Below, piece by piece: positions 1-64,000 of a DNA stretch of 64,000 nt. The position numbers were made by a program, and so were the translations under genes. The notes below the pieces were generated by a model. That model did no database searches and was not told the origin of the DNA. It worked only from the letters and a program-made list of their open reading frames with translations. The DNA comes from a virus, in the IMG/VR virus record IMGVR_UViG_3300029955_000004, positions 1-64,000 of that record; one strand, given 5' to 3'. How positions within the stretch are numbered: the first letter of the stretch is position 1; every line of letters starts with the position of its first letter.

Positions 1-2
1 GT

Positions 3-821
3 AGTGCACTATCTAATACGTTGTCTAGTTATGCTACTAACAGTGCACTATCTACTACATTGTCATCTGCATTAGCTAACTATGTTACCAGTAGTGCACT
101 ATCTAATACGTTATCCGCTTATGTAACTAATAGTGCATTAACGACTGCATTAGAGAACATTAATCTTTCTAACTATGTTACAACAACAGCGTTGAATACT
201 GCTTTATCAAATATTGATCTTTCACAGTATGCTACAAAAGCATTTACAACAAATAGTTATATTAATAAAACCGGCGGTGTTATGACTGGTCCGCTGGTTA
301 ATTATTTTACTGAAGTTAATAATGGACTGCATCAAAACTCAGCTATAAATTTAAATCAAAATAGTAGTTATGTAAAATGGAGTTCTATGTATGGTAACAA
401 TACAAATGGTGATAATTTATTTGGTATAAATAATGCCGGATCATTTGTCTGGATGACATATTTAAATAATACATGGGTTCAGAATCTTACTCTAGATTCT
501 AGTGGTAATTTAACAGCATTAAGTAATATTACTGGATATTCTGATATTAAATTAAAGAAGGATATAAAATATATCGATAATGCATTATCTAAAGTTATGA
601 GTGTAAATGGATATACATATACTCGTATAGATACAGACGAAAAACAAACAGGTGTTATAGCACAAGAGATATTAACTATATTACCAGAAGCAGTTAAAGA
701 TAATGACGGTACTCTTAGTGTTGCTTATGGAAATCTTGTTGGATTATTGATTGAAGCTATTAAAGAGCTTAAGAAAGAACTAGATGATCATGTTCTTAAA
801 GATACTGATGATTTAAAATAA
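3..821 (+). CDS. Tail fibre/spike C-terminal part with S74 intramolecular chaperone (5' partial)
   Basis: The reading frame is open from the first bases of the window, so the gene starts upstream. The first 80 or so visible residues are degenerate repeats built on YVTxSALSxxLS, a pattern common in trimeric phage fibres. The last 90 residues hold a peptidase S74 domain: the SDIKLKKDI signature, GVIAQEI and a C-terminal coiled coil. In this family the domain helps the fibre trimerise and then cuts itself off before the conserved serine. The role is therefore host-binding fibre or spike. The S74 call is secure; which fibre it is cannot be told. Confidence 0.85.
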   Translation, partial: SALSNTLSSYATNSALSTTLSSALANYVTSSALSNTLSAYVTNSALTTALENINLSNYVTTTALNTALSNIDLSQYATKAFTTNSYINKTGGVMTGPLVNYFTEVNNGLHQNSAINLNQNSSYVKWSSMYGNNTNGDNLFGINNAGSFVWMTYLNNTWVQNLTLDSSGNLTALSNITGYSDIKLKKDIKYIDNALSKVMSVNGYTYTRIDTDEKQTGVIAQEILTILPEAVKDNDGTLSVAYGNLVGLLIEAIKELKKELDDHVLKDTDDLK

Positions 822-870
822 AATACTATATTTATTTTATGTCTATAACCCTCCAGAACGGAGATCGAAA

Positions 871-1107
871 GTGTCTGAAAAAGATCAACAACCGACTGTT
901 GCAGACCCTGCATCAATTCTGAACATGCTCATGCAGCGCAACATGGACCATGTCAATGGTATTCTTGGGAAGCGTATTGCTGAACTTTCAGTTGAAAATG
1001 CTCAGCTCTTGGCTTCCAACGATATGCTGAATCAGCAGATCAAGTCTCTGACAGACATGATCAATAAGATGCGAGAAGAAGCATCTTCAAAACCTGAATC
1101 TACGTAA
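871..1107 (+). CDS. Small coiled-coil protein, 78 aa
   Basis: It starts with GTG eight bases after a GGAG-type ribosome site. The protein is predicted to be mostly helical, with a heptad-like stretch at about residues 28-70 (KRIAELSVENAQLLASN). The base composition is clearly richer in GC than the genes around it, with many CTG, ATC and CAG codons. It sits between the fibre gene and another coiled-coil gene, so a role in fibre assembly is possible, but no family was recognised. Confidence 0.6.
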   Translation: MSEKDQQPTVADPASILNMLMQRNMDHVNGILGKRIAELSVENAQLLASNDMLNQQIKSLTDMINKMREEASSKPEST

Positions 1108-1111
1108 TATC

Positions 1112-1744
1112 ATGAATATTAAAGATCCTTTCTTATCTTTTATTGCTACTGTAAAATCTATTTTTAATATTAATGATAAGTTCGAACAATATGAACTGAT
1201 GATAAATAATAAACTTAATGAACATAATGAAATGGTTGGACGTATTACTAATTTTATAAATAAAGATTGGGCCGTTACTATTGATAAAATTAAAAGGACC
1301 GAAGAACAAATCAAAAGTCTAGTTGAATGTTTAGAAGTAGTTAAAGAAAATCATACTGAAATTATTAAATCTATTGAAACTATTGAAAAGAACAAACCCA
1401 ATAAGACAGATTTTGATGAAGCTGTTAAAACAATCAGTTATGGTATTGAAACTCGGTTAGAAGAAGTTGTTCAAATCCAAGGAAGTAAATTAGCCGAACA
1501 AACTGCTATTATTGATGAAATGTCAAAGGTTGTTGATAGTTTTAATAAAGGCGTTTCTGATATTTCAATTGCTTTTAATGAACTTACTAAATCCATAGCA
1601 ATTGATAATGAGATCATAACTCAACGATTTGTTGATATTGCTGATCAGATTAAGAAACTTGAGAAAGTAGATATTAAAACTGAATCACCTGCCCCTGTAG
1701 CCAACCATACACGGGGTCGACAGCGAACTAAGAAAACAACGTAA
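1112..1744 (+). CDS. Coiled-coil protein of unknown function, 210 aa
   Basis: The ATG follows the previous stop by four bases. The protein is almost entirely predicted helix, with long charged heptads (about residues 20-190), no cysteine motif and no membrane segment, and ends in a basic tail (RGRQRTKKTT). It is the last gene before a strong terminator and probably shares a transcript with the fibre gene. Candidates are a fibre assembly factor or a minor virion protein; nothing in the sequence decides. Confidence 0.6.
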   Translation: MNIKDPFLSFIATVKSIFNINDKFEQYELMINNKLNEHNEMVGRITNFINKDWAVTIDKIKRTEEQIKSLVECLEVVKENHTEIIKSIETIEKNKPNKTDFDEAVKTISYGIETRLEEVVQIQGSKLAEQTAIIDEMSKVVDSFNKGVSDISIAFNELTKSIAIDNEIITQRFVDIADQIKKLEKVDIKTESPAPVANHTRGRQRTKKTT

Positions 1745-1760
1745 TATCCCATCTTTTCGA

Positions 1761-1806
1761 TACAAGACGAGGAGCATATGCTCCTCGTCTTGTATATTTT
1801 AATTTT
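1761..1806 (+). terminator. Rho-independent terminator
   Basis: A perfect 34-nt palindrome centred on CATATG (1761-1794) is followed by an AT-rich stretch with T runs. It closes the fibre and coiled-coil unit. Confidence 0.85.
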
Positions 1807-1845
1807 TTACTATGATATGAATATATACTTCAAAGGAGTAAAATA

Positions 1846-2505
1846 GTGTTAGAATCGATCATAACTCAAAGATTATTAGATGTTGCATTTCCAGAACATG
1901 AAGATGATACAAATGATTTAGTTCCAAGTTTTATTGAAACGTGTGAAAAGTTTGAAATTAATACACCAGTTAGATTGTGTATGTTTCTAGGGCAGATTGC
2001 AGTCGAATCTGGCGATATGAATGAGTTAGAAGAGAATCTAAATTATAGAGCCGCTACATTAACAAAATTATGGCCTAAACGATTTCCTGCATCAATTGCC
2101 AAATCATATGAACATAAAGCATCTGCTATTGCCAATAGAGCTTATGCTAGTAGAATGGGAAATGGTCCAGAATCATCTGGCGATGGTTTTAAATATAGAG
2201 GAAGATGTCCTATTCAATGTACTGGTAAAGATAATTATGAACAATTAACCAAAGATTTTGGTAAAGACATAGGTGTCGATTTTGTTGAAGATCCTGATTT
2301 GTTAGGTGATCCTAAATATGGTATTTTGGCTACTGGTAGCTGGTGGGAAAAACACAAATTAAATGAAGTTGCCGATACTTGTAATATTGGAAAAGTAACT
2401 CAAATTATTAATGGTGGACAAATCGGTATCGACGAGCGCACTAAACGAACTATGGAATTATTTAAATATTTTAATATTGATCCTGATTCAATGGGAGATG
2501 AATAA
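1846..2505 (+). CDS. GH19-family endolysin (chitinase-like muramidase)
   Basis: The start is GTG at 1846, with AAAGGAG placed eight bases upstream. Residues 45-190 match the glycoside hydrolase 19 fold used by many phage endolysins. The signature FKYRGRCPIQCTGKDNY (residues 115-131) corresponds to the family's YRGRGPIQLTG motif. Glu54 in GQIAVES and the glutamates of ELEENLNY (61-67) sit where the catalytic acids of GH19 lie. It would cut peptidoglycan at lysis. There is no signal peptide, so release needs a membrane lesion, and the next gene is a candidate for that. Confidence 0.88.
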   Translation: MLESIITQRLLDVAFPEHEDDTNDLVPSFIETCEKFEINTPVRLCMFLGQIAVESGDMNELEENLNYRAATLTKLWPKRFPASIAKSYEHKASAIANRAYASRMGNGPESSGDGFKYRGRCPIQCTGKDNYEQLTKDFGKDIGVDFVEDPDLLGDPKYGILATGSWWEKHKLNEVADTCNIGKVTQIINGGQIGIDERTKRTMELFKYFNIDPDSMGDE

Positions 2506-3447
2506 ATGATTACAAATATTGATATTGATAACCCAGACAATCCATTACATATGCTGGAGATAGTATCTCCGCATATTTATGATGCTTTACATTGTTCTTT
2601 TAGAAATACTGCATTAGCTTATGTTAAGAAAGGATTAAATTTAGAAGGCGACGCTTCATTGGATAATGTCTATGAAGCATTAGATGTTTTAGATACTAAT
2701 GAATTAAAAGGGCTAAGAGAACAGGATAAAGAATTCGAAACAGATCTAAAAGCCACTGGTGCCAATATTAAGAAATTGGTAAAACAAAGAAATGCTTATT
2801 TAAAGAAAAAAGAGAAAGAAGATCGTAAGAAAGAAGATGAAGAAATCAAACGTACGAATCATCTTGAACGATTAAAGCATGATAGTAGAGGTGTCTCTCC
2901 TAAGAATATGATAAGATTGGGATTTAGTATCGTTATAGGTTATTTTGCTGTTGTTATTACTATTATGGTTTTTGATACTAACATGTCTGTTGCTATGTCG
3001 CACGTATTATCAGTAACACTAGGATCTATCGGATCACTAGCTGGTGTTGTAGTTACTTATTTCTTTGGTGGTTCTGCGAGTGGCGATCATGCAATGAAAC
3101 AATTCTCTAGTAATACATCTACTGAAGCCGATAGTGCTGATGCATTGGCTAAACTTATGAGTGCTCAATCGAATAATCTAATGAATGTGGTGAACTCAAA
3201 TGCCCAATCAAATTCAACATCGACCATTGCGGCGGCGTCAGCGACAACGGCGAATATTGGCCAAGCTGCCGTTTCCAGTCAGACTAATAATCAAAGCGAT
3301 CAAGATAAAACTTCTATTTTTGATATTGCTTTGGAAGATATAGAAAACTATGTTGAAGAAGAATTATCTGAATTATTACCAAATGGTATTAAACGAAGAC
3401 TGGCAAAAGAACCTGATGAAAATAATAGAAATGCACATGATGAATAA
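2506..3447 (+). CDS. Two-helix membrane protein, possible holin-like lysis partner
   Basis: The ATG directly abuts the endolysin stop codon, so the two are translationally coupled. Residues 70-130 are a charged coiled coil rich in Lys and Glu. Two membrane segments follow at about 137-155 and 168-187, then a polar Ser/Asn/Ala-rich region of about 70 residues. A run in this region (3220-3290) uses GC-rich codons. Position next to the endolysin suggests a holin or accessory lysis protein. The size and long cytoplasmic parts are unusual for a classic holin, so the role is an inference. Confidence 0.6.
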   Translation: MITNIDIDNPDNPLHMLEIVSPHIYDALHCSFRNTALAYVKKGLNLEGDASLDNVYEALDVLDTNELKGLREQDKEFETDLKATGANIKKLVKQRNAYLKKKEKEDRKKEDEEIKRTNHLERLKHDSRGVSPKNMIRLGFSIVIGYFAVVITIMVFDTNMSVAMSHVLSVTLGSIGSLAGVVVTYFFGGSASGDHAMKQFSSNTSTEADSADALAKLMSAQSNNLMNVVNSNAQSNSTSTIAAASATTANIGQAAVSSQTNNQSDQDKTSIFDIALEDIENYVEEELSELLPNGIKRRLAKEPDENNRNAHDE

Positions 3448-3456
3448 TATATAAAG

Positions 3457-3490
3457 TATGAAGGGATGGGCATATGCCCATCCCTTCATA
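3457..3490. terminator. Bidirectional palindromic terminator
   Basis: This perfect 34-nt palindrome is centred on CATATG. It lies between convergent genes ending at 3447 and 3499, with A- and T-rich flanks on both sides. Confidence 0.8.
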
Positions 3491-3498
3491 TTCATTAT

Positions 3499-5364
3499 TT
3501 AAACTTTAATTTTAATAGAATTAATAATCATCTGAGACATATAGAAAGTAGAACTATCGGCGGTAATATTAAGACCAATACCAGAATTAGCAGATACCAT
3601 ATTAACTGAAAATCCTTCAATAGTATTTGTAGAACTATTCATATAAACGGCAGATCCGTTGGTTACTGAAGAATTGCCAGACATTGGAATCGAAACAATT
3701 GTGGGAATATTGTTATTTACAGCGATCATATTAATTTCAATCTCTTTAATATCAGCAATATTTAAAGAAGGATCTATATTTGTCAAAGGAACAGAATAAG
3801 AAGTTCCTAAAGGAATAGCAGAGGCAGCAATCGATGTTGTAGAAATAACATAACCAGCTTTATTGGGGAGTGTGTGTTTAATAGACTCAGATGACGAATT
3901 TGATGATGACCACAATGTTGAATTATCAGGAAGCAAGAAATTATCATCATTGGCAGAAAGACTAGAGACAGAAGTAGGAGGTAGAATCCAACAAGATTCA
4001 CTACCACTTAAATCCTGAATAGCAAGAGTTTCTATTAATGAAGTAGATTTAAAGCCAATCTGTAAATAGATACCACTTTCTTCTTCATTATCATAAACAA
4101 TTCTAAACTGAGGAACATTGGAAATAGGTGATTTAGAAATATCATTATTCATGTTTGTAGCAATAGATTCAATAACCATAGGATTTGTTGAAGAAAGATT
4201 AACATTAACAAATATATCTGTAGAAACAGCAGCATTCAACATCTGTAAACGATAATGAAGTCTATCAGAAATAACAATATCAGAAGCACCAGTAGCCTTA
4301 TACAAACTACCGATATTAAACCAATGAAAATTTGTATCAATTAAAGCAAGCTTATAAACCCGACTCATACCGGATGTAAAATCACCATATGTCGGGACAC
4401 CGTTCGTTAAAAGACACCGCATTCTTGTCTCCAGATCTCTTAGACGTGTTGTGAGGTCATTCATGATAGGAGTCGTAGGAAGATTAAATGTTGTTAAGAA
4501 AGACATACTTCCTAAAAATGCTTCCATATTCTCAGCAACTTTATAAATAGCAGAAACATCACTTTGAGTAACACGACCACCAAAGGCTTGATATTCAATA
4601 GTAACAGGACCGGCATATGGTTCTGTTATAACTAAGAAATCAAACACACCACCAATATTAGAAGACAACTTAGTTTTTGTTAAATTACAATCACCTAATG
4701 TAAATCCATTCCCTATGGTTAATGATTTATTCGTATCTACTAACTTAACAATAAGATCATTTTGATAGAATGAACCCTGTAATGGTTTTATCTTATTTAA
4801 TCCATTAAATGTATTAATAGTTTGTGTTTCGCCAATGATATAATTCTCACTCGATAATCCAGTAAGATCTATCTCCAATAACTTTGGAGTTAAAGAAGAA
4901 ACACTAAAAGAATTATTAACAGGAGAAATAAGATTTTGAATATTAGCAATTTGTTGTGCTAATTCAACAATTAGTTCTGGACTAAAATCAACTGTTCCAA
5001 CTTGACTAATACTACTTTTTAATGTATCTGGATATAGTGCTTGATAGTCAATAGAGATAGTATAATTATTTGTAAAAGAAGCATTGATCTTAATACTTTT
5101 TACAAGAGTAGCATCAAATTCACTACTAGCAAAAGTGGCTTCCGAAATGGCAGTATAATCAATATCATCTGCTTCAATAATCCAATCCATTGACTGGTTC
5201 ATCGAAACATTAATGGTTCCTATTCTAGTAACAGATAATGAACTTAAGTAAACAGGTCTGTAAAATTCTATTCTTTGATTTGCAGTAAAAATAACATAGT
5301 TCTTATTTGTTACTTTATAATCAGGATTTTGACCTGTAAGGTCTGGGCCATAAATCGATGCCAT
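3499..5364 (-). CDS. Predicted virion structural protein, 621 aa (tail or baseplate)
   Basis: The start is preceded by AAAGGG with good spacing. The protein is predicted to be mostly beta-strand, rich in Ser, Thr, Asn and Ile, with no enzyme motif. Near residues 300-325 it has a short helical stretch with Arg-rich heptads (TTRLRDLETRMRCLL). This composition is typical of phage tail and baseplate components. It is the last of three consecutive minus-strand genes of the same character. Role inferred from composition and context only. Confidence 0.65.
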   Translation of the reverse strand: MASIYGPDLTGQNPDYKVTNKNYVIFTANQRIEFYRPVYLSSLSVTRIGTINVSMNQSMDWIIEADDIDYTAISEATFASSEFDATLVKSIKINASFTNNYTISIDYQALYPDTLKSSISQVGTVDFSPELIVELAQQIANIQNLISPVNNSFSVSSLTPKLLEIDLTGLSSENYIIGETQTINTFNGLNKIKPLQGSFYQNDLIVKLVDTNKSLTIGNGFTLGDCNLTKTKLSSNIGGVFDFLVITEPYAGPVTIEYQAFGGRVTQSDVSAIYKVAENMEAFLGSMSFLTTFNLPTTPIMNDLTTRLRDLETRMRCLLTNGVPTYGDFTSGMSRVYKLALIDTNFHWFNIGSLYKATGASDIVISDRLHYRLQMLNAAVSTDIFVNVNLSSTNPMVIESIATNMNNDISKSPISNVPQFRIVYDNEEESGIYLQIGFKSTSLIETLAIQDLSGSESCWILPPTSVSSLSANDDNFLLPDNSTLWSSSNSSSESIKHTLPNKAGYVISTTSIAASAIPLGTSYSVPLTNIDPSLNIADIKEIEINMIAVNNNIPTIVSIPMSGNSSVTNGSAVYMNSSTNTIEGFSVNMVSANSGIGLNITADSSTFYMSQMIINSIKIKV

Positions 5365-5378
5365 ATGACTTTATCCCT

Positions 5379-6002
5379 TTATGATGTTGATGAAGTAGTT
5401 GTTAAATCAACTATAATTTTTTGTAATTCAGTGATAAGTGTTTTTTGAGATTGTATAGTTTTATTTTGGTCAACAATTTGTTGGTATAATGGATTATAAG
5501 CTATAGCATTTGCTTTACGTTCTTCTTTAAGTGTATCATATTGGTTCTGAGTAAGATACTGTGTATCCAAGGATACCATAACAGCAGGATTTTCAGTACC
5601 TGTTATTTTTGTAACAATTCCATTAATCTCATTTAAAATCCAAGATGGAATATCTGAATCTTTATAAGTACCAACTTGAATAACAATAGCGATATCGTCA
5701 TATGCAGATACTGTAGGATCTGGGACAGTATCCATAAGAGTCGATGGTATATAATAAGTCGTAGAACTATCAGTTACACTCATAAGACCCATAATAATGT
5801 CATCTTGGTAATTAGCCCAATCATTTTCATAGTCATTTGATGTTAGACCAGCAGGAATATAACAACTATTAACTAAATCAATACTATTTGAAACAGCATC
5901 GTCGAATGTCATAACTTCTACTAACTGATAAATACCAGTTAATGCAGAAAATCTAGACTGGAATGTATAATAACAAACTGAATTAAGAGCTGGTGTTTGC
6001 AT
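5379..6002 (-). CDS. Predicted structural protein, 207 aa
   Basis: It sits four bases after the 449-residue gene and fourteen before the 621-residue gene, in the same operon. The first 150 residues look globular, rich in Asp, Thr and Tyr. The last 40 form a likely coiled coil (QKTLITELQKIIVDL). No family is recognised. Small proteins with a C-terminal coiled coil in such operons are often tail or baseplate connectors, but this is inference. Confidence 0.6.
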   Translation of the reverse strand: MQTPALNSVCYYTFQSRFSALTGIYQLVEVMTFDDAVSNSIDLVNSCYIPAGLTSNDYENDWANYQDDIIMGLMSVTDSSTTYYIPSTLMDTVPDPTVSAYDDIAIVIQVGTYKDSDIPSWILNEINGIVTKITGTENPAVMVSLDTQYLTQNQYDTLKEERKANAIAYNPLYQQIVDQNKTIQSQKTLITELQKIIVDLTTTSSTS

Positions 6003-6006
6003 ATTT

Positions 6007-7356
6007 TTAAGATCCAGCAGAATATGAAGAATTCACCATAACATAAAATTCTATATTAAGAACACTAAAGCTGATGAAATCAACATTGTTAACAGTCTGC
6101 ATCTGATATGGTCCATTACTTTGATTATTAATAATCAATGAAAGAATAGTACTTAATGTTTTGGAAAATTTCTGAGTATATGTATTCATTAATGCAAAAT
6201 TTGTATCAGTTGTTGCATAAGACTGATATGTAGGATGTTGTTCAACAAGACTCATATAGTTGCTATCATTAGCACTATCTGGAATACCAACAACATAAAT
6301 ATCATCATACGAAGACTGTAATAACTGCATATTTGATTCAATAAACGTAGAAGTTAAACCAGGAAGGTTTTCAATAAGATATGAAGTAATATTTTGTAAA
6401 GGAATAATACCTTGATAAATAGTCGAAGTAGATGATTTATATGTGTTGTTGTATAAAGGAATAAGATAGAAAGTTTCATCAACGAAAAGTTCTGGACATC
6501 TTGTTTCCCAAACAGTCAAGCTACCAATACCAGATGCCACAATGTAGTTTTTAATAGCTGCTCTCTGAGAAGAAAAAAGAGGGGTTTTACCTTTATATAT
6601 TAATGTAAATAATACACTTGTACTATTATTAGCATCGTCATAAAAAGTAGCTTTATAACCCACGACACCGGATTGTGTATATGGTTGTGTAGAAGATCCA
6701 TTTAAACTATTGATATCATTAATAGCAGTTTGATAAGACGTTGTAAAAATATTTCCAGTTGTTGTGATAAGATCAGCATTATAGAGGGTTGTTAAATCTA
6801 ATTGTGGAATGATAATATCAATAGTAAATATAGGATACGTATTCTGGAAGAAAATATCATCCAAGTAAATAGTAAATTGATTTTCATTTTCAAATGAATC
6901 GATAAATGAGAATGTTACTGATTTAGGAAGAGCAACTACTTGCCCATTACTTGTTGTAACCGAAGACGAATATTCTGTACTATATGTAATAGAATTTCCA
7001 ACATAGCCAACATTAGAAGACATGTAGCTCTCAATATAATTAGATTCTAAATTATTAGCATATAAGAAACAAGCAGCATCTATGACATTAAAGAAATTTG
7101 AGAAATCAGTAGCGGTCCATGTTCCAATAGTTGTAATGAAATCAGAAGATTGTGCAGAATCAAGAATAAGGTGTAGTTTTGTTGTATATATCTCTGAATT
7201 TAGTTGTACATTTCTTGATGTTCTGGTATCATTTAAATAATAAGCAGTATTGAAATATGTTAAGCTTTTCTGAGAAATCTGACAAGCACCACCAACACCA
7301 TAGTTTCCTTCTTTTGATATTAAGAAGGTGTTATCGACTAGAAACATATAAATCAT
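6007..7356 (-). CDS. Predicted structural protein, 449 aa (tail/baseplate type)
   Basis: The chosen start is the ATG at 7356, because GGGAG lies eight bases upstream; an ATG five codons earlier lacks a ribosome site. The protein is beta-rich with abundant Ser, Thr, Asn and Tyr, no membrane segment and no recognisable catalytic motif. It is first in a three-gene minus-strand operon of virion-type proteins. The upstream region (7357-7440) contains the promoter-like string CGATATTATAG in the transcribed direction. Confidence 0.62.
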   Translation of the reverse strand: MIYMFLVDNTFLISKEGNYGVGGACQISQKSLTYFNTAYYLNDTRTSRNVQLNSEIYTTKLHLILDSAQSSDFITTIGTWTATDFSNFFNVIDAACFLYANNLESNYIESYMSSNVGYVGNSITYSTEYSSSVTTSNGQVVALPKSVTFSFIDSFENENQFTIYLDDIFFQNTYPIFTIDIIIPQLDLTTLYNADLITTTGNIFTTSYQTAINDINSLNGSSTQPYTQSGVVGYKATFYDDANNSTSVLFTLIYKGKTPLFSSQRAAIKNYIVASGIGSLTVWETRCPELFVDETFYLIPLYNNTYKSSTSTIYQGIIPLQNITSYLIENLPGLTSTFIESNMQLLQSSYDDIYVVGIPDSANDSNYMSLVEQHPTYQSYATTDTNFALMNTYTQKFSKTLSTILSLIINNQSNGPYQMQTVNNVDFISFSVLNIEFYVMVNSSYSAGS

Positions 7357-7474
7357 TTTGTATGCTCCCATAAGAGTAATATGGTTAAACTATAATATCG
7401 TTTCTTCATACTTATTAAATATTATACTTTAGAACCATAATTTGAAATTACTCTCTATAAGACAGGGGTTCACA

Positions 7475-8107
7475 ATGAAATGCTTTAAAGGTATTTTGAA
7501 CGATAAACAAATTGAAGAATTATGTAATAAAGATAATGAAAAACCTATGATTGTTCCATTTTGTGAAAAGATGGTATCTTCTTCTATTGTTTCTTATGGT
7601 GTTGGATCATTTGGATATGACATTCGATTAGCTCCTATTTTTCATGTTTTCAAGAAACCTTCTCTCTTAGATAATATCTTAACTTATCTAGATTTTAAGA
7701 AGAAAGTTATTATCGATCCTAAGACTATTTCTAATGAAGATAAAATGAAGTTGTGTTATGAAATTGAAGCAGATGAAGTTATTATCCCTCCTCACGGTTT
7801 TGTTCTCGGCCATACGGTTGAAAAGTTTGATATGCCTAGAAATATTTTAGGAATTGCTGTTGGTAAAAGCACATTGGCTAGATGCGGTGTTCAAGTTCTT
7901 GTTACTCCTTTAGAGCCAGGATGGCGTGGTGATCTTGTCATTGAGATTTTTAATAGTACTCATTTTCCTGTTCGTATTAAAGCCAATGAAGGAATATGTC
8001 AGCTGATATTCTTAGGTGGTAATATACCAAATACGACATATGACGATAGAAATGGTAAATATCAAGATCAAGTAGGCATTACGCACGCTAAGATAAAAGA
8101 GGACTAA
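7475..8107 (+). CDS. dcd: dCTP deaminase
   Basis: The enzyme converts dCTP to dUTP in pyrimidine nucleotide supply. The start is the ATG at 7475, preceded by AGGGG; a TTG eleven codons upstream is less likely. The family motifs are clear in order: SFGYDIRLAP (residues 45-54), GKSTLARCG (130-138, usually GRSSLAR with the active-site Ser and Arg) and TPLEPGWRGDLVIEIFN (144-160), whose Glu157 aligns with the general base of Dcd. Its 210 residues fit the family length. The nearby genes are unrelated, so it acts as a stand-alone nucleotide-metabolism gene. Whether it also has dUTPase activity cannot be read from sequence. Confidence 0.93.
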   Translation: MKCFKGILNDKQIEELCNKDNEKPMIVPFCEKMVSSSIVSYGVGSFGYDIRLAPIFHVFKKPSLLDNILTYLDFKKKVIIDPKTISNEDKMKLCYEIEADEVIIPPHGFVLGHTVEKFDMPRNILGIAVGKSTLARCGVQVLVTPLEPGWRGDLVIEIFNSTHFPVRIKANEGICQLIFLGGNIPNTTYDDRNGKYQDQVGITHAKIKED

Positions 8108-8120
8108 TTTAAGTAAAAAA

Positions 8121-8130
8121 TTATCTTATA
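8121..8130 (+). promoter_or_regulatory. Promoter-like motif TTATCTTATA
   Basis: The string TTATCTTATA lies 33 bases before the next ATG. Similar ATCTTAT strings occur about 35-40 bases before the genes at 25387, 53754 and 58704, so it may be a promoter class distinct from the TATATTAC set. Confidence 0.4.
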
Positions 8131-8162
8131 GCACTGGCTATTTAACAGAGGGATTTATTGAT

Positions 8163-9005
8163 ATGTTTAATAGATCTAAAATACTAACAAATTCTCAGAG
8201 ATTAAATAATCTTATTAATTATGATAATATCCTTCCTAGAGAAAAACTTGTTGCTGCTACAGAATTCTTTGGAATTTTTAAATCAGATCCTAATGCACAT
8301 ATTGAAAAATACATAAAACATTTTAATGCACTTAAGACCGATATCATGTCTTCTAGAGACTATATGAAAGATGTTATTAGTAATCGTGAAAATGAATGTA
8401 AAGATCTTAAGCTAATGGTTTCTGGTAAGAAAATAAATGTTTCTAAATTTAAAGAATTAAAACCCGAGAAATACTGTTTTTCATATAAAGTATTTACACA
8501 ATTTGAAGAAGACCTTCCGCATATCGATAATTTTATTAAAGTTGTTGTTGCTGCTAAAACGGCTACAGATGATAATACAATGAATGATTTCTTTAATATC
8601 ATTAATACTAATATTAGACGTTGCGAATCATTAAGTATCGTCAATGATAAATATAAAGAGCCTGTTGTTGTCATATCAGATTGGGCATGTCGTCAGTTAG
8701 ATAAAGATAGAACGTATGAAGAGCTCGGATATCCTCGTAACTTTGTTGATATTGCTATACGTAGATTTACTGAAGATGAAAAATTTATTAGAGATCTTTT
8801 TAATATTTATGAATCTCTCAGTCATAGATCCGAGAATCTTATTGATAAAATTAAACAGAATAAACCAAATGTCACAACCTGTTGTATTATATGTTGGCAA
8901 TTGTTCTTCATTGTAAAAATATTAAATACTACGATTGGTGCATTCTCTACAATTCATACTTTTTCTTTAATGGCCGCTAAAAAGATTGCTCATTCATATG
9001 AATAG
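8163..9005 (+). CDS. Hypothetical protein, 280 aa
   Basis: The start ATG follows CAGAGGG. The protein is predicted helical and charged through residue 235. A hydrophobic, Cys-containing C-terminal stretch (about 238-268) could be a membrane-interacting helix or a hydrophobic core. No family is recognised. It is a single-gene unit, with a CTTATA-type promoter-like motif before it and a palindromic terminator after it. The resemblance of that motif to those ahead of the tail and polymerase genes suggests a similar expression time, but the function is open. Confidence 0.6.
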   Translation: MFNRSKILTNSQRLNNLINYDNILPREKLVAATEFFGIFKSDPNAHIEKYIKHFNALKTDIMSSRDYMKDVISNRENECKDLKLMVSGKKINVSKFKELKPEKYCFSYKVFTQFEEDLPHIDNFIKVVVAAKTATDDNTMNDFFNIINTNIRRCESLSIVNDKYKEPVVVISDWACRQLDKDRTYEELGYPRNFVDIAIRRFTEDEKFIRDLFNIYESLSHRSENLIDKIKQNKPNVTTCCIICWQLFFIVKILNTTIGAFSTIHTFSLMAAKKIAHSYE

Positions 9006-9012
9006 AAAATAG

Positions 9013-9046
9013 TAGATGAGGAGTGGCATATGCCACTCCTCATCTA
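9013..9046. terminator. Palindromic terminator
   Basis: Perfect 34-nt palindrome centred on CATATG, directly after the stop codon at 9005. No strong T run follows, so termination efficiency is uncertain. Confidence 0.72.
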
Positions 9047-9065
9047 ACTCCCAATCAGTTATTAA

Positions 9066-9078
9066 GTATATATTACTA
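9066..9078 (+). promoter_or_regulatory. TATATTAC-type early promoter motif
   Basis: TATATATTACTA lies about 45 bases ahead of the ATG at 9119 and contains TATATTAC, the published consensus of phiKZ early promoters. Confidence 0.6.
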
Positions 9079-9118
9079 AAATGTTATATCTATATTTTAA
9101 AAGAGGAAACAAGAAGAA

Positions 9119-9691
9119 ATGTCGCATATGAAAAAACTTATTATTCTTGTATTTATGTTCGTTGGATGTTGTATCAGTATTAAATATATTTATGATCGAC
9201 GCGACTATGATGAATATAATAATATTAATCACGAATCTACTAAAGTAGAAAAAGAATATTATTTAAATCAATGGAATAATTGTTTAAATCTTATAAACAA
9301 AAATAAAATCATGCATTGTGCTATTCCTGTCTTAACAGAACTCCAACGACACGATTTAGAAAATCCTGTGTTTGCATACTACTTTGGTATGACATATGAG
9401 TTATCAGATGAATCTGAATATGCTTATATGTATTATAAAGCTGCTGTTAAACAAGACCCAACTTTATCATTTGTTAAAGATAATGATGATTTTGAAAATA
9501 AATTTAATAAATTGGCTATTGAACATAATGATAAACAAGTAAGTGATTACATTACTTCATTTAAATTACAGAAAGAGAAAGATACTACACTTAAATCAAA
9601 ACGAGATACTGATGAACAATCTATTCTATCAGCTTATGTAGTTTCTATGTCATTAATTTGTATTGTAATTGTATTATTTATTGTAATTTAA
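9119..9691 (+). CDS. Bitopic membrane protein with TPR-like segment
   Basis: A hydrophobic N-terminal helix (residues 5-23, KKLIILVFMFVGCCISI) can act as signal or anchor, and a second membrane helix forms the extreme C-terminus (about 170-190). Between them, residues 75-115 (NPVFAYYFGMTYELSD, YAYMYYKAAVKQDP) look like a tetratricopeptide-type helix pair. An ATG three codons in (9128) is an alternative start. The preceding promoter motif suggests early expression. The role is unknown; a membrane scaffold or host-takeover factor would fit. Confidence 0.6.
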   Translation: MSHMKKLIILVFMFVGCCISIKYIYDRRDYDEYNNINHESTKVEKEYYLNQWNNCLNLINKNKIMHCAIPVLTELQRHDLENPVFAYYFGMTYELSDESEYAYMYYKAAVKQDPTLSFVKDNDDFENKFNKLAIEHNDKQVSDYITSFKLQKEKDTTLKSKRDTDEQSILSAYVVSMSLICIVIVLFIVI

Positions 9692-9708
9692 TACTTCGAT
9701 TTTTAAAT

Positions 9709-9725
9709 AAATATATATTATACAT
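9709..9725 (+). promoter_or_regulatory. Early-type promoter motif ahead of a non-coding region
   Basis: AAATATATATTATACAT, followed by TTG, closely resembles the stronger copies at 13994 and 19996, but TATATTAT replaces TATATTAC. No gene starts for more than 350 bases downstream. Confidence 0.5.
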
Positions 9726-9985
9726 TTGCTAGGTAGATGAGTATGTAATAAAAGCTACCAAGGAGAGAGTTTAACCTTTCTGGTTTTTCCAGTTGTGTTA
9801 AACTTCCCTTGTCAAACTTCTTCTTGTTGGTAATAAAAATCCATCTGCCTTGGATCACTGGGGAGTGATCTGCATAGGGCGTTGCCGAAGGAAATGGGAC
9901 GATGATCAAGAGAGAGTCGGGGCTCTTATTATCTCGTATTTTAATTTCTAAACAAAGAAAAAATTATTTTCTTAAAACAATAATT
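9726..9985 (+). ncRNA. Candidate structured non-coding RNA
   Basis: About 260 bases between a promoter motif and a terminator lack a credible gene. A 63-codon frame on the opposite strand has no ribosome site and is probably chance. The stretch is less AT-rich than other spacers. It can fold into a long hairpin at about 9760-9813 (AAGG/CCTT, GTTTAAC/GTTAAAC and CTGG/CCAG nested). It also has a second hairpin near 9855-9873 (GATCACT/AGTGATC) and a third near 9910-9928 (GAG/CTC arms). No tRNA, tmRNA, 6S or RNase P signature was seen. A long leader for the Nudix gene is the main alternative. Confidence 0.45.
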
Positions 9986-9991
9986 TCACGA

Positions 9992-10014
9992 AGAAGGGGG
10001 AATCCCCCTTCTTT
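9992..10014 (+). terminator. Rho-independent terminator
   Basis: A stem of ten to eleven pairs with GGGGG/CCCCC at its core and a tiny AAT loop is followed by TTTTCTTC. It closes the candidate RNA. Confidence 0.75.
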
Positions 10015-10091
10015 TCTTCTCAAAAACAAAAAATAATTTATATTAAAAATAATATGACTAATGCTTTTTGGCTTGATAGGGGCCTTGTTAA

Positions 10092-10529
10092 ATGAATAAC
10101 CGAACTAGAGTCTTTTTAAAGAATAAAAATAATGAAATCTTATTTATTATAAGAAAACCATCGCGAGAAAGACAACAGTTTAAAATCTTATTTCCTGGTG
10201 GTGGTAAGAAGTTTAATGAAGATGAAGCAGATTGTGGAATTAGAGAAATAAAAGAAGAATTAAAATTGAAACTTAAAAAGAATAAATTAAAATATTTATT
10301 TCATATTTATGATGAGAAATATGATTTTACCTTTTATGAATACGAAGATATACTTTTAAATGAAGAAGTCATTAATAATGAACCTGAGAATTTTTCAGAA
10401 GTCGTATGGTTAAAATTAGAGAATGTTAATAAATATATTTCTGATAATAACTTAGAAAGATCTACTAAATTTGATAATGCTTTAATGTTGTATTCTATGC
10501 TAGATGAAAATAAGGAATTAAAAAGATAG
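10092..10529 (+). CDS. Nudix hydrolase
   Basis: The Nudix box is intact: Gly37, Glu43, then Arg51-Glu52-Ile53-x-Glu55-Glu56, matching Gx5Ex7REUxEE. The 145-residue length is that of a single-domain Nudix enzyme. Such enzymes cleave nucleoside diphosphates linked to another group, such as oxidised dNTPs, NAD derivatives or capped RNA. The substrate cannot be predicted here. The ATG follows GGGGCC closely. It starts a short operon with the next gene. Confidence 0.88.
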   Translation: MNNRTRVFLKNKNNEILFIIRKPSRERQQFKILFPGGGKKFNEDEADCGIREIKEELKLKLKKNKLKYLFHIYDEKYDFTFYEYEDILLNEEVINNEPENFSEVVWLKLENVNKYISDNNLERSTKFDNALMLYSMLDENKELKR

Positions 10530-10548
10530 AATAAGAGGAAGTCTACAA

Positions 10549-11421
10549 ATGCCTAAACGGAATATAAGTAATATGAAAGTATTTCAAAAGATGTTATTTA
10601 GTAAATATCTCACCGTTGATGAAAATGATGTTATTCGTAATACACAAACTGGAAATATTGTTGGTAAAAGTAGTTCTAAGGTATATCCATTAGTTCAGAT
10701 TAAATATGAAGGAACTACATATAACATTGGGTGTCATTACATTATCTGGATGCATCATAATAACTTAAAGCTTCCTAATAGTGATTACATCATGTCTTTT
10801 GCAGATAAGAATCCTTCTAATTATAAATATGATAATATTGTTTATATTCCACGTGTCGATTTTATGAAAAAGATTAAAGGACGACAGAATAAAATAAATG
10901 ATAATAGATCTATGACTACAGAACAAGTTATCAGATGCAGAACAAACTATGCTAATGGTACACAATCTTTAAATGAAATAAAAAATGAATTACAAAAAGA
11001 GGGTGTTTGTATTTCAAGACCTTCTGTAATCTCTATGTTACATAATAAAACATATAAAGATATCCCCGCTGTTGAAAAAACTGTCACATTAACTGCTGGT
11101 GATAGAATTAAATCAAAACCAAAAGTTATTAGACCTAAAGTGGTAAAGGTAAAAGTTATTAAAGAAAAGATGCCAAGAATTAAGAAGGTAGTTGAAAAAC
11201 AAAATACAAATACTCTTCGTAGTTTCATATGTTATCATCTTAAACATATTAAACAACAGTCAGATGAATTTATCTGTTCTCTCTTTAATGACCTAACGCC
11301 AGAAACTATTGAAACAAATATCAATAACTATGATTTTAAATTGTATTATAAGAATAGAATACATTGTATTGAAAAGTTTAAAGATAAACCAAAACTTCTT
11401 AAGAAACTTATGCTTATTTAA
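10549..11421 (+). CDS. Degenerate HNH-like DNA-binding protein
   Basis: Residues 63-105 resemble the core of HNH homing endonucleases: GCHYIIWMHHNN, then DKNPSNYKYDNI in place of the usual DGNxxNNRxxNL. The IDHxD catalytic His-containing motif is replaced by IMSFAD, so nuclease activity is doubtful. A helix-turn-helix-like segment follows at about 125-165 (SLNEIKNELQKEGVCISRPS), then a Lys/Arg/Val-rich linker and a C-terminal helical domain. It probably descends from a mobile endonuclease and now binds DNA or RNA. The ribosome site is AGAGGAAG. Confidence 0.55.
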   Translation: MPKRNISNMKVFQKMLFSKYLTVDENDVIRNTQTGNIVGKSSSKVYPLVQIKYEGTTYNIGCHYIIWMHHNNLKLPNSDYIMSFADKNPSNYKYDNIVYIPRVDFMKKIKGRQNKINDNRSMTTEQVIRCRTNYANGTQSLNEIKNELQKEGVCISRPSVISMLHNKTYKDIPAVEKTVTLTAGDRIKSKPKVIRPKVVKVKVIKEKMPRIKKVVEKQNTNTLRSFICYHLKHIKQQSDEFICSLFNDLTPETIETNINNYDFKLYYKNRIHCIEKFKDKPKLLKKLMLI

Positions 11422-11479
11422 ATAATATTAATGAACTAAGGATCATATATTCACATTCTACCTGGGGGGTAGTTCAAAC

Positions 11480-11854
11480 ATGGGTAAGCGTAATCGTACT
11501 CAGTCGGATGATAACAATAGATCCAAGAAGAAAAAGAAAGTCATTGTTGGTTATGACGAAGTTATTACCCTAGCTAAGAAAAACGTAACAGATCCTACTC
11601 ATGGTAAATTTCTTACTGAACTGCTAAATAGAATAAAATTAAATAATAATAAATGTCTTTCATTTAAAGGATCTCACAATGAAACAATAAATGATATCTT
11701 TGATGAAAATAGAAATATTCAGAATATAAATATCGATTTTGCTAATAAAACATTCGCTAATATAATTGATTGTGTTAATACAAATTTCCTTCTTTTGCGA
11801 ATAATTGGTAATACCCTGAATGAAATGGGTCATGATCTTAGTTTCTCTTTTTGA
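11480..11854 (+). CDS. Hypothetical protein, 124 aa, basic N-terminus
   Basis: A strong GGGGGG-type ribosome site precedes the ATG. Residues 1-20 are highly basic (KRNRTQSDDNNRSKKKKKV), which suggests nucleic-acid contact or a flexible tail. The rest is predicted alpha/beta with no motif recognised. The gene lies between accessory genes of probable early function and is followed by a hairpin. Confidence 0.5.
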   Translation: MGKRNRTQSDDNNRSKKKKKVIVGYDEVITLAKKNVTDPTHGKFLTELLNRIKLNNNKCLSFKGSHNETINDIFDENRNIQNINIDFANKTFANIIDCVNTNFLLLRIIGNTLNEMGHDLSFSF

Positions 11855-11864
11855 TACATTCTGA

Positions 11865-11897
11865 CTATCCATAGGGCTCTTGGAGCCCTATGGATAG
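11865..11897 (+). terminator. Hairpin terminator candidate
   Basis: A 14-bp stem (CTATCCATAGGGCT and its complement) with a five-base loop lies just after the stop codon. No T run follows, so it may be a weak terminator or an RNA-processing signal. Confidence 0.6.
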
Positions 11898-11933
11898 CTG
11901 TCTCACAACTCTAAACAAAGGAGATGTTCTCTT

Positions 11934-12302
11934 ATGAATGATGCAGCTAAAAATAATTTCGATATCATTAAAAAAATGGATAAGTTTAAACTTCCTATTC
12001 ATGTAATTTATAATTGTGATATATCTAATACCAAAAAGTTTGTTGGCGTCAGTACAACGGGACTTCTAAGTTCTATGGGTGGCGCTTTACATATTTGCAA
12101 TATTCTCGGAAGAGATAATGTCAATGTCGGATGTTGGTTGACTCCTATAAAATTCAAGTGTAGTATTGAAGAACTTGAGATTGTTAAACAACTGCTTGAA
12201 GAAACTTTACAAATACCAGAACCACTATTCGATAGAGACAAATCATCTCTTGTTGTATTTTCAGTTAAAGACAATATCAACGATGTAAACATTTATATAT
12301 AA
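11934..12302 (+). CDS. Hypothetical protein, 122 aa
   Basis: AAAGGAG precedes the ATG with eight to nine bases of spacing. The protein has a globular alpha/beta pattern, with no membrane segment or signal peptide. Residues 40-60 contain a Gly/Thr/Ser loop (GVSTTGLLSSMGG) that might bind a ligand, but it is not a recognised P-loop. It is followed closely by a small membrane-protein gene. Confidence 0.5.
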   Translation: MNDAAKNNFDIIKKMDKFKLPIHVIYNCDISNTKKFVGVSTTGLLSSMGGALHICNILGRDNVNVGCWLTPIKFKCSIEELEIVKQLLEETLQIPEPLFDRDKSSLVVFSVKDNINDVNIYI

Positions 12303-12326
12303 CTCTAACAAATAAGGGATGCAATC

Positions 12327-12536
12327 ATGGAATCGCTCTTAGTATGTATACTCATTTATACTTGGATCGGATTAACAATTTGTATTGTCCAGAAAAAACA
12401 GTGGAAGGGAGCTTTGCACACTCCTACACTATTTGATTATTTATTATGGTTCCTTGGATGGTATATGATTTTACCCATAGAAATCTATACCAAATATAAA
12501 AATTATGAAATCATACATTACAGTAAAAAAGGCTAG
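12327..12536 (+). CDS. Small membrane protein, 69 aa
   Basis: There is one N-terminal membrane helix (residues 4-20) and a second hydrophobic, Trp-rich segment (about 37-52, FDYLLWFLGWYMILPI). The C-terminus is polar and basic. The ribosome site is AAGGGATG. Small two-helix proteins of this kind in phage early regions often act at the host membrane; no specific function can be assigned. Confidence 0.55.
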   Translation: MESLLVCILIYTWIGLTICIVQKKQWKGALHTPTLFDYLLWFLGWYMILPIEIYTKYKNYEIIHYSKKG

Positions 12537-12548
12537 AAATTAATTGAG

Positions 12549-12590
12549 AGATGGAGGGTCAAATGACCCTCCATCTTATCTCTATTTTTT
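12549..12590 (+). terminator. Rho-independent terminator
   Basis: A twelve-pair stem (AGATGGAGGGTC and its complement) with a four-base loop, then TCTATTTTTTT within 15 bases. Confidence 0.82.
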
Positions 12591-12718
12591 TAATAATATT
12601 AACATACGTACAGTAGTACTTGTATGTTTATCTTATAATATCTCATATTAATAGTATCCAACACCAAAGAGATATATCCTTATTAAAATCACATTAAATA
12701 TATTTTTGCTATTTTATT

Positions 12719-12738
12719 TAAATATATATTATTCATTT
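12719..12738 (+). promoter_or_regulatory. Early-type promoter motif
   Basis: AAATATATATTATTCATTTG matches the window-wide early motif except for the usual TATATTAC core (here TATATTAT). It lies about 26 bases before the ATG of the DUF3841 gene. The spacer from 12591 to 12718 shows nothing else of note beyond AT-rich sequence. Confidence 0.55.
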
Positions 12739-12764
12739 GATTATACTCTTTTGGGGATAACGAT

Positions 12765-13319
12765 ATGAAAGTATGGAGCATCTTACCAGAATCAGTATAT
12801 TTGAAACTTATGGAAAATGATATTCTTATTTGCGATCGTTTAGAATATACAGATATTGAATTTAGACGAGCTTATCACTGGATGCGTAATCAAATGAATA
12901 AAAGATTAGAAACAGCATATCGTGACAGATTTCCTTTATGGGTGTGGATACACCATGGTACGAAATCAGGAAAACCCGATCTACGAGAAAGTCATCTTGG
13001 TATTAAAGGGTCTATTAATTATTGTGTTGAATTCGATATACCGGAAAAAGATATACTACAGTCAGATTTTTCATTATGGCACTGTGTACTTGGTGACTGG
13101 TATCTTGCTTCATCTGAAGAAGAAAGTACTGAGTATGATACACAACTTAAACTATATGGCAATACTCCAGAATTAGAGCATAAGAAGATACAATCATGGG
13201 AATGCATTTTCGATATAGGTATCACGAATGACTGGATTGGTACTGGTACGACTCAAGGATGTGTATGGGAATTTAAGAAATCTGAAATTAAAAACTCTCA
13301 AAGATTTATAGCTAGATAG
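12765..13319 (+). CDS. DUF3841 family protein
   Basis: The protein matches the DUF3841 pattern along its length: an N-terminal MKVWSILPESVY, then FRRAYHWMRNQM (residues 34-45) and WVWIHHG (61-67). It also has the Lys-Pro-Asp-Leu-Arg motif (about 73-77) and SDFSLWHCVLGDWYL (about 99-113). This small family occurs in bacteria and phages and its biochemical activity is not established. The ribosome site is GGGGATA. It is the first gene of a three-gene unit with the AlpA-like regulator and a 111-residue protein. Confidence 0.8.
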   Translation: MKVWSILPESVYLKLMENDILICDRLEYTDIEFRRAYHWMRNQMNKRLETAYRDRFPLWVWIHHGTKSGKPDLRESHLGIKGSINYCVEFDIPEKDILQSDFSLWHCVLGDWYLASSEEESTEYDTQLKLYGNTPELEHKKIQSWECIFDIGITNDWIGTGTTQGCVWEFKKSEIKNSQRFIAR

Positions 13320-13332
13320 GAGGACTGTTAAA

Positions 13333-13563
13333 ATGACATCAGATAGACCAATATATCTTTCTGAATCTGATAATATTACTTTGGATGATGTTACATTATT
13401 TAGTATTATTAATCTTATGGAAATATTTGGAGTGCCTCAAAATACTATTGAACAGTGGATAAGCAAATCTGAGAAATATAAATTTCCTAAAGCTATTATG
13501 GTTGGCGATAGCCCTAGATGGTTTAAAGAAGATATTTCAACTTGGATACGCTGTGGAAAATAA
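13333..13563 (+). CDS. AlpA/excisionase-like winged-helix DNA-binding protein
   Basis: Residues 28-73 have the layout of AlpA/MerR-type helix-turn-helix proteins: NLMEIFGVPQNTIEQWIS, a short wing with FPKAIMVGDSPRW, and FKEDISTWI at the end. Such proteins act as small transcription regulators or excisionases. AGGAGG lies nine bases before the ATG. There is no integrase in the window, so a regulatory role is more likely than excision. Confidence 0.7.
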   Translation: MTSDRPIYLSESDNITLDDVTLFSIINLMEIFGVPQNTIEQWISKSEKYKFPKAIMVGDSPRWFKEDISTWIRCGK

Positions 13564-13599
13564 AGAATTTTTAAACACCTCTCTGAAAGGAAACAAGCT

Positions 13600-13935
13600 A
13601 TGGATGAATCTAGAATAGCTTCGCGCATTGCATTAGAACATATATTCATAATGACAATGACAAGTAAGCACTATAAGTATTGTTCTAATGATCTTTCAAA
13701 TATTATCATTAAACTTATTATTGAATATTTATCAAATTTTGATAAGAATGCCAAAGAAGTTAACATCGATCTTGCCACAATTCTTCACAGACTTGGTGTT
13801 GATAAAGATCGTCCAGATGCTGAAGATGTTACTGATATTCTTATAGCATTGATGGAGTATATTCAGAATAGATGGAATAATATTGTTATCAGTTATGACA
13901 AAACCAACTTGTCTACTATTCGTATATCTTGTTAA
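13600..13935 (+). CDS. Hypothetical protein, 111 aa
   Basis: GAAAGGA precedes the ATG. The sequence is predicted largely helical and soluble, with an acidic centre (residues 45-75). It is the last gene of the DUF3841 unit and ends two bases before a strong terminator. No family recognised. Confidence 0.5.
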   Translation: MDESRIASRIALEHIFIMTMTSKHYKYCSNDLSNIIIKLIIEYLSNFDKNAKEVNIDLATILHRLGVDKDRPDAEDVTDILIALMEYIQNRWNNIVISYDKTNLSTIRISC

Positions 13936-13936
13936 T

Positions 13937-13973
13937 AGAGAGGGAAGGGGAAATCCCCTTCCCTCTCTTTTTA
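13937..13973. terminator. Rho-independent terminator
   Basis: A 15-bp stem (AGAGAGGGAAGGGGA/TCCCCTTCCCTCTCT, short loop) is followed by TTTTT. Confidence 0.85.
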
Positions 13974-13993
13974 AATGTATTTCATATTATTTC

Positions 13994-14013
13994 AAATATA
14001 TATTACTATATTG
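13994..14013 (+). promoter_or_regulatory. Strong TATATTAC early promoter driving the tRNA
   Basis: The string AAATATATATTACTATATTG is identical to the copy at 19996-20015. The core TATATTAC is at 13999-14006, only seven bases before the first base of the tRNA acceptor stem. The transcript would therefore start at or very near the mature 5' end. Confidence 0.75.
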
Positions 14014-14084
14014 AGTTTATAGCTCAGTCGGTAGAGCGCGAGTATTTATATTCGATGTCGTTGGTTCGAGTCCAACTAAACTTT
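14013..14084 (+). tRNA. tRNA-like gene with a 6-nt anticodon loop (possible UUA anticodon)
   Basis: The cloverleaf can be traced base by base. The acceptor stem pairs 14013-14019 with 14077-14083. The D arm is GCTC/GAGC, and the T arm GTTGG-TTCGAGT-CCAAC is canonical. The anticodon stem CGAGT/ATTCG (14039-14043 and 14050-14054) encloses only six bases, ATTTAT, instead of seven. Taking U33 as 14045 gives anticodon UUA, which would read the stop codon UAA; this is tentative. No CCA is encoded. It could be a functional suppressor, a decayed tRNA, or a tRNA mimic. Confidence 0.65.
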
Positions 14085-14088
14085 TTAT

Positions 14089-15540
14089 TTATTTTTTACC
14101 GAAATAGATATTTATCATCTCTTGTTCAGAAGCTTTCATAAGTCTAGCCATAGTACCCATTTTGAATGGGCTTGTAACGATACGTTTATTAACACCACGA
14201 GCAGAGAATAGCATATCTAAATGAACACCAGATTCAGTCTTACATTGTTCTTCCATGATTGATGCAGTTGTTGACTTCAACTGATTACCAACAACCAATT
14301 TAGATCCACATTCATGATTTAGTTTTTCAACAATAGTAAATGATAATAAAACAGTATCAACATCAAATTCAGTTCCAAGATATTTAGTACCGATAGGAAC
14401 TAATCCTGGTTCTGGATAATCTATATTTTTTCTAGTACCTTTAGTAACATCATGTAATTTAACATGTTTACGTTCTATCTTCTTAACAATATTAGCCAAT
14501 GTAGGAGTCATATCTTCTATAGGACAACTATACATAACATCGATATTTCTAATAATTCCATGATATTTAGCTTTTGGTGATTTCTTATTTAATTCTTGTA
14601 AAACATCGTCACTATTATCACCACCTAAGAAATCTAAATCACTATCTTCAATAATACATAATCTATCTGTAATTTCAACAGTATCTCCAATACCCAACAT
14701 TTCATGAACAATTGTTTTATTATTTATTCTAATAGTACGAACATGAGCGGGTTCAATTTGCATAGTCTGAGAGAAATCTTTTGAAATAAGATTAGAATCT
14801 TCCCAGGTTTGATCGTGTTCTAATAAAGCAACTGTAGCAGTAACACCATGTTTCCAACCAACTTGTTTACTATAAGGATCTGCTTCAAAGAATCCACTAT
14901 TATAAGCAATAACATCACCTTCTTTAACCTTATCACCTTTATTAAAATTCAATTTAATATTTTGACTAATGAATGAACCAGAAACACTTGTATACTTTGT
15001 TTCAAAACTAAAAATATCTATATCATTATTTTTACTATAGTTAAAGACATCTAATCTAATATACAGATTTGATTTACTAGATCTATAGTCTTCAGTAGTT
15101 TTATTATTATAGAAATCAGGTAGATTATTCGATAAGCTTTTAATAGGTCCAATAGCACTTACTCTAAAGAGATAATCATCAATACGATAGATATCATTTA
15201 ATTTTAGATCTGTATTTTTATCTTGATAAATAAAAAGAGGTTCTTCCATCTTAATTGTTTCTTTCATATAGTTTTTAAAATTAACCTTTGTGGTATAGTC
15301 TTTAGAAATAATATTTAAATCAAGTACTTTAAAAACAGGTTCATTGTAAGTTACTTTAATGAGTTTTAATTGTTCATCAATATCGGTAACAACACCATCT
15401 CTTTTGGCTATACAAGCAAATGTCTCATTTGTTCTGTGAGCAATAGTATTTTCAAAACCAGTTCTGACTCTATAAATTTCAGCATTTTCACAAGGGAGTT
15501 GATGAACCAACTGAATGTTAATAAAATTTGCGCGTTTGGC
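14089..15540 (-). CDS. RNA polymerase beta-like subunit, exon 2 (C-terminal part)
   Basis: This 483-codon exon continues the beta-like gene after the intron. Its start AKRANFINIQLVHQLP aligns residue for residue with the bacterial beta motif ANRALMGSNMQRQAVP. It then carries ACIAKRDGVVTDID (AKRDGVV in beta) and VALLEHDQTWEDSNLIS (AFMPWNGYNFEDAILIS in beta). Near its end, GSKLVVGNQLKS replaces GDKMAGRHGNKG, keeping lysines at the sites of the two active-centre lysines. DMLFSARGVNKRI then matches the DIVLNPLGVPSRM region. It ends there, so the final C-terminal part of bacterial beta is absent or encoded elsewhere. A TTG at 15552 could be mistaken for a separate start, but it lies inside the intron. 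Confidence 0.85.
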   Translation of the reverse strand, partial: AKRANFINIQLVHQLPCENAEIYRVRTGFENTIAHRTNETFACIAKRDGVVTDIDEQLKLIKVTYNEPVFKVLDLNIISKDYTTKVNFKNYMKETIKMEEPLFIYQDKNTDLKLNDIYRIDDYLFRVSAIGPIKSLSNNLPDFYNNKTTEDYRSSKSNLYIRLDVFNYSKNNDIDIFSFETKYTSVSGSFISQNIKLNFNKGDKVKEGDVIAYNSGFFEADPYSKQVGWKHGVTATVALLEHDQTWEDSNLISKDFSQTMQIEPAHVRTIRINNKTIVHEMLGIGDTVEITDRLCIIEDSDLDFLGGDNSDDVLQELNKKSPKAKYHGIIRNIDVMYSCPIEDMTPTLANIVKKIERKHVKLHDVTKGTRKNIDYPEPGLVPIGTKYLGTEFDVDTVLLSFTIVEKLNHECGSKLVVGNQLKSTTASIMEEQCKTESGVHLDMLFSARGVNKRIVTSPFKMGTMARLMKASEQEMINIYFGKK

Positions 15541-15984
15541 CGATATCTTCAATAGGAGTCGTTACTTCCTACCCGTCTCTTTTGGAAGGAGACAGCTCTA
15601 TGTTTCCATAGATGTCGAGACTATATCTTCATCCTGCTCATACGAGGGAGGATGTCTCTCATTTCCATCTCACTTAAGATGTACAGATTGAAAAGATCTT
15701 AGTCGTTGAACGTTCTCCATGGCACATCATCCGATGTTCTGTAGGAGCTTCGCTGCTAATGAGGATCTTTGATCCTACGGTTGCCCATTTCCTATCCCAG
15801 TATGACTCTGGGGTCATCCGTCTCGTTTTCAGACCATCACGATTGTCGTTACCAACTGCGTTGTGGTGAGACAGCTTTAGGGGTTTCCAGCAATTAGAGA
15901 GAATTCTATCTCAAGATTTCACTTGAGTAGGACAGCTGTTCTGAATGATCTTACACGGATAGTATCCGTTTCATTCAGTTTTCT
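15541..15984 (-). ncRNA. Group I self-splicing intron in the RNAP beta-like gene
   Basis: On the minus strand the 444 bases contain the group I core strings in order: AATTGCTGGAAACCCC (P3/P4 side), GGGCAACC, AGCAGCGAAGCTCC (R-like), GTTCAACGACTAAG (P7 side) and AAGATATAGTC (P7/P3 closing). Boundaries come from protein alignment: removing the segment joins INED to AKRAN and restores the beta motif with exact spacing. The upstream exon then ends in U and the intron ends in G, as expected. The P1 guide pairing was not resolved, so the ends may shift by a few bases. It encodes no homing endonuclease. Confidence 0.85.
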
Positions 15985-18900
15985 ATCTTCGTTGATTGCA
16001 CACGGCATCAGCATAGATGTCAATGATAATACCTGAGTTGCTTTAATCTTTTTAAGATCAACACTATCAAGATCGTAAGTTCCACGAATATCATTAATAA
16101 CAGGATCTACTGATAAATAAGATTTAATAGCAACCTTACCAGAATCAGGAGTACATTCAGATAATACACCAACGCCGTCTTCTGGATATGTTCTATCATC
16201 GACCATAAATGATTGAGCAGTTCTACCACCCTGCCCGGCATAAGTAACCGTTAACTTATCTTGAATTTCATGAATAGGATTAATTTCATCAAATAACTGA
16301 ACAGACTGATCATTAAGAATTTCATAAAAAACAGCATCTGGATTAATAGAGAATGATTTTTTATTAACTCGTTGATTTCTATAAGTAGCATAACTACGAG
16401 CCATATGGTTATAAAGAACAGTTACCAATCTCTCATATCCACGAGTTCTTAGATTTCTCATAGAAGATGTCTGAATAGCATAATCGTAAGATAACATTTC
16501 AGTTGCTTTAACCAATAAATTAAAGAAGTCTGTAGGCATATTCATCTTCTTTAAAGTATCTCTTGTAATAGTATCAATAAAGAAATCAAAGTTATCAGTA
16601 ATACCTTTTAGATAGTTAACCTTTTCTCCATTATCTAACAACATAACGTAATAGGCATCTTTCTCATTTAAGTCTTTTAATTCAAAGTTAGAAGTATTGT
16701 ATTTTAAGAGTCCTGAAACAATTAAAGACTTTTCAATAGGATATCGATCAAACACTAAATATCCATCACTAAAGGGAACAATAATAGATGATAACTTATC
16801 TTTAGGAATATCTCTCTTTTCAGTATAAAAAGTATAGTCTATTTTAAGTTGTTTAAGAACTTGTGTAAGTCCATACTGAAAGCCCATAATAAAAATAATA
16901 GGAAAGTTCTTATCTAGGATCTTTAATTCAGTCCACTCATGTACTACTTTAGGTAATGGCATTTTTCCTTTAAATTCTGATACTAATATGTCAAGTATAC
17001 AAGAGGAGTTTACTTCTGTATTTGTCTTCAAATCTATTTCATGAATAACATTATCAAAACCAAAGAATAATAAATTCTTATTTTTCATGCCGCAACAAAC
17101 ACCATACTTTTTCTCTAATGGAATGACTTTGTCTTTCTCTAGAATCTTTTTAACAAAATCAAATCTTTCTGTAAGATCAAAGAATAACTGATAATTTGTT
17201 GTGATGAGTTGACTAAACTTATCAGCAACACATGTATATTCATACGGAAGTTTAGTAGGTGATTTCAATGCACCATAAACAATAGTTAGTCCTATTTTAC
17301 TCTTATAAATATTGGCAATATAATTCTGAATAAATATTCTAAAACTATGAACCTTATGTTTATTTCTTTCAACAATAGTTTTGTTATAGTTAGAAGCTAG
17401 TGAAACTCTATTAGGAGCCACTTTACATATAGGAACATTAACTTCTTGTTTAATCATTCTCGACTTAATACCATTTGCTAACATAATACCATCATCACTT
17501 ACTATTGGAAGTTTAAAGACAACTTTGTGTTTCTTACCTTCCATATCTTCATATGTAAACTTAAATCTCTTTACTCTATTGATTCTAGAGATTTCTTCAC
17601 TCTCTTCGATATCAGTTAAGAACAACCCAACACTATGAAAATGTAATGCAACATTAGCAATATCTTTATATAAATTTTCATTTATGTAATGTTCATCTAA
17701 TTTAATAGCAGATGAAGATAACATAGATTCATCAAGTACATGATCCTTTAAGAAATTTAATTTATTTTTACTTATAGCAACATCTGGAGTTGCATCAATA
17801 TGTTCAGATAATGATTTATTATTTAGTTTAACACCTTTATAAATCTGAGCAACTCTTTTTAATCTCTTTTGCTGAGCTTCAGAAAGATTAGGATAATTAT
17901 TAATATAATCAACTGCTTGATTGTCGATGATAGAAGAAGGAATATTATCACTTAATTCTTGAACTTCAATATCTTTACCTTGTACTTTAATAGCATTACG
18001 AATAATAACAAGATAGTGATTATACTTAATAGTTTTTTCTTTGTCTTTTGAAACAGGTATAAGCCAGGTATACCAGCGTTCTAGCGCATGTAAGTTTAAA
18101 TATCTAATTCCAGTTTCTGATGTTAGGACATCATCTTCGCTATTCAGAATAATCTTCTTTATAGTCTTTTCACCAAAGAAAATTTCAAACCGATTTGCTT
18201 TAATAAAAGTATCTTTAGAAAGTGAATTATTTGATCTCTTCTCTTTTAATAAATGTTCTATAAACTTAATAAATTTTTCACTTTCATCACTGGAATGAAT
18301 ATCAAGATCGTTTGTAGTATCGATAAGGTTATGCATAACCATAGCACCACTAGAGCATATTACTAGCTTCTCTAAACTATCTTTATTAAATATTTTCATC
18401 TTCTTAATAATATCTACTCTTGTCATAGGTTTATTTGTTAATAAATCTAATTCATCATCGTCTTCAATATCAATTATTTGTTGTTCGTCTTGATTTTCTT
18501 CTTTTAATGTTTCTAATTCAGTCAAGTTATCAATATCTATCAATTTAATAAGTTTGTTAGTATTTGCTTTTAAACTACTAACATTTTGATCTTTAGGAAT
18601 ATCATTTTTATCTTCATCTGTTATTTCTGTATGTTCTGTAATATCATTATCTTCAGTATCGTCATCTTCTCTACCTTGAGTTTCAACAATCTTATCGTAG
18701 CCATGTTCGTCTAAGTTATCAGTATCTATATTCATATGTCCGGCTAATTGTAGATTTGTAATATGTTTCATAACACTTAGCATCATTGATGTATCTTTAA
18801 CTTTATCAAACATATGTCTCATATCACCAAGATTATAAATAATGGCTTTATCACCAGCTGTTAAAATAATATTTGTTCTGTCTAATTCTGGTACTGTCAA

Positions 18901-19671
18901 TTCATTAAATAAAGAAGTAGCATTAACAAATTCATCTTTTTCTTTTACTCTAGAAACAAAGTTAAATAAGTGGATTAAGAAGTAATAGGTAAAGTCTTTA
19001 CAATTCTTGAATTTAAGATTTTGATAATTAATTTCTTTCATAGTTGTTGTAAATGAAGATCTCTTATAAATGATAGAAGAAATCGGAATATGAATATAGT
19101 GAAGTTTGTGATCAATCTTAACAGTTGTATCTAAGATAGTTTTTAAAATAGCTTCAAATGTTCTATATCCTTGTAGTTTTCCACCAATAGGTTGTGCTGT
19201 TGTAATAGCATTATAATTAACAATAGGAAGAACATTACTTTTATTGAGCATAGATGCTAACATACTTGATCTTTTAACATTATGATGTTTCTTAAAGAAG
19301 TTTTGAATCTCTGATGTAAAAGATTGAGGTCTATACTTTAAGTTATCATCAATAAAGAATCTAGACTCTTTTTCTGGTAAAGCTAACTGATTCCATAAAT
19401 AAAGAGTAAATTTCTCATTTTTAATAAATGTATCATTTAGATCTGGAGATATGGTTAAGTGTTTATTCTGTAAAAATTGGTCAACGACATGATAAACTGA
19501 ATTATTAGGAAGTTGTAAGTTTTCAACTCTAACTAATAAGTTAGGAATATTAGATCTTTTCCATGTTGTATATTTAGTTTTAAACTGTTGAAAAACAAAT
19601 TTTTCAAGAGCAGCTTCTTCATTGAAAGTTACAATACCACCATCCTCTGTTTGAAATGTATATGGCTCCAT
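15985..19671 (-). CDS. RNA polymerase beta-like subunit, exon 1 (N-terminal part)
   Basis: The ATG at 19671 follows AGGA. This exon gives 1229 residues, longer than the matching part of bacterial beta. Its last 100 residues hold the diagnostic region: TYAGQGGRTAQSFMVDDRTY and SECTPDSGKVAIKSYLS, equivalent to ALGPGGLTRERAGFEVRDV and IETPEGPNIGLINSLS of beta. It ends SMLMPCAINED, equivalent to ALIPFLEHDD. Residues about 325-415 form an acidic, low-complexity insert (EDDDTEDND, DDDELDLL). The frame otherwise runs 21 codons into the intron. With exon 2 the spliced product is 1712 residues. In phiKZ one beta gene is also intron-split, which supports the family assignment. Whether this is the virion or non-virion polymerase is unknown. 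Confidence 0.85.
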
Positions 19672-19807
19672 TACAACATCCTATTTTGTAGTTCTAAATT
19701 ATGGTAAATTTTATTAAATCAAAATTTCTTTAATATAAGTTAAAAATCTTTAAAGATTATATATTTTATGGTTTACTTTAGGCCTTTTCTACTGAAAGGA
19801 TCTAGAT

Positions 19808-19948
19808 ATGGATACTTTTGATATTCTATTTATAATTAGTTTTATTATATGTTTTATAATCTTTTTATCTTTTGTCTTTAAACTACCAAAAGAAAAATCA
19901 TTGTCAACAAAATATACTCAAATTAAAAATGTTAAATACTTTTTCTGA
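19808..19948 (+). CDS. Small single-helix membrane peptide, 46 aa
   Basis: GAAAGGAT precedes the ATG. Residues 5-26 are a continuous hydrophobic helix of Ile and Phe, followed by a short basic tail (KLPKEKSLSTKYTQ). A palindromic terminator follows five bases after the stop. It is in the spacer between the divergent beta-like gene and the GC-rich cassette. Function unknown. Confidence 0.55.
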   Translation: MDTFDILFIISFIICFIIFLSFVFKLPKEKSLSTKYTQIKNVKYFF

Positions 19949-19952
19949 TCAT

Positions 19953-19984
19953 AACTACAGTAGGGCATATGCCCTACTGTAGTT
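19953..19984. terminator. Palindromic terminator
   Basis: Perfect 32-nt palindrome centred on CATATG, immediately after the 46-residue gene; AT-rich sequence follows. Confidence 0.78.
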
Positions 19985-19995
19985 TAAATCTATTG

Positions 19996-20015
19996 AAATA
20001 TATATTACTATATTG
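19996..20015 (+). promoter_or_regulatory. Strong TATATTAC early promoter
   Basis: AAATATATATTACTATATTG is identical over 20 bases to the tRNA promoter at 13994. It lies about 46 bases ahead of the GC-rich membrane-protein gene. Confidence 0.72.
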
Positions 20016-20061
20016 ACTTAAGGATGCATTAAGTATCCATTCTCTTTTGCTGAGGTTTACC

Positions 20062-20427
20062 ATGACTTATTTTCCTCTTGTTGTTGCTAGATTCTTTACG
20101 ATCACTCTTGACAAGGATGTTCTCGAACATACCAAGACTTACGAACATGAAAAAGAGACATACGAGTTCATCGTGAAGTGGACTGGCCTGACTCCGACCT
20201 GGAAAGTCGTCGCGCAGTTTAACTGCTTGATCAGAAATCTTGGAGGTTGGGCTCCCCTGACTTTCCTGTCGCTGATCGGCTTATCAGTCGAATATGGGTT
20301 TAACTCCAAGCTGTTCCTGGCGGCCCCCGTGGCGCTTAGTTTCGATCTGGTGGTGCTTCTTACCAGCATTATCCAGAAACTGAGCAATCCCATTTTTGGG
20401 CTTCTTTATAAGGAGGAACATATCTGA
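20062..20427 (+). CDS. GC-rich membrane protein, 121 aa
   Basis: The start is the ATG at 20062, because TGAGG lies eight bases upstream; a TTG five codons earlier is unlikely. Residues 1-55 are mixed and charged. Two membrane segments lie at about 65-85 and 88-107, and the C-terminus is polar (YKEEHI). Codon use (GTC, CTG, ATC, GGC, AAG) differs sharply from the AT-rich genes around it, suggesting a recent or host-adapted origin. It is co-transcribed with the next gene from an early-type promoter. No family recognised. Confidence 0.6.
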   Translation: MTYFPLVVARFFTITLDKDVLEHTKTYEHEKETYEFIVKWTGLTPTWKVVAQFNCLIRNLGGWAPLTFLSLIGLSVEYGFNSKLFLAAPVALSFDLVVLLTSIIQKLSNPIFGLLYKEEHI

Positions 20428-20440
20428 AAGGGATATGAAC

Positions 20441-20716
20441 ATGGACGAAAGCAATCTTGTTCCAAAACTGAGGTTCGAGTTCAATCTACTGATCCTGATG
20501 AGAGATAAAGATATACATGAAAATCAGGAACGGATGATCGGACTTCAGAACATTCTCATGAAATCTACTGCTTTTCCGAATAGCAGTGATGGCATCGTCT
20601 TCAAGGAGAACATCATTTCGGAAAACGAGCGCGAGTTCATTCTTGATATCATCGTCAAGAACACGCAGTTCAAGCTATATAGAAAGATGGGACTAGTTTC
20701 TGTTGTGTTTATATAA
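20441..20716 (+). CDS. Hypothetical protein, 91 aa, higher GC
   Basis: The chosen start is the ATG at 20441, with GAAAGGG eight bases upstream; the frame is open further upstream, into the previous gene. It is a soluble, charged protein with one amphipathic helix region (residues 10-40). Base composition is higher in GC than the backbone. It shares a transcript with the membrane protein and ends 11 bases before a terminator. Confidence 0.5.
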   Translation: MDESNLVPKLRFEFNLLILMRDKDIHENQERMIGLQNILMKSTAFPNSSDGIVFKENIISENEREFILDIIVKNTQFKLYRKMGLVSVVFI

Positions 20717-20727
20717 GTGGAAACTAT

Positions 20728-20770
20728 GGGGGAGAGCATCATGCTCTCCCCCTTAATATCTTTTCTTTTT
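20728..20770 (+). terminator. Rho-independent terminator
   Basis: Stem GGGGGAGAGCAT/ATGCTCTCCCCC with a one-base turn, followed by TTTTCTTTTTT. Confidence 0.85.
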
Positions 20771-20775
20771 TATTT

Positions 20776-20796
20776 GAGATATATATTACTTATTTG
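20776..20796 (+). promoter_or_regulatory. TATATTAC early promoter
   Basis: AGATATATATTACTTATTTG matches the early motif; it lies about 40 bases before the ATG at 20837. Confidence 0.65.
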
Positions 20797-20836
20797 AAAG
20801 TTTTAACCCTATCTAATGTATGATTAGGAGAGAGAA

Positions 20837-20938
20837 ATGAAGGCCGATAAAGCAAATCTCGAAGGTGTTGTTTATCTCGCCTTCGCTATGTTCGGAATGA
20901 TAGTAATCATGGTGCTCGCATATACTCCGGCACAATGA
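20837..20938 (+). CDS. Tiny membrane peptide, 33 aa
   Basis: AGGAGAG precedes the ATG. The peptide begins MKADKANLEG and then has one membrane helix (about residues 11-29, VVYLAFAMFGMIVIMVLAY). Codons are GC-richer than the backbone. Its own early promoter and following palindrome support it as a real gene. Function unknown. Confidence 0.55.
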   Translation: MKADKANLEGVVYLAFAMFGMIVIMVLAYTPAQ

Positions 20939-20947
20939 TCATTAACT

Positions 20948-20977
20948 CTAGGGTGAGTTCATATGAACTCACCCTAG
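20948..20977. terminator. Palindromic hairpin
   Basis: Perfect 30-nt palindrome centred on CATATG between two tiny genes. There is no T run after it, so it could attenuate or process the transcript rather than end it. Confidence 0.6.
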
Positions 20978-20995
20978 TATGTGGAGAATAATCAC

Positions 20996-21121
20996 GTGGC
21001 AAAAATATTTCTTTGTAAGAAACATGGATGTGGGCACGAACTAACCAGTATTAAAGATAACGAAGTCTGTGACTGGTGTGGCTCGCCCATGGAGAAAATT
21101 GCTGCAATATTCGGCGTGTGA
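20996..21121 (+). CDS. Tiny zinc-ribbon-like protein, 41 aa
   Basis: The start is GTG at 20996, with GGAG upstream. The peptide has Cys7 and Cys12 with a neighbouring His, and a second pair in CDWCGS (Cys25, Cys28). This layout would allow one zinc ion to be held in a ribbon-type fold. Such small zinc peptides can bind nucleic acid or a protein partner. It follows the 33-residue membrane gene and is closed by a strong terminator. Confidence 0.55.
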   Translation: MAKIFLCKKHGCGHELTSIKDNEVCDWCGSPMEKIAAIFGV

Positions 21122-21125
21122 ATAA

Positions 21126-21170
21126 GAGAGGGAGTGGCATATGCCACTCCCTCTCTCACCTTTTATTTTT
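21126..21170. terminator. Bidirectional palindromic terminator
   Basis: Perfect 30-nt palindrome centred on CATATG, then TTTTATTTTTT. It lies between convergent genes. Confidence 0.85.
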
Positions 21171-21171
21171 T

Positions 21172-21447
21172 CTATAAATCAAGATGTTCTGATAGAGTAC
21201 AATATCCAATACTTTCATTAGTAACATTTCTTCTAATATTAACAAGTTCGCAACAATTATTATTTATAACAGTTTGTCCATCATACATAATAATTTCATC
21301 ATTACAATATTTTTTAATATTTGTAATAATCACCATAGCATTAGGGACGTGATTTTTAAAAATAGGATCATTGATCTGACACATTGTAACGTCACCAATT
21401 TTCAAAGACTTTGAAAAAGTTTGTATTTGTGACATTTCAAATGACAT
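21172..21447 (-). CDS. Hypothetical protein, 91 aa, last gene of the radical SAM operon
   Basis: The start is six bases after the radical SAM stop codon. An ATG four codons in (21435) is spaced better from AGGA and may be the true start. The protein contains five scattered Cys (one CC pair) and a central hydrophobic strand pattern (NAMVIITNIKKY) that resembles a small beta-barrel. No family recognised. Its tight linkage to the maturase makes a role as a binding partner or second substrate possible, but unproven. Confidence 0.5.
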   Translation of the reverse strand: MSFEMSQIQTFSKSLKIGDVTMCQINDPIFKNHVPNAMVIITNIKKYCNDEIIMYDGQTVINNNCCELVNIRRNVTNESIGYCTLSEHLDL

Positions 21448-21453
21448 CCTATT

Positions 21454-22749
21454 TTAGACTGGGAGTTTAAATTTATCTACAGAAAGGCCAAAAATGTTTT
21501 TTCTACTTTCTGGCAAAGTATCAGAACATATATAAAGAGGTACATAACCAGTTTGTGATTCAAATGCAACAGCAAATAAAGGAATAAGATTTGTATAAGA
21601 CATTTCGCAGGATGAAGCAAATAACTCATCTTGAATAAAGAAACAACTTCCTCTACATGTAGATAACACAGGACAATCTTTACAATTCTCTCGTCTAGAC
21701 CAATGTGTACCAGTATTTAATTTTACTTCATCGAGTTTTGTAATATCACCGATTTTATGAGATTCACCATTCTGAGCTATGGTATTAGCAGATGTATTTT
21801 GACATGTCAATATATCCCCATTCATATTAACAACGAGAACATTTTCTGCATCTAAACCACAACCTTGTGGATCATTAACATGACTTTCAACATTAAAATG
21901 GGAAGTCATAACATTTTTTTGATTTGGTAATCTATCAAATAAACCAGGATTTTGTTTAAACTCTAACCAGTTATATAGACGTAAACTTTGCATTTCTTCA
22001 TGAGTGAAATTAATCGAATCTTTACTATCATCAGAATAAGCAACAACATATCCCATTTCCGAGAAATTGATGATATCTCTCTTAGGAAATTTATTCATAA
22101 AGAATTCAATAATTTTTGATCTAGAGTAATTTTGTTTATTAAGAACAGATCCGAAACAGAATCTACCTTTGAATTTTTCCAAAATATAGTCGATAACTTC
22201 ATAGTTAGTATCTAATGGATCATCACCACGGACGTGTTGTCCAGGGCCATCGTGAGACATAGACATGGTAAATCCATTATCAAATAGAAAGTCAGCAATT
22301 TCTTTTGTAAGAAGACTACCATTAGTAATAATACCAAAATTAGTTTTTGGCATAAGCGGTCTTAGTTTTTCAATAAGAGGTTTTAATTTTTTCCAATAAA
22401 CTAATGGTTCTCCGCCCCAAAACTGTAATTTCCTAATACCACTTAAATCTACATTATCTATTAATTTATTAACAAATTCATCAACATCGTACTTATCTTT
22501 TGTTTCAGAGTGCGCTAAGAATTTCTGAGAACAATAACTACAATTGAAATTACAAGAAATGCCGAGCTGAATTTTCATGAAATAAGGAGTTCTTGATTTC
22601 TTACACGGAGTTTCTTTAGATACACTAAACGGAACTATAACTTCTGTAGATTCAATTTCCTTAGCTGAAATTCTATTCGTAAGACTATCAAAATAAAAAT
22701 ACTTTTGTTCTTCAGTTTCCCAATCTTCACAAAGAATTTTATAAATCAT
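21454..22749 (-). CDS. Radical SAM/SPASM peptide- or protein-modifying enzyme
   Basis: The start is the ATG at 22749, with GAGGAGAAA six bases upstream; an upstream in-frame ATG lacks such a site and lies inside the previous gene. CNFNCSYC (Cys66, 70, 73) is the CX3CX2C motif for the S-adenosylmethionine-bound 4Fe-4S cluster, and WGGEP (111-115) is the SAM-contact motif. The C-terminal third has a SPASM-type cysteine set, including CKDCPVLSTCRGSC, for auxiliary clusters. Enzymes of this class (sactipeptide, ranthipeptide and sulfatase maturases) install thioether or other crosslinks on peptides. It lies directly after a cysteine-rich virion-like protein, its likely substrate. Confidence 0.9.
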   Translation of the reverse strand: MIYKILCEDWETEEQKYFYFDSLTNRISAKEIESTEVIVPFSVSKETPCKKSRTPYFMKIQLGISCNFNCSYCSQKFLAHSETKDKYDVDEFVNKLIDNVDLSGIRKLQFWGGEPLVYWKKLKPLIEKLRPLMPKTNFGIITNGSLLTKEIADFLFDNGFTMSMSHDGPGQHVRGDDPLDTNYEVIDYILEKFKGRFCFGSVLNKQNYSRSKIIEFFMNKFPKRDIINFSEMGYVVAYSDDSKDSINFTHEEMQSLRLYNWLEFKQNPGLFDRLPNQKNVMTSHFNVESHVNDPQGCGLDAENVLVVNMNGDILTCQNTSANTIAQNGESHKIGDITKLDEVKLNTGTHWSRRENCKDCPVLSTCRGSCFFIQDELFASSCEMSYTNLIPLFAVAFESQTGYVPLYICSDTLPESRKNIFGLSVDKFKLPV

Positions 22750-22765
22750 TGTACTTTTCTCCTCA

Positions 22766-23293
22766 TCAGTCACCGGAACCGGCACCATTAGACAAGTCTA
22801 CGATCGAACAATTACAGTTACAATTGTATTGACAATTACAATTACAATTACAATCGGCTTGTATACCAGTTGTATGACTATAAGCACACTGGTTTGTACC
22901 CATTGGAGTACAAGCACAATTACATTGTACCATATCCTCATTATAAATCCAATTTAAACCATCATAACAAGCATCGTAAGTAATAACAATTCCGCATTGA
23001 GAACCATCAAGTTTATAATAATTAGGACTACTAAAATTACACACAGATTCTTGCACACACTGTCCAGTAGAAGCACAATTTGTTGTAGTAGAAGTCGCTG
23101 TTCTTGTAATACTATTTTGAGAAGAAACAGGAGTAAAATAATTATATCCTCTTAAAGATTGTAACCCGTTTGCCATTCCATAAGGAGTATTTGCTTTAAT
23201 AGTTGCCATACTCAATGTAGCATTAGAAGCGTTACCCATTAATACATCTATATCAGAAAAATTAATAGCACCAGATGTAGGAATATTTGTCAT
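22766..23293 (-). CDS. Cys-rich virion-like protein, probable substrate of the radical SAM enzyme
   Basis: The N-terminal 50 residues (IPTSGAINFSDIDVLMG, then SLRGY) match a recurrent start of phage tail and fibre proteins (IPTSGxIxxSD...LRG). The rest holds 16 cysteines. Nine are scattered from Cys73 to Cys136. The last seven lie in ADCNCNCNCQYNCNCNCS (about residues 147-163), an alternating Cys-Asn array. The tail ends NGAGSGD. The start overlaps the previous stop (ATGA), and the radical SAM gene starts 16 bases after its stop. Crosslinking of the CN array is an inference; metal binding is an alternative. Confidence 0.75.
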   Translation of the reverse strand: MTNIPTSGAINFSDIDVLMGNASNATLSMATIKANTPYGMANGLQSLRGYNYFTPVSSQNSITRTATSTTTNCASTGQCVQESVCNFSSPNYYKLDGSQCGIVITYDACYDGLNWIYNEDMVQCNCACTPMGTNQCAYSHTTGIQADCNCNCNCQYNCNCNCSIVDLSNGAGSGD

Positions 23294-23586
23294 TGTTGAT
23301 TACTCGTCAAATAAAGTAACAGATCATTTATGTCTGTACTGCCAGTTTCTATTCTTAATTTAATAAGATCTATGATTTCTCCTGTTGTATCAGATTTAAT
23401 TTGTGTAGCAAGTTCTGTGGCATAAGTCGTTAACGTATCATTAAAAAATCCATAAATATCTTGTTCTGTTAATATAGTAGTTTCTATAGTACTTTTACCT
23501 GTTGTATCAGCAGCAACTAATTTAGTTTTATAGGCAGTAATAGCTGTTGTTATCTGATCATTTGTAAAACTGGACGCAATGGGCAT
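23290..23586 (-). CDS. Small Thr-rich protein, 98 aa, virion-operon member
   Basis: AGGAGAG lies a few bases before the ATG. The protein is predicted helical with many Thr, and no Cys. Its stop overlaps the start of the Cys-rich protein by four bases, so the two are translationally coupled and probably act together. It may be a chaperone or a structural partner. No family recognised. Confidence 0.55.
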   Translation of the reverse strand: MPIASSFTNDQITTAITAYKTKLVAADTTGKSTIETTILTEQDIYGFFNDTLTTYATELATQIKSDTTGEIIDLIKLRIETGSTDINDLLLYLTSNQQ

Positions 23587-23603
23587 TCCTTTTCTCTCCT
23601 ATA

Positions 23604-25271
23604 TTAGAAAGGTCTTGAGACAGCTAATGCAAAATAATCAATACCATTTGTCTGTGCACCAATTAATAGTTGTTTCTGACTATTAATAACGGAAGCAATA
23701 CTATTTAAATAATTTAAGTTTTCTATATTTGCTGTATCTGACATCATTATGTTTCCAGAAGTCATATCGCCATCATAATCAGCATCAAGACCGGGTGCTC
23801 TTAATGCCGCAATAGTACAAGAATTATTAATAGGATTATCTAGGACAGGATATTGATTATATATCTTTCTTAAATTACCAGAAATAGCTGATCTCAGTTT
23901 TATGATACGACCAGGTGTCGTTGAAACCAAATGTATTTTACTGGGATAACAGGATTCATTCTGAATAACAGGATATCTAGTATTAAACATTGTCTTTTCG
24001 ATACCGTTATGAATAGCACTGAATGTTGACAAATAGAAAAGTTCTAACCAGGTTAAAGGTCTAATATATTCTTTTTTGATCTGTCTATTAAAAACATTTT
24101 TAAAGTCATTCATACCACGGAATAATGTAATTTCATCTCCTGTATCATATACCATAAACAGATAATATTCTTTATTATTTTTATCTCTAATACTAACAGG
24201 ACGTTTAGCAAAGTGAGGATTTTTAAATTTAGAAATAAGATCGCCAATAGCTTCATTTGTATTAAACTTAGCAAGTTCCTGATCAGTTACTTCCGTATAT
24301 TCTAGATTTAATGTCGATTTATTTGTTAATAGAATTTTATTATTACCTCTTTGTCCAAATATAAAATCAAAGAATGCTACTCTAACCCAATGAACAACAG
24401 CCGGTTGTAAACCTTTAGCTGCTTGTAATACACCAATCTTCGTTTCATCTGGTTTTATAACTTGTAAATCATTTGGTGTCATACATTGATATGAAGCACC
24501 CGTAATAACATTACGAGTTCCCCATGTAATCTTACGTTGTGCCCAAACACCATTAATAAATCCTTTTTTACCATCAACGATATTGTAAATATATTCATAA
24601 ATTTCAACCATCTTCTTTTGTAAATTTAATCTTACTGTATCGAACACAGCAGATTGCGCATTTTCCAATGAAGATAATGCTAATCCTAAGGATAAAGCGG
24701 ATGAATAAATCTTATTAATATCATCTTGAGAAATACGCTGTTGATCTTCTTCGATATCTCGTAAACCGGCAGGAAGTACTAATAAATATTTTGTAAATAA
24801 ATTACCTTCTTTCTTATATTTTTCAATATCTTTAATGCGATCTTCTCTAGCTCTAGATTCAGTTAATTTAAATTCTATTTTAGGAAGATACTTCATAAAG
24901 AAAGAGTAACCAGTACCGGCATCTATTGTTGTTTCAGGAGTTGGACACTTTTTAAAATCATTGATAGTATTATCAAAGATTGCATATTCTGTACCATTAA
25001 TAATATTCTCATAAAGAGATCCTAATTTTATAATATTTTTATAAATGAGAGGTTGTAAAATATAAGTATGCATATCTATATACCCAAAACTAACTAATCT
25101 TTTTGTATCACCGATCATTCCAAAAATCTGTTCTGAGAAAAAACCTTCTGAGTGAAATGATGTACTCGACGGTTCATAAATGGCATGCGACGTTATTGGT
25201 AAACAACCATTTTCTTTAATATATTGCTCTGGATTAATAAGCCAAATATTTAATGCATTTTCGACTATCAT
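23604..25271 (-). CDS. RNA polymerase beta'-like subunit, N-terminal half with catalytic loop
   Basis: The start is the ATG at 25271, preceded by GAAAGGAAA; an ATG eleven codons upstream lacks a ribosome site. DADYDGD at residues 496-502 is the beta' magnesium-binding loop (NADFDGD), with all three metal-holding aspartates. The region before it (RAPGL) also matches beta'. The N-terminal stretch EGFFSEQIFG resembles the beta' GLFCARIFG segment. The protein ends about 50 residues after the loop; the remaining half lies at 57205-58653 on the other strand. It is first in an operon with virion-like and radical SAM genes. Confidence 0.88.
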   Translation of the reverse strand: MIVENALNIWLINPEQYIKENGCLPITSHAIYEPSSTSFHSEGFFSEQIFGMIGDTKRLVSFGYIDMHTYILQPLIYKNIIKLGSLYENIINGTEYAIFDNTINDFKKCPTPETTIDAGTGYSFFMKYLPKIEFKLTESRAREDRIKDIEKYKKEGNLFTKYLLVLPAGLRDIEEDQQRISQDDINKIYSSALSLGLALSSLENAQSAVFDTVRLNLQKKMVEIYEYIYNIVDGKKGFINGVWAQRKITWGTRNVITGASYQCMTPNDLQVIKPDETKIGVLQAAKGLQPAVVHWVRVAFFDFIFGQRGNNKILLTNKSTLNLEYTEVTDQELAKFNTNEAIGDLISKFKNPHFAKRPVSIRDKNNKEYYLFMVYDTGDEITLFRGMNDFKNVFNRQIKKEYIRPLTWLELFYLSTFSAIHNGIEKTMFNTRYPVIQNESCYPSKIHLVSTTPGRIIKLRSAISGNLRKIYNQYPVLDNPINNSCTIAALRAPGLDADYDGDMTSGNIMMSDTANIENLNYLNSIASVINSQKQLLIGAQTNGIDYFALAVSRPF

Positions 25272-25343
25272 ATTTTTCCTTTCATTATATATATTAGGAT
25301 TCATAATATCGTGTAATAAGTTAAATATTATTTATATTAAAAA

Positions 25344-25355
25344 ATCATCTTATGA
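25344..25355 (+). promoter_or_regulatory. Promoter-like motif ATCATCTTATGA
   Basis: This ATCTTATG string is about 32 bases before the ATG at 25387 and resembles the strings at 8121, 53711 and 58661. Confidence 0.35.
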
Positions 25356-25386
25356 TTAATTCATACTGGGTAGAAGGACCTATCCG

Positions 25387-26262
25387 ATGGACCAGACAGT
25401 TAGGTATTCCGATGAATTGCGAGATAAGATTTTTAATAAATCATTTACTGATGAAGATATTGAAAAAATAAAAGCTATTAAACAAGATAAAGATGCATTA
25501 GATAAATTTTCAGAGAAGATGATTACTGGCGGATTGATTACTCCAGATAATATCTATATCGATTTACAATATTTTAAAGATTTAAAATTAGGATCATTGA
25601 TGTCTCTTTTGTATAAAGAGTCAAAGATAAACGACGTTTCTGAAAAGTTTAATAAAATTAAATTAAACATGCAAAAATATACTGAAAGAAAAACGGACGA
25701 TCTTTCTAAGTATTTTGATATTGGATATACTAATGATGATATTGATAATCACCTAAACGATCCTCAGTATTCTGATGAAATATTTATGTTATCTCCAGCT
25801 ACAGCATTTATTCATGTATTATCATGTCAGACTCAAGTTAATGTTAATCATTCTGCTGTTATAGGAAAAAGAGATGTTATTACATTTACTGTTAATACTT
25901 ATCCACTTAACTTGGGCAATACACCAAAACGTCTTCTTGGAGATTTTATCAATAGTGTCTATTATTGTAATTGTAATGTAATTTATAAATCCCCTTCTGA
26001 TATAGCTAAGACAATAAAAGATTATGATGAATTATACTTATTCAATCTTGATAAACTAAGTCAGATTGATTTATTTCAAAAACAATTTTCAGAATTAACT
26101 TTCTTAGGAAAACGTATTTTTGCTCCTGCATTATTTAAAGATGAACATTCTTATAAAATTGAAGAAAGTCAAGTAAATGGATGGTTGAATTTAGGATGTG
26201 ATTTTACATATGTTAGATCTGAACAGTTTTCTCCTGGTGTAGAAAAGGACAATAAGAAATGA
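25387..26262 (+). CDS. Predicted tail-assembly or structural protein, 291 aa
   Basis: AGAAGGA precedes the ATG. The N-terminal 120 residues are predicted helical and charged; the rest is alpha/beta. The stop overlaps the tape-measure start (ATGA), which marks translational coupling. Genes in this position often encode a tail-assembly factor, but no family is recognised and no frameshift site was seen here. Confidence 0.55.
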   Translation: MDQTVRYSDELRDKIFNKSFTDEDIEKIKAIKQDKDALDKFSEKMITGGLITPDNIYIDLQYFKDLKLGSLMSLLYKESKINDVSEKFNKIKLNMQKYTERKTDDLSKYFDIGYTNDDIDNHLNDPQYSDEIFMLSPATAFIHVLSCQTQVNVNHSAVIGKRDVITFTVNTYPLNLGNTPKRLLGDFINSVYYCNCNVIYKSPSDIAKTIKDYDELYLFNLDKLSQIDLFQKQFSELTFLGKRIFAPALFKDEHSYKIEESQVNGWLNLGCDFTYVRSEQFSPGVEKDNKK

Positions 26263-29200
26263 CAGACAGTATTTTTAATGGATTAGGATTATCAGATTTA
26301 AAATCTATAGACAATTCATCTCCTCCTAGTATTCAGAAAGAACAAATTAAAGATATAAATACTCCAGTCAAATCTCCTACAACAAATATCATTGATGGAT
26401 TAGATTTAGAAAGCGATAAATTAGATAACGTTATGAGTAAGATCAATAATACTTTTAAAACAAAGAATAGAGTGAAAGAATTAAGTATAGATTTGCATTC
26501 TATAGATTCTAATGCTTCTTTACAAAATACATCAGATTTACATTCATATATTCTAGATCGTAAAAAGATCGCTACTAATTTAAATACAGCATTTAAAGGT
26601 TCTGTTAGTAAAGCTGTTTCTGGAGATAATGAAAAAACTAAAAATACTGGAGCTACTGTTAAAGGTGAGTTTGATCTTGCTATTAATACAATCATAAATG
26701 AAAAGATTTTACTAAATGGATTTACAACATTAAACAGAATTAATATAAATCAATTACAAGTCTTGAAGAACATAAATAAATTTAATACATCTATCTTTAC
26801 AAACTATCTCTCACAGAGCTTATCATTACAATACAAACAGACCGCATTGACCAAAGATTTATTAAATGTTACAAGAGCAGTTGGGGCTATCATTGAAGGT
26901 AAGTTAGATGCCATCAAAATAAATACTTCATTGTCTATACCTAAAAAAGAATCGATGATTGATCATATCAAAGGAAGTATCAAGAAATCTTTTTATGATA
27001 AAATAGGAAGGACTGTTATAGATACTGGATATGACCTTGGAAAAAAGCATCTATTTGATCCTACACTAACAGCAGTTAAAGATATTAGTTCTGGTAGAAA
27101 ATCTGTAAAACAAGTTAAAGATGAATTATCTGCACATATGAAAAAACAATATGATCATTATTCTAAAAAAACTATAGATCTTAAAAGACACAGCTTTGAT
27201 GTAGCTAGAAGAAATGGTGGAAAAAGAACAGAGAACGTCCTTGATTTCTTAGATGATTCTGGTTCATATGTTAAAAATAAATCGATGGCAGCATACTCAT
27301 TCACTTTAGATAAATTACATGAATTTAATGAAAGTGATTTTAAGAAAGATATCATAAATAAATATGATACGACATCTAGACGTATTGGTGTAAATGCTAG
27401 AAATTATAAACGCAAATTTGACCATCTTCATCTTAAAGATCATATTGAAGAATTCATGTCAGATATGACTCCAGATATGATTAAGAGATTGGCGAATGAT
27501 AAGAAATTAAGAGATAGATATTTTAGAGCTAAAAAGAAACATATTCAAGATTTTATTAATAAGAATAAAACTGATTTAGGTGCTCATTATAGAGAAGTTG
27601 AAAAATCTTTAAAAGACAAAGTTACATGTTTTGAACAGTATGTAGATTCAAATGAATTTGTACATAAAAATCAAGTTAGATATAAAGCTTTAAAGCGCAA
27701 GATAAAAAGAACTGATTTCAAGAAAGAAATTACAAATAGTAAAAAATCAATTGGAAATAGATTAACAAATATTAAAAATAGTATTTTTGATGATAATGAT
27801 ATTCATGATGATATTACTGAAGATTATGTTAATTCTTCACATTCTAATAAATCTCATATCGCCAATGACGATATTGAAATTCTTAAGTTATATATTAATG
27901 AAATTAATAACTACAATAGAACAGGATCTGGTAAGATTCCGAGTGATGTTAAGAAACTAGCTAATGAATTAGGACTCATAAAGAAACAGTCTGTTAAGAA
28001 TAAGGTTAGAAATCTTTCAAGTAGATATATTCCAAAAGCAGCTTCTAAATCAGAGTTTACAAGAATTACTAAAAATGTTAGATCTACAACTACGAATAGT
28101 TATAACACAGCAAAAGATAAAGTACGAGATACATACAACTCTATTACTGAAGATGGTGTTTTAAATAAGATTAGTAAATTAAAATCTGGAATAGGAAATA
28201 AGATTCCATTATCTGAAGAAACACGAGATAAGATTTTAAGTTATCTTCCTGAAATTAATGCGCTTGCTGCTGGTAAGAAAATAGCCGGTGTTCCATTAGA
28301 TGTTTTAGAGATTTGTGGAGAAGCTGGTATTCTCCCAAGCAAAATTGTTTCGGTCGCTAGATTGGCTGATAAAGCAGTTGATAAAGGATACTTGCATCAT
28401 AGTGCTAAAGGTGTCACAAAGAGAGTTCTCAAAGGACAACTTGCTTATGGTACTGGTGGTTTGGGTGGTAGTTCTGAAGGAAATGGAATATATGGTGGTG
28501 GAGTCAATATAGATTTAAATCCGCTTAAAGAATCTATTGATAGTTTTCACCAATCATTTAGAACATTCAGTGCCGCATCGTTAAAAGTTTTTAAATCTAT
28601 GCAGACTGGTAGTGGTGCCACAGGGAATGGTTCTGGTAGCATAAATACTGTTCAAGAAAAAACTCGTATGCAAAAAATTATGGGTAAACTTAAATTCTGG
28701 AAAAAAGATAATACACCCAATAATAAACCTGAAGAGATTGGAGATATTCATAAATTATTTAAAGCTGCTACTACGGTTGTTGGCGGGTCTGCTTCTGTCT
28801 ATGGAAAATATTTAAAGTTTATGGGACATATTCCTGCCTTTGGTACAAAGGTATTGTTTGGAAAACATGAAAATGATCCATTTGTTGATGTTTATAGGAA
28901 AGATCAGAGAGATGCAGGACATCCTCTTGTTACCAAAAAACAATTAGAAAAAGGATGCTATTTTAAAGATGGTAATCCTGTTAGAAATGTCTCTTATATT
29001 AAAGAACCTATTTTTGATAAGAAAGGTAATATGCTTGTTAGTGAAGAAGATATTAAAGCTGGATTAGTGGATATTAGAGGAAAGAATATAGCGAATCGTA
29101 AATTTACAATATCTCGATTTGGTAAAATGGCGGATATTACTGGTATGCTAGGAAGTAAAGCATTAGGTATTACTGGATCTTTAGCTAAAGTTTATGGTCA

Positions 29201-32200
29201 TACTTTACTTGGTTTAGGAAAGGCTGGTTTTGGTGCTGCTAAATTCTTAGGTGGAAAAGCTGTTGATTTATTAAACGGAGATGCTGTCAAGACATTAACA
29301 AAAGGCGGTGTTGGTTTAGCTGGTGTTCTTGGTAAGATGTATGGTGGTATGTTTGGTATGGGTTTAAAAGGATTGGGTGGTGCCGGTAAATTTGGAACTG
29401 GGTTATTGGGAAATATGTTAGGATTTAATAAAGGTGGTGGAAATAAGAAGGATCTTGAAGAAATAGTTGGTAGAAGACTAGATACTATTATTGGTATTCT
29501 ACATGGTAGTCATATACCAGTTCCTCCAAATTCTGGAAGAAATAGATTTAATAGAGTTGTTGGTGGAATGCATAATGTTGCTAATTTAAATAAAACAGTT
29601 AGAAATAAACTCAATGCAGTTATGAGAACAACTAGTCAATTAAGACCTAGAGCAGAATCACATATAGAACAGAATGCTGATAGACATCCAGCTCTTATGA
29701 ATATTGTTAGTGCTAATAGTCTTAATCACTATGCTAATATGCAACATACTCCCGCTAATAATGTTGATCATGATAATAATGATGAGCATCACGATAGTAC
29801 AGCAGAGACACTTATCGAATTGGCTATTGGAAATTATTTAAAAGATAAAGCTATAAAAGGTGGTAAATATGTATTTGGTAAAACTGCTACTGGTGCAAAG
29901 TTTATTGGAAAAGGAGTTGGTAAAGGCGTAAGCCTTGCTGCAAAAGGAGTTGGTGCTTCTGCTAAAGTTGCCGGTAAAGGAGCTATGATTGTTGGTAAAG
30001 GTGCTGCAAAAGGAACATCTGCTGTGGTAAAAGGTGTTATTAATGTATTAGGAAAAACTAAGTATGGTAGGATGGTATCAGCTGCTGCATTAACGGCAGG
30101 TGCTGGCTATGCTGCTTATAAAGGTATGAATAGAGCTGATACGAGAGCCAAAGAAGATCAGCGTAGTCTTTATGGATCTGCTGGCGGTGCAGCACGAAAT
30201 GCTGTTGCTACAGATGCTGCGGTTTATGGTGCTGCTGCTGTTGGTAGTAAACTTATTTCTAAAGCTGCTGGCAAACTCGGTATTGACATTGGTGCAAAAT
30301 TAGCTGCTAGAGCTGGTGCTAAGCTTATTCCTGGTGTTGGTCTTGTACTAGGGACGGCTTCTGCTGTCATGCGGGCACGGCGAGGCGATTATCTTGGTTC
30401 TGTATTAGAATTTGCAAGCGGTCTTGTTTCAACTGTTCCTTTCGTTGGTACTGCTATATCGGTTGGTATTGATGGTTATTTAGCATATAGAGATTATAAT
30501 AATTCTTATAAAGTTGCTGATCATTCACAGAAGTTTATTACAAAAGATCGTGTTACTGCATATGGCTTTGATGTGAGATATAAAGAGGATGTTTTACAAC
30601 TAGAACACGATGTTCATGTTGCTATGTCTGAAAAAGGAGCTAAAGTAACTAAAAGTAGATTAAGTTCTTTTGCTAAACTGTTTGGACTACCTGATCTATC
30701 GAAAGATCCTATTGCATATAAATATTTCTTACTGTGGTATAATAATAGATTTGTTAATATCTTTTCAAGATACTGTGCTATTCTAAAATCATTTGGTTTA
30801 CAGTATTCAGTACAAGACGAAGTAGATAAAAACACTATGAATAAAGTTATACCTGAGTTTCAAAAACAAACTGCTAATATTGTTAATCAACATAAATCAC
30901 TTGTATTATCTAAATCTGCGTTTGATAAATATAAAGCCGACTATGAAAAAAGTGAAAAAGATAAACAACAAAAAGATAAAGATAAATTACATCCTAAAAC
31001 TGTACCAAATACTACAACAGATAATAAAGATAATAGTAATTTAAAAGTATTAACGGCTCTAGAAGTTAGTAAACTTAAAACAACACAAGTAAATAAGATA
31101 TCACCAGAACATTTTCCTGATAAAAATAGTAATAGTAATAGTAATAGTAATAAGTCTACTAAAAAAGTCGTAGCTAGTCATGTCATGACACCAGCCGAAG
31201 TTATTGCAAATAGATCAAATAAACTTCATGAAGATTCTCCAAGAGGATTCGATAGAGCAACTAAAACTGTTAAAGAAAATAATCCTAGAGATATTGCTAA
31301 GTTTAATAAGAAAGTTGTTGAAACTTCTGTTGATCAATCTAGTACGGTTTCTAAATATGTAAAAGCTAAAGATGATGAATATGGTCCTCATATGCCTTCT
31401 GGTCCTGCAAATGACAATTCAAAAACTGTTGTTGGTAATGATAATACTGCATTAATAAGTAAAGCCAAAACAGCAGTTGCTGCTCCTTCTACTCCGTCAA
31501 GTCCGGACAGTCTTGGTTCATTAAGTGCTAAATTTGAATCTTCTGCAAAAGGGTCTTCTGCTGTTGGTTATGATAAAGTTGGTGGAACGTCATATGGTAA
31601 GTATCAGATAGCGTCTGCGGTTGGTACATTTAGTGCGTTTATTAAGTTCTTAAAATCTCAACCTGGTAATGGTCCTATTGTTGCACAGCGATTAGAATCT
31701 GCTGGTCGTGCTAATACTGGATCTAAATCCGGTACTGTTCCTGACGAATGGAAAAAAATTGTTAGTGAAGGATTAATGAGTGATTATGAGCATGCATTCA
31801 TTAAGAAAACTATATATGATAAAGCTCTTGATAAAATAAAAGGAAAAGCTAGAGAATACGTCGATAAATTTAAAGCAGTACAACAAGTATTGTGGTCAAC
31901 TGCTGTTGGTAGTGGTGCCGGTGGCGCAGCAAATATATTTAATTCTGTTGGTGAAAAAGCACAAAATGTTTCAGAATTTATTAAAGCTGTTTATGAAAAA
32001 CGTAGTACTAAATATGGTAGTTCTACTGCTGGTGTACAAGCAAGTATGGTAAATAGATTTAAGGATGAATCTAAACTAGCACTTGGTATGATTGGTGGAG
32101 AGGGTGATAGTACTATGCAAGTTGCTAGTGCATCGACTCCTTCTGCTCCTACGACAGATACAAAACAGGCACCCGCTAGTTCTGGTGGTACACAACCGGT

Positions 32201-32735
32201 ACAGACGGCATCTGCTTCTAGCGATTCTTCTGGTATCGCAGGGTCTGGTCCTAGCGTTGGCGAAACACAAGCTAGTCAGTCTATTGCAAAACAATCAATG
32301 CCGAGTTCAAGTGGTGGTAATTCATTAGCTATGAATGCTTTTAATGGTATGGATAATACGGTATCAACATCAAATACTGTTGCACAGAGAAGAGGTGCAG
32401 TTGCTTCAACTGCTGCTAGAAACAGTACGATGTCTGCTAATTCTACTGCCAGAGATATTACAACAACTGCTAATACTGTTGCTGATACTGCAAAAAGTAT
32501 TGCTTCATTGACAAACGTTATGAAAACTGCATTTGGCGTTAAACAAGATGGTACAAGCATAATGCATGATATGCATAAAACATTAGCTACTAATACTAAA
32601 CAACCTCCGATGGTCAATATGCCCATTTCTACACATCAGGATAATCGTACTCAGGTTAGTCATAATGAAGAAAGTGGTAATAAAGATGCTTATGATGGTT
32701 TTGGTATAAACATTCAAAAACAGATGGTGGGGTAA
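26259..32735 (+). CDS. Tape-measure-like virion protein with muramidase-like domain, 2158 aa
   Basis: The length and long helical stretches are those of a tail tape measure. Residues about 1-700 are charged and helical. Residues 950-1410 are very rich in Gly and Ala with amphipathic or membrane-active character (repeats such as GKGAAKGTSAVVKG). Residues about 1750-1940 hold a lysozyme-like domain with KFESSAKGSSAVGYDKVGG and TSYGKYQIA, a pattern seen in tail-borne peptidoglycan hydrolases. phiKZ has a virion protein of similar size (gp181) with lytic activity. The C-terminus is Ser/Thr/Ala-rich. It would set tail length and open the cell wall at entry. Confidence 0.8.
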   Translation: MTDSIFNGLGLSDLKSIDNSSPPSIQKEQIKDINTPVKSPTTNIIDGLDLESDKLDNVMSKINNTFKTKNRVKELSIDLHSIDSNASLQNTSDLHSYILDRKKIATNLNTAFKGSVSKAVSGDNEKTKNTGATVKGEFDLAINTIINEKILLNGFTTLNRININQLQVLKNINKFNTSIFTNYLSQSLSLQYKQTALTKDLLNVTRAVGAIIEGKLDAIKINTSLSIPKKESMIDHIKGSIKKSFYDKIGRTVIDTGYDLGKKHLFDPTLTAVKDISSGRKSVKQVKDELSAHMKKQYDHYSKKTIDLKRHSFDVARRNGGKRTENVLDFLDDSGSYVKNKSMAAYSFTLDKLHEFNESDFKKDIINKYDTTSRRIGVNARNYKRKFDHLHLKDHIEEFMSDMTPDMIKRLANDKKLRDRYFRAKKKHIQDFINKNKTDLGAHYREVEKSLKDKVTCFEQYVDSNEFVHKNQVRYKALKRKIKRTDFKKEITNSKKSIGNRLTNIKNSIFDDNDIHDDITEDYVNSSHSNKSHIANDDIEILKLYINEINNYNRTGSGKIPSDVKKLANELGLIKKQSVKNKVRNLSSRYIPKAASKSEFTRITKNVRSTTTNSYNTAKDKVRDTYNSITEDGVLNKISKLKSGIGNKIPLSEETRDKILSYLPEINALAAGKKIAGVPLDVLEICGEAGILPSKIVSVARLADKAVDKGYLHHSAKGVTKRVLKGQLAYGTGGLGGSSEGNGIYGGGVNIDLNPLKESIDSFHQSFRTFSAASLKVFKSMQTGSGATGNGSGSINTVQEKTRMQKIMGKLKFWKKDNTPNNKPEEIGDIHKLFKAATTVVGGSASVYGKYLKFMGHIPAFGTKVLFGKHENDPFVDVYRKDQRDAGHPLVTKKQLEKGCYFKDGNPVRNVSYIKEPIFDKKGNMLVSEEDIKAGLVDIRGKNIANRKFTISRFGKMADITGMLGSKALGITGSLAKVYGHTLLGLGKAGFGAAKFLGGKAVDLLNGDAVKTLTKGGVGLAGVLGKMYGGMFGMGLKGLGGAGKFGTGLLGNMLGFNKGGGNKKDLEEIVGRRLDTIIGILHGSHIPVPPNSGRNRFNRVVGGMHNVANLNKTVRNKLNAVMRTTSQLRPRAESHIEQNADRHPALMNIVSANSLNHYANMQHTPANNVDHDNNDEHHDSTAETLIELAIGNYLKDKAIKGGKYVFGKTATGAKFIGKGVGKGVSLAAKGVGASAKVAGKGAMIVGKGAAKGTSAVVKGVINVLGKTKYGRMVSAAALTAGAGYAAYKGMNRADTRAKEDQRSLYGSAGGAARNAVATDAAVYGAAAVGSKLISKAAGKLGIDIGAKLAARAGAKLIPGVGLVLGTASAVMRARRGDYLGSVLEFASGLVSTVPFVGTAISVGIDGYLAYRDYNNSYKVADHSQKFITKDRVTAYGFDVRYKEDVLQLEHDVHVAMSEKGAKVTKSRLSSFAKLFGLPDLSKDPIAYKYFLLWYNNRFVNIFSRYCAILKSFGLQYSVQDEVDKNTMNKVIPEFQKQTANIVNQHKSLVLSKSAFDKYKADYEKSEKDKQQKDKDKLHPKTVPNTTTDNKDNSNLKVLTALEVSKLKTTQVNKISPEHFPDKNSNSNSNSNKSTKKVVASHVMTPAEVIANRSNKLHEDSPRGFDRATKTVKENNPRDIAKFNKKVVETSVDQSSTVSKYVKAKDDEYGPHMPSGPANDNSKTVVGNDNTALISKAKTAVAAPSTPSSPDSLGSLSAKFESSAKGSSAVGYDKVGGTSYGKYQIASAVGTFSAFIKFLKSQPGNGPIVAQRLESAGRANTGSKSGTVPDEWKKIVSEGLMSDYEHAFIKKTIYDKALDKIKGKAREYVDKFKAVQQVLWSTAVGSGAGGAANIFNSVGEKAQNVSEFIKAVYEKRSTKYGSSTAGVQASMVNRFKDESKLALGMIGGEGDSTMQVASASTPSAPTTDTKQAPASSGGTQPVQTASASSDSSGIAGSGPSVGETQASQSIAKQSMPSSSGGNSLAMNAFNGMDNTVSTSNTVAQRRGAVASTAARNSTMSANSTARDITTTANTVADTAKSIASLTNVMKTAFGVKQDGTSIMHDMHKTLATNTKQPPMVNMPISTHQDNRTQVSHNEESGNKDAYDGFGINIQKQMVG

Positions 32736-32738
32736 TTC

Positions 32739-34748
32739 ATGACAAGCATAGCCGATAATAATGAAACACTTGTTAGAAATGCATTTATTGTATCATTTTC
32801 AGAAACTGGTGATTTTAATAACTACATAGAAGTTCTTGGTTATGAACTTCAGTCTGATTTAGGAACTGATGGTAGTGGTACGGTTGATAATCCATCAACA
32901 CCTACTGCTGTACAGTCTATGTTAGATTCTCCAAGTGCTGATGGTGCTATTCCTGTATATTTTACAAAGAGAAAATGTAGAGATACTTCTATTGGTGGAA
33001 ATGATGCTATTAACTGTTTACCACAATTTTGTAATAACGATGATATTCCATATGATTTAACATCGAGTAATGCAACTGGTGGTTATTTAGATGGAAATAA
33101 TTCTAGTGGTATAGGTCAAATGGGCAGAGTTTATAGTCAGATGTATGATGATACAAAACGGATTGCATATTTTACATTTGGTGTTCCTAAATTTAATAAC
33201 GTTGCTGATTTCTATTCAAAAGCAGTTAGTGATAAATTACTTAATTTAATGAATAACGGCGAGTCTAGTGTTACTATTGGTAATCTTGTTGGTACAGTTA
33301 TTGGTACAATTATTAAACTTCCTGCTCTTCCGCTTATCTGGATTTATAATGCTGTCCAAGGCGCTACAAAAACACCTATTACAAAGTACTATGATTTTAA
33401 ATCAACTATGCCTCTGTATTACAGATGTGTCAATTCGTTTCTTATTTCATTAGCAATTAATATGGGTTTGTGTAATGATGGATATTTTACACAAGGAAAT
33501 GCTAAATTAAATTTAGATCAAAATGGTTCACAAACAGAACCGACAAGTACAGCACAAGAAGCTATTGCAGACTCTGTTGCAAGTAGTCTTTCTCCAGGTT
33601 CTGCTACTGATATGCCAGATCTATTTAGAGATTATGGATTTGATATTTTTCAGATCATGTTAAGAAAACATAAGTATGAAGATGTTAATTTTAATATTGG
33701 TAGCATGTCTACAGATCAAGCGTTGCAGAACTTAATGAGTGGTTCGGTTACAACCGAAGATACTAGCGGAACTATCACAGATGATACAAGTACTAGTACT
33801 ACTTCTATTATTGAAGAATTTACAGACGATTTTATTACACAATTCGGATCACAGGTTGTTGGTACTCTTTATGATGCCGCATTATTTGTTGGGTTTAGAG
33901 TAGAAAAAGGCACTGATACATCTGAATCATTTGGTAATCAAACTGGTAAATCAGCTATGGAAGAAAGTGTTAACAGTAGAATAAGTCAAAATAGAGGAAA
34001 TATTTTTAATACCATGGCTGGAAAATTATCTGGTACCGCTTTAGATGGTTTTGTTAAAGCTGGTATTGATGTTGCTAAAGGTGTTGTAGAAGGCGCTGGT
34101 CTTCAGGGTATTGAAAATGTTGTAGCCGGAACTGCTTATATAGACTTTCCTGAAGTTTGGATGAATAGTGATTTTAGCAGAAGTTATAGTTTAAATCTGT
34201 CATTAAGATCTCCTTATGGAGATCCTTACTCACTGATGCAGAATCTTTATATTCCATATGCTATGTTGTTTTGTGCTGCTGTTCCTAGGTCGGCTGGTCA
34301 GGCTGCATATACATCACCTTTCTTATGTCGTGTTTATTGTCGTGGTATGTTTTCTATTCCATTGGGTATTATATCTTCTATGCATGTAAAACGCGGTGCT
34401 GATCAATATGGATGGACATATGGTGGATTACCAACATGTCTTGATATTAGTATGGATTTAAAAGATCTATCTCCCGCTCTGTATGTTGCTATTGGTGGTG
34501 ATGCAGATGGTATCCCTGATATCTTTGGTGCTAACTCATCATTCCAAGAATATATGGCTACGTTATCTGGTATTGGTTTGAAAGAACGCATGTCTTTCTT
34601 TATTAATATTAGAAAGAAAGCTGAATATATACTAAAGTTACAATCTGCTACTAAGTTATCTCCTTTCTATTGGGGTATGGTCGCTGGTGATTCATTACCA
34701 GGAAGATTGATATCTCGTTTTATTCCATCTCGACTTAATACAAACTAA
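32739..34748 (+). CDS. Predicted tail/baseplate structural protein, 669 aa
   Basis: It starts three bases after the tape-measure stop, with GGTGGGG as ribosome site. It is rich in Asp, Ser, Thr and Gly, with Cys-containing N-terminal loops (residues 85-105). It shows hydrophobic segments near 190-205 and 530-550, probably buried rather than membrane. Position right after the tape measure is where many tailed phages carry tail-tip or baseplate-hub genes. No family recognised. Confidence 0.65.
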   Translation: MTSIADNNETLVRNAFIVSFSETGDFNNYIEVLGYELQSDLGTDGSGTVDNPSTPTAVQSMLDSPSADGAIPVYFTKRKCRDTSIGGNDAINCLPQFCNNDDIPYDLTSSNATGGYLDGNNSSGIGQMGRVYSQMYDDTKRIAYFTFGVPKFNNVADFYSKAVSDKLLNLMNNGESSVTIGNLVGTVIGTIIKLPALPLIWIYNAVQGATKTPITKYYDFKSTMPLYYRCVNSFLISLAINMGLCNDGYFTQGNAKLNLDQNGSQTEPTSTAQEAIADSVASSLSPGSATDMPDLFRDYGFDIFQIMLRKHKYEDVNFNIGSMSTDQALQNLMSGSVTTEDTSGTITDDTSTSTTSIIEEFTDDFITQFGSQVVGTLYDAALFVGFRVEKGTDTSESFGNQTGKSAMEESVNSRISQNRGNIFNTMAGKLSGTALDGFVKAGIDVAKGVVEGAGLQGIENVVAGTAYIDFPEVWMNSDFSRSYSLNLSLRSPYGDPYSLMQNLYIPYAMLFCAAVPRSAGQAAYTSPFLCRVYCRGMFSIPLGIISSMHVKRGADQYGWTYGGLPTCLDISMDLKDLSPALYVAIGGDADGIPDIFGANSSFQEYMATLSGIGLKERMSFFINIRKKAEYILKLQSATKLSPFYWGMVAGDSLPGRLISRFIPSRLNTN

Positions 34749-34758
34749 GTTTAAATGA

Positions 34759-34786
34759 CATAGAGGGACCACGAGGTCCCTCTATG
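34759..34786 (+). terminator. Hairpin terminator
   Basis: Stem CATAGAGGGACC/GGTCCCTCTATG, loop ACGA, followed by TTGTTAATC; ends the tape-measure operon. Confidence 0.75.
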
Positions 34787-34845
34787 TTGTTAATCATGTT
34801 TTAAAATTATAGTATAGATTTGGCCCATTTTAAGGGATATCCATC

Positions 34846-36231
34846 ATGGATTTCAAAGAGGCAACAGATTCAGTTTTGTCATATCTATTAGACGTTTGTT
34901 TTAGTAAATTATCAAGTCTTCCTACTTTGGGAAAAGAAGATATTAAAAAGATCATCGATACTCTAATTATTGAAAAGAAAGCTACTATTGCTGTAAATAC
35001 AGATCTTGGTATTTGTGTTACTAGACTTGTTGATTTCGGCAATTGGGATGATTATTGCTATGGTATCGTTGATACGGTTGCTAAAGATATTGCTAAATAT
35101 ATTAGTACTAATTTACATTTCATCAGAAATGATGCTGTTGATATTGCTACTCATATTTCCAATAAAATTGAAAGCAATTTACCAAATGTTGAAGACCCGA
35201 TTATATATGAAAAGAATATTATTGATTGGGGTCGCTTAAATGATGAAAATTTGATGTCTAATGTTTCATTGATTTTAAATAATAGATTCAATATGGAATC
35301 TATTGCCTCCACTGTCGGTTCTTCTGTAATTGCTATTAATAGAATTAAAAATTCTAAGATCAAAACAATCCATACTGATTATATTACTAAAGTTCTTAAA
35401 TCGACAGAGTGTAATGAATTTACCAGTATTCTTACTGATAATATTTCTTTTGCTAGATTTGTCATTGACTTAGCAGATAAGTTAGCACACGCCTTTTATA
35501 GAACTAATCTAAAATCAATTATTGAAAAAATTGATTACTATGAAGATAAAATTATTCATCTTGGTGCCGACAATGAATTTGGGGAATCTGCTCCCGCTCT
35601 CGATGAAAATATTGAAGTCTTAAAAGTTGTTATTATGTTAACTCGTTATGTTCTCAATTACTATCGTAATATCAATAAAGATGTTTTATTCTTTGATAAG
35701 ACCACGATCAATTCTGATGCTTTACATGATGTTGACCACGATGCTGTTGATTTATATTCTATCTTTATCAATAGTAGTAAGTATAATGGACGAGATGTTC
35801 GTTTTGGTGTCACGAAAGATTATGTTAATTCTTCTAAAGAGAATCTTAAAGATATTGTTGAAGCTACACAGAATGAGCGCAATAATAATTTTAAAATCAT
35901 CTATGAGAATAAACAACGTGAATTGTTAATTTATGAGATGAATATGTATTATAAAGACTTGATTGAAAAAGATCCTAGAGCTAATATTCTTATTGATAAA
36001 TTGAATGATTCTATTGGTTTATCGATCAGTCTTTTGAATACAAATTCTCTGGTTGATATTTTGGTCAAATTTGTTATTGAAATGGAAGATAATAAACTTA
36101 TGAAATTGTTATATACTGCCATTAATTATTATATCAACAAATTAGTTGATGTTAAAGAAATCTCTTCTGAAGACATCGCAACAACTTTATATTTGGGAAC
36201 TGGTGATACTATCTTGACTGTTATCGAATAA
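34846..36231 (+). CDS. Hypothetical protein, 461 aa
   Basis: AAGGGAT precedes the ATG. The protein is mostly helical and acidic, with many Asp, Asn and Ile, no Cys motif and no membrane segment. It forms a single-gene unit between two terminators. The size and composition would suit an internal virion or scaffold protein, but nothing identifies it. Confidence 0.6.
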   Translation: MDFKEATDSVLSYLLDVCFSKLSSLPTLGKEDIKKIIDTLIIEKKATIAVNTDLGICVTRLVDFGNWDDYCYGIVDTVAKDIAKYISTNLHFIRNDAVDIATHISNKIESNLPNVEDPIIYEKNIIDWGRLNDENLMSNVSLILNNRFNMESIASTVGSSVIAINRIKNSKIKTIHTDYITKVLKSTECNEFTSILTDNISFARFVIDLADKLAHAFYRTNLKSIIEKIDYYEDKIIHLGADNEFGESAPALDENIEVLKVVIMLTRYVLNYYRNINKDVLFFDKTTINSDALHDVDHDAVDLYSIFINSSKYNGRDVRFGVTKDYVNSSKENLKDIVEATQNERNNNFKIIYENKQRELLIYEMNMYYKDLIEKDPRANILIDKLNDSIGLSISLLNTNSLVDILVKFVIEMEDNKLMKLLYTAINYYINKLVDVKEISSEDIATTLYLGTGDTILTVIE

Positions 36232-36246
36232 TCTATTTATGACTTG

Positions 36247-36278
36247 ATCACGGGAAGGGCGTAGGCCCTTCCCGTGAT
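36247..36278. terminator. Bidirectional hairpin terminator
   Basis: Fourteen-pair stem (ATCACGGGAAGGGC and GCCCTTCCCGTGAT) with a four-base loop between convergent genes. Confidence 0.8.
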
Positions 36279-36287
36279 AAGTACATC

Positions 36288-39197
36288 TCAATTTGATAAT
36301 TTAAATGTAATATTAATATTAGGCTCTAACGACAATGTATTTGCAATAGGATCACAAACAAGTTGTAATGGGATAACTGGAATCATATTTGTATTCTGAT
36401 TAAACAAAGTTTGTAGTGAAGTATCGCCGTTGATACCATTAACATCAGCAGATGTAATCTGATCGGGGAATGCATTTTCAATTAATGATTCAATATATGT
36501 CATTGATATAGTTTCTTCTGTAAGAACAACATTTATAATATCGATAACTTTATTCTTAATAACATTCTGACTGGATTCACTATCTATAACAGACATTGTC
36601 ACATAGAGAGTCATATCAAATATCAAGCCAATATCAACAGTTGTTGTTTTACCATTTCCAATATATAAAGTAATATTTCCAATTGAGTTATTAGGAACAA
36701 AGTACAACTCTGTTCTTTCTAACAAACTATTTTGCATAGTTGTAATAGTAGTAAGGTACGAATTGACAACAGAAGATAAATTCGATACAAAGGATATATC
36801 TGTTGTATTATCACTATAAAACAGTCTAATATCAAATAACATTGAAGTGATGTAATATACTAATGTTCTATCGGCCATAACAATAGGATTGCCAAACTCA
36901 TCTAATACTAAATCATTGATATTGTGTTCAATTATTTTATTTCCTGTAGCATCTAGAACAAAGTCTCCACTATTATGAATAATTGTTAATTCAGGAACTC
37001 CATTATTAATTGTATATGTAGGAACCCCAGTACTATCAGTTGCATATACATCATTCTGATAGGTATGATAAACAGTACTGATATATTTTTTATATGTTTG
37101 TGAACTATAAGAAGCATCTGTAATATTAAAGATTGTATTTGATAAATTAGTACCAAAAATAATATCAATAGATTGTTTACTAATACCAATATATTTAGTA
37201 TAAGGACTTATTAATGATCCAGTAATCGTAGAGTCAATAGCTGCTCCAGTGATAACACCAGGAGCTACTAAAAAATAAACTTCAAATGTAGTTTCTAAAT
37301 CTATATAACAATCTGTAGTATCTGTTTGTGTTTGATACAATGTTGTTTCAAAAGTATCGTCATTTTTAATAAGGTATGTTGTTGGAATAGACACTTCATA
37401 AACATACATGGAAGAACCATTTGTAGCAGTCTGTATTCCGCCATATGTTGCATAAGCATACATGCTACTACTATCAGAAGCAACTGTTTTTAAAAGAACA
37501 ACAACATTAGATTGATCAATAGCTGTCATATCTGATGTAGGAATACACCCTAATGTAATATTAAAACCACCAGTACCATTATCTAAATGATTAACGATCA
37601 CATCGACAATAGAGATCTGTGCACTCACATTTGAATTTTCAGCAATGAAATTGATATTATTACATTTAGGAGAAGTAAGATCATAAGAAACTGAAACGGG
37701 ATAATCTTCTGATAAATATGTTACAATATGGAAAGGACATTTTAAAATAGTTTCGTTGTTTAATAATGTTGCCAGGTCAGTTTTTGATAATTTATCTAAA
37801 CCAGAAACATATGTATCTGTTAGTGGGGTTGCGACCATACTTATTTTAGAATATGTATAATACATTGTTGGTAGTATAGTTATTGTATTACTATTAAAGT
37901 TAAGAATAGATTTAATGTCTGAAGTATTTGTTGTATCTATTTGAATATTACCATTAACTAAAGGAACATATGAATTGGCACCACCAGAAATAGTAGCACT
38001 ACCATTAAGAATACGAGATGTGATATTATCAACATATCGTGTTAATGTAAATCCATTCTTAGCAAAGAATGTTTCTAATTCTTCTTCTGTCACAGGGACT
38101 GAATCATCCAGAGCATCTGCATTAATAGCTGCTTTTAACTGATCAAATGTTAATGCACTAGAACCTCCTGTAATAACAGTATCTAATGGAGTTAAACTCA
38201 ATGTTGATAAATTCTTTAAAATAGAAGAATATGAAGTCACATCATAGAAATCTAAGTTAAGATCGATATTACCAGTAGAAGACTCTACTGATGTAATAAC
38301 ATAGTCTAATGATCCTTGTGTTGTATATGTTTCAATTAATATCTTGTTTCCCATAAGTCCACTAGAAAAATAAACTGATGGAATAGTTACAACATAAGAC
38401 GATATGTCTGAATAAATATCAAGCTTAGCTGTAGGAACAGTAACATCATAAACATCTTTTGTTAATGTATATTCAATTTCTTCCCATGCATTATTTGTTC
38501 CAGTATTTGTATAAATCCTAGCAGCATAAAACTGATCAGTATAAGGAATAGACATATTAAAACCTTCAGTATCCGTAATCGTTTTTTGACTGACGGATAC
38601 ATCAAATTGAAAAACAGGGATGTCTATACTAATTAGACTTAATAATGAAAATGAATATGGTCCAATTGTTGTCAAAACATTAGATGATAATGTATAAAGA
38701 GGATTTATAACTGAAGTATCCCAATAAATATTAAATGTGTTTGTAACACTATTGATATCTATATTGATAGGATAATAAATACCAAATGTTAAATTTCCAA
38801 TTGTAAAAATAGTTCCTCTCGGTATAACAACTCTATTGTACTGAGAATTATATTTAATAGCATTACTAATGAGGTAATTTGCATCTAGAGTAACACGTAC
38901 TGTTGTATTAGCAGGTCCTGCTGTAATTTTTACGAAATCGAAGTTACTAACATGATAGAGCAGTTCTTTCATAGTTGTAGCTCTTTGAGCATAATAAACA
39001 TTATTAGCACTTTTGAATAGATTAACTGATTGTGAACACATAGAAGACCCAGCTTCTAATAAATTACAAAAAGCATTATTAGGATCAGCGATATCATATA
39101 TTCCATTTTGTCTATTGGAAATTTCATCTAGAATTTTATAAACCATAGTTCCCGGATTTGCTAATATTTCACTTCCTAATGTAATATCATCAAACAT
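36288..39197 (-). CDS. Baseplate-like structural protein, 969 aa
   Basis: AAAGGAG lies ten bases before the ATG. The N-terminus (about residues 20-80) is helical and includes ATTMKELLYHVSNFD. A long beta-rich, Ser/Thr/Ile/Asn-rich body follows, with RVVIPRGTIFTIGNLTFG at about 123-140. This layout resembles baseplate wedge or J-type proteins of contractile-tailed phages. The match is by pattern only. It starts 14 bases after another structural gene on the same strand. Confidence 0.6.
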   Translation of the reverse strand: MFDDITLGSEILANPGTMVYKILDEISNRQNGIYDIADPNNAFCNLLEAGSSMCSQSVNLFKSANNVYYAQRATTMKELLYHVSNFDFVKITAGPANTTVRVTLDANYLISNAIKYNSQYNRVVIPRGTIFTIGNLTFGIYYPINIDINSVTNTFNIYWDTSVINPLYTLSSNVLTTIGPYSFSLLSLISIDIPVFQFDVSVSQKTITDTEGFNMSIPYTDQFYAARIYTNTGTNNAWEEIEYTLTKDVYDVTVPTAKLDIYSDISSYVVTIPSVYFSSGLMGNKILIETYTTQGSLDYVITSVESSTGNIDLNLDFYDVTSYSSILKNLSTLSLTPLDTVITGGSSALTFDQLKAAINADALDDSVPVTEEELETFFAKNGFTLTRYVDNITSRILNGSATISGGANSYVPLVNGNIQIDTTNTSDIKSILNFNSNTITILPTMYYTYSKISMVATPLTDTYVSGLDKLSKTDLATLLNNETILKCPFHIVTYLSEDYPVSVSYDLTSPKCNNINFIAENSNVSAQISIVDVIVNHLDNGTGGFNITLGCIPTSDMTAIDQSNVVVLLKTVASDSSSMYAYATYGGIQTATNGSSMYVYEVSIPTTYLIKNDDTFETTLYQTQTDTTDCYIDLETTFEVYFLVAPGVITGAAIDSTITGSLISPYTKYIGISKQSIDIIFGTNLSNTIFNITDASYSSQTYKKYISTVYHTYQNDVYATDSTGVPTYTINNGVPELTIIHNSGDFVLDATGNKIIEHNINDLVLDEFGNPIVMADRTLVYYITSMLFDIRLFYSDNTTDISFVSNLSSVVNSYLTTITTMQNSLLERTELYFVPNNSIGNITLYIGNGKTTTVDIGLIFDMTLYVTMSVIDSESSQNVIKNKVIDIINVVLTEETISMTYIESLIENAFPDQITSADVNGINGDTSLQTLFNQNTNMIPVIPLQLVCDPIANTLSLEPNINITFKLSN

Positions 39198-39211
39198 CGA
39201 TCTTGTCTCCT

Positions 39212-40396
39212 TTAGACACCCATAGTCTCTTTCATAGCTTCAACAGATTTTGATGGTAACGTTGAATTTACTGTAATGTCTTCAAACATTGATTCTATTT
39301 TACTTTTATATGGGTTGTCTAATGATTTATCTGTTAAGAACACCATTTCATTCATACCCACTTTCTTACTATTAAATAAACCATAAGTATCAACATATGG
39401 AAATCCGATATAGTTATAATTTGAAGAGACTGGAACTTTTGTATAACTTTGTATATCAGAAATAGTTTTATCTCCGCTGAACTTCATAGTAACTCTATTA
39501 AAATCTTGAAATATCATAGGATTCATATATTCTATTTTATTACAGAAGAAGTTTACGCTTAAATTAATATTCTCATGTAAGAATGCTTGTTTTTCACTAT
39601 GATTAAATGACTGACCAATAGGGTGTGATTTGAACATACATCCAGTTGCTTTAGCCCATTTTGTAATATACTGTCTTGAAGGATCTAAAATAAATCTATA
39701 AATAGAACATGTATAATTCATTCTTCTTAAGAAGATATCGTCCTGATAAGCAACAGTTAAACCAGTTGGTAATAGTTCAACATAATGCAACCAGTAATAT
39801 AACAAAGCACTGATAAAACTACCTTGAATATCTCTGAATGTTAAATTTAAATCATATGTTCTATTCAACATATCTGAACCACGAACAAATGTAAAATCTT
39901 CACAGAAGAATCCTTCTGCAATTGTTTCAGTATCGAGTGTAGGATCTGGCCAACCAGTCTGACTCATTAATGTATTAGATAATGGGATAAGAAAAGGAGA
40001 ATTATTATCAATAAATGGACACTGGTCCGCTAATGGTTTAAATACTCCAGAATCTGCTAAATATGTATCCAGCATCATTCTGACTGCAAAATTAATACTT
40101 GTAGTATCAATGGTATCTAACATAGCCATTACGTTATCTCGTCTTAAAGAAGGCATAGATAAATTAAGTCTAGGTCTTGTTATAAAAGTAAGACCTGGTG
40201 TATCAGTAACAGGCAACATAACATTTCTATTAAATCGATCATACGATGCCAAAATGTTTTCATATTGATACTCAGAACTGCCGAAACCCGAATACATAAA
40301 AGATTGTTTTGTAAGAAGATCCATTATTTCTTGGTGTTCGCCATCATAAAGACTTATATTTCCAGTACTAGCTTTTTGTATTTCATAGTCGCCCAT
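39212..40396 (-). CDS. Predicted tail/baseplate structural protein, 394 aa
   Basis: The start is the ATG at 40396, because GGAGG lies ten bases upstream; an ATG eleven codons earlier is unlikely. The protein is mixed alpha/beta with many aromatic residues (Tyr, Phe), no Cys cluster and no membrane segment. It precedes the baseplate-like gene by 14 bases, so the pair is likely co-translated and may interact. Confidence 0.58.
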   Translation of the reverse strand: MGDYEIQKASTGNISLYDGEHQEIMDLLTKQSFMYSGFGSSEYQYENILASYDRFNRNVMLPVTDTPGLTFITRPRLNLSMPSLRRDNVMAMLDTIDTTSINFAVRMMLDTYLADSGVFKPLADQCPFIDNNSPFLIPLSNTLMSQTGWPDPTLDTETIAEGFFCEDFTFVRGSDMLNRTYDLNLTFRDIQGSFISALLYYWLHYVELLPTGLTVAYQDDIFLRRMNYTCSIYRFILDPSRQYITKWAKATGCMFKSHPIGQSFNHSEKQAFLHENINLSVNFFCNKIEYMNPMIFQDFNRVTMKFSGDKTISDIQSYTKVPVSSNYNYIGFPYVDTYGLFNSKKVGMNEMVFLTDKSLDNPYKSKIESMFEDITVNSTLPSKSVEAMKETMGV

Positions 40397-40482
40397 ATGG
40401 AATTCGCCTCCATAAAGTGTACAAATCATAGTATATTTTAAAAAGATATTTTATAGATTGTGGAATTATAAGGATTTCCAAA

Positions 40483-41862
40483 ATGGCTATTCCTGCCGTG
40501 CTTACTGCCGTCTCTGGCGTTTCGTCTATGCTTAATGCTGTAAAGTCATTAGGTGTTAAAACTCCAGAAGGTGAGGTTACTGTTGGTGATGTTATTAATG
40601 CCACTAAAGATATTAAAGATAGTGCTAATGTAAGTCTTTTTTCATTTGCTAAAAAGAGCATGATCATAAGCCGTATTTACATCGACGAAACTGTTGCTTC
40701 TGAACCTATCATGACAGATGTCGTTAAAACAACACACAACTTATTTGCTGCTCTTGTCCTTAATGCTCTCCAGATGAACAATTATGTTACCGGTGGTAAG
40801 ACTATTGAAAGCATGATTAAGGTTGTCGCTACTGAATCTCTGACAAAAGAACATGTTTCTTCTATTGCCGCTTTCGAAGCTATGAATACAACATATAAAA
40901 CAAAAATTAAATTAAACAGAAATGTCTTTAGTTTAGAAGATTTAAAGGAAGATGAATTTAAATATAAGCAGCAAAAAGATGCTGTTGATTACATCATCGA
41001 CCATAGTAAAGATGCTTATAAAAGAAATAAAGATGAACAAGATCGTACTCATCAGGACAATCGTGATAAGACACAAGATGAGAAAGATCGTTTGGCTCAG
41101 AAGAGCAGACAACAAGATACAATGCTTAAAATTATGGATCTTGAAAATAAGAATAAGCAGACTCCTTATGGTACAAAAGGCCAGGTTGTCTCATTAGCTG
41201 GTGACAATCATATTCCTGCTGGTAAAGTTATTGAAGTTACTCTACAGAACCCTGATAATCATCACGCCAATGTCACTATTAATTTATTAGTTCAGATGTC
41301 TCCCTACATCATGCCGATCCGTGTTGCTATTGAAGCTATTAAACTGAATGTTGTTCATACATTTATGCAGCGCTACTTACAGTGGAAGACTGGTGAGATT
41401 TCTTTCTGGGGCGATCTTGTGTTTAATATGGATGTTATTCGTGATCGTAATAAAGCTATGCGTCAGGATAGCACTGGTATTCTATCTGAGATGGCTAAAC
41501 AGCAGACTAAAAATCGTGGTAAAGCATATGCTAATATTGCTTATAAGCAAGCAGACCGTTCTCGCAATTTAGCAAATGCTGTCATGGTATTTAGCGGCGA
41601 TGCTGCTAAATTGGCTCAGGCAGAATCTGGTTTTACATTTGAAAATAAAGAAATGCGCGATGACTTCTTTGCTAAGTCTTTTACCATGATGATTATCATT
41701 GTTGATACGATGTACAATACTGTCACTATGTATTACAATGGTTTAGATACTGTTTCTACATTTACATTTGATCAAATGAAAACATCTGCTAAGGGTGGTG
41801 GGAACTTAGATATTGTCTCTGTTCTTAATGCTTTAAACCAGGGCAAGGCTCCTAAGTTCTAA
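40483..41862 (+). CDS. Hypothetical protein, 459 aa, first of a four-gene block
   Basis: AAGGATT precedes the ATG. Residues 1-30 are Ala/Val-rich. Residues 180-220 are a highly charged helix (KRNKDEQDRTHQDNRDKTQDE), and the last 150 residues are predicted helical. The codons are more GC-rich than in most neighbours (GCC, CTT, CGT), which may reflect high expression. Together with the next three genes it makes a compact block that is probably a complex; virion component is the best guess. Confidence 0.58.
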   Translation: MAIPAVLTAVSGVSSMLNAVKSLGVKTPEGEVTVGDVINATKDIKDSANVSLFSFAKKSMIISRIYIDETVASEPIMTDVVKTTHNLFAALVLNALQMNNYVTGGKTIESMIKVVATESLTKEHVSSIAAFEAMNTTYKTKIKLNRNVFSLEDLKEDEFKYKQQKDAVDYIIDHSKDAYKRNKDEQDRTHQDNRDKTQDEKDRLAQKSRQQDTMLKIMDLENKNKQTPYGTKGQVVSLAGDNHIPAGKVIEVTLQNPDNHHANVTINLLVQMSPYIMPIRVAIEAIKLNVVHTFMQRYLQWKTGEISFWGDLVFNMDVIRDRNKAMRQDSTGILSEMAKQQTKNRGKAYANIAYKQADRSRNLANAVMVFSGDAAKLAQAESGFTFENKEMRDDFFAKSFTMMIIIVDTMYNTVTMYYNGLDTVSTFTFDQMKTSAKGGGNLDIVSVLNALNQGKAPKF

Positions 41863-41876
41863 GAAAGGTTCTTTCC

Positions 41877-42860
41877 ATGAAATTTATGTTAGGTGGGTTC
41901 TTCTCCCGCATCTTCAAGTCTAAGAAGAATTCTATTCGTAAGTCTGATTTATTAGATATTATTGATATCAATCTTGAAAATGTTGACGATATGATCGATA
42001 TCACTTCTAAGAGTATTGATGTCTTAAAATCTTTAACGGTTATTATTAGAAATAAGAAACAGAACCATAACATTTCTGATTTTTATAATCATTATAGTAA
42101 TTTCTTGAAGTTGACAAATACTACAGTTGCTGGTTTAGAATCTAAAGCTATGTTGAGTTCTTTTATTACTCTATTTAAGATCATGGAAAACGATTTGACA
42201 ATTATTAGAAATGAATTTAATACTGTTTTTAGTGCGGGAACAGACCCTACTGAGATTACTATTGAACAGATGAAGATGTCTCATGCTTCTTGTATCGGTT
42301 ATATTCAGTTCATTCCTAAAGTTATCAACTTTTATACTTACATGTTTGATTACATGATGGCAGATGCTACAAATACAGTCGATACTGTTCCTCGGTATCG
42401 TATTGAAGAAATTATTGCAAATACGAATGCTGTTGCTTCATTCTTTGATATTCTATTCAATCGTAGATCTGGTCAGACTATTTTAACTGAAATTGAAATG
42501 ATGCGTAAGAATAATAATGACTTCTTTATTCAGACGGATAAAGTCGTTATTGATGATACTGTTAATTTCAATGATTATAGCATTGCTATTAAAGGGTTAT
42601 TGAATACTGGATTTGCTGTATTCTCTCCTATTTTGTTTGTTATGGATTCTATTGAAAGTGTCAAGCGTCGTATTAATGAAGAACGTAAATATAGAAAAGA
42701 TTGGTTATTGGCTAAGATTTCATTATATCGCCAGATGATGCAGAAGTTGGATACTGAATCTGCCGATTATAGAAAACTCGAAGAATTGGTTAATAAATTG
42801 AATGACGAAGTTACAAAATGCGATAAGGCTATCCATGATTTCGAGGTAGGCCATGGCTAA
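41877..42860 (+). CDS. Hypothetical helical protein, 327 aa
   Basis: GAAAGG precedes the ATG. The protein is almost fully helical, with a basic N-terminus (SRIFKSKKNSIRKSD) and a C-terminal coiled coil (residues 270-320). Its stop overlaps the next start by eight bases. It lies inside the four-gene block starting at 40483. No family recognised. Confidence 0.55.
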   Translation: MKFMLGGFFSRIFKSKKNSIRKSDLLDIIDINLENVDDMIDITSKSIDVLKSLTVIIRNKKQNHNISDFYNHYSNFLKLTNTTVAGLESKAMLSSFITLFKIMENDLTIIRNEFNTVFSAGTDPTEITIEQMKMSHASCIGYIQFIPKVINFYTYMFDYMMADATNTVDTVPRYRIEEIIANTNAVASFFDILFNRRSGQTILTEIEMMRKNNNDFFIQTDKVVIDDTVNFNDYSIAIKGLLNTGFAVFSPILFVMDSIESVKRRINEERKYRKDWLLAKISLYRQMMQKLDTESADYRKLEELVNKLNDEVTKCDKAIHDFEVGHG

Positions 42861-43809
42861 TTCAAGACTCGATAGACAGGCTGATATTAAGAAATTCAAG
42901 TTACTGAGTAGTGATTCTGATATTGCTTATTTTATGATTATGGTTCTTAAGTATACCAATCTACTAAGACGGTTTAATGATAAAAATTATGTATTTGAAA
43001 AAGGTATTCATTATCTACATGAATTCAAACAGTTCTCATTGACACCAATGCCAACTGAATTAGATTATGATGAGCAGTTTGGTGTCTATGGTAATAAAAC
43101 TAAAAATATTCAGAATACGGTTTTACAGAAATTTATTTCATCTTCCATTAATACAAATATTATGACAATGTATGCTGGTCTATTTAAATGTATTGATAGA
43201 ATGACAACTGGTAGATCATTATCAGTAAATATTGATACATTAGATCCCATTTCTTTAGAATATGTTAAATCTATATTGAAGCTAACTAATTTCAATAATA
43301 CGAAAACTATAAGTGGCGATAACAATATTCTTTATAATTTGGAAACAACACTTTATAGTACAATGATTGGCTCTTTAAATGGTGTTGCAAAATCCATTTC
43401 TTATATCAGCCCTTTTATTGACAAGATAAGAACTATCACAACATCTGAAGTATTAGAGTTTAAAGATCATGTAAGTATTTTAAGAATTTTTATCTATATC
43501 ATTTGCAGAATGACAAATACAAGTATAAATGAAATTGAATGTAATTTTAAACATGTTCATCATAGAAGATTAGATTTTAAAATATCTAATAGCACACTAT
43601 TGTGTGCTCCTATTTCTCTTCCTGTTATCAAATCTATTCCAGAAGAAAATTATCAAATTTCGAATGATGGTAGTGAATACCTTATTGCTATGGAAGATTA
43701 TTTCTCTAGATTAGCAGGCTTGTATACACGATTCAATGAAGACAATGTTTCAGTCATTAATAAGAAGTTAAAATCTCCGTTATATACTACGAATGCTATT
43801 TGGGGCTAG
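42853..43809 (+). CDS. Hypothetical protein, 318 aa
   Basis: GAGG lies close before the ATG, inside the end of the preceding gene. The protein is predicted helical with mixed charge, no membrane segment and a Phe/Tyr-rich centre. Overlap with the upstream gene indicates coupled translation and a common complex. No family recognised. Confidence 0.55.
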   Translation: MANSRLDRQADIKKFKLLSSDSDIAYFMIMVLKYTNLLRRFNDKNYVFEKGIHYLHEFKQFSLTPMPTELDYDEQFGVYGNKTKNIQNTVLQKFISSSINTNIMTMYAGLFKCIDRMTTGRSLSVNIDTLDPISLEYVKSILKLTNFNNTKTISGDNNILYNLETTLYSTMIGSLNGVAKSISYISPFIDKIRTITTSEVLEFKDHVSILRIFIYIICRMTNTSINEIECNFKHVHHRRLDFKISNSTLLCAPISLPVIKSIPEENYQISNDGSEYLIAMEDYFSRLAGLYTRFNEDNVSVINKKLKSPLYTTNAIWG

Positions 43810-43843
43810 TATTTTTCACAGACACAAGAACGAGTCAAAAATC

Positions 43844-45286
43844 ATGGCAAATACAAAAAAGCGTATTTCACTATCGAATGTCATTTCGATTGTGTCTCAG
43901 TTCAAGGATGCGATCAATGGTGTTCGTAGTGGCCTTGAGAATATGCAGCATATTAGCTGCGAATTGAAAGAATCTCGTCATATCGCTAATGTTCTCAGAC
44001 ACGGTGGTATGAACAAATCTATTATCTCTATTATTAATCCTGGTAATATTCACACTGGTTCTATTAAATCTATGCCTGCTCAAGAATCCCTTGATGATGT
44101 TGATGTCGATCCTACAGATCGCCGTGTTGAAAGTTTAACTTCTGAAATAGATGATATTAATGATTCCAATAATACTCGTATAAAGGATTGGTTGGGTAAT
44201 GTCAGAGATAACCTTGGTGAAGTCTTCTCGAAACTCGAAGACAATGTTGCTCTGCTTGATGCGCAATTGGATAAAACTTCTGCTCGCCTTTCCACGAATA
44301 GTGTTGAAAATACTGAAGTCAATAATACTGCTCTTGTTGCGATCAATTCTTCGGCCTTGTTAGAAAAATTAAATGTACTTAAAAATCTGATTAAAGATAT
44401 CGATATTAAACACATTGATCCTCTGGATAATGATAGTATTAATGCTGTTGCTGAACATCTGAAATCTTTTGTTGAAGCTCTCAATCCTATTACTGGTGCT
44501 CAATATGATCAGTCTTCAAATACAATTATTCATTTAAAAGATAATATCAAAGAAAATTATATTGAATCGAAGGGTACTGTCAATAATCTCGGTTACAGTT
44601 ACCAGAATGTTCTGGAAATCATTACCGCTGCTGATGAACTCTGTGATGAACTTGAAGTGCTCATCGGTCGCGCTGAAGGCATTTTGACCAATGTCTCTGA
44701 CATGGTCAACTATGCTCATGGTGTCGACAATGATGTTCCGCCTCAGGTTGAAAATGCTATTGGTAATGAGGATGATATCGAGACACCGTCAAACGTGTCA
44801 CAAATCGACATCATTCATGATAATATAGCTCATCACGTATCGCTGTTTATCGAAACTATTGATGCTGCGTTATCGTGCATTTCTTGTGTTCTGCATGTTG
44901 CAGATCCGTTTACAAAGAAAGAGGACATCATGCCTGATATAGATGAAAACTTGGACATCGTCACCGACGCCGAAGACATTCTGGATGCCGATCCTGCCAA
45001 TCTGGTGGTCGAAGACGAGGAAGTCGAAGTTCCCGCCGACCTCGAATTCGGTGCTGTCGAAGATGCTGAGCTGGCTGGCGAAGGCAATGGCGCCGAGAAC
45101 ACCTTCGAAGATCCTATCGATCTGCCGGAAAAGACCGAGGACAAGCTGGAAGGTGAAGGGTTCGAGGACCCCGAGAACGACGGCCAGCATCATGAGATCA
45201 ACAACGACGATCCCGAAAATGCCGGCAATGGCGAACGCCATGAAGAAGACTCGGCCGGCGCCGAAGTCGATCCTGAAAACCTGTAA
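43844..45286 (+). CDS. Hypothetical protein with GC-rich acidic tail, 480 aa
   Basis: The likely start is the ATG at 43844 (MANTKKRISLSN); an ATG 17 codons upstream overlaps the previous gene. The ribosome site is weak for both. Residues 1-340 are helical and use AT-rich codons. From about 44930 to the stop the base composition jumps to roughly 60% GC. The encoded ~115 residues are strongly acidic (VVEDEEVEVPADLEFG, EDPENDGQHHEINNDDPEN). Other frames stay open here as a by-product of the GC content. The tail looks like a later addition or a low-complexity segment under different selection. Confidence 0.6.
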   Translation: MANTKKRISLSNVISIVSQFKDAINGVRSGLENMQHISCELKESRHIANVLRHGGMNKSIISIINPGNIHTGSIKSMPAQESLDDVDVDPTDRRVESLTSEIDDINDSNNTRIKDWLGNVRDNLGEVFSKLEDNVALLDAQLDKTSARLSTNSVENTEVNNTALVAINSSALLEKLNVLKNLIKDIDIKHIDPLDNDSINAVAEHLKSFVEALNPITGAQYDQSSNTIIHLKDNIKENYIESKGTVNNLGYSYQNVLEIITAADELCDELEVLIGRAEGILTNVSDMVNYAHGVDNDVPPQVENAIGNEDDIETPSNVSQIDIIHDNIAHHVSLFIETIDAALSCISCVLHVADPFTKKEDIMPDIDENLDIVTDAEDILDADPANLVVEDEEVEVPADLEFGAVEDAELAGEGNGAENTFEDPIDLPEKTEDKLEGEGFEDPENDGQHHEINNDDPENAGNGERHEEDSAGAEVDPENL

Positions 45287-45302
45287 TTTTTCAGGCTGAT
45301 CA

Positions 45303-45335
45303 TATACCAGGTGGAGCATTGCTCCACCTGGTATA
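45303..45335 (+). terminator. Rho-independent terminator
   Basis: Stem TATACCAGGTGGAGC/GCTCCACCTGGTATA, loop ATT, followed by GATTTTCTTATTATTTT. Confidence 0.82.
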
Positions 45336-45396
45336 GATTTTCTTATTATTTTAGACCACTTTATAGATCATTTCTTTTTTATACGAAAGGACAAAA

Positions 45397-46821
45397 ATGT
45401 TAACATATGGCTTTGAACGCATTTCTTTTCAAAATAATAGTAAATTAGCTAAACGTATTTTTACTTGTGTTAATGATACAATGATTAAGTTAGAGGATAA
45501 ATATAATGAAGTTAAAACATTTACGATAGGAACTGTACATCCATATACTGAAATAACTGATAAGTTTAAGAAAGAGTTAGAGACTATTGTTTTTGAAGAA
45601 ACCGGAGTAAACAATCAAGTTTTTGTAGATCCTTCTTTAACTTATTTTAATGGGGCTATGTTAACACTATTTGATCCTATCATTGAAAAAGATGATTTAA
45701 ATTCTCATATTTATATTACTGATGCTATGCAAGGAACACATAACGATATAGAACATAATAAATCTAATTATAATTCATATAAACAAACATTAGAAATAAT
45801 TTCAAATAATTTAGATCTAAATACTTCAAGATTAAAGTCTAATGTTTCAAAGATAAGATCAAAGTTATTTTTATATTTATCAGTATTAATGAGTAAGTGC
45901 TTATATCCTGTTCATATTACACCAGAAGAAGTGACTGCAATGATCTTACATGAAATTGGTCACACTATGACATATATTGAATTATGTACAGCTATGTATC
46001 ATAGATGTGATATTATTTCAAATTCTGTAAAACTATTACAATTAGAAAAAGATGATGAAATTTTAAATAAATACGGAACTGATCTTATTGAAATCATTAA
46101 GAATAATAAAGACCTAACAACTATAGAAAAAGAAAACTTAATTAAATTGATAACTGACGATAATAAGAATAAAGCATATAATTTAGGAATAGCAACCATC
46201 ATTACTGCTATATCCGATAAGAAACTTATTTCAGATAAAAACTTTCAGAATGCTAAAGTAAGTGATATCGTATTAACTAAATTAAACTTTGCTTATATAG
46301 AAAGAATAGCTGACGAATTTTGTGTTAGGCATGGATATGGTCATCATCTCATCTCTGGGCTTGAAAAATCTAGAAAATATCAGTTAGGAGATTTCGATAC
46401 TAAGTATGTACCGTATGTAAGAACTGTCTCTACTTTAACATTATTAATGAAATATTTCTTTGGTCCTATTACAAACGGATTCATAAGTGGATACGATGAT
46501 GATATCTTAAGATGCGAAGAAGTTTATTTTAATACATTAGTTCGATTTAAAGATAGTAATTTACCAAAGGATGTTTCACTAGATTTTATTAATTCTATTA
46601 AATCATTGAAGAATACTATCAATGAGATTAAGGAAAGAGATATTCATAAGTTTAGAAATTTGATATTCAGTACTATCCTACGTATATCAAATTCTGGATC
46701 ATTATCAGATATGTTAGCATCTGCAAATATGATTAGAGATTATGAGATTTTACAGAAGATGACAAACAATCTTATTCGTAATCCTTTTTACTATCAATCA
46801 GAACGACTAAAACATTTTTAA
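45397..46821 (+). CDS. Zincin-type metalloprotease (HEIGH)
   Basis: GAAAGGA precedes the ATG. Residues 177-195 (EEVTAMILHEIGHTMTYI) hold an HExxH zinc site (His185-Glu186-His189) in a helix, preceded by hydrophobic residues as in true zincins. ERIADEFCVRHGYG (about 303-316), an acidic DEF motif, may give the third zinc ligand, as in M48-type proteases. There is no membrane segment or signal peptide, so it acts in the cytoplasm or inside the virion. The target is unknown; virion maturation or host-protein cleavage are both open. Confidence 0.75.
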   Translation: MLTYGFERISFQNNSKLAKRIFTCVNDTMIKLEDKYNEVKTFTIGTVHPYTEITDKFKKELETIVFEETGVNNQVFVDPSLTYFNGAMLTLFDPIIEKDDLNSHIYITDAMQGTHNDIEHNKSNYNSYKQTLEIISNNLDLNTSRLKSNVSKIRSKLFLYLSVLMSKCLYPVHITPEEVTAMILHEIGHTMTYIELCTAMYHRCDIISNSVKLLQLEKDDEILNKYGTDLIEIIKNNKDLTTIEKENLIKLITDDNKNKAYNLGIATIITAISDKKLISDKNFQNAKVSDIVLTKLNFAYIERIADEFCVRHGYGHHLISGLEKSRKYQLGDFDTKYVPYVRTVSTLTLLMKYFFGPITNGFISGYDDDILRCEEVYFNTLVRFKDSNLPKDVSLDFINSIKSLKNTINEIKERDIHKFRNLIFSTILRISNSGSLSDMLASANMIRDYEILQKMTNNLIRNPFYYQSERLKHF

Positions 46822-46826
46822 TACAG

Positions 46827-46860
46827 TAGTCTGAGAAGGCCTCTCGGCCTTCTCAGACTA
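46827..46860 (+). terminator. Hairpin terminator
   Basis: Stem TAGTCTGAGAAGGCC/GGCCTTCTCAGACTA with loop TCTC; AT-rich sequence follows. Confidence 0.75.
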
Positions 46861-46893
46861 GGATATCTATATAAATTGTAATTCGTTTTATTT

Positions 46894-46914
46894 CAGATAT
46901 ATATTACTATTTTG
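46894..46914 (+). promoter_or_regulatory. TATATTAC early promoter
   Basis: CAGATATATATTACTATTTTG matches the early motif; about 75 bases before the GC-rich gene at 46988. Confidence 0.68.
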
Positions 46915-46987
46915 CATAGATAGATATAGAAGTCTCGTTTGTGCTAGATACGGCAAGGTATCTATAAGTAACTTGAGGAGAGCCATC

Positions 46988-47665
46988 ATGTCACTTAATC
47001 CCGAAGATGAACAGTTCGGCGATGATGGCGAGCAAGGAACTCCTAAGTTCGCCCTTCCTCCGAGAGAGCTTAAAGCTGTCCCGTTGGAGGCGACACCCGA
47101 ACGAGTTGCGGAGCTTAATCGTCGAGGAACGGTTGTTGCCAATATCCTCAACGAACTTGTTCGGCAGGATGAGCTCGCAGGCTTTACGCCGGAACAAATC
47201 AAGATCCGACATAAAGCTCAGTACTACCAAGCTTTAGCATTACAGACGCTCAATCCGAACGCCTGCATCACAATTATCGATCCTTTGGAGAATCTCGAAA
47301 TGCCCAAGAACAACGAAACCCTCGTCGACATCGCCAATTCCCAGGCCGTCAACCTCGAAACCATCGAAGTGAAGCCCGAGATCATTCGACTCGAATCAGG
47401 CGAACTTGTGCAGGTCCTGCGTCTGTCGAACGGCCAGATCATTCCGCTCAATCAGCGTGGCGGCATCAACCAGACCACCGGCAATCCCCAGATCATTTCC
47501 GTTCCGGCGGAAAAGGAAGAAGAAGAAGGTTATTCCTGGAAGAAGATCGCGCTCGGCGTGGTCGGCCTCGCCATCGTCGGCGGCGCCCTCTATTACGGCT
47601 ACAAACAAATCAGCGGCAATTCCGAAGCTGTCGGCGATGTGGCCATGGCTCTGGCTGAAGTCTGA
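46988..47665 (+). CDS. GC-rich protein with C-terminal membrane anchor, 225 aa
   Basis: The start is the ATG at 46988, with TGAGGAGAG eight bases upstream. The N-terminal 90 residues are acidic and charged. A central region (about 85-170) looks globular and beta-rich. A membrane helix (about 190-208, IALGVVGLAIVGGALYYGY) lies near the end, followed by a short tail. GC content rises towards the 3' end, far above the phage backbone. It has its own early promoter and terminator. No family recognised. Confidence 0.6.
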   Translation: MSLNPEDEQFGDDGEQGTPKFALPPRELKAVPLEATPERVAELNRRGTVVANILNELVRQDELAGFTPEQIKIRHKAQYYQALALQTLNPNACITIIDPLENLEMPKNNETLVDIANSQAVNLETIEVKPEIIRLESGELVQVLRLSNGQIIPLNQRGGINQTTGNPQIISVPAEKEEEEGYSWKKIALGVVGLAIVGGALYYGYKQISGNSEAVGDVAMALAEV

Positions 47666-47670
47666 TCGGC

Positions 47671-47706
47671 ATGGATGGGGGAGAGTAACATCTCCCCCTC
47701 CGTCCA
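47671..47706 (+). terminator. Rho-independent terminator
   Basis: Stem TGGGGGAGA/TCTCCCCC with an outer ATGGA/TCCAT, followed by ACAATTTTATTTTTCTTT. Confidence 0.8.
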
Positions 47707-47740
47707 TACAATTTTATTTTTCTTTATGTGGAGAAAAACT

Positions 47741-48163
47741 ATGGATGACCTCATTGAATGTTATTTGATAATCGATAGCATTCAATTTTATTATACTTCA
47801 AAACATGATGGAGTTTGTGTTATTCAGGTTGATAATTACTTTAAAGGAAATAGCTACAAGCCAGTAAAGAAAGTTTATGGAATTGGTAAACCCATTAATA
47901 GATTAGAAACTAAAATTTCTAATTTAGAAATGCCAATAAAGAATGGGTACTTATTTGAAAAAGTAGATAGTATCATATATTTTGTTGCTATTGAAGAACG
48001 AACAGATATTAAAATAATTTGGGATACCAGAAATACAATTTCATTAGTTGATTTTATCGAGAAGCGAGTACATGCTATTGATGCTATTGACAAGACTTTA
48101 AAAAGTAGAATTATTTGGAAACTGGAGAATGATCATGGGTACTGGCGAAACGCTGTAAATTGA
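47741..48163 (+). CDS. Hypothetical protein, 140 aa
   Basis: The start is the ATG at 47741, since GTGGAG lies seven bases before it; the open frame begins 22 codons earlier within the terminator. The protein resembles a small alpha/beta domain with strands (IQFYYTSKHDGVCVIQVDNY) and a basic, helical C-terminus. A reminder of GIY-YIG-like folds (YYTSKHDGVCV) is too weak to use. Function unknown. Confidence 0.5.
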   Translation: MDDLIECYLIIDSIQFYYTSKHDGVCVIQVDNYFKGNSYKPVKKVYGIGKPINRLETKISNLEMPIKNGYLFEKVDSIIYFVAIEERTDIKIIWDTRNTISLVDFIEKRVHAIDAIDKTLKSRIIWKLENDHGYWRNAVN

Positions 48164-48200
48164 TGAAGGACGAGGCTATGCCTCGTCCTTCATTGATATT
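48163..48200. terminator. Bidirectional terminator
   Basis: Stem ATGAAGGACGAGGC/GCCTCGTCCTTCAT, loop TAT, then TTTTTT; between convergent genes. Confidence 0.82.
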
Positions 48201-48202
48201 TT

Positions 48203-48616
48203 TTAAGAAGATGTGTTTGTCACAGTACATTTATATCCAGCATTGCTTAAAATAGTAATGATACTATCTTGTCCATTATTAGGAATATCATAAACATCTA
48301 TAGTGTAAATGGTCGTATCTTGAATAATACTAAAACTACCATTCTGAATCCATTCATTGGCAAATACAACCAATGTACCATCATCGAGTCTAATTAAGAA
48401 ATATGTTAATGTCTGATAAGCTGGGATAGCACTATTATTTTTTTGTGCATCTGTATTATACTGAACAATATCACGATACTGTTGAGCAATGTCATACTCA
48501 ACAATACCACGGATAGTACCAGAATAGCTGACACTATCTTTGTTATTAACTGATGTAAAAACTACTTTATCTCCACGAATACTATCTGTAACATATTGAG
48601 TCATTGTAGATGTCAT
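48203..48616 (-). CDS. Hypothetical structural-type protein, 137 aa
   Basis: The ATG directly follows the chaperonin stop, with GGAG ten bases before it. It is a beta-rich, Thr/Ser/Asn-rich protein with no motif. As the last gene of the chaperonin operon it may be a client or a virion part. No family recognised. Confidence 0.55.
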   Translation of the reverse strand: MTSTMTQYVTDSIRGDKVVFTSVNNKDSVSYSGTIRGIVEYDIAQQYRDIVQYNTDAQKNNSAIPAYQTLTYFLIRLDDGTLVVFANEWIQNGSFSIIQDTTIYTIDVYDIPNNGQDSIITILSNAGYKCTVTNTSS

Positions 48617-50485
48617 TTATTTAATCTCCGTATTAACCGTATCTGGTATGATGATCTTGGAGGAATTAATGATCTTGGGAAGAACTTCCTTAAATCGTTT
48701 GATCATCTCAGAATACGTTTCAATTGGCTGTACCAATACAATATACTCAAGGTCTTCAACAGTAGGAGGAGTATCACTATAAGAAAATATAAGTGTTTTT
48801 AAAATAGTAGATTCGGAAAGATAATAAGTTTCTTTGTTATTATGAAGTCTATAGCTGAAAATTTCTTCATCAAAATTAACATCTATGAGATCTTTTCTAT
48901 CAATATCTGTATGGATAATTTCGAGAAGTTCTCTAAAGATGTGTGCGTATTGAGTAAATTTAGTACTGTATACACAGTTTAAATACATATTAGAAACACC
49001 ATCAAGAATAAATCCAGATTCAATACTAGAGAGAACAGCACCAAATGAATCTTTAATGATCTGAAAATCTGTTAAGCACTCATAACGAGCACCAGATATC
49101 GTAATAATTTTTGGTTTAACACAAACTAGCTTTCTATAGAAATTAATATATTCCCTTGCTAAGATATCATCATTGCCAGAATTAACTTGTTTATTACCAG
49201 AAGTGAGTTCTTCAATACGAGCTTTGAGTTCATCGACAAGTTCTGTATAGGGTCTAAACTTATTTCTGTTGAGATAAAATGGATGGAATCTATTGTTTGT
49301 CTTTTTATAAATATTATTGATTGTAATAAACTTGTCTTTATAATGAAACGAAGCATTCCGAATAATTGAATTCTCTAAAGGTTTATCATTCATATAGTTT
49401 TCAGCAACAGAATATTTACCAGAACAAGCAAGAATAGCTTTGAATAATAAAGCACCCTTTCCGGCCATAACATTACCCATAGCTGTAATAGGAATGATTT
49501 TGTTCTTATGTTTACGATTATAATTACGAGTAATATCATAAACTTGAGAATCAAAGTTGGGGCACATAAGAAGTAATGTATTTTTAAGTTCTTCTTCATT
49601 TGTAATTCTTGTCAAATATTCCATAACCAGTGTATAATCCATAGAACCTGGAATAAGAGCGTCTTCAATAACAAGAATATCGCATTTCTTATATATGCAC
49701 TGAGTATCTAGTTTATAGTTCATATAGTCTTGGTTAAGTGTACCGTTAAACATAAAATCATAATTTTGTTCTTCAACTGTAAATCTCTCAGAGGTTTCAA
49801 ATGGAATCTGATTAACTGTGAACATACCATTAAATTCTTCAGGTAGGGATTCGACAACATCACAGATAGCTCTAGCAATCTGATGATCGAACTTAGAAGA
49901 AATCATAGCTTGGTTATATGCAACAAAACGAATAGCTTCTTCTTTAGTAATATTAAAATGTTTAACAAGTGAAAATTCAGAATTGTCTATGGTAATGGCA
50001 CCATCTTCAATACACGATTCGATAAAATCAATAAAGGCATTTAATTCATTAATGATTTCTTTGGATGATTTAATATCATTAGAAATAATATTTAGAAATT
50101 TAAAATTCTCACGTTTAATTCTAAAGAAATGTTCAATGATACTTAGGAAAATATACATAGTCGATGTAGTACCATCTTTAGCTTTATCATCAATTCTATT
50201 TCCAATATACTTCAACAGATCAGAGATGTGATGCTGAACTCCATTAGCATATTCAATAGAACTAATAATCGTAATACCATCATTCGTAAATAAATTATTA
50301 TATTTTTCTCGATAGTTATTTCCATTAAATAAAACAATCATAGCATCAGATGCATCGGGGCCACAATGTTCTGACAAAAGATCTTTCATTTTAACACATG
50401 TATCAATAACAAAATCAACAAACTTCTTACCACTGATAATATTTAAACTATTCTTATCTCTATTCAGATTTGTTTTTTCTGACAT
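48617..50485 (-). CDS. GroEL-type chaperonin (phage-encoded)
   Basis: The protein matches group I chaperonins at both ends of the equatorial domain. The N-terminal LFTNDGITIISSIEYAN corresponds to TKDGVTVAREIE, and KAKDGTTSTM (residues 101-110) to the nucleotide-binding GDGTTT motif, keeping Asp104. The C-terminal part, IKDSFGAVLSSIESGFILDG, matches the GroEL region [20 protein letters not shown]. The 622-residue length is a little above the usual 545. It probably folds phage proteins without a GroES partner, as shown for the phage EL chaperonin. It follows the frameshift-gene pair on the same strand. Confidence 0.85.
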   Translation of the reverse strand: MSEKTNLNRDKNSLNIISGKKFVDFVIDTCVKMKDLLSEHCGPDASDAMIVLFNGNNYREKYNNLFTNDGITIISSIEYANGVQHHISDLLKYIGNRIDDKAKDGTTSTMYIFLSIIEHFFRIKRENFKFLNIISNDIKSSKEIINELNAFIDFIESCIEDGAITIDNSEFSLVKHFNITKEEAIRFVAYNQAMISSKFDHQIARAICDVVESLPEEFNGMFTVNQIPFETSERFTVEEQNYDFMFNGTLNQDYMNYKLDTQCIYKKCDILVIEDALIPGSMDYTLVMEYLTRITNEEELKNTLLLMCPNFDSQVYDITRNYNRKHKNKIIPITAMGNVMAGKGALLFKAILACSGKYSVAENYMNDKPLENSIIRNASFHYKDKFITINNIYKKTNNRFHPFYLNRNKFRPYTELVDELKARIEELTSGNKQVNSGNDDILAREYINFYRKLVCVKPKIITISGARYECLTDFQIIKDSFGAVLSSIESGFILDGVSNMYLNCVYSTKFTQYAHIFRELLEIIHTDIDRKDLIDVNFDEEIFSYRLHNNKETYYLSESTILKTLIFSYSDTPPTVEDLEYIVLVQPIETYSEMIKRFKEVLPKIINSSKIIIPDTVNTEIK

Positions 50486-50917
50486 ACTTAATACCTTCCT
50501 TGTCTAATTTTTGTTTTCTTTGTTCTTCTTCATATTCTTTAATACGACGTTCATTATCTTCTATGATTATTTTTTCTAATACAGTAAATCTATGATACGT
50601 TAATTTCATAGTTTCTTTTAAGTTTAATCCAAACTTAGTATGCCATTCTGTATTGAATAAAATATTAGCTACCTTCTTATAAAGTTTATTAAACTCCCAA
50701 TGCTTAGATCTATTATGAAAACCAACATCTGACATATATGGTAATAGTGAATCAATATGAAGAGTTTCTTCATTAATAGCTTGTAATAGCGAAGTTCTTA
50801 CAATACCGTAAATACCTCTTAAATTTAATTCTCGAATAAGATTCTCTTTTTTATTAATACTTGCTTCTACTTCTTCTTGTGTAACATCATCAATCGAGTC
50901 TGCGACTGAATAAAAAA
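50460..50917 (-). CDS. -1 frame extension joined to the 553-aa gene by ribosomal frameshift
   Basis: This frame is open from before the slippery site at 50912-50918 to a stop at 50460 and encodes about 150 residues. It has no ATG, GTG or TTG with a ribosome site before the ATG at 50735, which itself lacks one. Shifting -1 at the slippery site gives a 689-residue fusion of 539 upstream codons with this 150. The extension is charged and helical (KENLIRELNLRG, later EKIIIEDNERRIKEYEEEQRKQ). It overlaps the chaperonin start by 26 bases. Confidence 0.65.
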
Positions 50918-52528
50918 AGTGGTTTCGGGGTCCACCGTATAAAACCCTTCAGAATAGGTTTCAGGAGTATGACCACAATGAGGGCAAGATTTAACCGGAT
51001 AGCAAATATGAGAAATCTCAGACTTACCAATAAACTTTTCAACATCTTGAGGAAGATTACATCCAGGATTACGCTTAAACAGAATAGATAAACCTTCATT
51101 AATAACAGATTCTTCAGTACTTTCTTTATTCACCTTACCATTCTTAACAATACGGATTTTACTAATATAGGGAACGTATGATTTAAATAAGGAATACTTC
51201 AAAGCAATATCAATTGAATCTCTACGCTCTTTATCATTATTACCATGTTCTTGTGCAATGATTTCAGAAACAAAACGACGGCCATATTCAAGATATTGTT
51301 TAATAGACGGAATACTGAATTCAAATTCAAACTGAACATTATCAGAAACAGTATAACGACCAGTGTCTTTGAACCCTAAGAGTTCTTGATACTTGGTATA
51401 CATATCAGGAGTAACAGTTTTCATGCTCTTAAGATTAAAGATATTATCAACCTTCATTTTACTAAAATCATTACGACGAAGTTTAATGATATTAATCAGT
51501 TCAGTGACAGAATTATTGCATGACGTACAAACATAAGTATAATTATAACCTTCGGGATGCATAAGCGCCGCAAGTGTCAACATAATAACAGGATAATCAG
51601 TAATCTTAATATTTGAAATAAGAGTGTCTTCGAGACGCCAATTACTCAGATTAGTCCCAACTGTAGAATCTAAGAACAGACGAGTACCTTCTTCTTTAAT
51701 AAAGAAATCATTAAACAAATAGAAAACAACACCAAGTTCACGACCATAAACATTAATAGATTCATAGGCATTATTAAAATATGCATTTAATTTATCCATA
51801 TCAGGATGTGCCAATTCAATATTAAAACCACTATTCATAAGAGGAATACGCATACAGTCACTAACTTCGAACCTGACTTCATTAAGACCGTCAATAGAAT
51901 CAATAATACGAATATCATTATGATCAGTAGGTTTAACAGTATAGCGATTACCAAGAATACCTTTACCCTTATCATCGATATATGTAGGAGCAAACATACT
52001 CTTATTTTCAATATCTTTAATAGCTAATTGTCGGCGAATAGCTTCTGTTTCAAAAGGAGTATTATTCTGAGTACCACGTACTGTATTAATAAATGCCTGA
52101 GCGACAGGATCGGTATCGATCTTATCTTCGGGAATATCACTGAAATAAGCATTCATTGCCTTAATAACATCTTCACTTTTCTGACCAATAAAATACCCTG
52201 TATTCTCAGCCATTAATTCAAAATTAGCTTTATCGACAATATCGTTTTCAGTTTCCACTGAACCATCTTCGGCGATTTCGTCGTAGAAAGGCTCAGCTTC
52301 AACATCGTCGATATCATCAGAAACAACAATAACTTTATTTTCTAAAGGAGTTTTATCAGAAGAATTATTAGTTTCATTATTTGATTCGAGTTCAGTAGTT
52401 AAAGATTCTTCATTACCACTAACGCTATTAACCACACCACCACTTCCACCATCCATGGTAAATGTTGGAGTTATTTTTAAAATATCTTTATCTAACAGAT
52501 TATCAGTTTTGTTAGGATCGTCGGACAT
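50867..52528 (-). CDS. Zinc-ribbon-containing virion assembly-type protein, 553 aa (0-frame)
   Basis: Residues 1-90 are acidic, Ser/Asn-rich and likely flexible. Two Cys pairs, CTSCN in the middle and CPHCG near residue 521, may hold one zinc. The C-terminal end carries the slippery site; most ribosomes would stop after FIQSQTRLMMLHKKK. Fusion by -1 shift would replace the last 14 residues by about 150. Frameshifted pairs of this kind are typical of tail-assembly chaperone or baseplate genes, which is the working hypothesis. The family was not recognised. Confidence 0.65.
   Translation of the reverse strand: MSDDPNKTDNLLDKDILKITPTFTMDGGSGGVVNSVSGNEESLTTELESNNETNNSSDKTPLENKVIVVSDDIDDVEAEPFYDEIAEDGSVETENDIVDKANFELMAENTGYFIGQKSEDVIKAMNAYFSDIPEDKIDTDPVAQAFINTVRGTQNNTPFETEAIRRQLAIKDIENKSMFAPTYIDDKGKGILGNRYTVKPTDHNDIRIIDSIDGLNEVRFEVSDCMRIPLMNSGFNIELAHPDMDKLNAYFNNAYESINVYGRELGVVFYLFNDFFIKEEGTRLFLDSTVGTNLSNWRLEDTLISNIKITDYPVIMLTLAALMHPEGYNYTYVCTSCNNSVTELINIIKLRRNDFSKMKVDNIFNLKSMKTVTPDMYTKYQELLGFKDTGRYTVSDNVQFEFEFSIPSIKQYLEYGRRFVSEIIAQEHGNNDKERRDSIDIALKYSLFKSYVPYISKIRIVKNGKVNKESTEESVINEGLSILFKRNPGCNLPQDVEKFIGKSEISHICYPVKSCPHCGHTPETYSEGFYTVDPETTFFIQSQTRLMMLHKKK
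50912..50918 (-). other. Slippery heptamer for -1 frameshifting
   Basis: On the minus strand this is T_TTT_TTT in the frame of the 553-aa gene, the classical X_XXY_YYZ type. A short hairpin (AGTC-GCA-GACT) follows three bases later. The 0-frame product stops 15 codons downstream. Confidence 0.62.
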
Positions 52529-52529
52529 T

Positions 52530-53312
52530 TTACACAGTCCCTTTCTTTTTTGGGATGACGAATGATAGACACCTTACATCATACATTTCTACATAATTTT
52601 CTTCTCTTACATATGCACCATATCGAATACCAGATTCGTCTTTAACTTTATAATAAACTATATATATTTCAGTAGTGTCATTTAGTGGTTTTAAGATATT
52701 ATTACCAGCTACAAAAAGAAATGATAGCTGATTATATTCATTATTAAGATTGAGAATACTAAGCTCTTCTGGCTCTTGTTTATGAACAAAACTATTAGTA
52801 TTTTTTGGTATTGTTATTTTTACTTTAGGATTTAATGTGTTATCGAAGAATTCATTAATACTTTTTTCATATTCAGTTATAATGCTTGATATAATAAAGA
52901 ATTCGTCACATATACCACAGATACGTTTCTTAACATCATCTTTGTTAATATAAATGTTATTATCAATATGTTCAATAACAACGCCATCAAAATTCCACTT
53001 TAATTTATTCATAAAAGCTGTAAATTCATTAATATAAAAGACATAACATTTATTCTTTTTAAAATCGAATAATTTAAGGAATTCTGTGAAAATTGCTTTT
53101 TCTTCTTCATTTAATAAATTAACAACACCTATAGAAAATCGAATATCACCAAATTCAAACCTAGACGGTTTTGCATTAGATAAAAGAATATGATCATCCT
53201 TAACAAGATTAATATACATATATTGTAATTTTCTATTAAAAGGTCTTTGTAGATACTCTTGAAAAATATCTTGAAGTTTATATTTTTTTCGTTCTTTAGG
53301 TTTTTTCGTCAT
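52530..53312 (-). CDS. Hypothetical protein, 260 aa
   Basis: The protein begins with a basic run (MTKKPKERKKYK) and has a mixed alpha/beta body with no recognised motif. Its stop lies one base before the start of the frameshift gene, so the two are probably coupled. Its own start overlaps the previous gene by 17 bases. No family recognised. Confidence 0.55.
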   Translation of the reverse strand: MTKKPKERKKYKLQDIFQEYLQRPFNRKLQYMYINLVKDDHILLSNAKPSRFEFGDIRFSIGVVNLLNEEEKAIFTEFLKLFDFKKNKCYVFYINEFTAFMNKLKWNFDGVVIEHIDNNIYINKDDVKKRICGICDEFFIISSIITEYEKSINEFFDNTLNPKVKITIPKNTNSFVHKQEPEELSILNLNNEYNQLSFLFVAGNNILKPLNDTTEIYIVYYKVKDESGIRYGAYVREENYVEMYDVRCLSFVIPKKKGTV

Positions 53313-53589
53313 TTTTTGTAAGATTGAGTTCAGAAATTGTTTCTCTTAATTTAGCATCTACTGCATTAATACCATCATTAAGTTTAATAAGACTATCGGC
53401 AGATGTATGACTAGGTTCGGTAATCAGATTTTTCATACCATCAGAAGCAAGAGATAAAATAGTTAATGTGTCAGAGGTGGAATCAGTAACACCGAGCTTT
53501 GAAATACCATCGATAGTGTTATCGATAGTCTTCAGACGATCGGACTGATGATTGAGCTCTTTTGTGATATTTGGGCAAGTATCGACCAT
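53296..53589 (-). CDS. Small helical protein, 97 aa
   Basis: TTAGAGG precedes the ATG. The protein is predicted to be a long amphipathic helix with Leu/Ile heptads (LNHQSDRLKTIDNTIDGISK). It is the first gene of a minus-strand operon leading to the chaperonin. No family recognised. Confidence 0.55.
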   Translation of the reverse strand: MVDTCPNITKELNHQSDRLKTIDNTIDGISKLGVTDSTSDTLTILSLASDGMKNLITEPSHTSADSLIKLNDGINAVDAKLRETISELNLTKNDEKT

Positions 53590-53710
53590 AGTGTCCTCTA
53601 ATTTTCAAGATGTTATTCCTCATTGGGTTCTTACGGAATCATTACCTTGGAGATTTCAGTCTTATAATGTAATATGAAAATTTATTAATATACTAATAAT
53701 TAACGAATTT

Positions 53711-53720
53711 ATCTTATAAG
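53711..53720 (+). promoter_or_regulatory. Promoter-like motif ATCTTATAAG
   Basis: The string lies about 35-40 bases ahead of the polymerase start and matches the motifs at 8121 and 58661. The region 53590-53747 between divergent genes shows no other clear feature. Confidence 0.4.
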
Positions 53721-53753
53721 AATTCTAGAATATATGCATAGGAGTTTGTGTTC

Positions 53754-56024
53754 ATGCTAGAATATTTTAAACAACACGAATACAAAAAAAAGCGTACTAC
53801 ACTAGCAATTTCATATGTTCAAAATATTGTTTCGTATATTAAAACCATGAACCCTAATATGTCAGAAGACCTTATTAAAACATTTGTAACAAATTATATT
53901 AAAGAAAATATGCAAAGACCTACTATAGAAATTATTGATCATCCTTCATACGGAAATGCAGAATTAAAAACAGTTGATCTATACGACCATGTTAGAAAAC
54001 ATCAATATAAGCTTATTACTCCTTGTGGTACTATTTATCAGACTCCAGACATTAAAGAAAGTTTTCTAAAAGTAAAGATCAATAAGAATCTAGCCAAACG
54101 TAAAAAACTAAAAAACGAAATGTTAAGAGCAGGTGAAATTGGTGATGAGATTACAGCATCGAAAGCTAATTATGGACAATCACAAGTAAAGATTAATACA
54201 AATGCTATCCCAGGAGCTCATGGTTCTGAATTTAATTGTCTATCTGATGTTGCTAACTATAATGGTGTGACCTCTACTGCCAGACATGGTGTCATGTGTG
54301 GTTATGCACATACTGAGAAATTTATTAGTGGTAATTTCTATTTTCCTGATATAGAACACATTATTAATTATTGCATCTGTCTTAAAAGAATATTTAACAG
54401 AGAACAAGTAGAAAATGTTGTCAATAAATTTAATTTATATATTCCTACTGTTAAAGATATAGTTGATCATTTCTTACAAAGTACCCAATTCTATATCAGA
54501 AAAGAATTTATTGAAAGTGATATTTATGATCTTATCTCTAAGTTCGATAATATGGAAAGATGTTTTATCTTCTATGCATCGTGTTTAAAGAATATAGTTA
54601 TGTTTAATACAGAATTCTTTTTACCTTATTTAGACAAGTTCTTCGATAGGGATAATTTGATTATAGATAATGATGTTAATATTAAAAAGATTAATGACTT
54701 CAAAGGAGATCTTAAAAATGTTATTACTTCATTAAATTCTGATCTTATTGACAATTTACCATTAGAAGATGCTATCAAGGATAATCACCCTAATGTAAGA
54801 AATCTTATTACTATTGGTGATAGAATGCTTAACCATACAGATGAAATTCAAGATATTATTTCTACATTTATAACAATTGATATGGATGTTGCTGATGCTA
54901 TGGGTCATCCAAATATGATCAGGCGATGTGTCATTGCATCAGATACTGATAGTGTTATCTTTACAGTACAAGATTGGGTAAAGTGGTATACCGGACATTA
55001 TTTACAATTTAGTAAGAAAGCATTTAATATTAATGCATTTGTGGTCTTTATGTTAAGTATGTCTATTGAACATTTATTTGCAAGGTTGAGTACAAGTTTT
55101 GGTATCGTCGGAAAAGATGCTGAAAGAATTATTATGAAGAATGAATTTCTATATCCTATTATGCTCAATACCCCGTTACCAAAACATTATATCGGATTGA
55201 TTACAATTCAGGAAGGTAAGATTCTTGCTAAAATTAAACTTGATATTAAAGGTCTTACTTTAAGATCTAGTGCACATTGTTTAGAAACAAGAACCTCTAC
55301 AAATAAATTTATTGATTATGTATTAGATGGTGCAACTAAAACTGGTAGTTTGAGTGCCGAAGAAACATTTATGTTTGTTTATGAACACGAACAGACTGTT
55401 TATAAATCATTATTAAATGGTGATAAGACATTCCTAACAGTTACTCCTATTAATGAAAAAGAACAATATACAGATCCATTAGTTTCAAAATACTTTTATT
55501 ATTTATTTTGGTCTGAAGTATTTGCAGAAGAATATGGTGAGTTCTTATTACCTTCTAAAGGACACGTTGTTCATTTATTAAATAAAGGAAAGTCTATTAA
55601 ATCGGAAGCTTATTTAAATTATCTTAAAGAAAAGAATGAGAAGTTATACATCAAGCTTGTCAACTTCTTTGATAAATATCCAAACAAAAATATTAGTTTT
55701 ATTATTTTTCCATCATCTATTAAAAAGATTCCAGAAATATTTATACCATTAATTAATTATAGACGAATTGTATTTGATAATTCTACTCCTCATTATTTAA
55801 TTATTAGAAGTTTAGGTATTCCTTTTGGCGATAGTAAAGTTGGTACCATCATTAGTGATATTTATGGACAGGATCTTATTGCCGGTACGGTATCTGGAAA
55901 AAAGACTGAAGATGATAGCATGTTAGAAGATGAAGATATTACCAAATTATTAGAAGATGTTGAAGCAGAAGATAATGTTAATGATACAGAGAGTGGTGGT
56001 ACTGAAGATGATGACGAAGAGTAG
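53754..56024 (+). CDS. Family-B DNA polymerase, C-terminal palm/thumb part (split gene)
   Basis: The start is taken as the ATG at 53754 with ATAGGAG nine bases before it; a GTG two codons earlier is also possible. KINTNAIPG (Lys146 to Gly154) is a variant of motif B (KxxxNSxYG), and ASDTDSV (Asp397 and Asp399) is motif C with both metal-binding aspartates. Motif A (DxxSLYPS) and the exonuclease domain are absent, so the N-terminal half must be encoded outside this window. The C-terminal 50 residues are acidic (EDDSMLEDEDITKLLEDVE). It would make the replicative enzyme as a two-chain assembly. Confidence 0.8.
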   Translation: MLEYFKQHEYKKKRTTLAISYVQNIVSYIKTMNPNMSEDLIKTFVTNYIKENMQRPTIEIIDHPSYGNAELKTVDLYDHVRKHQYKLITPCGTIYQTPDIKESFLKVKINKNLAKRKKLKNEMLRAGEIGDEITASKANYGQSQVKINTNAIPGAHGSEFNCLSDVANYNGVTSTARHGVMCGYAHTEKFISGNFYFPDIEHIINYCICLKRIFNREQVENVVNKFNLYIPTVKDIVDHFLQSTQFYIRKEFIESDIYDLISKFDNMERCFIFYASCLKNIVMFNTEFFLPYLDKFFDRDNLIIDNDVNIKKINDFKGDLKNVITSLNSDLIDNLPLEDAIKDNHPNVRNLITIGDRMLNHTDEIQDIISTFITIDMDVADAMGHPNMIRRCVIASDTDSVIFTVQDWVKWYTGHYLQFSKKAFNINAFVVFMLSMSIEHLFARLSTSFGIVGKDAERIIMKNEFLYPIMLNTPLPKHYIGLITIQEGKILAKIKLDIKGLTLRSSAHCLETRTSTNKFIDYVLDGATKTGSLSAEETFMFVYEHEQTVYKSLLNGDKTFLTVTPINEKEQYTDPLVSKYFYYLFWSEVFAEEYGEFLLPSKGHVVHLLNKGKSIKSEAYLNYLKEKNEKLYIKLVNFFDKYPNKNISFIIFPSSIKKIPEIFIPLINYRRIVFDNSTPHYLIIRSLGIPFGDSKVGTIISDIYGQDLIAGTVSGKKTEDDSMLEDEDITKLLEDVEAEDNVNDTESGGTEDDDEE

Positions 56025-56044
56025 GGCTTTTAGCCCTACTCTCT
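56018..56044 (+). terminator. Hairpin overlapping the polymerase stop codon
   Basis: Stem AGAGTAGGGCT/AGCCCTACTCT with a short loop; it begins before the TAG at 56022. TTATTTC follows. Confidence 0.65.
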
Positions 56045-56104
56045 TATTTCAATAATAGAAAAAAATATACTATGACATCCTCAAACATAAGAGGTATACC
56101 TTCT

Positions 56105-57208
56105 ATGATTCAGACTGAGACATATGAAAACTTTATATCTAGATTATGTACAGTTTCAAAAAATGTAAGAGATGCTATTGAAAGTCAGTCTTATTTATTA
56201 TCCCACGATCCAGATAGTGTTACCGATGATGATATTTTGTATTATGCATTAGATATTATTCTAGATGATTTTAATCAATTAGGTATTGAATTCAATTGTA
56301 ATAGAAATGATATGTTTTCTAACGCTTTACATATTGAATTATTTATTACATTAGCTGAAATTACAAATGCTACCACTTTATATTTATCTATGAAAGATAT
56401 GGATTTTAAAACAATTATACGATCCATTCTTACAGATGGTGGCCCCGAAACATCAACAGTTGGCGATCTATTACATTTTGTTGGTGTCGTAAATGAAAAG
56501 ACAAGAGAGACTTTATATAGTTGTTATGAATACCTTATTGATAAAGTATCATCATCTCAGATCTTTGATATGTATTTAGATGGTTTGTTAAAGATAGATG
56601 ATAGTTCGATTGAATTTGAAATCGATAATGAATATGTTACTAGATTTATGAGAAGGACATATTCTGTCTCTAGACTTTATAATAGTTTGATTTCTGCTTT
56701 TAATATTCAATTTAGAAATAAATTCGACATTGATATTCTCTATGTACTGGTCGAGATGCATATTAATTTTATAACATCAAAAGATAATGTTAATCAGTTT
56801 GCTTGGCTTGATGCGGTTACTATAGATAAAGTCGGTGGTAATACTATTCTTATCAACGCCCTTATTACCAAATATCAATATACGTTGAATACACTATCTC
56901 CTTTATGTATTGGGTATTATAAGGATAAACCTACATTTAATAAACAAACTATATGTCTCATTATTCTATTATCTTCTATTGTAAATACAATCTATGAATT
57001 TTCACATATAAATAAAGAAACTTCTAAAGATGTATATATTAAAAATATTTTAGACAACTATAAAGAAAGAATTACAGAAGCTACTGAAAATAACATATTT
57101 ACAAATGTATTAGAAATGTTGGATATGAAATATGTAAATCAGATCATGGATATTGTTAGATTATTTGACTTTAGTACATTCTTTAGTGCACAGGAAAACA
57201 TTAAATGA
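56105..57208 (+). CDS. Hypothetical protein, 367 aa
   Basis: The start chosen is the ATG at 56105, with AAGAGG ten bases upstream; an ATG at 56072 (giving 378 residues) has no ribosome site. The protein is predicted helical and acidic, with no motif, Cys cluster or membrane segment. Its stop overlaps the start of the beta' C-half gene (ATGA), so the two are coupled, and it may be an RNAP-associated subunit. No family recognised. Confidence 0.55.
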   Translation: MIQTETYENFISRLCTVSKNVRDAIESQSYLLSHDPDSVTDDDILYYALDIILDDFNQLGIEFNCNRNDMFSNALHIELFITLAEITNATTLYLSMKDMDFKTIIRSILTDGGPETSTVGDLLHFVGVVNEKTRETLYSCYEYLIDKVSSSQIFDMYLDGLLKIDDSSIEFEIDNEYVTRFMRRTYSVSRLYNSLISAFNIQFRNKFDIDILYVLVEMHINFITSKDNVNQFAWLDAVTIDKVGGNTILINALITKYQYTLNTLSPLCIGYYKDKPTFNKQTICLIILLSSIVNTIYEFSHINKETSKDVYIKNILDNYKERITEATENNIFTNVLEMLDMKYVNQIMDIVRLFDFSTFFSAQENIK

Positions 57209-58653
57209 TTAATACAGCCAAACATAATTTTATTTTAAACTATGTCAGAAACTTTCTTATATTAGATTTTCTTATTGATGTGTTTACGGAAAGTCAAAAG
57301 ACTAAAGCAATAGTTATAGAAAATGTTGGTTCTGATGGTAGTGTTAAAGTACAAGTAGAGGGAGACGATACATATCTGTATAAAGGAAAATTATTAAATG
57401 TATTAGGTCAACTTTATTATATATTTTCATTTACAGAAAATAATGATTTTGAATCATTAATCGACAATAATGAAACTGATATAACATACGATCCTTATTA
57501 CAATATGGGTATTTATAAGAATAAGAACATTAATAATATTATTTGCTATCCATTAAACATGACAGCGTCCGGTTTATTTTTTGGTTATGGTGATCATATT
57601 CTTATTACAAAAAATGATATTGTAAATGTACCAGATGGAGAACAAATAGAAACATCTATTGGTAGATTGCTTCTTAATTATGTATGGTTAGCAGATCCAT
57701 TTGGTGATATTATTCCTTACATGAATAACACTATTCGCCCTAAAAAAGATATCGATCCCCTTATTGTTACATTACTGATTGAAGGTAAAATTAAAGTTGA
57801 TCAGGCGTATGCTTACTCAAGAAATCTTTATTATTTACAAAGAACCGAATTAGCAGTTCCTGCTTTTACTAAAAAATCTATTTGTATTAATCCTGCTATT
57901 ATCAAGAGACGAGACGAACTCTTAATAGAATATGCCGAAGAGATTAAAAATGGTAATGCTATTGTTATGAATAAAATAGAAGAAGAACTTGTTAGAATGG
58001 ACAAAGAAGATATTAGTACTGACGTAAGTGCTGTCTTTTATGATCATGATAGTAAGTCATACGAAAATCACAGAAAAAATATGTTTATTACTGTTGGTGC
58101 TGTTAATAAGTTTGGTGATGAATCTAACTATAACTTTATTGATAATAATATCGATGAAGGTTGGGACTTTAAGAATTTTGCTACTATCTGTAATGAAATT
58201 AGACGCGGTTCTTTTGGCCGAGCAAAAGAAACAGCTAAGGGTGGTGAAGAATCTAAATTTCTTATTCGTATTTTTCAGAATACAAGAATTATTGAAGATA
58301 CCTGTGATTCTACTAGACACTTGACTCTTGAATTAACTAAGGATAATATTAAAGATTATTATTATAGAAATGTATTATCTCAAGATAATAAAACATACGA
58401 AACCATATATCCTGAAAATGTATCAAAGTTTGTTAATAGAACTATTAAGATGAGATCTCCCCAGACATGCTCTACTAAAAATGGTTATTGTTATTCTTGC
58501 TGTGGTGAAGACTTTAGACAGATGAATCAAGAAATTATGACTATGAATGCTATTACTGTCGGTACTGAATTCCTTAATCTATCAATGAAGGCTATGCATC
58601 AAGCATCGCTTGGATTATTTGAAGTAACATCTGTTAATAAATACCTATATTAG
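57205..58653 (+). CDS. RNA polymerase beta'-like subunit, C-terminal half
   Basis: The last 200 residues follow beta' closely. RRGSFGRAKETAKGG and RIIEDTCDSTRHLTL match the bacterial bridge-helix side (ARKGLADTALKTANSG, VVTEDDCG). MRSPQTCSTKNGYCYSCCG (residues 416-434) matches RSPLTCETRHGVCAKCYG, with zinc-type cysteines at 422, 429, 432 and 433. AITVGTEFLNLSMKAMHQ matches [23 protein letters not shown], the trigger-loop side. The protein ends shortly after. Its other half, with the DADYDGD loop, is at 23604-25271 on the opposite strand. Confidence 0.88.
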   Translation: MINTAKHNFILNYVRNFLILDFLIDVFTESQKTKAIVIENVGSDGSVKVQVEGDDTYLYKGKLLNVLGQLYYIFSFTENNDFESLIDNNETDITYDPYYNMGIYKNKNINNIICYPLNMTASGLFFGYGDHILITKNDIVNVPDGEQIETSIGRLLLNYVWLADPFGDIIPYMNNTIRPKKDIDPLIVTLLIEGKIKVDQAYAYSRNLYYLQRTELAVPAFTKKSICINPAIIKRRDELLIEYAEEIKNGNAIVMNKIEEELVRMDKEDISTDVSAVFYDHDSKSYENHRKNMFITVGAVNKFGDESNYNFIDNNIDEGWDFKNFATICNEIRRGSFGRAKETAKGGEESKFLIRIFQNTRIIEDTCDSTRHLTLELTKDNIKDYYYRNVLSQDNKTYETIYPENVSKFVNRTIKMRSPQTCSTKNGYCYSCCGEDFRQMNQEIMTMNAITVGTEFLNLSMKAMHQASLGLFEVTSVNKYLY

Positions 58654-58659
58654 AAAAAT

Positions 58660-58669
58660 AATCTTATAG
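58660..58669 (+). promoter_or_regulatory. Promoter-like motif AATCTTATAG
   Basis: The string is 34 bases ahead of the ATG at 58704, like the copies before 8163 and 53754. Confidence 0.4.
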
Positions 58670-58703
58670 TAACACGAAACCAACAAAGAGAAAGATCAGA
58701 AAT

Positions 58704-59528
58704 ATGTCTAAATTTGCTACATATGACAAAAACTCCAACTCGTCATCTGCTGCTGCTGGTTTGACTACAACACAGGTCAGCACACTGACAACGACTCAAC
58801 TCGATTCTTTATCGACATCGCAGATAAATAATCTGACTACCACACAAGTTGTTGCTTTGGAATCTACACAGATTTCTGAGCTTATTTCAACAGATATTCA
58901 GTTATTAACTTCTACTGATATAAGCACTTTAACAACAACTCAGATTGATACTCTTGATACTACGCAGATCAATACATTGACTACAACACAGGTTGGTGAA
59001 TTAATAACAACCAACATTCAGCAGTTACAGACTTCTCAAATTGCTGCCATTGTTGATAATCAGGTTACTGCTATCATTGATGAAGTTCTTGACAATACCA
59101 GTACTATTAATACTATTGTTACTGATCCCAATGATACATCAGTTGCTATTATCAATCATTATCTTGAACTCTATGTTCCTATTGCTAAAGACGCTTTTGA
59201 TCCTACTGGCTCCAAAATGAGAAATGCTGTTACTAATTTATTGTATGCTATGAACGAAGCTCTTCGTGTCAATAATGATATTGTTTATAATGCTATTTTC
59301 AATTTCGTCAATGAACACAAAGATGGTATTATGGCACATGGTAGTTCAATGCGTGGTGTTCAGGGTCTTGGACGAACTGATATCGATCGTATTACTATTT
59401 TCTATGGTTTAATACATCGCATTGCTACTGATGGTAAGAATACTCCTAAGTTTAACGAACAGAATATTAAAAACATTCTTAAGACGGATTATTTTATTCG
59501 GTGGGCTAAGAAGAAAATTAATAAGTAA
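58704..59528 (+). CDS. Octad-repeat (beta-solenoid-like) protein, 274 aa
   Basis: AAGAGAAAG precedes the ATG. Residues about 20-112 are 11 near-perfect eight-residue repeats of the form [IV]xxLTTTQ (for example INNLTTTQ, IDTLDTTQ). Such regular repeats with Leu at position 4 usually form a narrow beta-solenoid. The C-terminal 150 residues are globular, ending with a basic helix (RWAKKKINK). It may be a virion fibre or scaffold component. Confidence 0.65.
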   Translation: MSKFATYDKNSNSSSAAAGLTTTQVSTLTTTQLDSLSTSQINNLTTTQVVALESTQISELISTDIQLLTSTDISTLTTTQIDTLDTTQINTLTTTQVGELITTNIQQLQTSQIAAIVDNQVTAIIDEVLDNTSTINTIVTDPNDTSVAIINHYLELYVPIAKDAFDPTGSKMRNAVTNLLYAMNEALRVNNDIVYNAIFNFVNEHKDGIMAHGSSMRGVQGLGRTDIDRITIFYGLIHRIATDGKNTPKFNEQNIKNILKTDYFIRWAKKKINK

Positions 59529-59536
59529 TCATAAGG

Positions 59537-59570
59537 TCTACACGGTAGGGCATAAGCCCTACCGTGTAGA
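59537..59570. terminator. Bidirectional hairpin terminator
   Basis: Stem TCTACACGGTAGGGC/GCCCTACCGTGTAGA with loop ATAA, between convergent genes. Confidence 0.78.
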
Positions 59571-59578
59571 TATTAAAA

Positions 59579-60052
59579 TTATGACATATCTTTTGAATCA
59601 GTTCTTTTTTCAAAATCTTTAATAGTACTTGCCATTTCTGCATTGTTATTTTTTAATTGATCCATAGATGCTGTTAACTCAGAGTCTTTACTAGCATTAT
59701 CAACACCGACACCATCGTGTAATGTAAAGTTTCCAAGTTGCATTTTATTGAGGACCTCCACAACAGCTGCACTGGCACTAGAAGTTGATTCTGAATCCTT
59801 CTGTTTAATTTTGGTACCAACTTTATCTTTAATAGCTTTTTCTTGAGATTCAACAACACCGACATATGTATTAACGAGAGAAATTTGAGCAGTTAATAAC
59901 TCCGAATTTCCATTAGGATTAATTTCTATTTTATCCATAGCTTTGTCTAAAATTTCTAATGCTTTACTTTTCTTTTTTTCACCACTATCATAAATTATAT
60001 CTAACTTAATAAGGTCTTCATCTACTGATCTAGACTTAATTTCTTCGGTCAT
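59579..60052 (-). CDS. Coiled-coil protein, 157 aa
   Basis: GGGGATA lies near the ATG. The sequence is predicted helical with heptads in the N-terminal 80 residues (KKKSKALEILDKAMDKIE). A Ser-rich linker and a short C-terminal coil follow. It is a single-gene unit between two plus-strand units. No family recognised. Confidence 0.55.
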   Translation of the reverse strand: MTEEIKSRSVDEDLIKLDIIYDSGEKKKSKALEILDKAMDKIEINPNGNSELLTAQISLVNTYVGVVESQEKAIKDKVGTKIKQKDSESTSSASAAVVEVLNKMQLGNFTLHDGVGVDNASKDSELTASMDQLKNNNAEMASTIKDFEKRTDSKDMS

Positions 60053-60189
60053 GTACTATCCCCAGTGTAAATTGTTTAAAGTTAAAATTATACTTAATAG
60101 TATAAACTATCAAGGGTGGAACTATATAATATTTTTATATGGATTTTATCTATATATTATTAAAGAGAAGCACAAGGAAGATTAAGAGC

Positions 60190-62709
60190 ATGAGCGACAA
60201 CAAACCGGTACGTTCATATACTGCTAAAAATATTATTACAGCTGGCGGACTTCTCCCTGTTAGGTTAACACCGACTCAGTTTATTACACATCTTAATACA
60301 AAAGGACAATTGCATCTTATTGGTGAACTAACATCTAATGCATTCGATGAGCATTTCTTGAAGTTTATCGATCATGGCGAACGCCCGCCTCTTACTATTG
60401 TTCTTATTAAAGATATTAAGAATGAAACATATCAGATGATTATTAAAGACAATGGTCGTGGTATTCCTATCGAATCTTTGTTTGATAGTATTTGTGTTCT
60501 TCATACGTCTGGCAAATTCGATATCGAAGGTAATGCTACAACATATGCTTCTACTGGTGGTCAGTTCGGTATTGGTGCTAAAGCTGCTACTGGCGCTAGT
60601 AAAGATTTTAAAGGTATTACCATGACAGAAGATGGATATGCTTCTGTCTATGCACATCAAGGTAATCCTGATCAAATCATTATAGATAAATCTGTAAAGC
60701 CAAAAGAAAGTGGTTATTGTACTATCTTTGAATTTGATAAATTAATTTTAAGTGAAATTAATACTTTTAGTTCTACTGGTTATTTAGAACTGTTATTTAA
60801 GTTGAGAGCACTGGGATACTTTAAAACAAATAACATTATCTTTAAGAGTATTATTAATTCCGTCCCTAATAATTTCTGGAAAAAAGGTCCTGTCGAATCT
60901 ATGGCATATATTGATTCTATTATTAATAAAGCCACTACTGAATATTCATCACTCGATGACACAGATACCATTAGTTATTTAAGATCATATTTAAATATTA
61001 ATCGTCCTTTTGTTTGGGAACTAAAGTTAGATGCTAAGGATGGCGATTCTTATATGTTTAATATTGAAATGTATTATACTAAAATGAATGATAAAAGTAA
61101 GTTCTTATCATTTGTAAATAATATTCAAATCGATGATAATGAAAGCACACACAATTCTACTATAGAAAAAGTATTAAAGAAAATTATGGGACCGATGATA
61201 CTGGATGAAGCTATTAAGAAATTCTTTATGTCTAATATGTATACCATACCACTTTATTATGCTATCAATATGTTTGTTAAGTATGCTAAACTTGCCGGTA
61301 GTACTAAGCATGGTTACTATGATGATAACTTTGAAAAAGTATATACCAAAGTACTTCATGAACTATTTCAACAAAATATAGAAAAGGTTAATACATTATT
61401 CTCACTTATTAAAGACGATGTTGAACGCCTGTACAATATTAGTATTCTTGGTAAAACAGAACGTCCTAGAACATCTGCTCGATTTTATGAGAATCTAAAT
61501 TTTCCTAATAAGTTTGTGAACTGTATGGAACCAGGTCATCCTGATTCTGAATTAATTTTGGTTGAGGGCGATTCTGCTAAAAATGTCGAAGGTCGTAATA
61601 GTAAATACCAAGCTATTTATGCATTACGTGGCGTTCCTATGAATGCTTTAAAATTAATGCGAAATCAACCTGGCGATCCTAGTGCTTTTAGAAGTCCTGA
61701 GATTCTTAAGAAACTAAAAGCAAATGATATCTTTTATGACATTATGACTATTTTAAATATTGATCTTCATAACTTCGATGTTACAAAACTTAATTTTCGT
61801 AAAATTATTATTGCAACAGATGCTGATGAACATGGCTACCATATCGCTTCTTTGTTAATTGGTAACCTATATGCAATGTGTCCTAAACTCATTGAGACTG
61901 GTATGGTTCATGTGGCTATGCCTCCTCTTTATGGTTTGAAATATAAAGGTGATAAGTCTACTAAAGATAAAATTATTTATTTGCGAGACAGTGATGCTGT
62001 TACAGAATGGATGGCTAATGTTATTTATAGAGAAGCTCTTTCAATTTCATATGATTTCAAGGGAAAACGATATACATTTACTGATGTTGATTATATTGGA
62101 TCTATTAAGAAGATTATGGATATTGGAAACATGATGCAGAATATTTCTAATGAACTCAATATTGATCTACAGATCCTTGAAATGTTAACGCATGTTACAA
62201 AATATTTAGAATATGGTTGTGTCGATGTGAATAAAATTAAAGAAATATTATCAATCGATAATACGATGGAATCTATCAATATTCATTATCATGAAAAGAC
62301 ACATAATCTTATTTTTGAAATTGGTAGAGAAGATATCTCTATTCCTCTTTATAATGTCAGAGAACGTTTATATGAATCTATTCTTCCTGTTTTGAATGAA
62401 ATTGGTTGGAAAGAAGGTTTACAGTTTTATGTGACGACAAATCACAATCCTAATTATATCGATTATCCTGTTTCTATTATGCAACTTTATACTATTCTTA
62501 AATCATTTGATAAATATGTTGAATTAGAGAGATATAAAGGTCTTGGTAGTATGAATCCTTCTGACCTTGGTCGTATCTATAGTAATCCGAACAGTCGTCG
62601 TATTTTCCAAATAACATCTGTTGGAAGTATAAATGATATTTACAATATGTTAGGAGGTCAGAGTGATACACGTAAGGACATTTTTAACAAGCCTGAAGCT
62701 CAGTACTGA
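60190..62709 (+). CDS. Type IIA DNA topoisomerase large (GyrB/ParE-like) subunit
   Basis: The start is the ATG at 60190, with AGGAAG upstream; the frame extends 17 codons earlier. The GHKL ATPase region is clear: ELTSNAFDE (46-54), DNGRGIPI and the GGQFGIGAKAATG loop. The TOPRIM domain has VEGDSA (458-463) and DADEHG (544-549), giving the Glu and the DxD metal site. The length and order match GyrB/ParE and the T4-type topoisomerase subunit. It would relax or unlink phage DNA with a partner cleavage subunit that is not seen in this window. Confidence 0.9.
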   Translation: MSDNKPVRSYTAKNIITAGGLLPVRLTPTQFITHLNTKGQLHLIGELTSNAFDEHFLKFIDHGERPPLTIVLIKDIKNETYQMIIKDNGRGIPIESLFDSICVLHTSGKFDIEGNATTYASTGGQFGIGAKAATGASKDFKGITMTEDGYASVYAHQGNPDQIIIDKSVKPKESGYCTIFEFDKLILSEINTFSSTGYLELLFKLRALGYFKTNNIIFKSIINSVPNNFWKKGPVESMAYIDSIINKATTEYSSLDDTDTISYLRSYLNINRPFVWELKLDAKDGDSYMFNIEMYYTKMNDKSKFLSFVNNIQIDDNESTHNSTIEKVLKKIMGPMILDEAIKKFFMSNMYTIPLYYAINMFVKYAKLAGSTKHGYYDDNFEKVYTKVLHELFQQNIEKVNTLFSLIKDDVERLYNISILGKTERPRTSARFYENLNFPNKFVNCMEPGHPDSELILVEGDSAKNVEGRNSKYQAIYALRGVPMNALKLMRNQPGDPSAFRSPEILKKLKANDIFYDIMTILNIDLHNFDVTKLNFRKIIIATDADEHGYHIASLLIGNLYAMCPKLIETGMVHVAMPPLYGLKYKGDKSTKDKIIYLRDSDAVTEWMANVIYREALSISYDFKGKRYTFTDVDYIGSIKKIMDIGNMMQNISNELNIDLQILEMLTHVTKYLEYGCVDVNKIKEILSIDNTMESINIHYHEKTHNLIFEIGREDISIPLYNVRERLYESILPVLNEIGWKEGLQFYVTTNHNPNYIDYPVSIMQLYTILKSFDKYVELERYKGLGSMNPSDLGRIYSNPNSRRIFQITSVGSINDIYNMLGGQSDTRKDIFNKPEAQY

Positions 62710-63673
62710 TAATAATTGTAATATTAATGAACAGGAATGTACAGAAATAATAGATAATGACATTACTGGTATTCTTAATAAACTGAATAATGGAAATTAT
62801 TTAAACATGGAAGCCAATGATAAAGAGATGTTGGATTGTATTCAACATCTCTTTAAAGATGATAAGTTCTTTAAAAAATATGATCTTAAATATGAAGAAT
62901 CACATTTAGAAAATTATGAATTTAATAAGAGTTTAAGATACAATTTACGATTAGAGAAACTTATAACTGAATTATATGTTGGAGAAACGCAACGAACTTC
63001 TTTAAGCCATATTGTTAGAGCTCTAGAGAAAAATAATAGTACTCGTACATCATTAATTAATATGATCTATGTTCTACGAGAAGCTAGTACTGTACTTCAT
63101 CAATATCCCGATATTGTTAATATTCCTAAGATAAGCGAAATCACTAGATTAGATAATGAGAATATTTTAATACGGAATAATTTTAGAAAAAGTAGACCAA
63201 CTGGAAAGATTAATGAAATCATTCATATTAAAAGATCTGATAGGCAATCAACTATTAAAGAAATATTAAATTGTTTGATTTTATTGTTCTATACATCTTC
63301 TAGATTTACTATTGAAGATTTTAGTTTAAATGTGAAAATACGAGCACTTATACTAGAATACATTTCTGTTATAAGAGCAAACAATTATAATAATGTCAAT
63401 ATACATGCACATCGATATATCGTAAGATTGTTAAATCTCATTAATGTTGAATATAAAGATAATGTAGAACAAGATAAAATGAGTTATGAAGATTTTGAAA
63501 AATATATATTTAATACTATTTTAATATCTACAAATATTATATATAAAACATTCTTAGTTTTCATATTTGGACAGTTTTATTTACATACGGATGAAGAAAC
63601 ATTTAGAAAAGATTGGTGTTTGTTAGATCAGTCACTAGTTGATTATAGTACTAGATATATATTACTTAAGTGA
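62663..63673 (+). CDS. Hypothetical helical protein, 336 aa
   Basis: The start is GTG at 62663, with a strong AGGAGG upstream, inside the end of the topoisomerase gene (47-base overlap in another frame). The protein is predicted helical with mixed charge and a hydrophobic C-terminal patch (about residues 292-311). It lacks gyrase A-type motifs such as the DGLKPVQRR box. It may be a partner of the topoisomerase, but no family is recognised. Confidence 0.55.
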   Translation: MIHVRTFLTSLKLSTDNNCNINEQECTEIIDNDITGILNKLNNGNYLNMEANDKEMLDCIQHLFKDDKFFKKYDLKYEESHLENYEFNKSLRYNLRLEKLITELYVGETQRTSLSHIVRALEKNNSTRTSLINMIYVLREASTVLHQYPDIVNIPKISEITRLDNENILIRNNFRKSRPTGKINEIIHIKRSDRQSTIKEILNCLILLFYTSSRFTIEDFSLNVKIRALILEYISVIRANNYNNVNIHAHRYIVRLLNLINVEYKDNVEQDKMSYEDFEKYIFNTILISTNIIYKTFLVFIFGQFYLHTDEETFRKDWCLLDQSLVDYSTRYILLK

Positions 63674-63676
63674 AAC

Positions 63677-63703
63677 AAGTTTACTTCTTAAGTAAACAAA
63701 CTT
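63677..63703 (+). terminator. Weak hairpin after the topoisomerase unit
   Basis: GTTTACTT and AAGTAAAC form an AT-rich stem with a two- to three-base turn; there is no T run. It could be attenuation or chance. Confidence 0.3.
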
Positions 63704-63736
63704 AAACTGACAGCAGATTCCGAAGGACCACACCGG

Positions 63737-64000
63737 ATGCGCCTTTTTATCCTGAAAAGAGAAGTGGTTGGTACTAGCCATTATCTCGGTCGCATAGTGC
63801 GACTACTCTTCTACTGCCTCCGTGTTTCTAATGAAGATTATGTCAAGTCTTATTTTAATTATGGTGAATCTCTTGGTTGGCAGAATGATGCTATTATTCA
63901 ACAGAAGAACAATCATGGAAAATGTCTAAAAAACCCGAATGGTCAAATTACCTTTCCGAAGGCTATTTTCACTATTGTTAGCATTTTAAATCTTCGTATC
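63737..64000 (+). CDS. Hypothetical protein, 3' partial (first 88 residues)
   Basis: An open frame begins with ATG at 63737 after GAAGGA (nine-base spacing) and runs off the window. The start is basic and hydrophobic (MRLFILKREVVGTSHYLGRI), then a Tyr/Asn/Gly-rich region follows. The opening stretch is GC-richer than the backbone. No family recognised from the visible part. Confidence 0.5.
   Translation, partial: MRLFILKREVVGTSHYLGRIVRLLFYCLRVSNEDYVKSYFNYGESLGWQNDAIIQQKNNHGKCLKNPNGQITFPKAIFTIVSILNLRI

Follow-up and report, generated by a model that had tools for sequence, protein, structure and literature searches.

A predicted structured early non-coding RNA, possibly a conditional-termination leader of a Nudix operon, in a phiKZ-like giant phage

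A discrete early non-coding RNA of approximately 287 nt (9728-10014, + strand) is very probably made from the 64,000-nt stretch of phage DNA analyzed here (the window), as judged from its sequence. The identity of its promoter, its terminator, the lack of coding, a stable 5' domain, and an alternative pairing are supported by sequence or computation. The role that we tentatively favor from the modeled folding is that of a leader that would terminate conditionally ahead of a Nudix operon while also releasing a discrete RNA.

The window comprises the initial 64 kb of a 125,141-bp IMG/VR record (G000) from a phiKZ-like giant phage. The phage encodes a phiKZ-type multisubunit RNA polymerase (RNAP), of which a β' fragment (23604-25304, - strand) shared 31% identity with Klebsiella phage Eowyn and Vibrio phage pVa-21 at approximately 90% coverage. 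Marker genes that were 100% identical were found in three further contigs. The RNA region was present in one of these three, contig IMGVR_UViG_3300030004_000014, which was identical across the approximately 9.9 kb compared, and the 208-kb contig G002 overlapped G000 by 109 kb at 100% identity. Positions prefixed with U refer to the union of G000 and G002, which follows the G000 coordinates through 125141; beyond this point, the G002 coordinate is U minus 16077. The closest relative was IMGVR_UViG_3300043028_000007 (G005), with an RNAP that was 40% identical.

The transcript would begin at an early promoter, used by the virion RNA polymerase (vRNAP), with the element AAATATATATTAT at 9709-9721 (+ strand). 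Positions 9709-9728 read AAATATATATTAT ACATTT G, which corresponds letter for letter to the AR9 early consensus AAATATATATTAT-(6N)-G mapped experimentally by dRNA-seq (PMC5312081) and provides the AT-rich consensus AAATATATATTAT(6N)G of phiKZ-group early (vRNAP) units. From the AR9 spacing, we infer that RNA production starts at the G at 9728, 6 nt past the promoter element. The motif was strand-specific in the phage, with [AG]TATATATTA[TC] counted 21:0 (+:-) in G000 and 29:0 in G002, the contig that overlaps it; the ratio was 1:17 in G005, where the switch of strand matches the inverted orientation of the early genes. Within the window, TATATTAT was scarcer than expected by chance (5 vs. 22.4). 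De novo expectation maximization (EM) on the spacers, to which the motif was not supplied, recovered the early motif as ATATATTAcTtaatTG, and an EM search for late promoters returned only terminators and the early motif. The 18-base form of the motif was found 13 times in G005 and seven times in G048, and it was almost missing from 34 other phiKZ-like records.

The early motif was mostly located just upstream of genes, and nearly all sites had an ORF start within approximately 65 nt. The sites lacking a close ORF were 9709 (ORF at +364, past a terminator), the tRNA at 14013, U148377, U152603, and intragenic sites; early site U20779 was followed only by short ORFs. A dedicated early promoter precedes the tRNA (14013-14084, + strand), which is possibly degenerate and whose anticodon call ('tt') is unusual.

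The transcript is predicted to end at an intrinsic terminator hairpin at 9991-10013 (+ strand), which reads AAGAAGGGGGA-A-TCCCCCTTCTT and continues into a T-rich tail (TTCTTC past the arm), and which lies, as in rho-independent attenuators, between the promoter and the Nudix ATG at 10092. Two terminator-like sites were detected in the 2.5-kb region scanned (0.5 expected), with 9991-10013 on the + strand. EM on the spacers separately yielded a family of GC-rich short-loop hairpins distributed over dozens of spacers phage-wide, and this family includes 9991-10013. The original prediction of a promoter-like motif on the 5' side and a strong terminator on the 3' side is therefore borne out by an exact AR9 promoter and this hairpin; its length of approximately 260 bases was too short for the promoter-terminator segment of approximately 287 nt.

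Coding capacity was evaluated using a hexamer score trained on the phage itself, for which true 44-codon windows scored 0.66 (sd 0.24) and off-frame windows scored -0.72. The ORFs in 9692-10091 scored from -0.7 to +0.34 per hexamer (-0.14 to +0.19 for those of at least 20 aa), while the genes flanking the RNA scored 0.52 and 0.57. A small-protein gene was ruled out by this score. The sole sizeable + strand ORF (9902-10036, 44 aa) has a plausible ribosome site, yet it passes through the terminator. The region thus holds no credible gene, as had been proposed, and it is also less AT-rich than the other spacers, with a GC content of 41% (9728-9945) compared with a spacer median of 30%.

The three hairpins suggested earlier, one of them nested with GTTTAAC/GTTAAAC, are real predictions of the folding model. 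The nested hairpin P3/P4 (9768-9804, + strand; GTTTAAC/GTTAAAC and CTGG/CCAG), the hairpin P5 (9852-9871, + strand; GATCACT-GGGG-AGTGATC), and the terminator all had pair probabilities near 1. A closing helix, P1 (9731-9850, + strand; 9731-9739 with 9842-9850), is predicted to enclose P2-P4, and its pair probability was 1.0 in transcripts ending at 9850-9890 and 0.67 at full length. P2 (9754-9832, + strand; 9754-9757 with 9828-9831 and 9759-9766 with 9819-9826) had a probability of 0.5 in the full RNA, with P2alt (9759-9763 with 9807-9811) as an alternative. Relative to dinucleotide shuffles, the stability z-score was -3.4 for the RNA with the terminator, about -2.0 to -2.7 without it, and about -4.5 for the 5' domain (9728-9872), a measure that is no evidence of function.

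These values bear on whether the segment is simply the 3' untranslated region (UTR) of the early gene upstream (9119-9691), including a terminator shared with it, or an inconsequential leader, with an incidental fold. The z-score of the whole RNA without its terminator is compatible with this, and the interval from the stop at 9691 to the RNA promoter contains no terminator; transcription initiated at the early promoter at 9066 therefore probably also terminates at 10013. The perfect early promoter directly ahead of the RNA and the z-score of the 5' domain argue against it, and we consider this explanation unlikely. A 3' UTR location would in any case not exclude function, as phiKZ has a stable RNA processed from a 3' UTR (PMC8545117).

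The 5' domain is rod-like, and GTAATAAAA occurs on each strand of its AU-rich internal loop (9745-9753 and 9830-9838), as it might in a 6S-like decoy that mimics either an open promoter or a different host RNA and aids the shutdown of host transcription, which a phage with its own RNAPs does not need. Such a decoy is highly improbable: P1 is only 9 bp long, the GTAATAAAA repeat may be due to chance, and a 6S covariance match was absent among the Rfam matches up to an E-value of 10.

A role as a leader of the Nudix gene had been named as an outcome that would refute the original prediction if it were the only role. The preference for a leader of the Nudix operon, which is slight, arises because the 5' arm of the terminator has a predicted antiterminator partner within the RNA. 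The strand CTTCTTCTTG at 9817-9826 (+ strand), which is also the P2 3' strand, is complementary to CACGAAGAAG at 9987-9996 (+ strand; inverted repeat I3), and the last six bases of the latter belong to the terminator 5' arm. In a growing-transcript computation, the antiterminator reached an equilibrium probability of 0.94 once position 9996 was made, with P1 at 0.04. For transcripts ending at 9996-10008, 9817-9826 paired with the terminator 5' arm at probabilities of 0.52-0.94 and P1 was at 0.01-0.11; completion of the terminator reversed this state (terminator 1.0, P1 0.67). The arm was sequestered equally well by 1-2% of 200 shuffled upstream sequences and by 0.8% of 120 random phage upstream segments, figures that apply to a pairing spotted post hoc in a single sequence. 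As modeled, this alternative pairing would provide the anatomy expected of an attenuator.

In the favored mechanism, the injected virion RNA polymerase would initiate at G9728 within the first few minutes of infection, producing a structured non-coding RNA of approximately 287 nt that would normally end at the terminator. Its likeliest role would be conditional termination ahead of the Nudix operon (10092 onward). With P1 and P2 held, 9817-9826 would be hidden in P2, the terminator would form, and the short RNA would be released (OFF). If P1 and P2 were opened during synthesis by a protein, a ribosome, an antisense RNA, or a ligand, 9817-9826 would pair with 9987-9996, which would weaken the terminator and allow read-through into the Nudix operon (ON). 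Both the regulated read-through and the opener of the switch are elements that we infer.

The genomic setting supports the leader role. The operon begins 78 nt past the terminator with the Nudix hydrolase gene (10092-10529, + strand; Pfam NUDIX, E-value of 1.8e-8), the genes at 10092-12536 lack an early motif of their own, and there is a precedent in the phiKZ 5'UTR-p40. Against an attenuator, the terminator probability was 1 at full length and P1 was folded approximately 150 nt earlier; default kinetics would thus favor plain termination and, as P1 forms early, may do so unless something opens it. Furthermore, the antiterminator is predicted to pair with the terminator foot only, and the GGGGG-AAT-CCCCC core could remain. 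No known riboswitch or leader was matched in the RNA. The operon may also use a later promoter of its own, for which a weak second-class candidate, AATAATATG, is located at 10047-10057 (+ strand), 44 nt upstream of the Nudix start. The word AATANTATR, picked post hoc, occurred seven times at 38-54 nt before starts (0.67 expected), and it is a candidate promoter of the non-virion RNA polymerase. Its occurrences at 10047-10057, U60095, U94776, U160051, and U182985 were 42-52 nt before the starts of genes without early promoters.

This candidate Nudix promoter fits with a free-standing early non-coding RNA that would act in trans (by base-pairing with mRNAs of the host or the phage, by binding to a host protein, or as a scaffold), with a constitutive terminator and a separately expressed Nudix operon. 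We regard such an RNA as the main alternative, ranked slightly behind the leader; the two readings have the discrete early RNA in common. Its own promoter and terminator are of the standard types of the phage, its GC content is high for a spacer, and the early promoter at 9709 is followed by a terminator before the distant ORF, while almost all others have a gene close by. A non-coding RNA of approximately 297 nt, misc_4, was detected by RNA-seq in phiR1-37 (PMC4848604), and a second promoter-terminator unit is present at U152619-152750. This short early unit has no coding ORF of more than 11 codons and ends at a strong terminator, downstream of which lies another early promoter; free-standing short early RNAs thus also seem to occur. 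Action in trans would leave the pre-terminator pairing unexplained, at a frequency of 1-2% by chance, and it has no conservation support, as no homologue was found in the collections searched. The original prediction of a structured RNA between an early promoter and a terminator is well supported in its anatomy, and its designation as a regulatory RNA is plausible; the suggested host-targeting role is neither favored nor disfavored by these observations.

The RNA is an orphan in the collections searched. Rfam gave no credible match at the gathering thresholds or at E-values up to 10, and no aptamer or leader family; a minus-strand match to snR43 (E-value of 0.0048; 24 bits vs. a gathering score of 60) was attributed to chance. 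The Group I intron model (Intron_gpI) was not found at the RNA, and it scored 67.7 bits at 15596-15954 (- strand), where an intron lies between two RNA-polymerase subunit reading frames. A distant blastn search of GenBank phages and plasmids returned only AT-rich or terminator-derived fragments, none of which spanned the RNA. Four pattern scans of IMG/VR retrieved only the identical contig and one chance match, a 19-mer in an 8-kb contig of GC-rich unrelated DNA. An RNAP profile identified no relative among GTDB genome contigs, and the one RNA hairpin pattern used had no match there. The single-sequence covariance model R1 found nothing in 42 relatives, the phage's own genome, and G005, a negative that is weak evidence of absence. 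The only homologue in these collections was an identical copy, and they yielded no diverged relative for the covariation analysis that had been suggested.

Other loci of the phage and its relative were also ORF-poor or structured. A 4.8-kb ORF-poor region outside the window (U137292-142060; G002 121215-125983) is GC-rich (42%) and has several tRNAs, between which stretches of approximately 1.4 and 1.1 kb lack coding ORFs; parts of the region folded with z-scores of -4 to -6. Its position resembles that of the GOLLD and ROOL giant RNAs near phage tRNA islands, and it had no Rfam match up to an E-value of 1 and no match in GenBank phages. A second structured early leader or RNA (U148393-148745; G002 132316-132668; z-score of -4.1) follows the early promoter at U148377 and ends in a large closing helix and a T-rich tail; the ORF at U148771 lies 25-30 nt further downstream. 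It had no database relatives, and its likeness to the RNA described here, one 15-nt match (CACTGGGGAGTGATC), was within the range of shuffles and was dismissed. In G005 (131099-130650, - strand), an early promoter is followed by approximately 450 nt of ORF-poor sequence with a GC content of 40% before the next ORF; this locus had no Rfam match, and its fold was not above shuffles.

The phiKZ 5'UTR-p40, from the same broad phage group, is likewise a discrete structured RNA upstream of a gene. This 180-nt RNA was seen experimentally before gene p40, and its second stem-loop was proposed to terminate transcription prematurely, with larger read-through transcripts also seen (PMC8545117). In contrast, no sequence relation to it was found, and the promoter, terminator, and antiterminator described here are predicted from sequence only. 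Northern-confirmed phiKZ non-coding RNAs derive from UTRs, and none had been predicted by phiKZ transcription start site mapping (PMC8545117). The misc_4 RNA of the phiKZ-related giant phage phiR1-37 (NC_016163, 61640-61936; PMC4848604) is also structured, intergenic, and ORF-free, with a fold z-score of -6.0 vs. shuffles (L162:1180-1460), and its location upstream of an NTP-pyrophosphatase gene parallels the Nudix-linked RNA. It differs in its AT-rich long palindromes, in showing no similarity by model R1, and in having no TATATTAY promoter visible in the stretch examined. The AR9 early units share the identical promoter consensus and the G start 6 nt downstream (PMC5312081), whereas a CDS was located within approximately 130 nt of each early promoter annotated in AR9 1-100 kb, and none of these promoters drives an ORF-free terminator-ended unit. 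With terminator-type riboswitches and attenuators, the RNA shares a 5' domain predicted to fold early, a candidate antiterminator whose formation would exclude that of the terminator, and a gene just downstream, but it has no known aptamer, ligand, or conservation.

To our knowledge, only a very small number of non-coding RNAs have been described in phages. An RNA unit that carries both an early promoter and a terminator of its own is a clean case in which to test whether a giant phage produces structured RNA ahead of all its proteins. It is a doubtful but broader proposition that a bistable RNA, read by the virion-injected multisubunit RNAP, would sense a host factor or nucleotide just as infection begins and decide the expression of the Nudix operon, as one of several large structured early RNAs. 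We know of no description of RNA-leader control of phiKZ-type virion RNA polymerases; if the switch is real, these polymerases would be controlled by RNA leaders.
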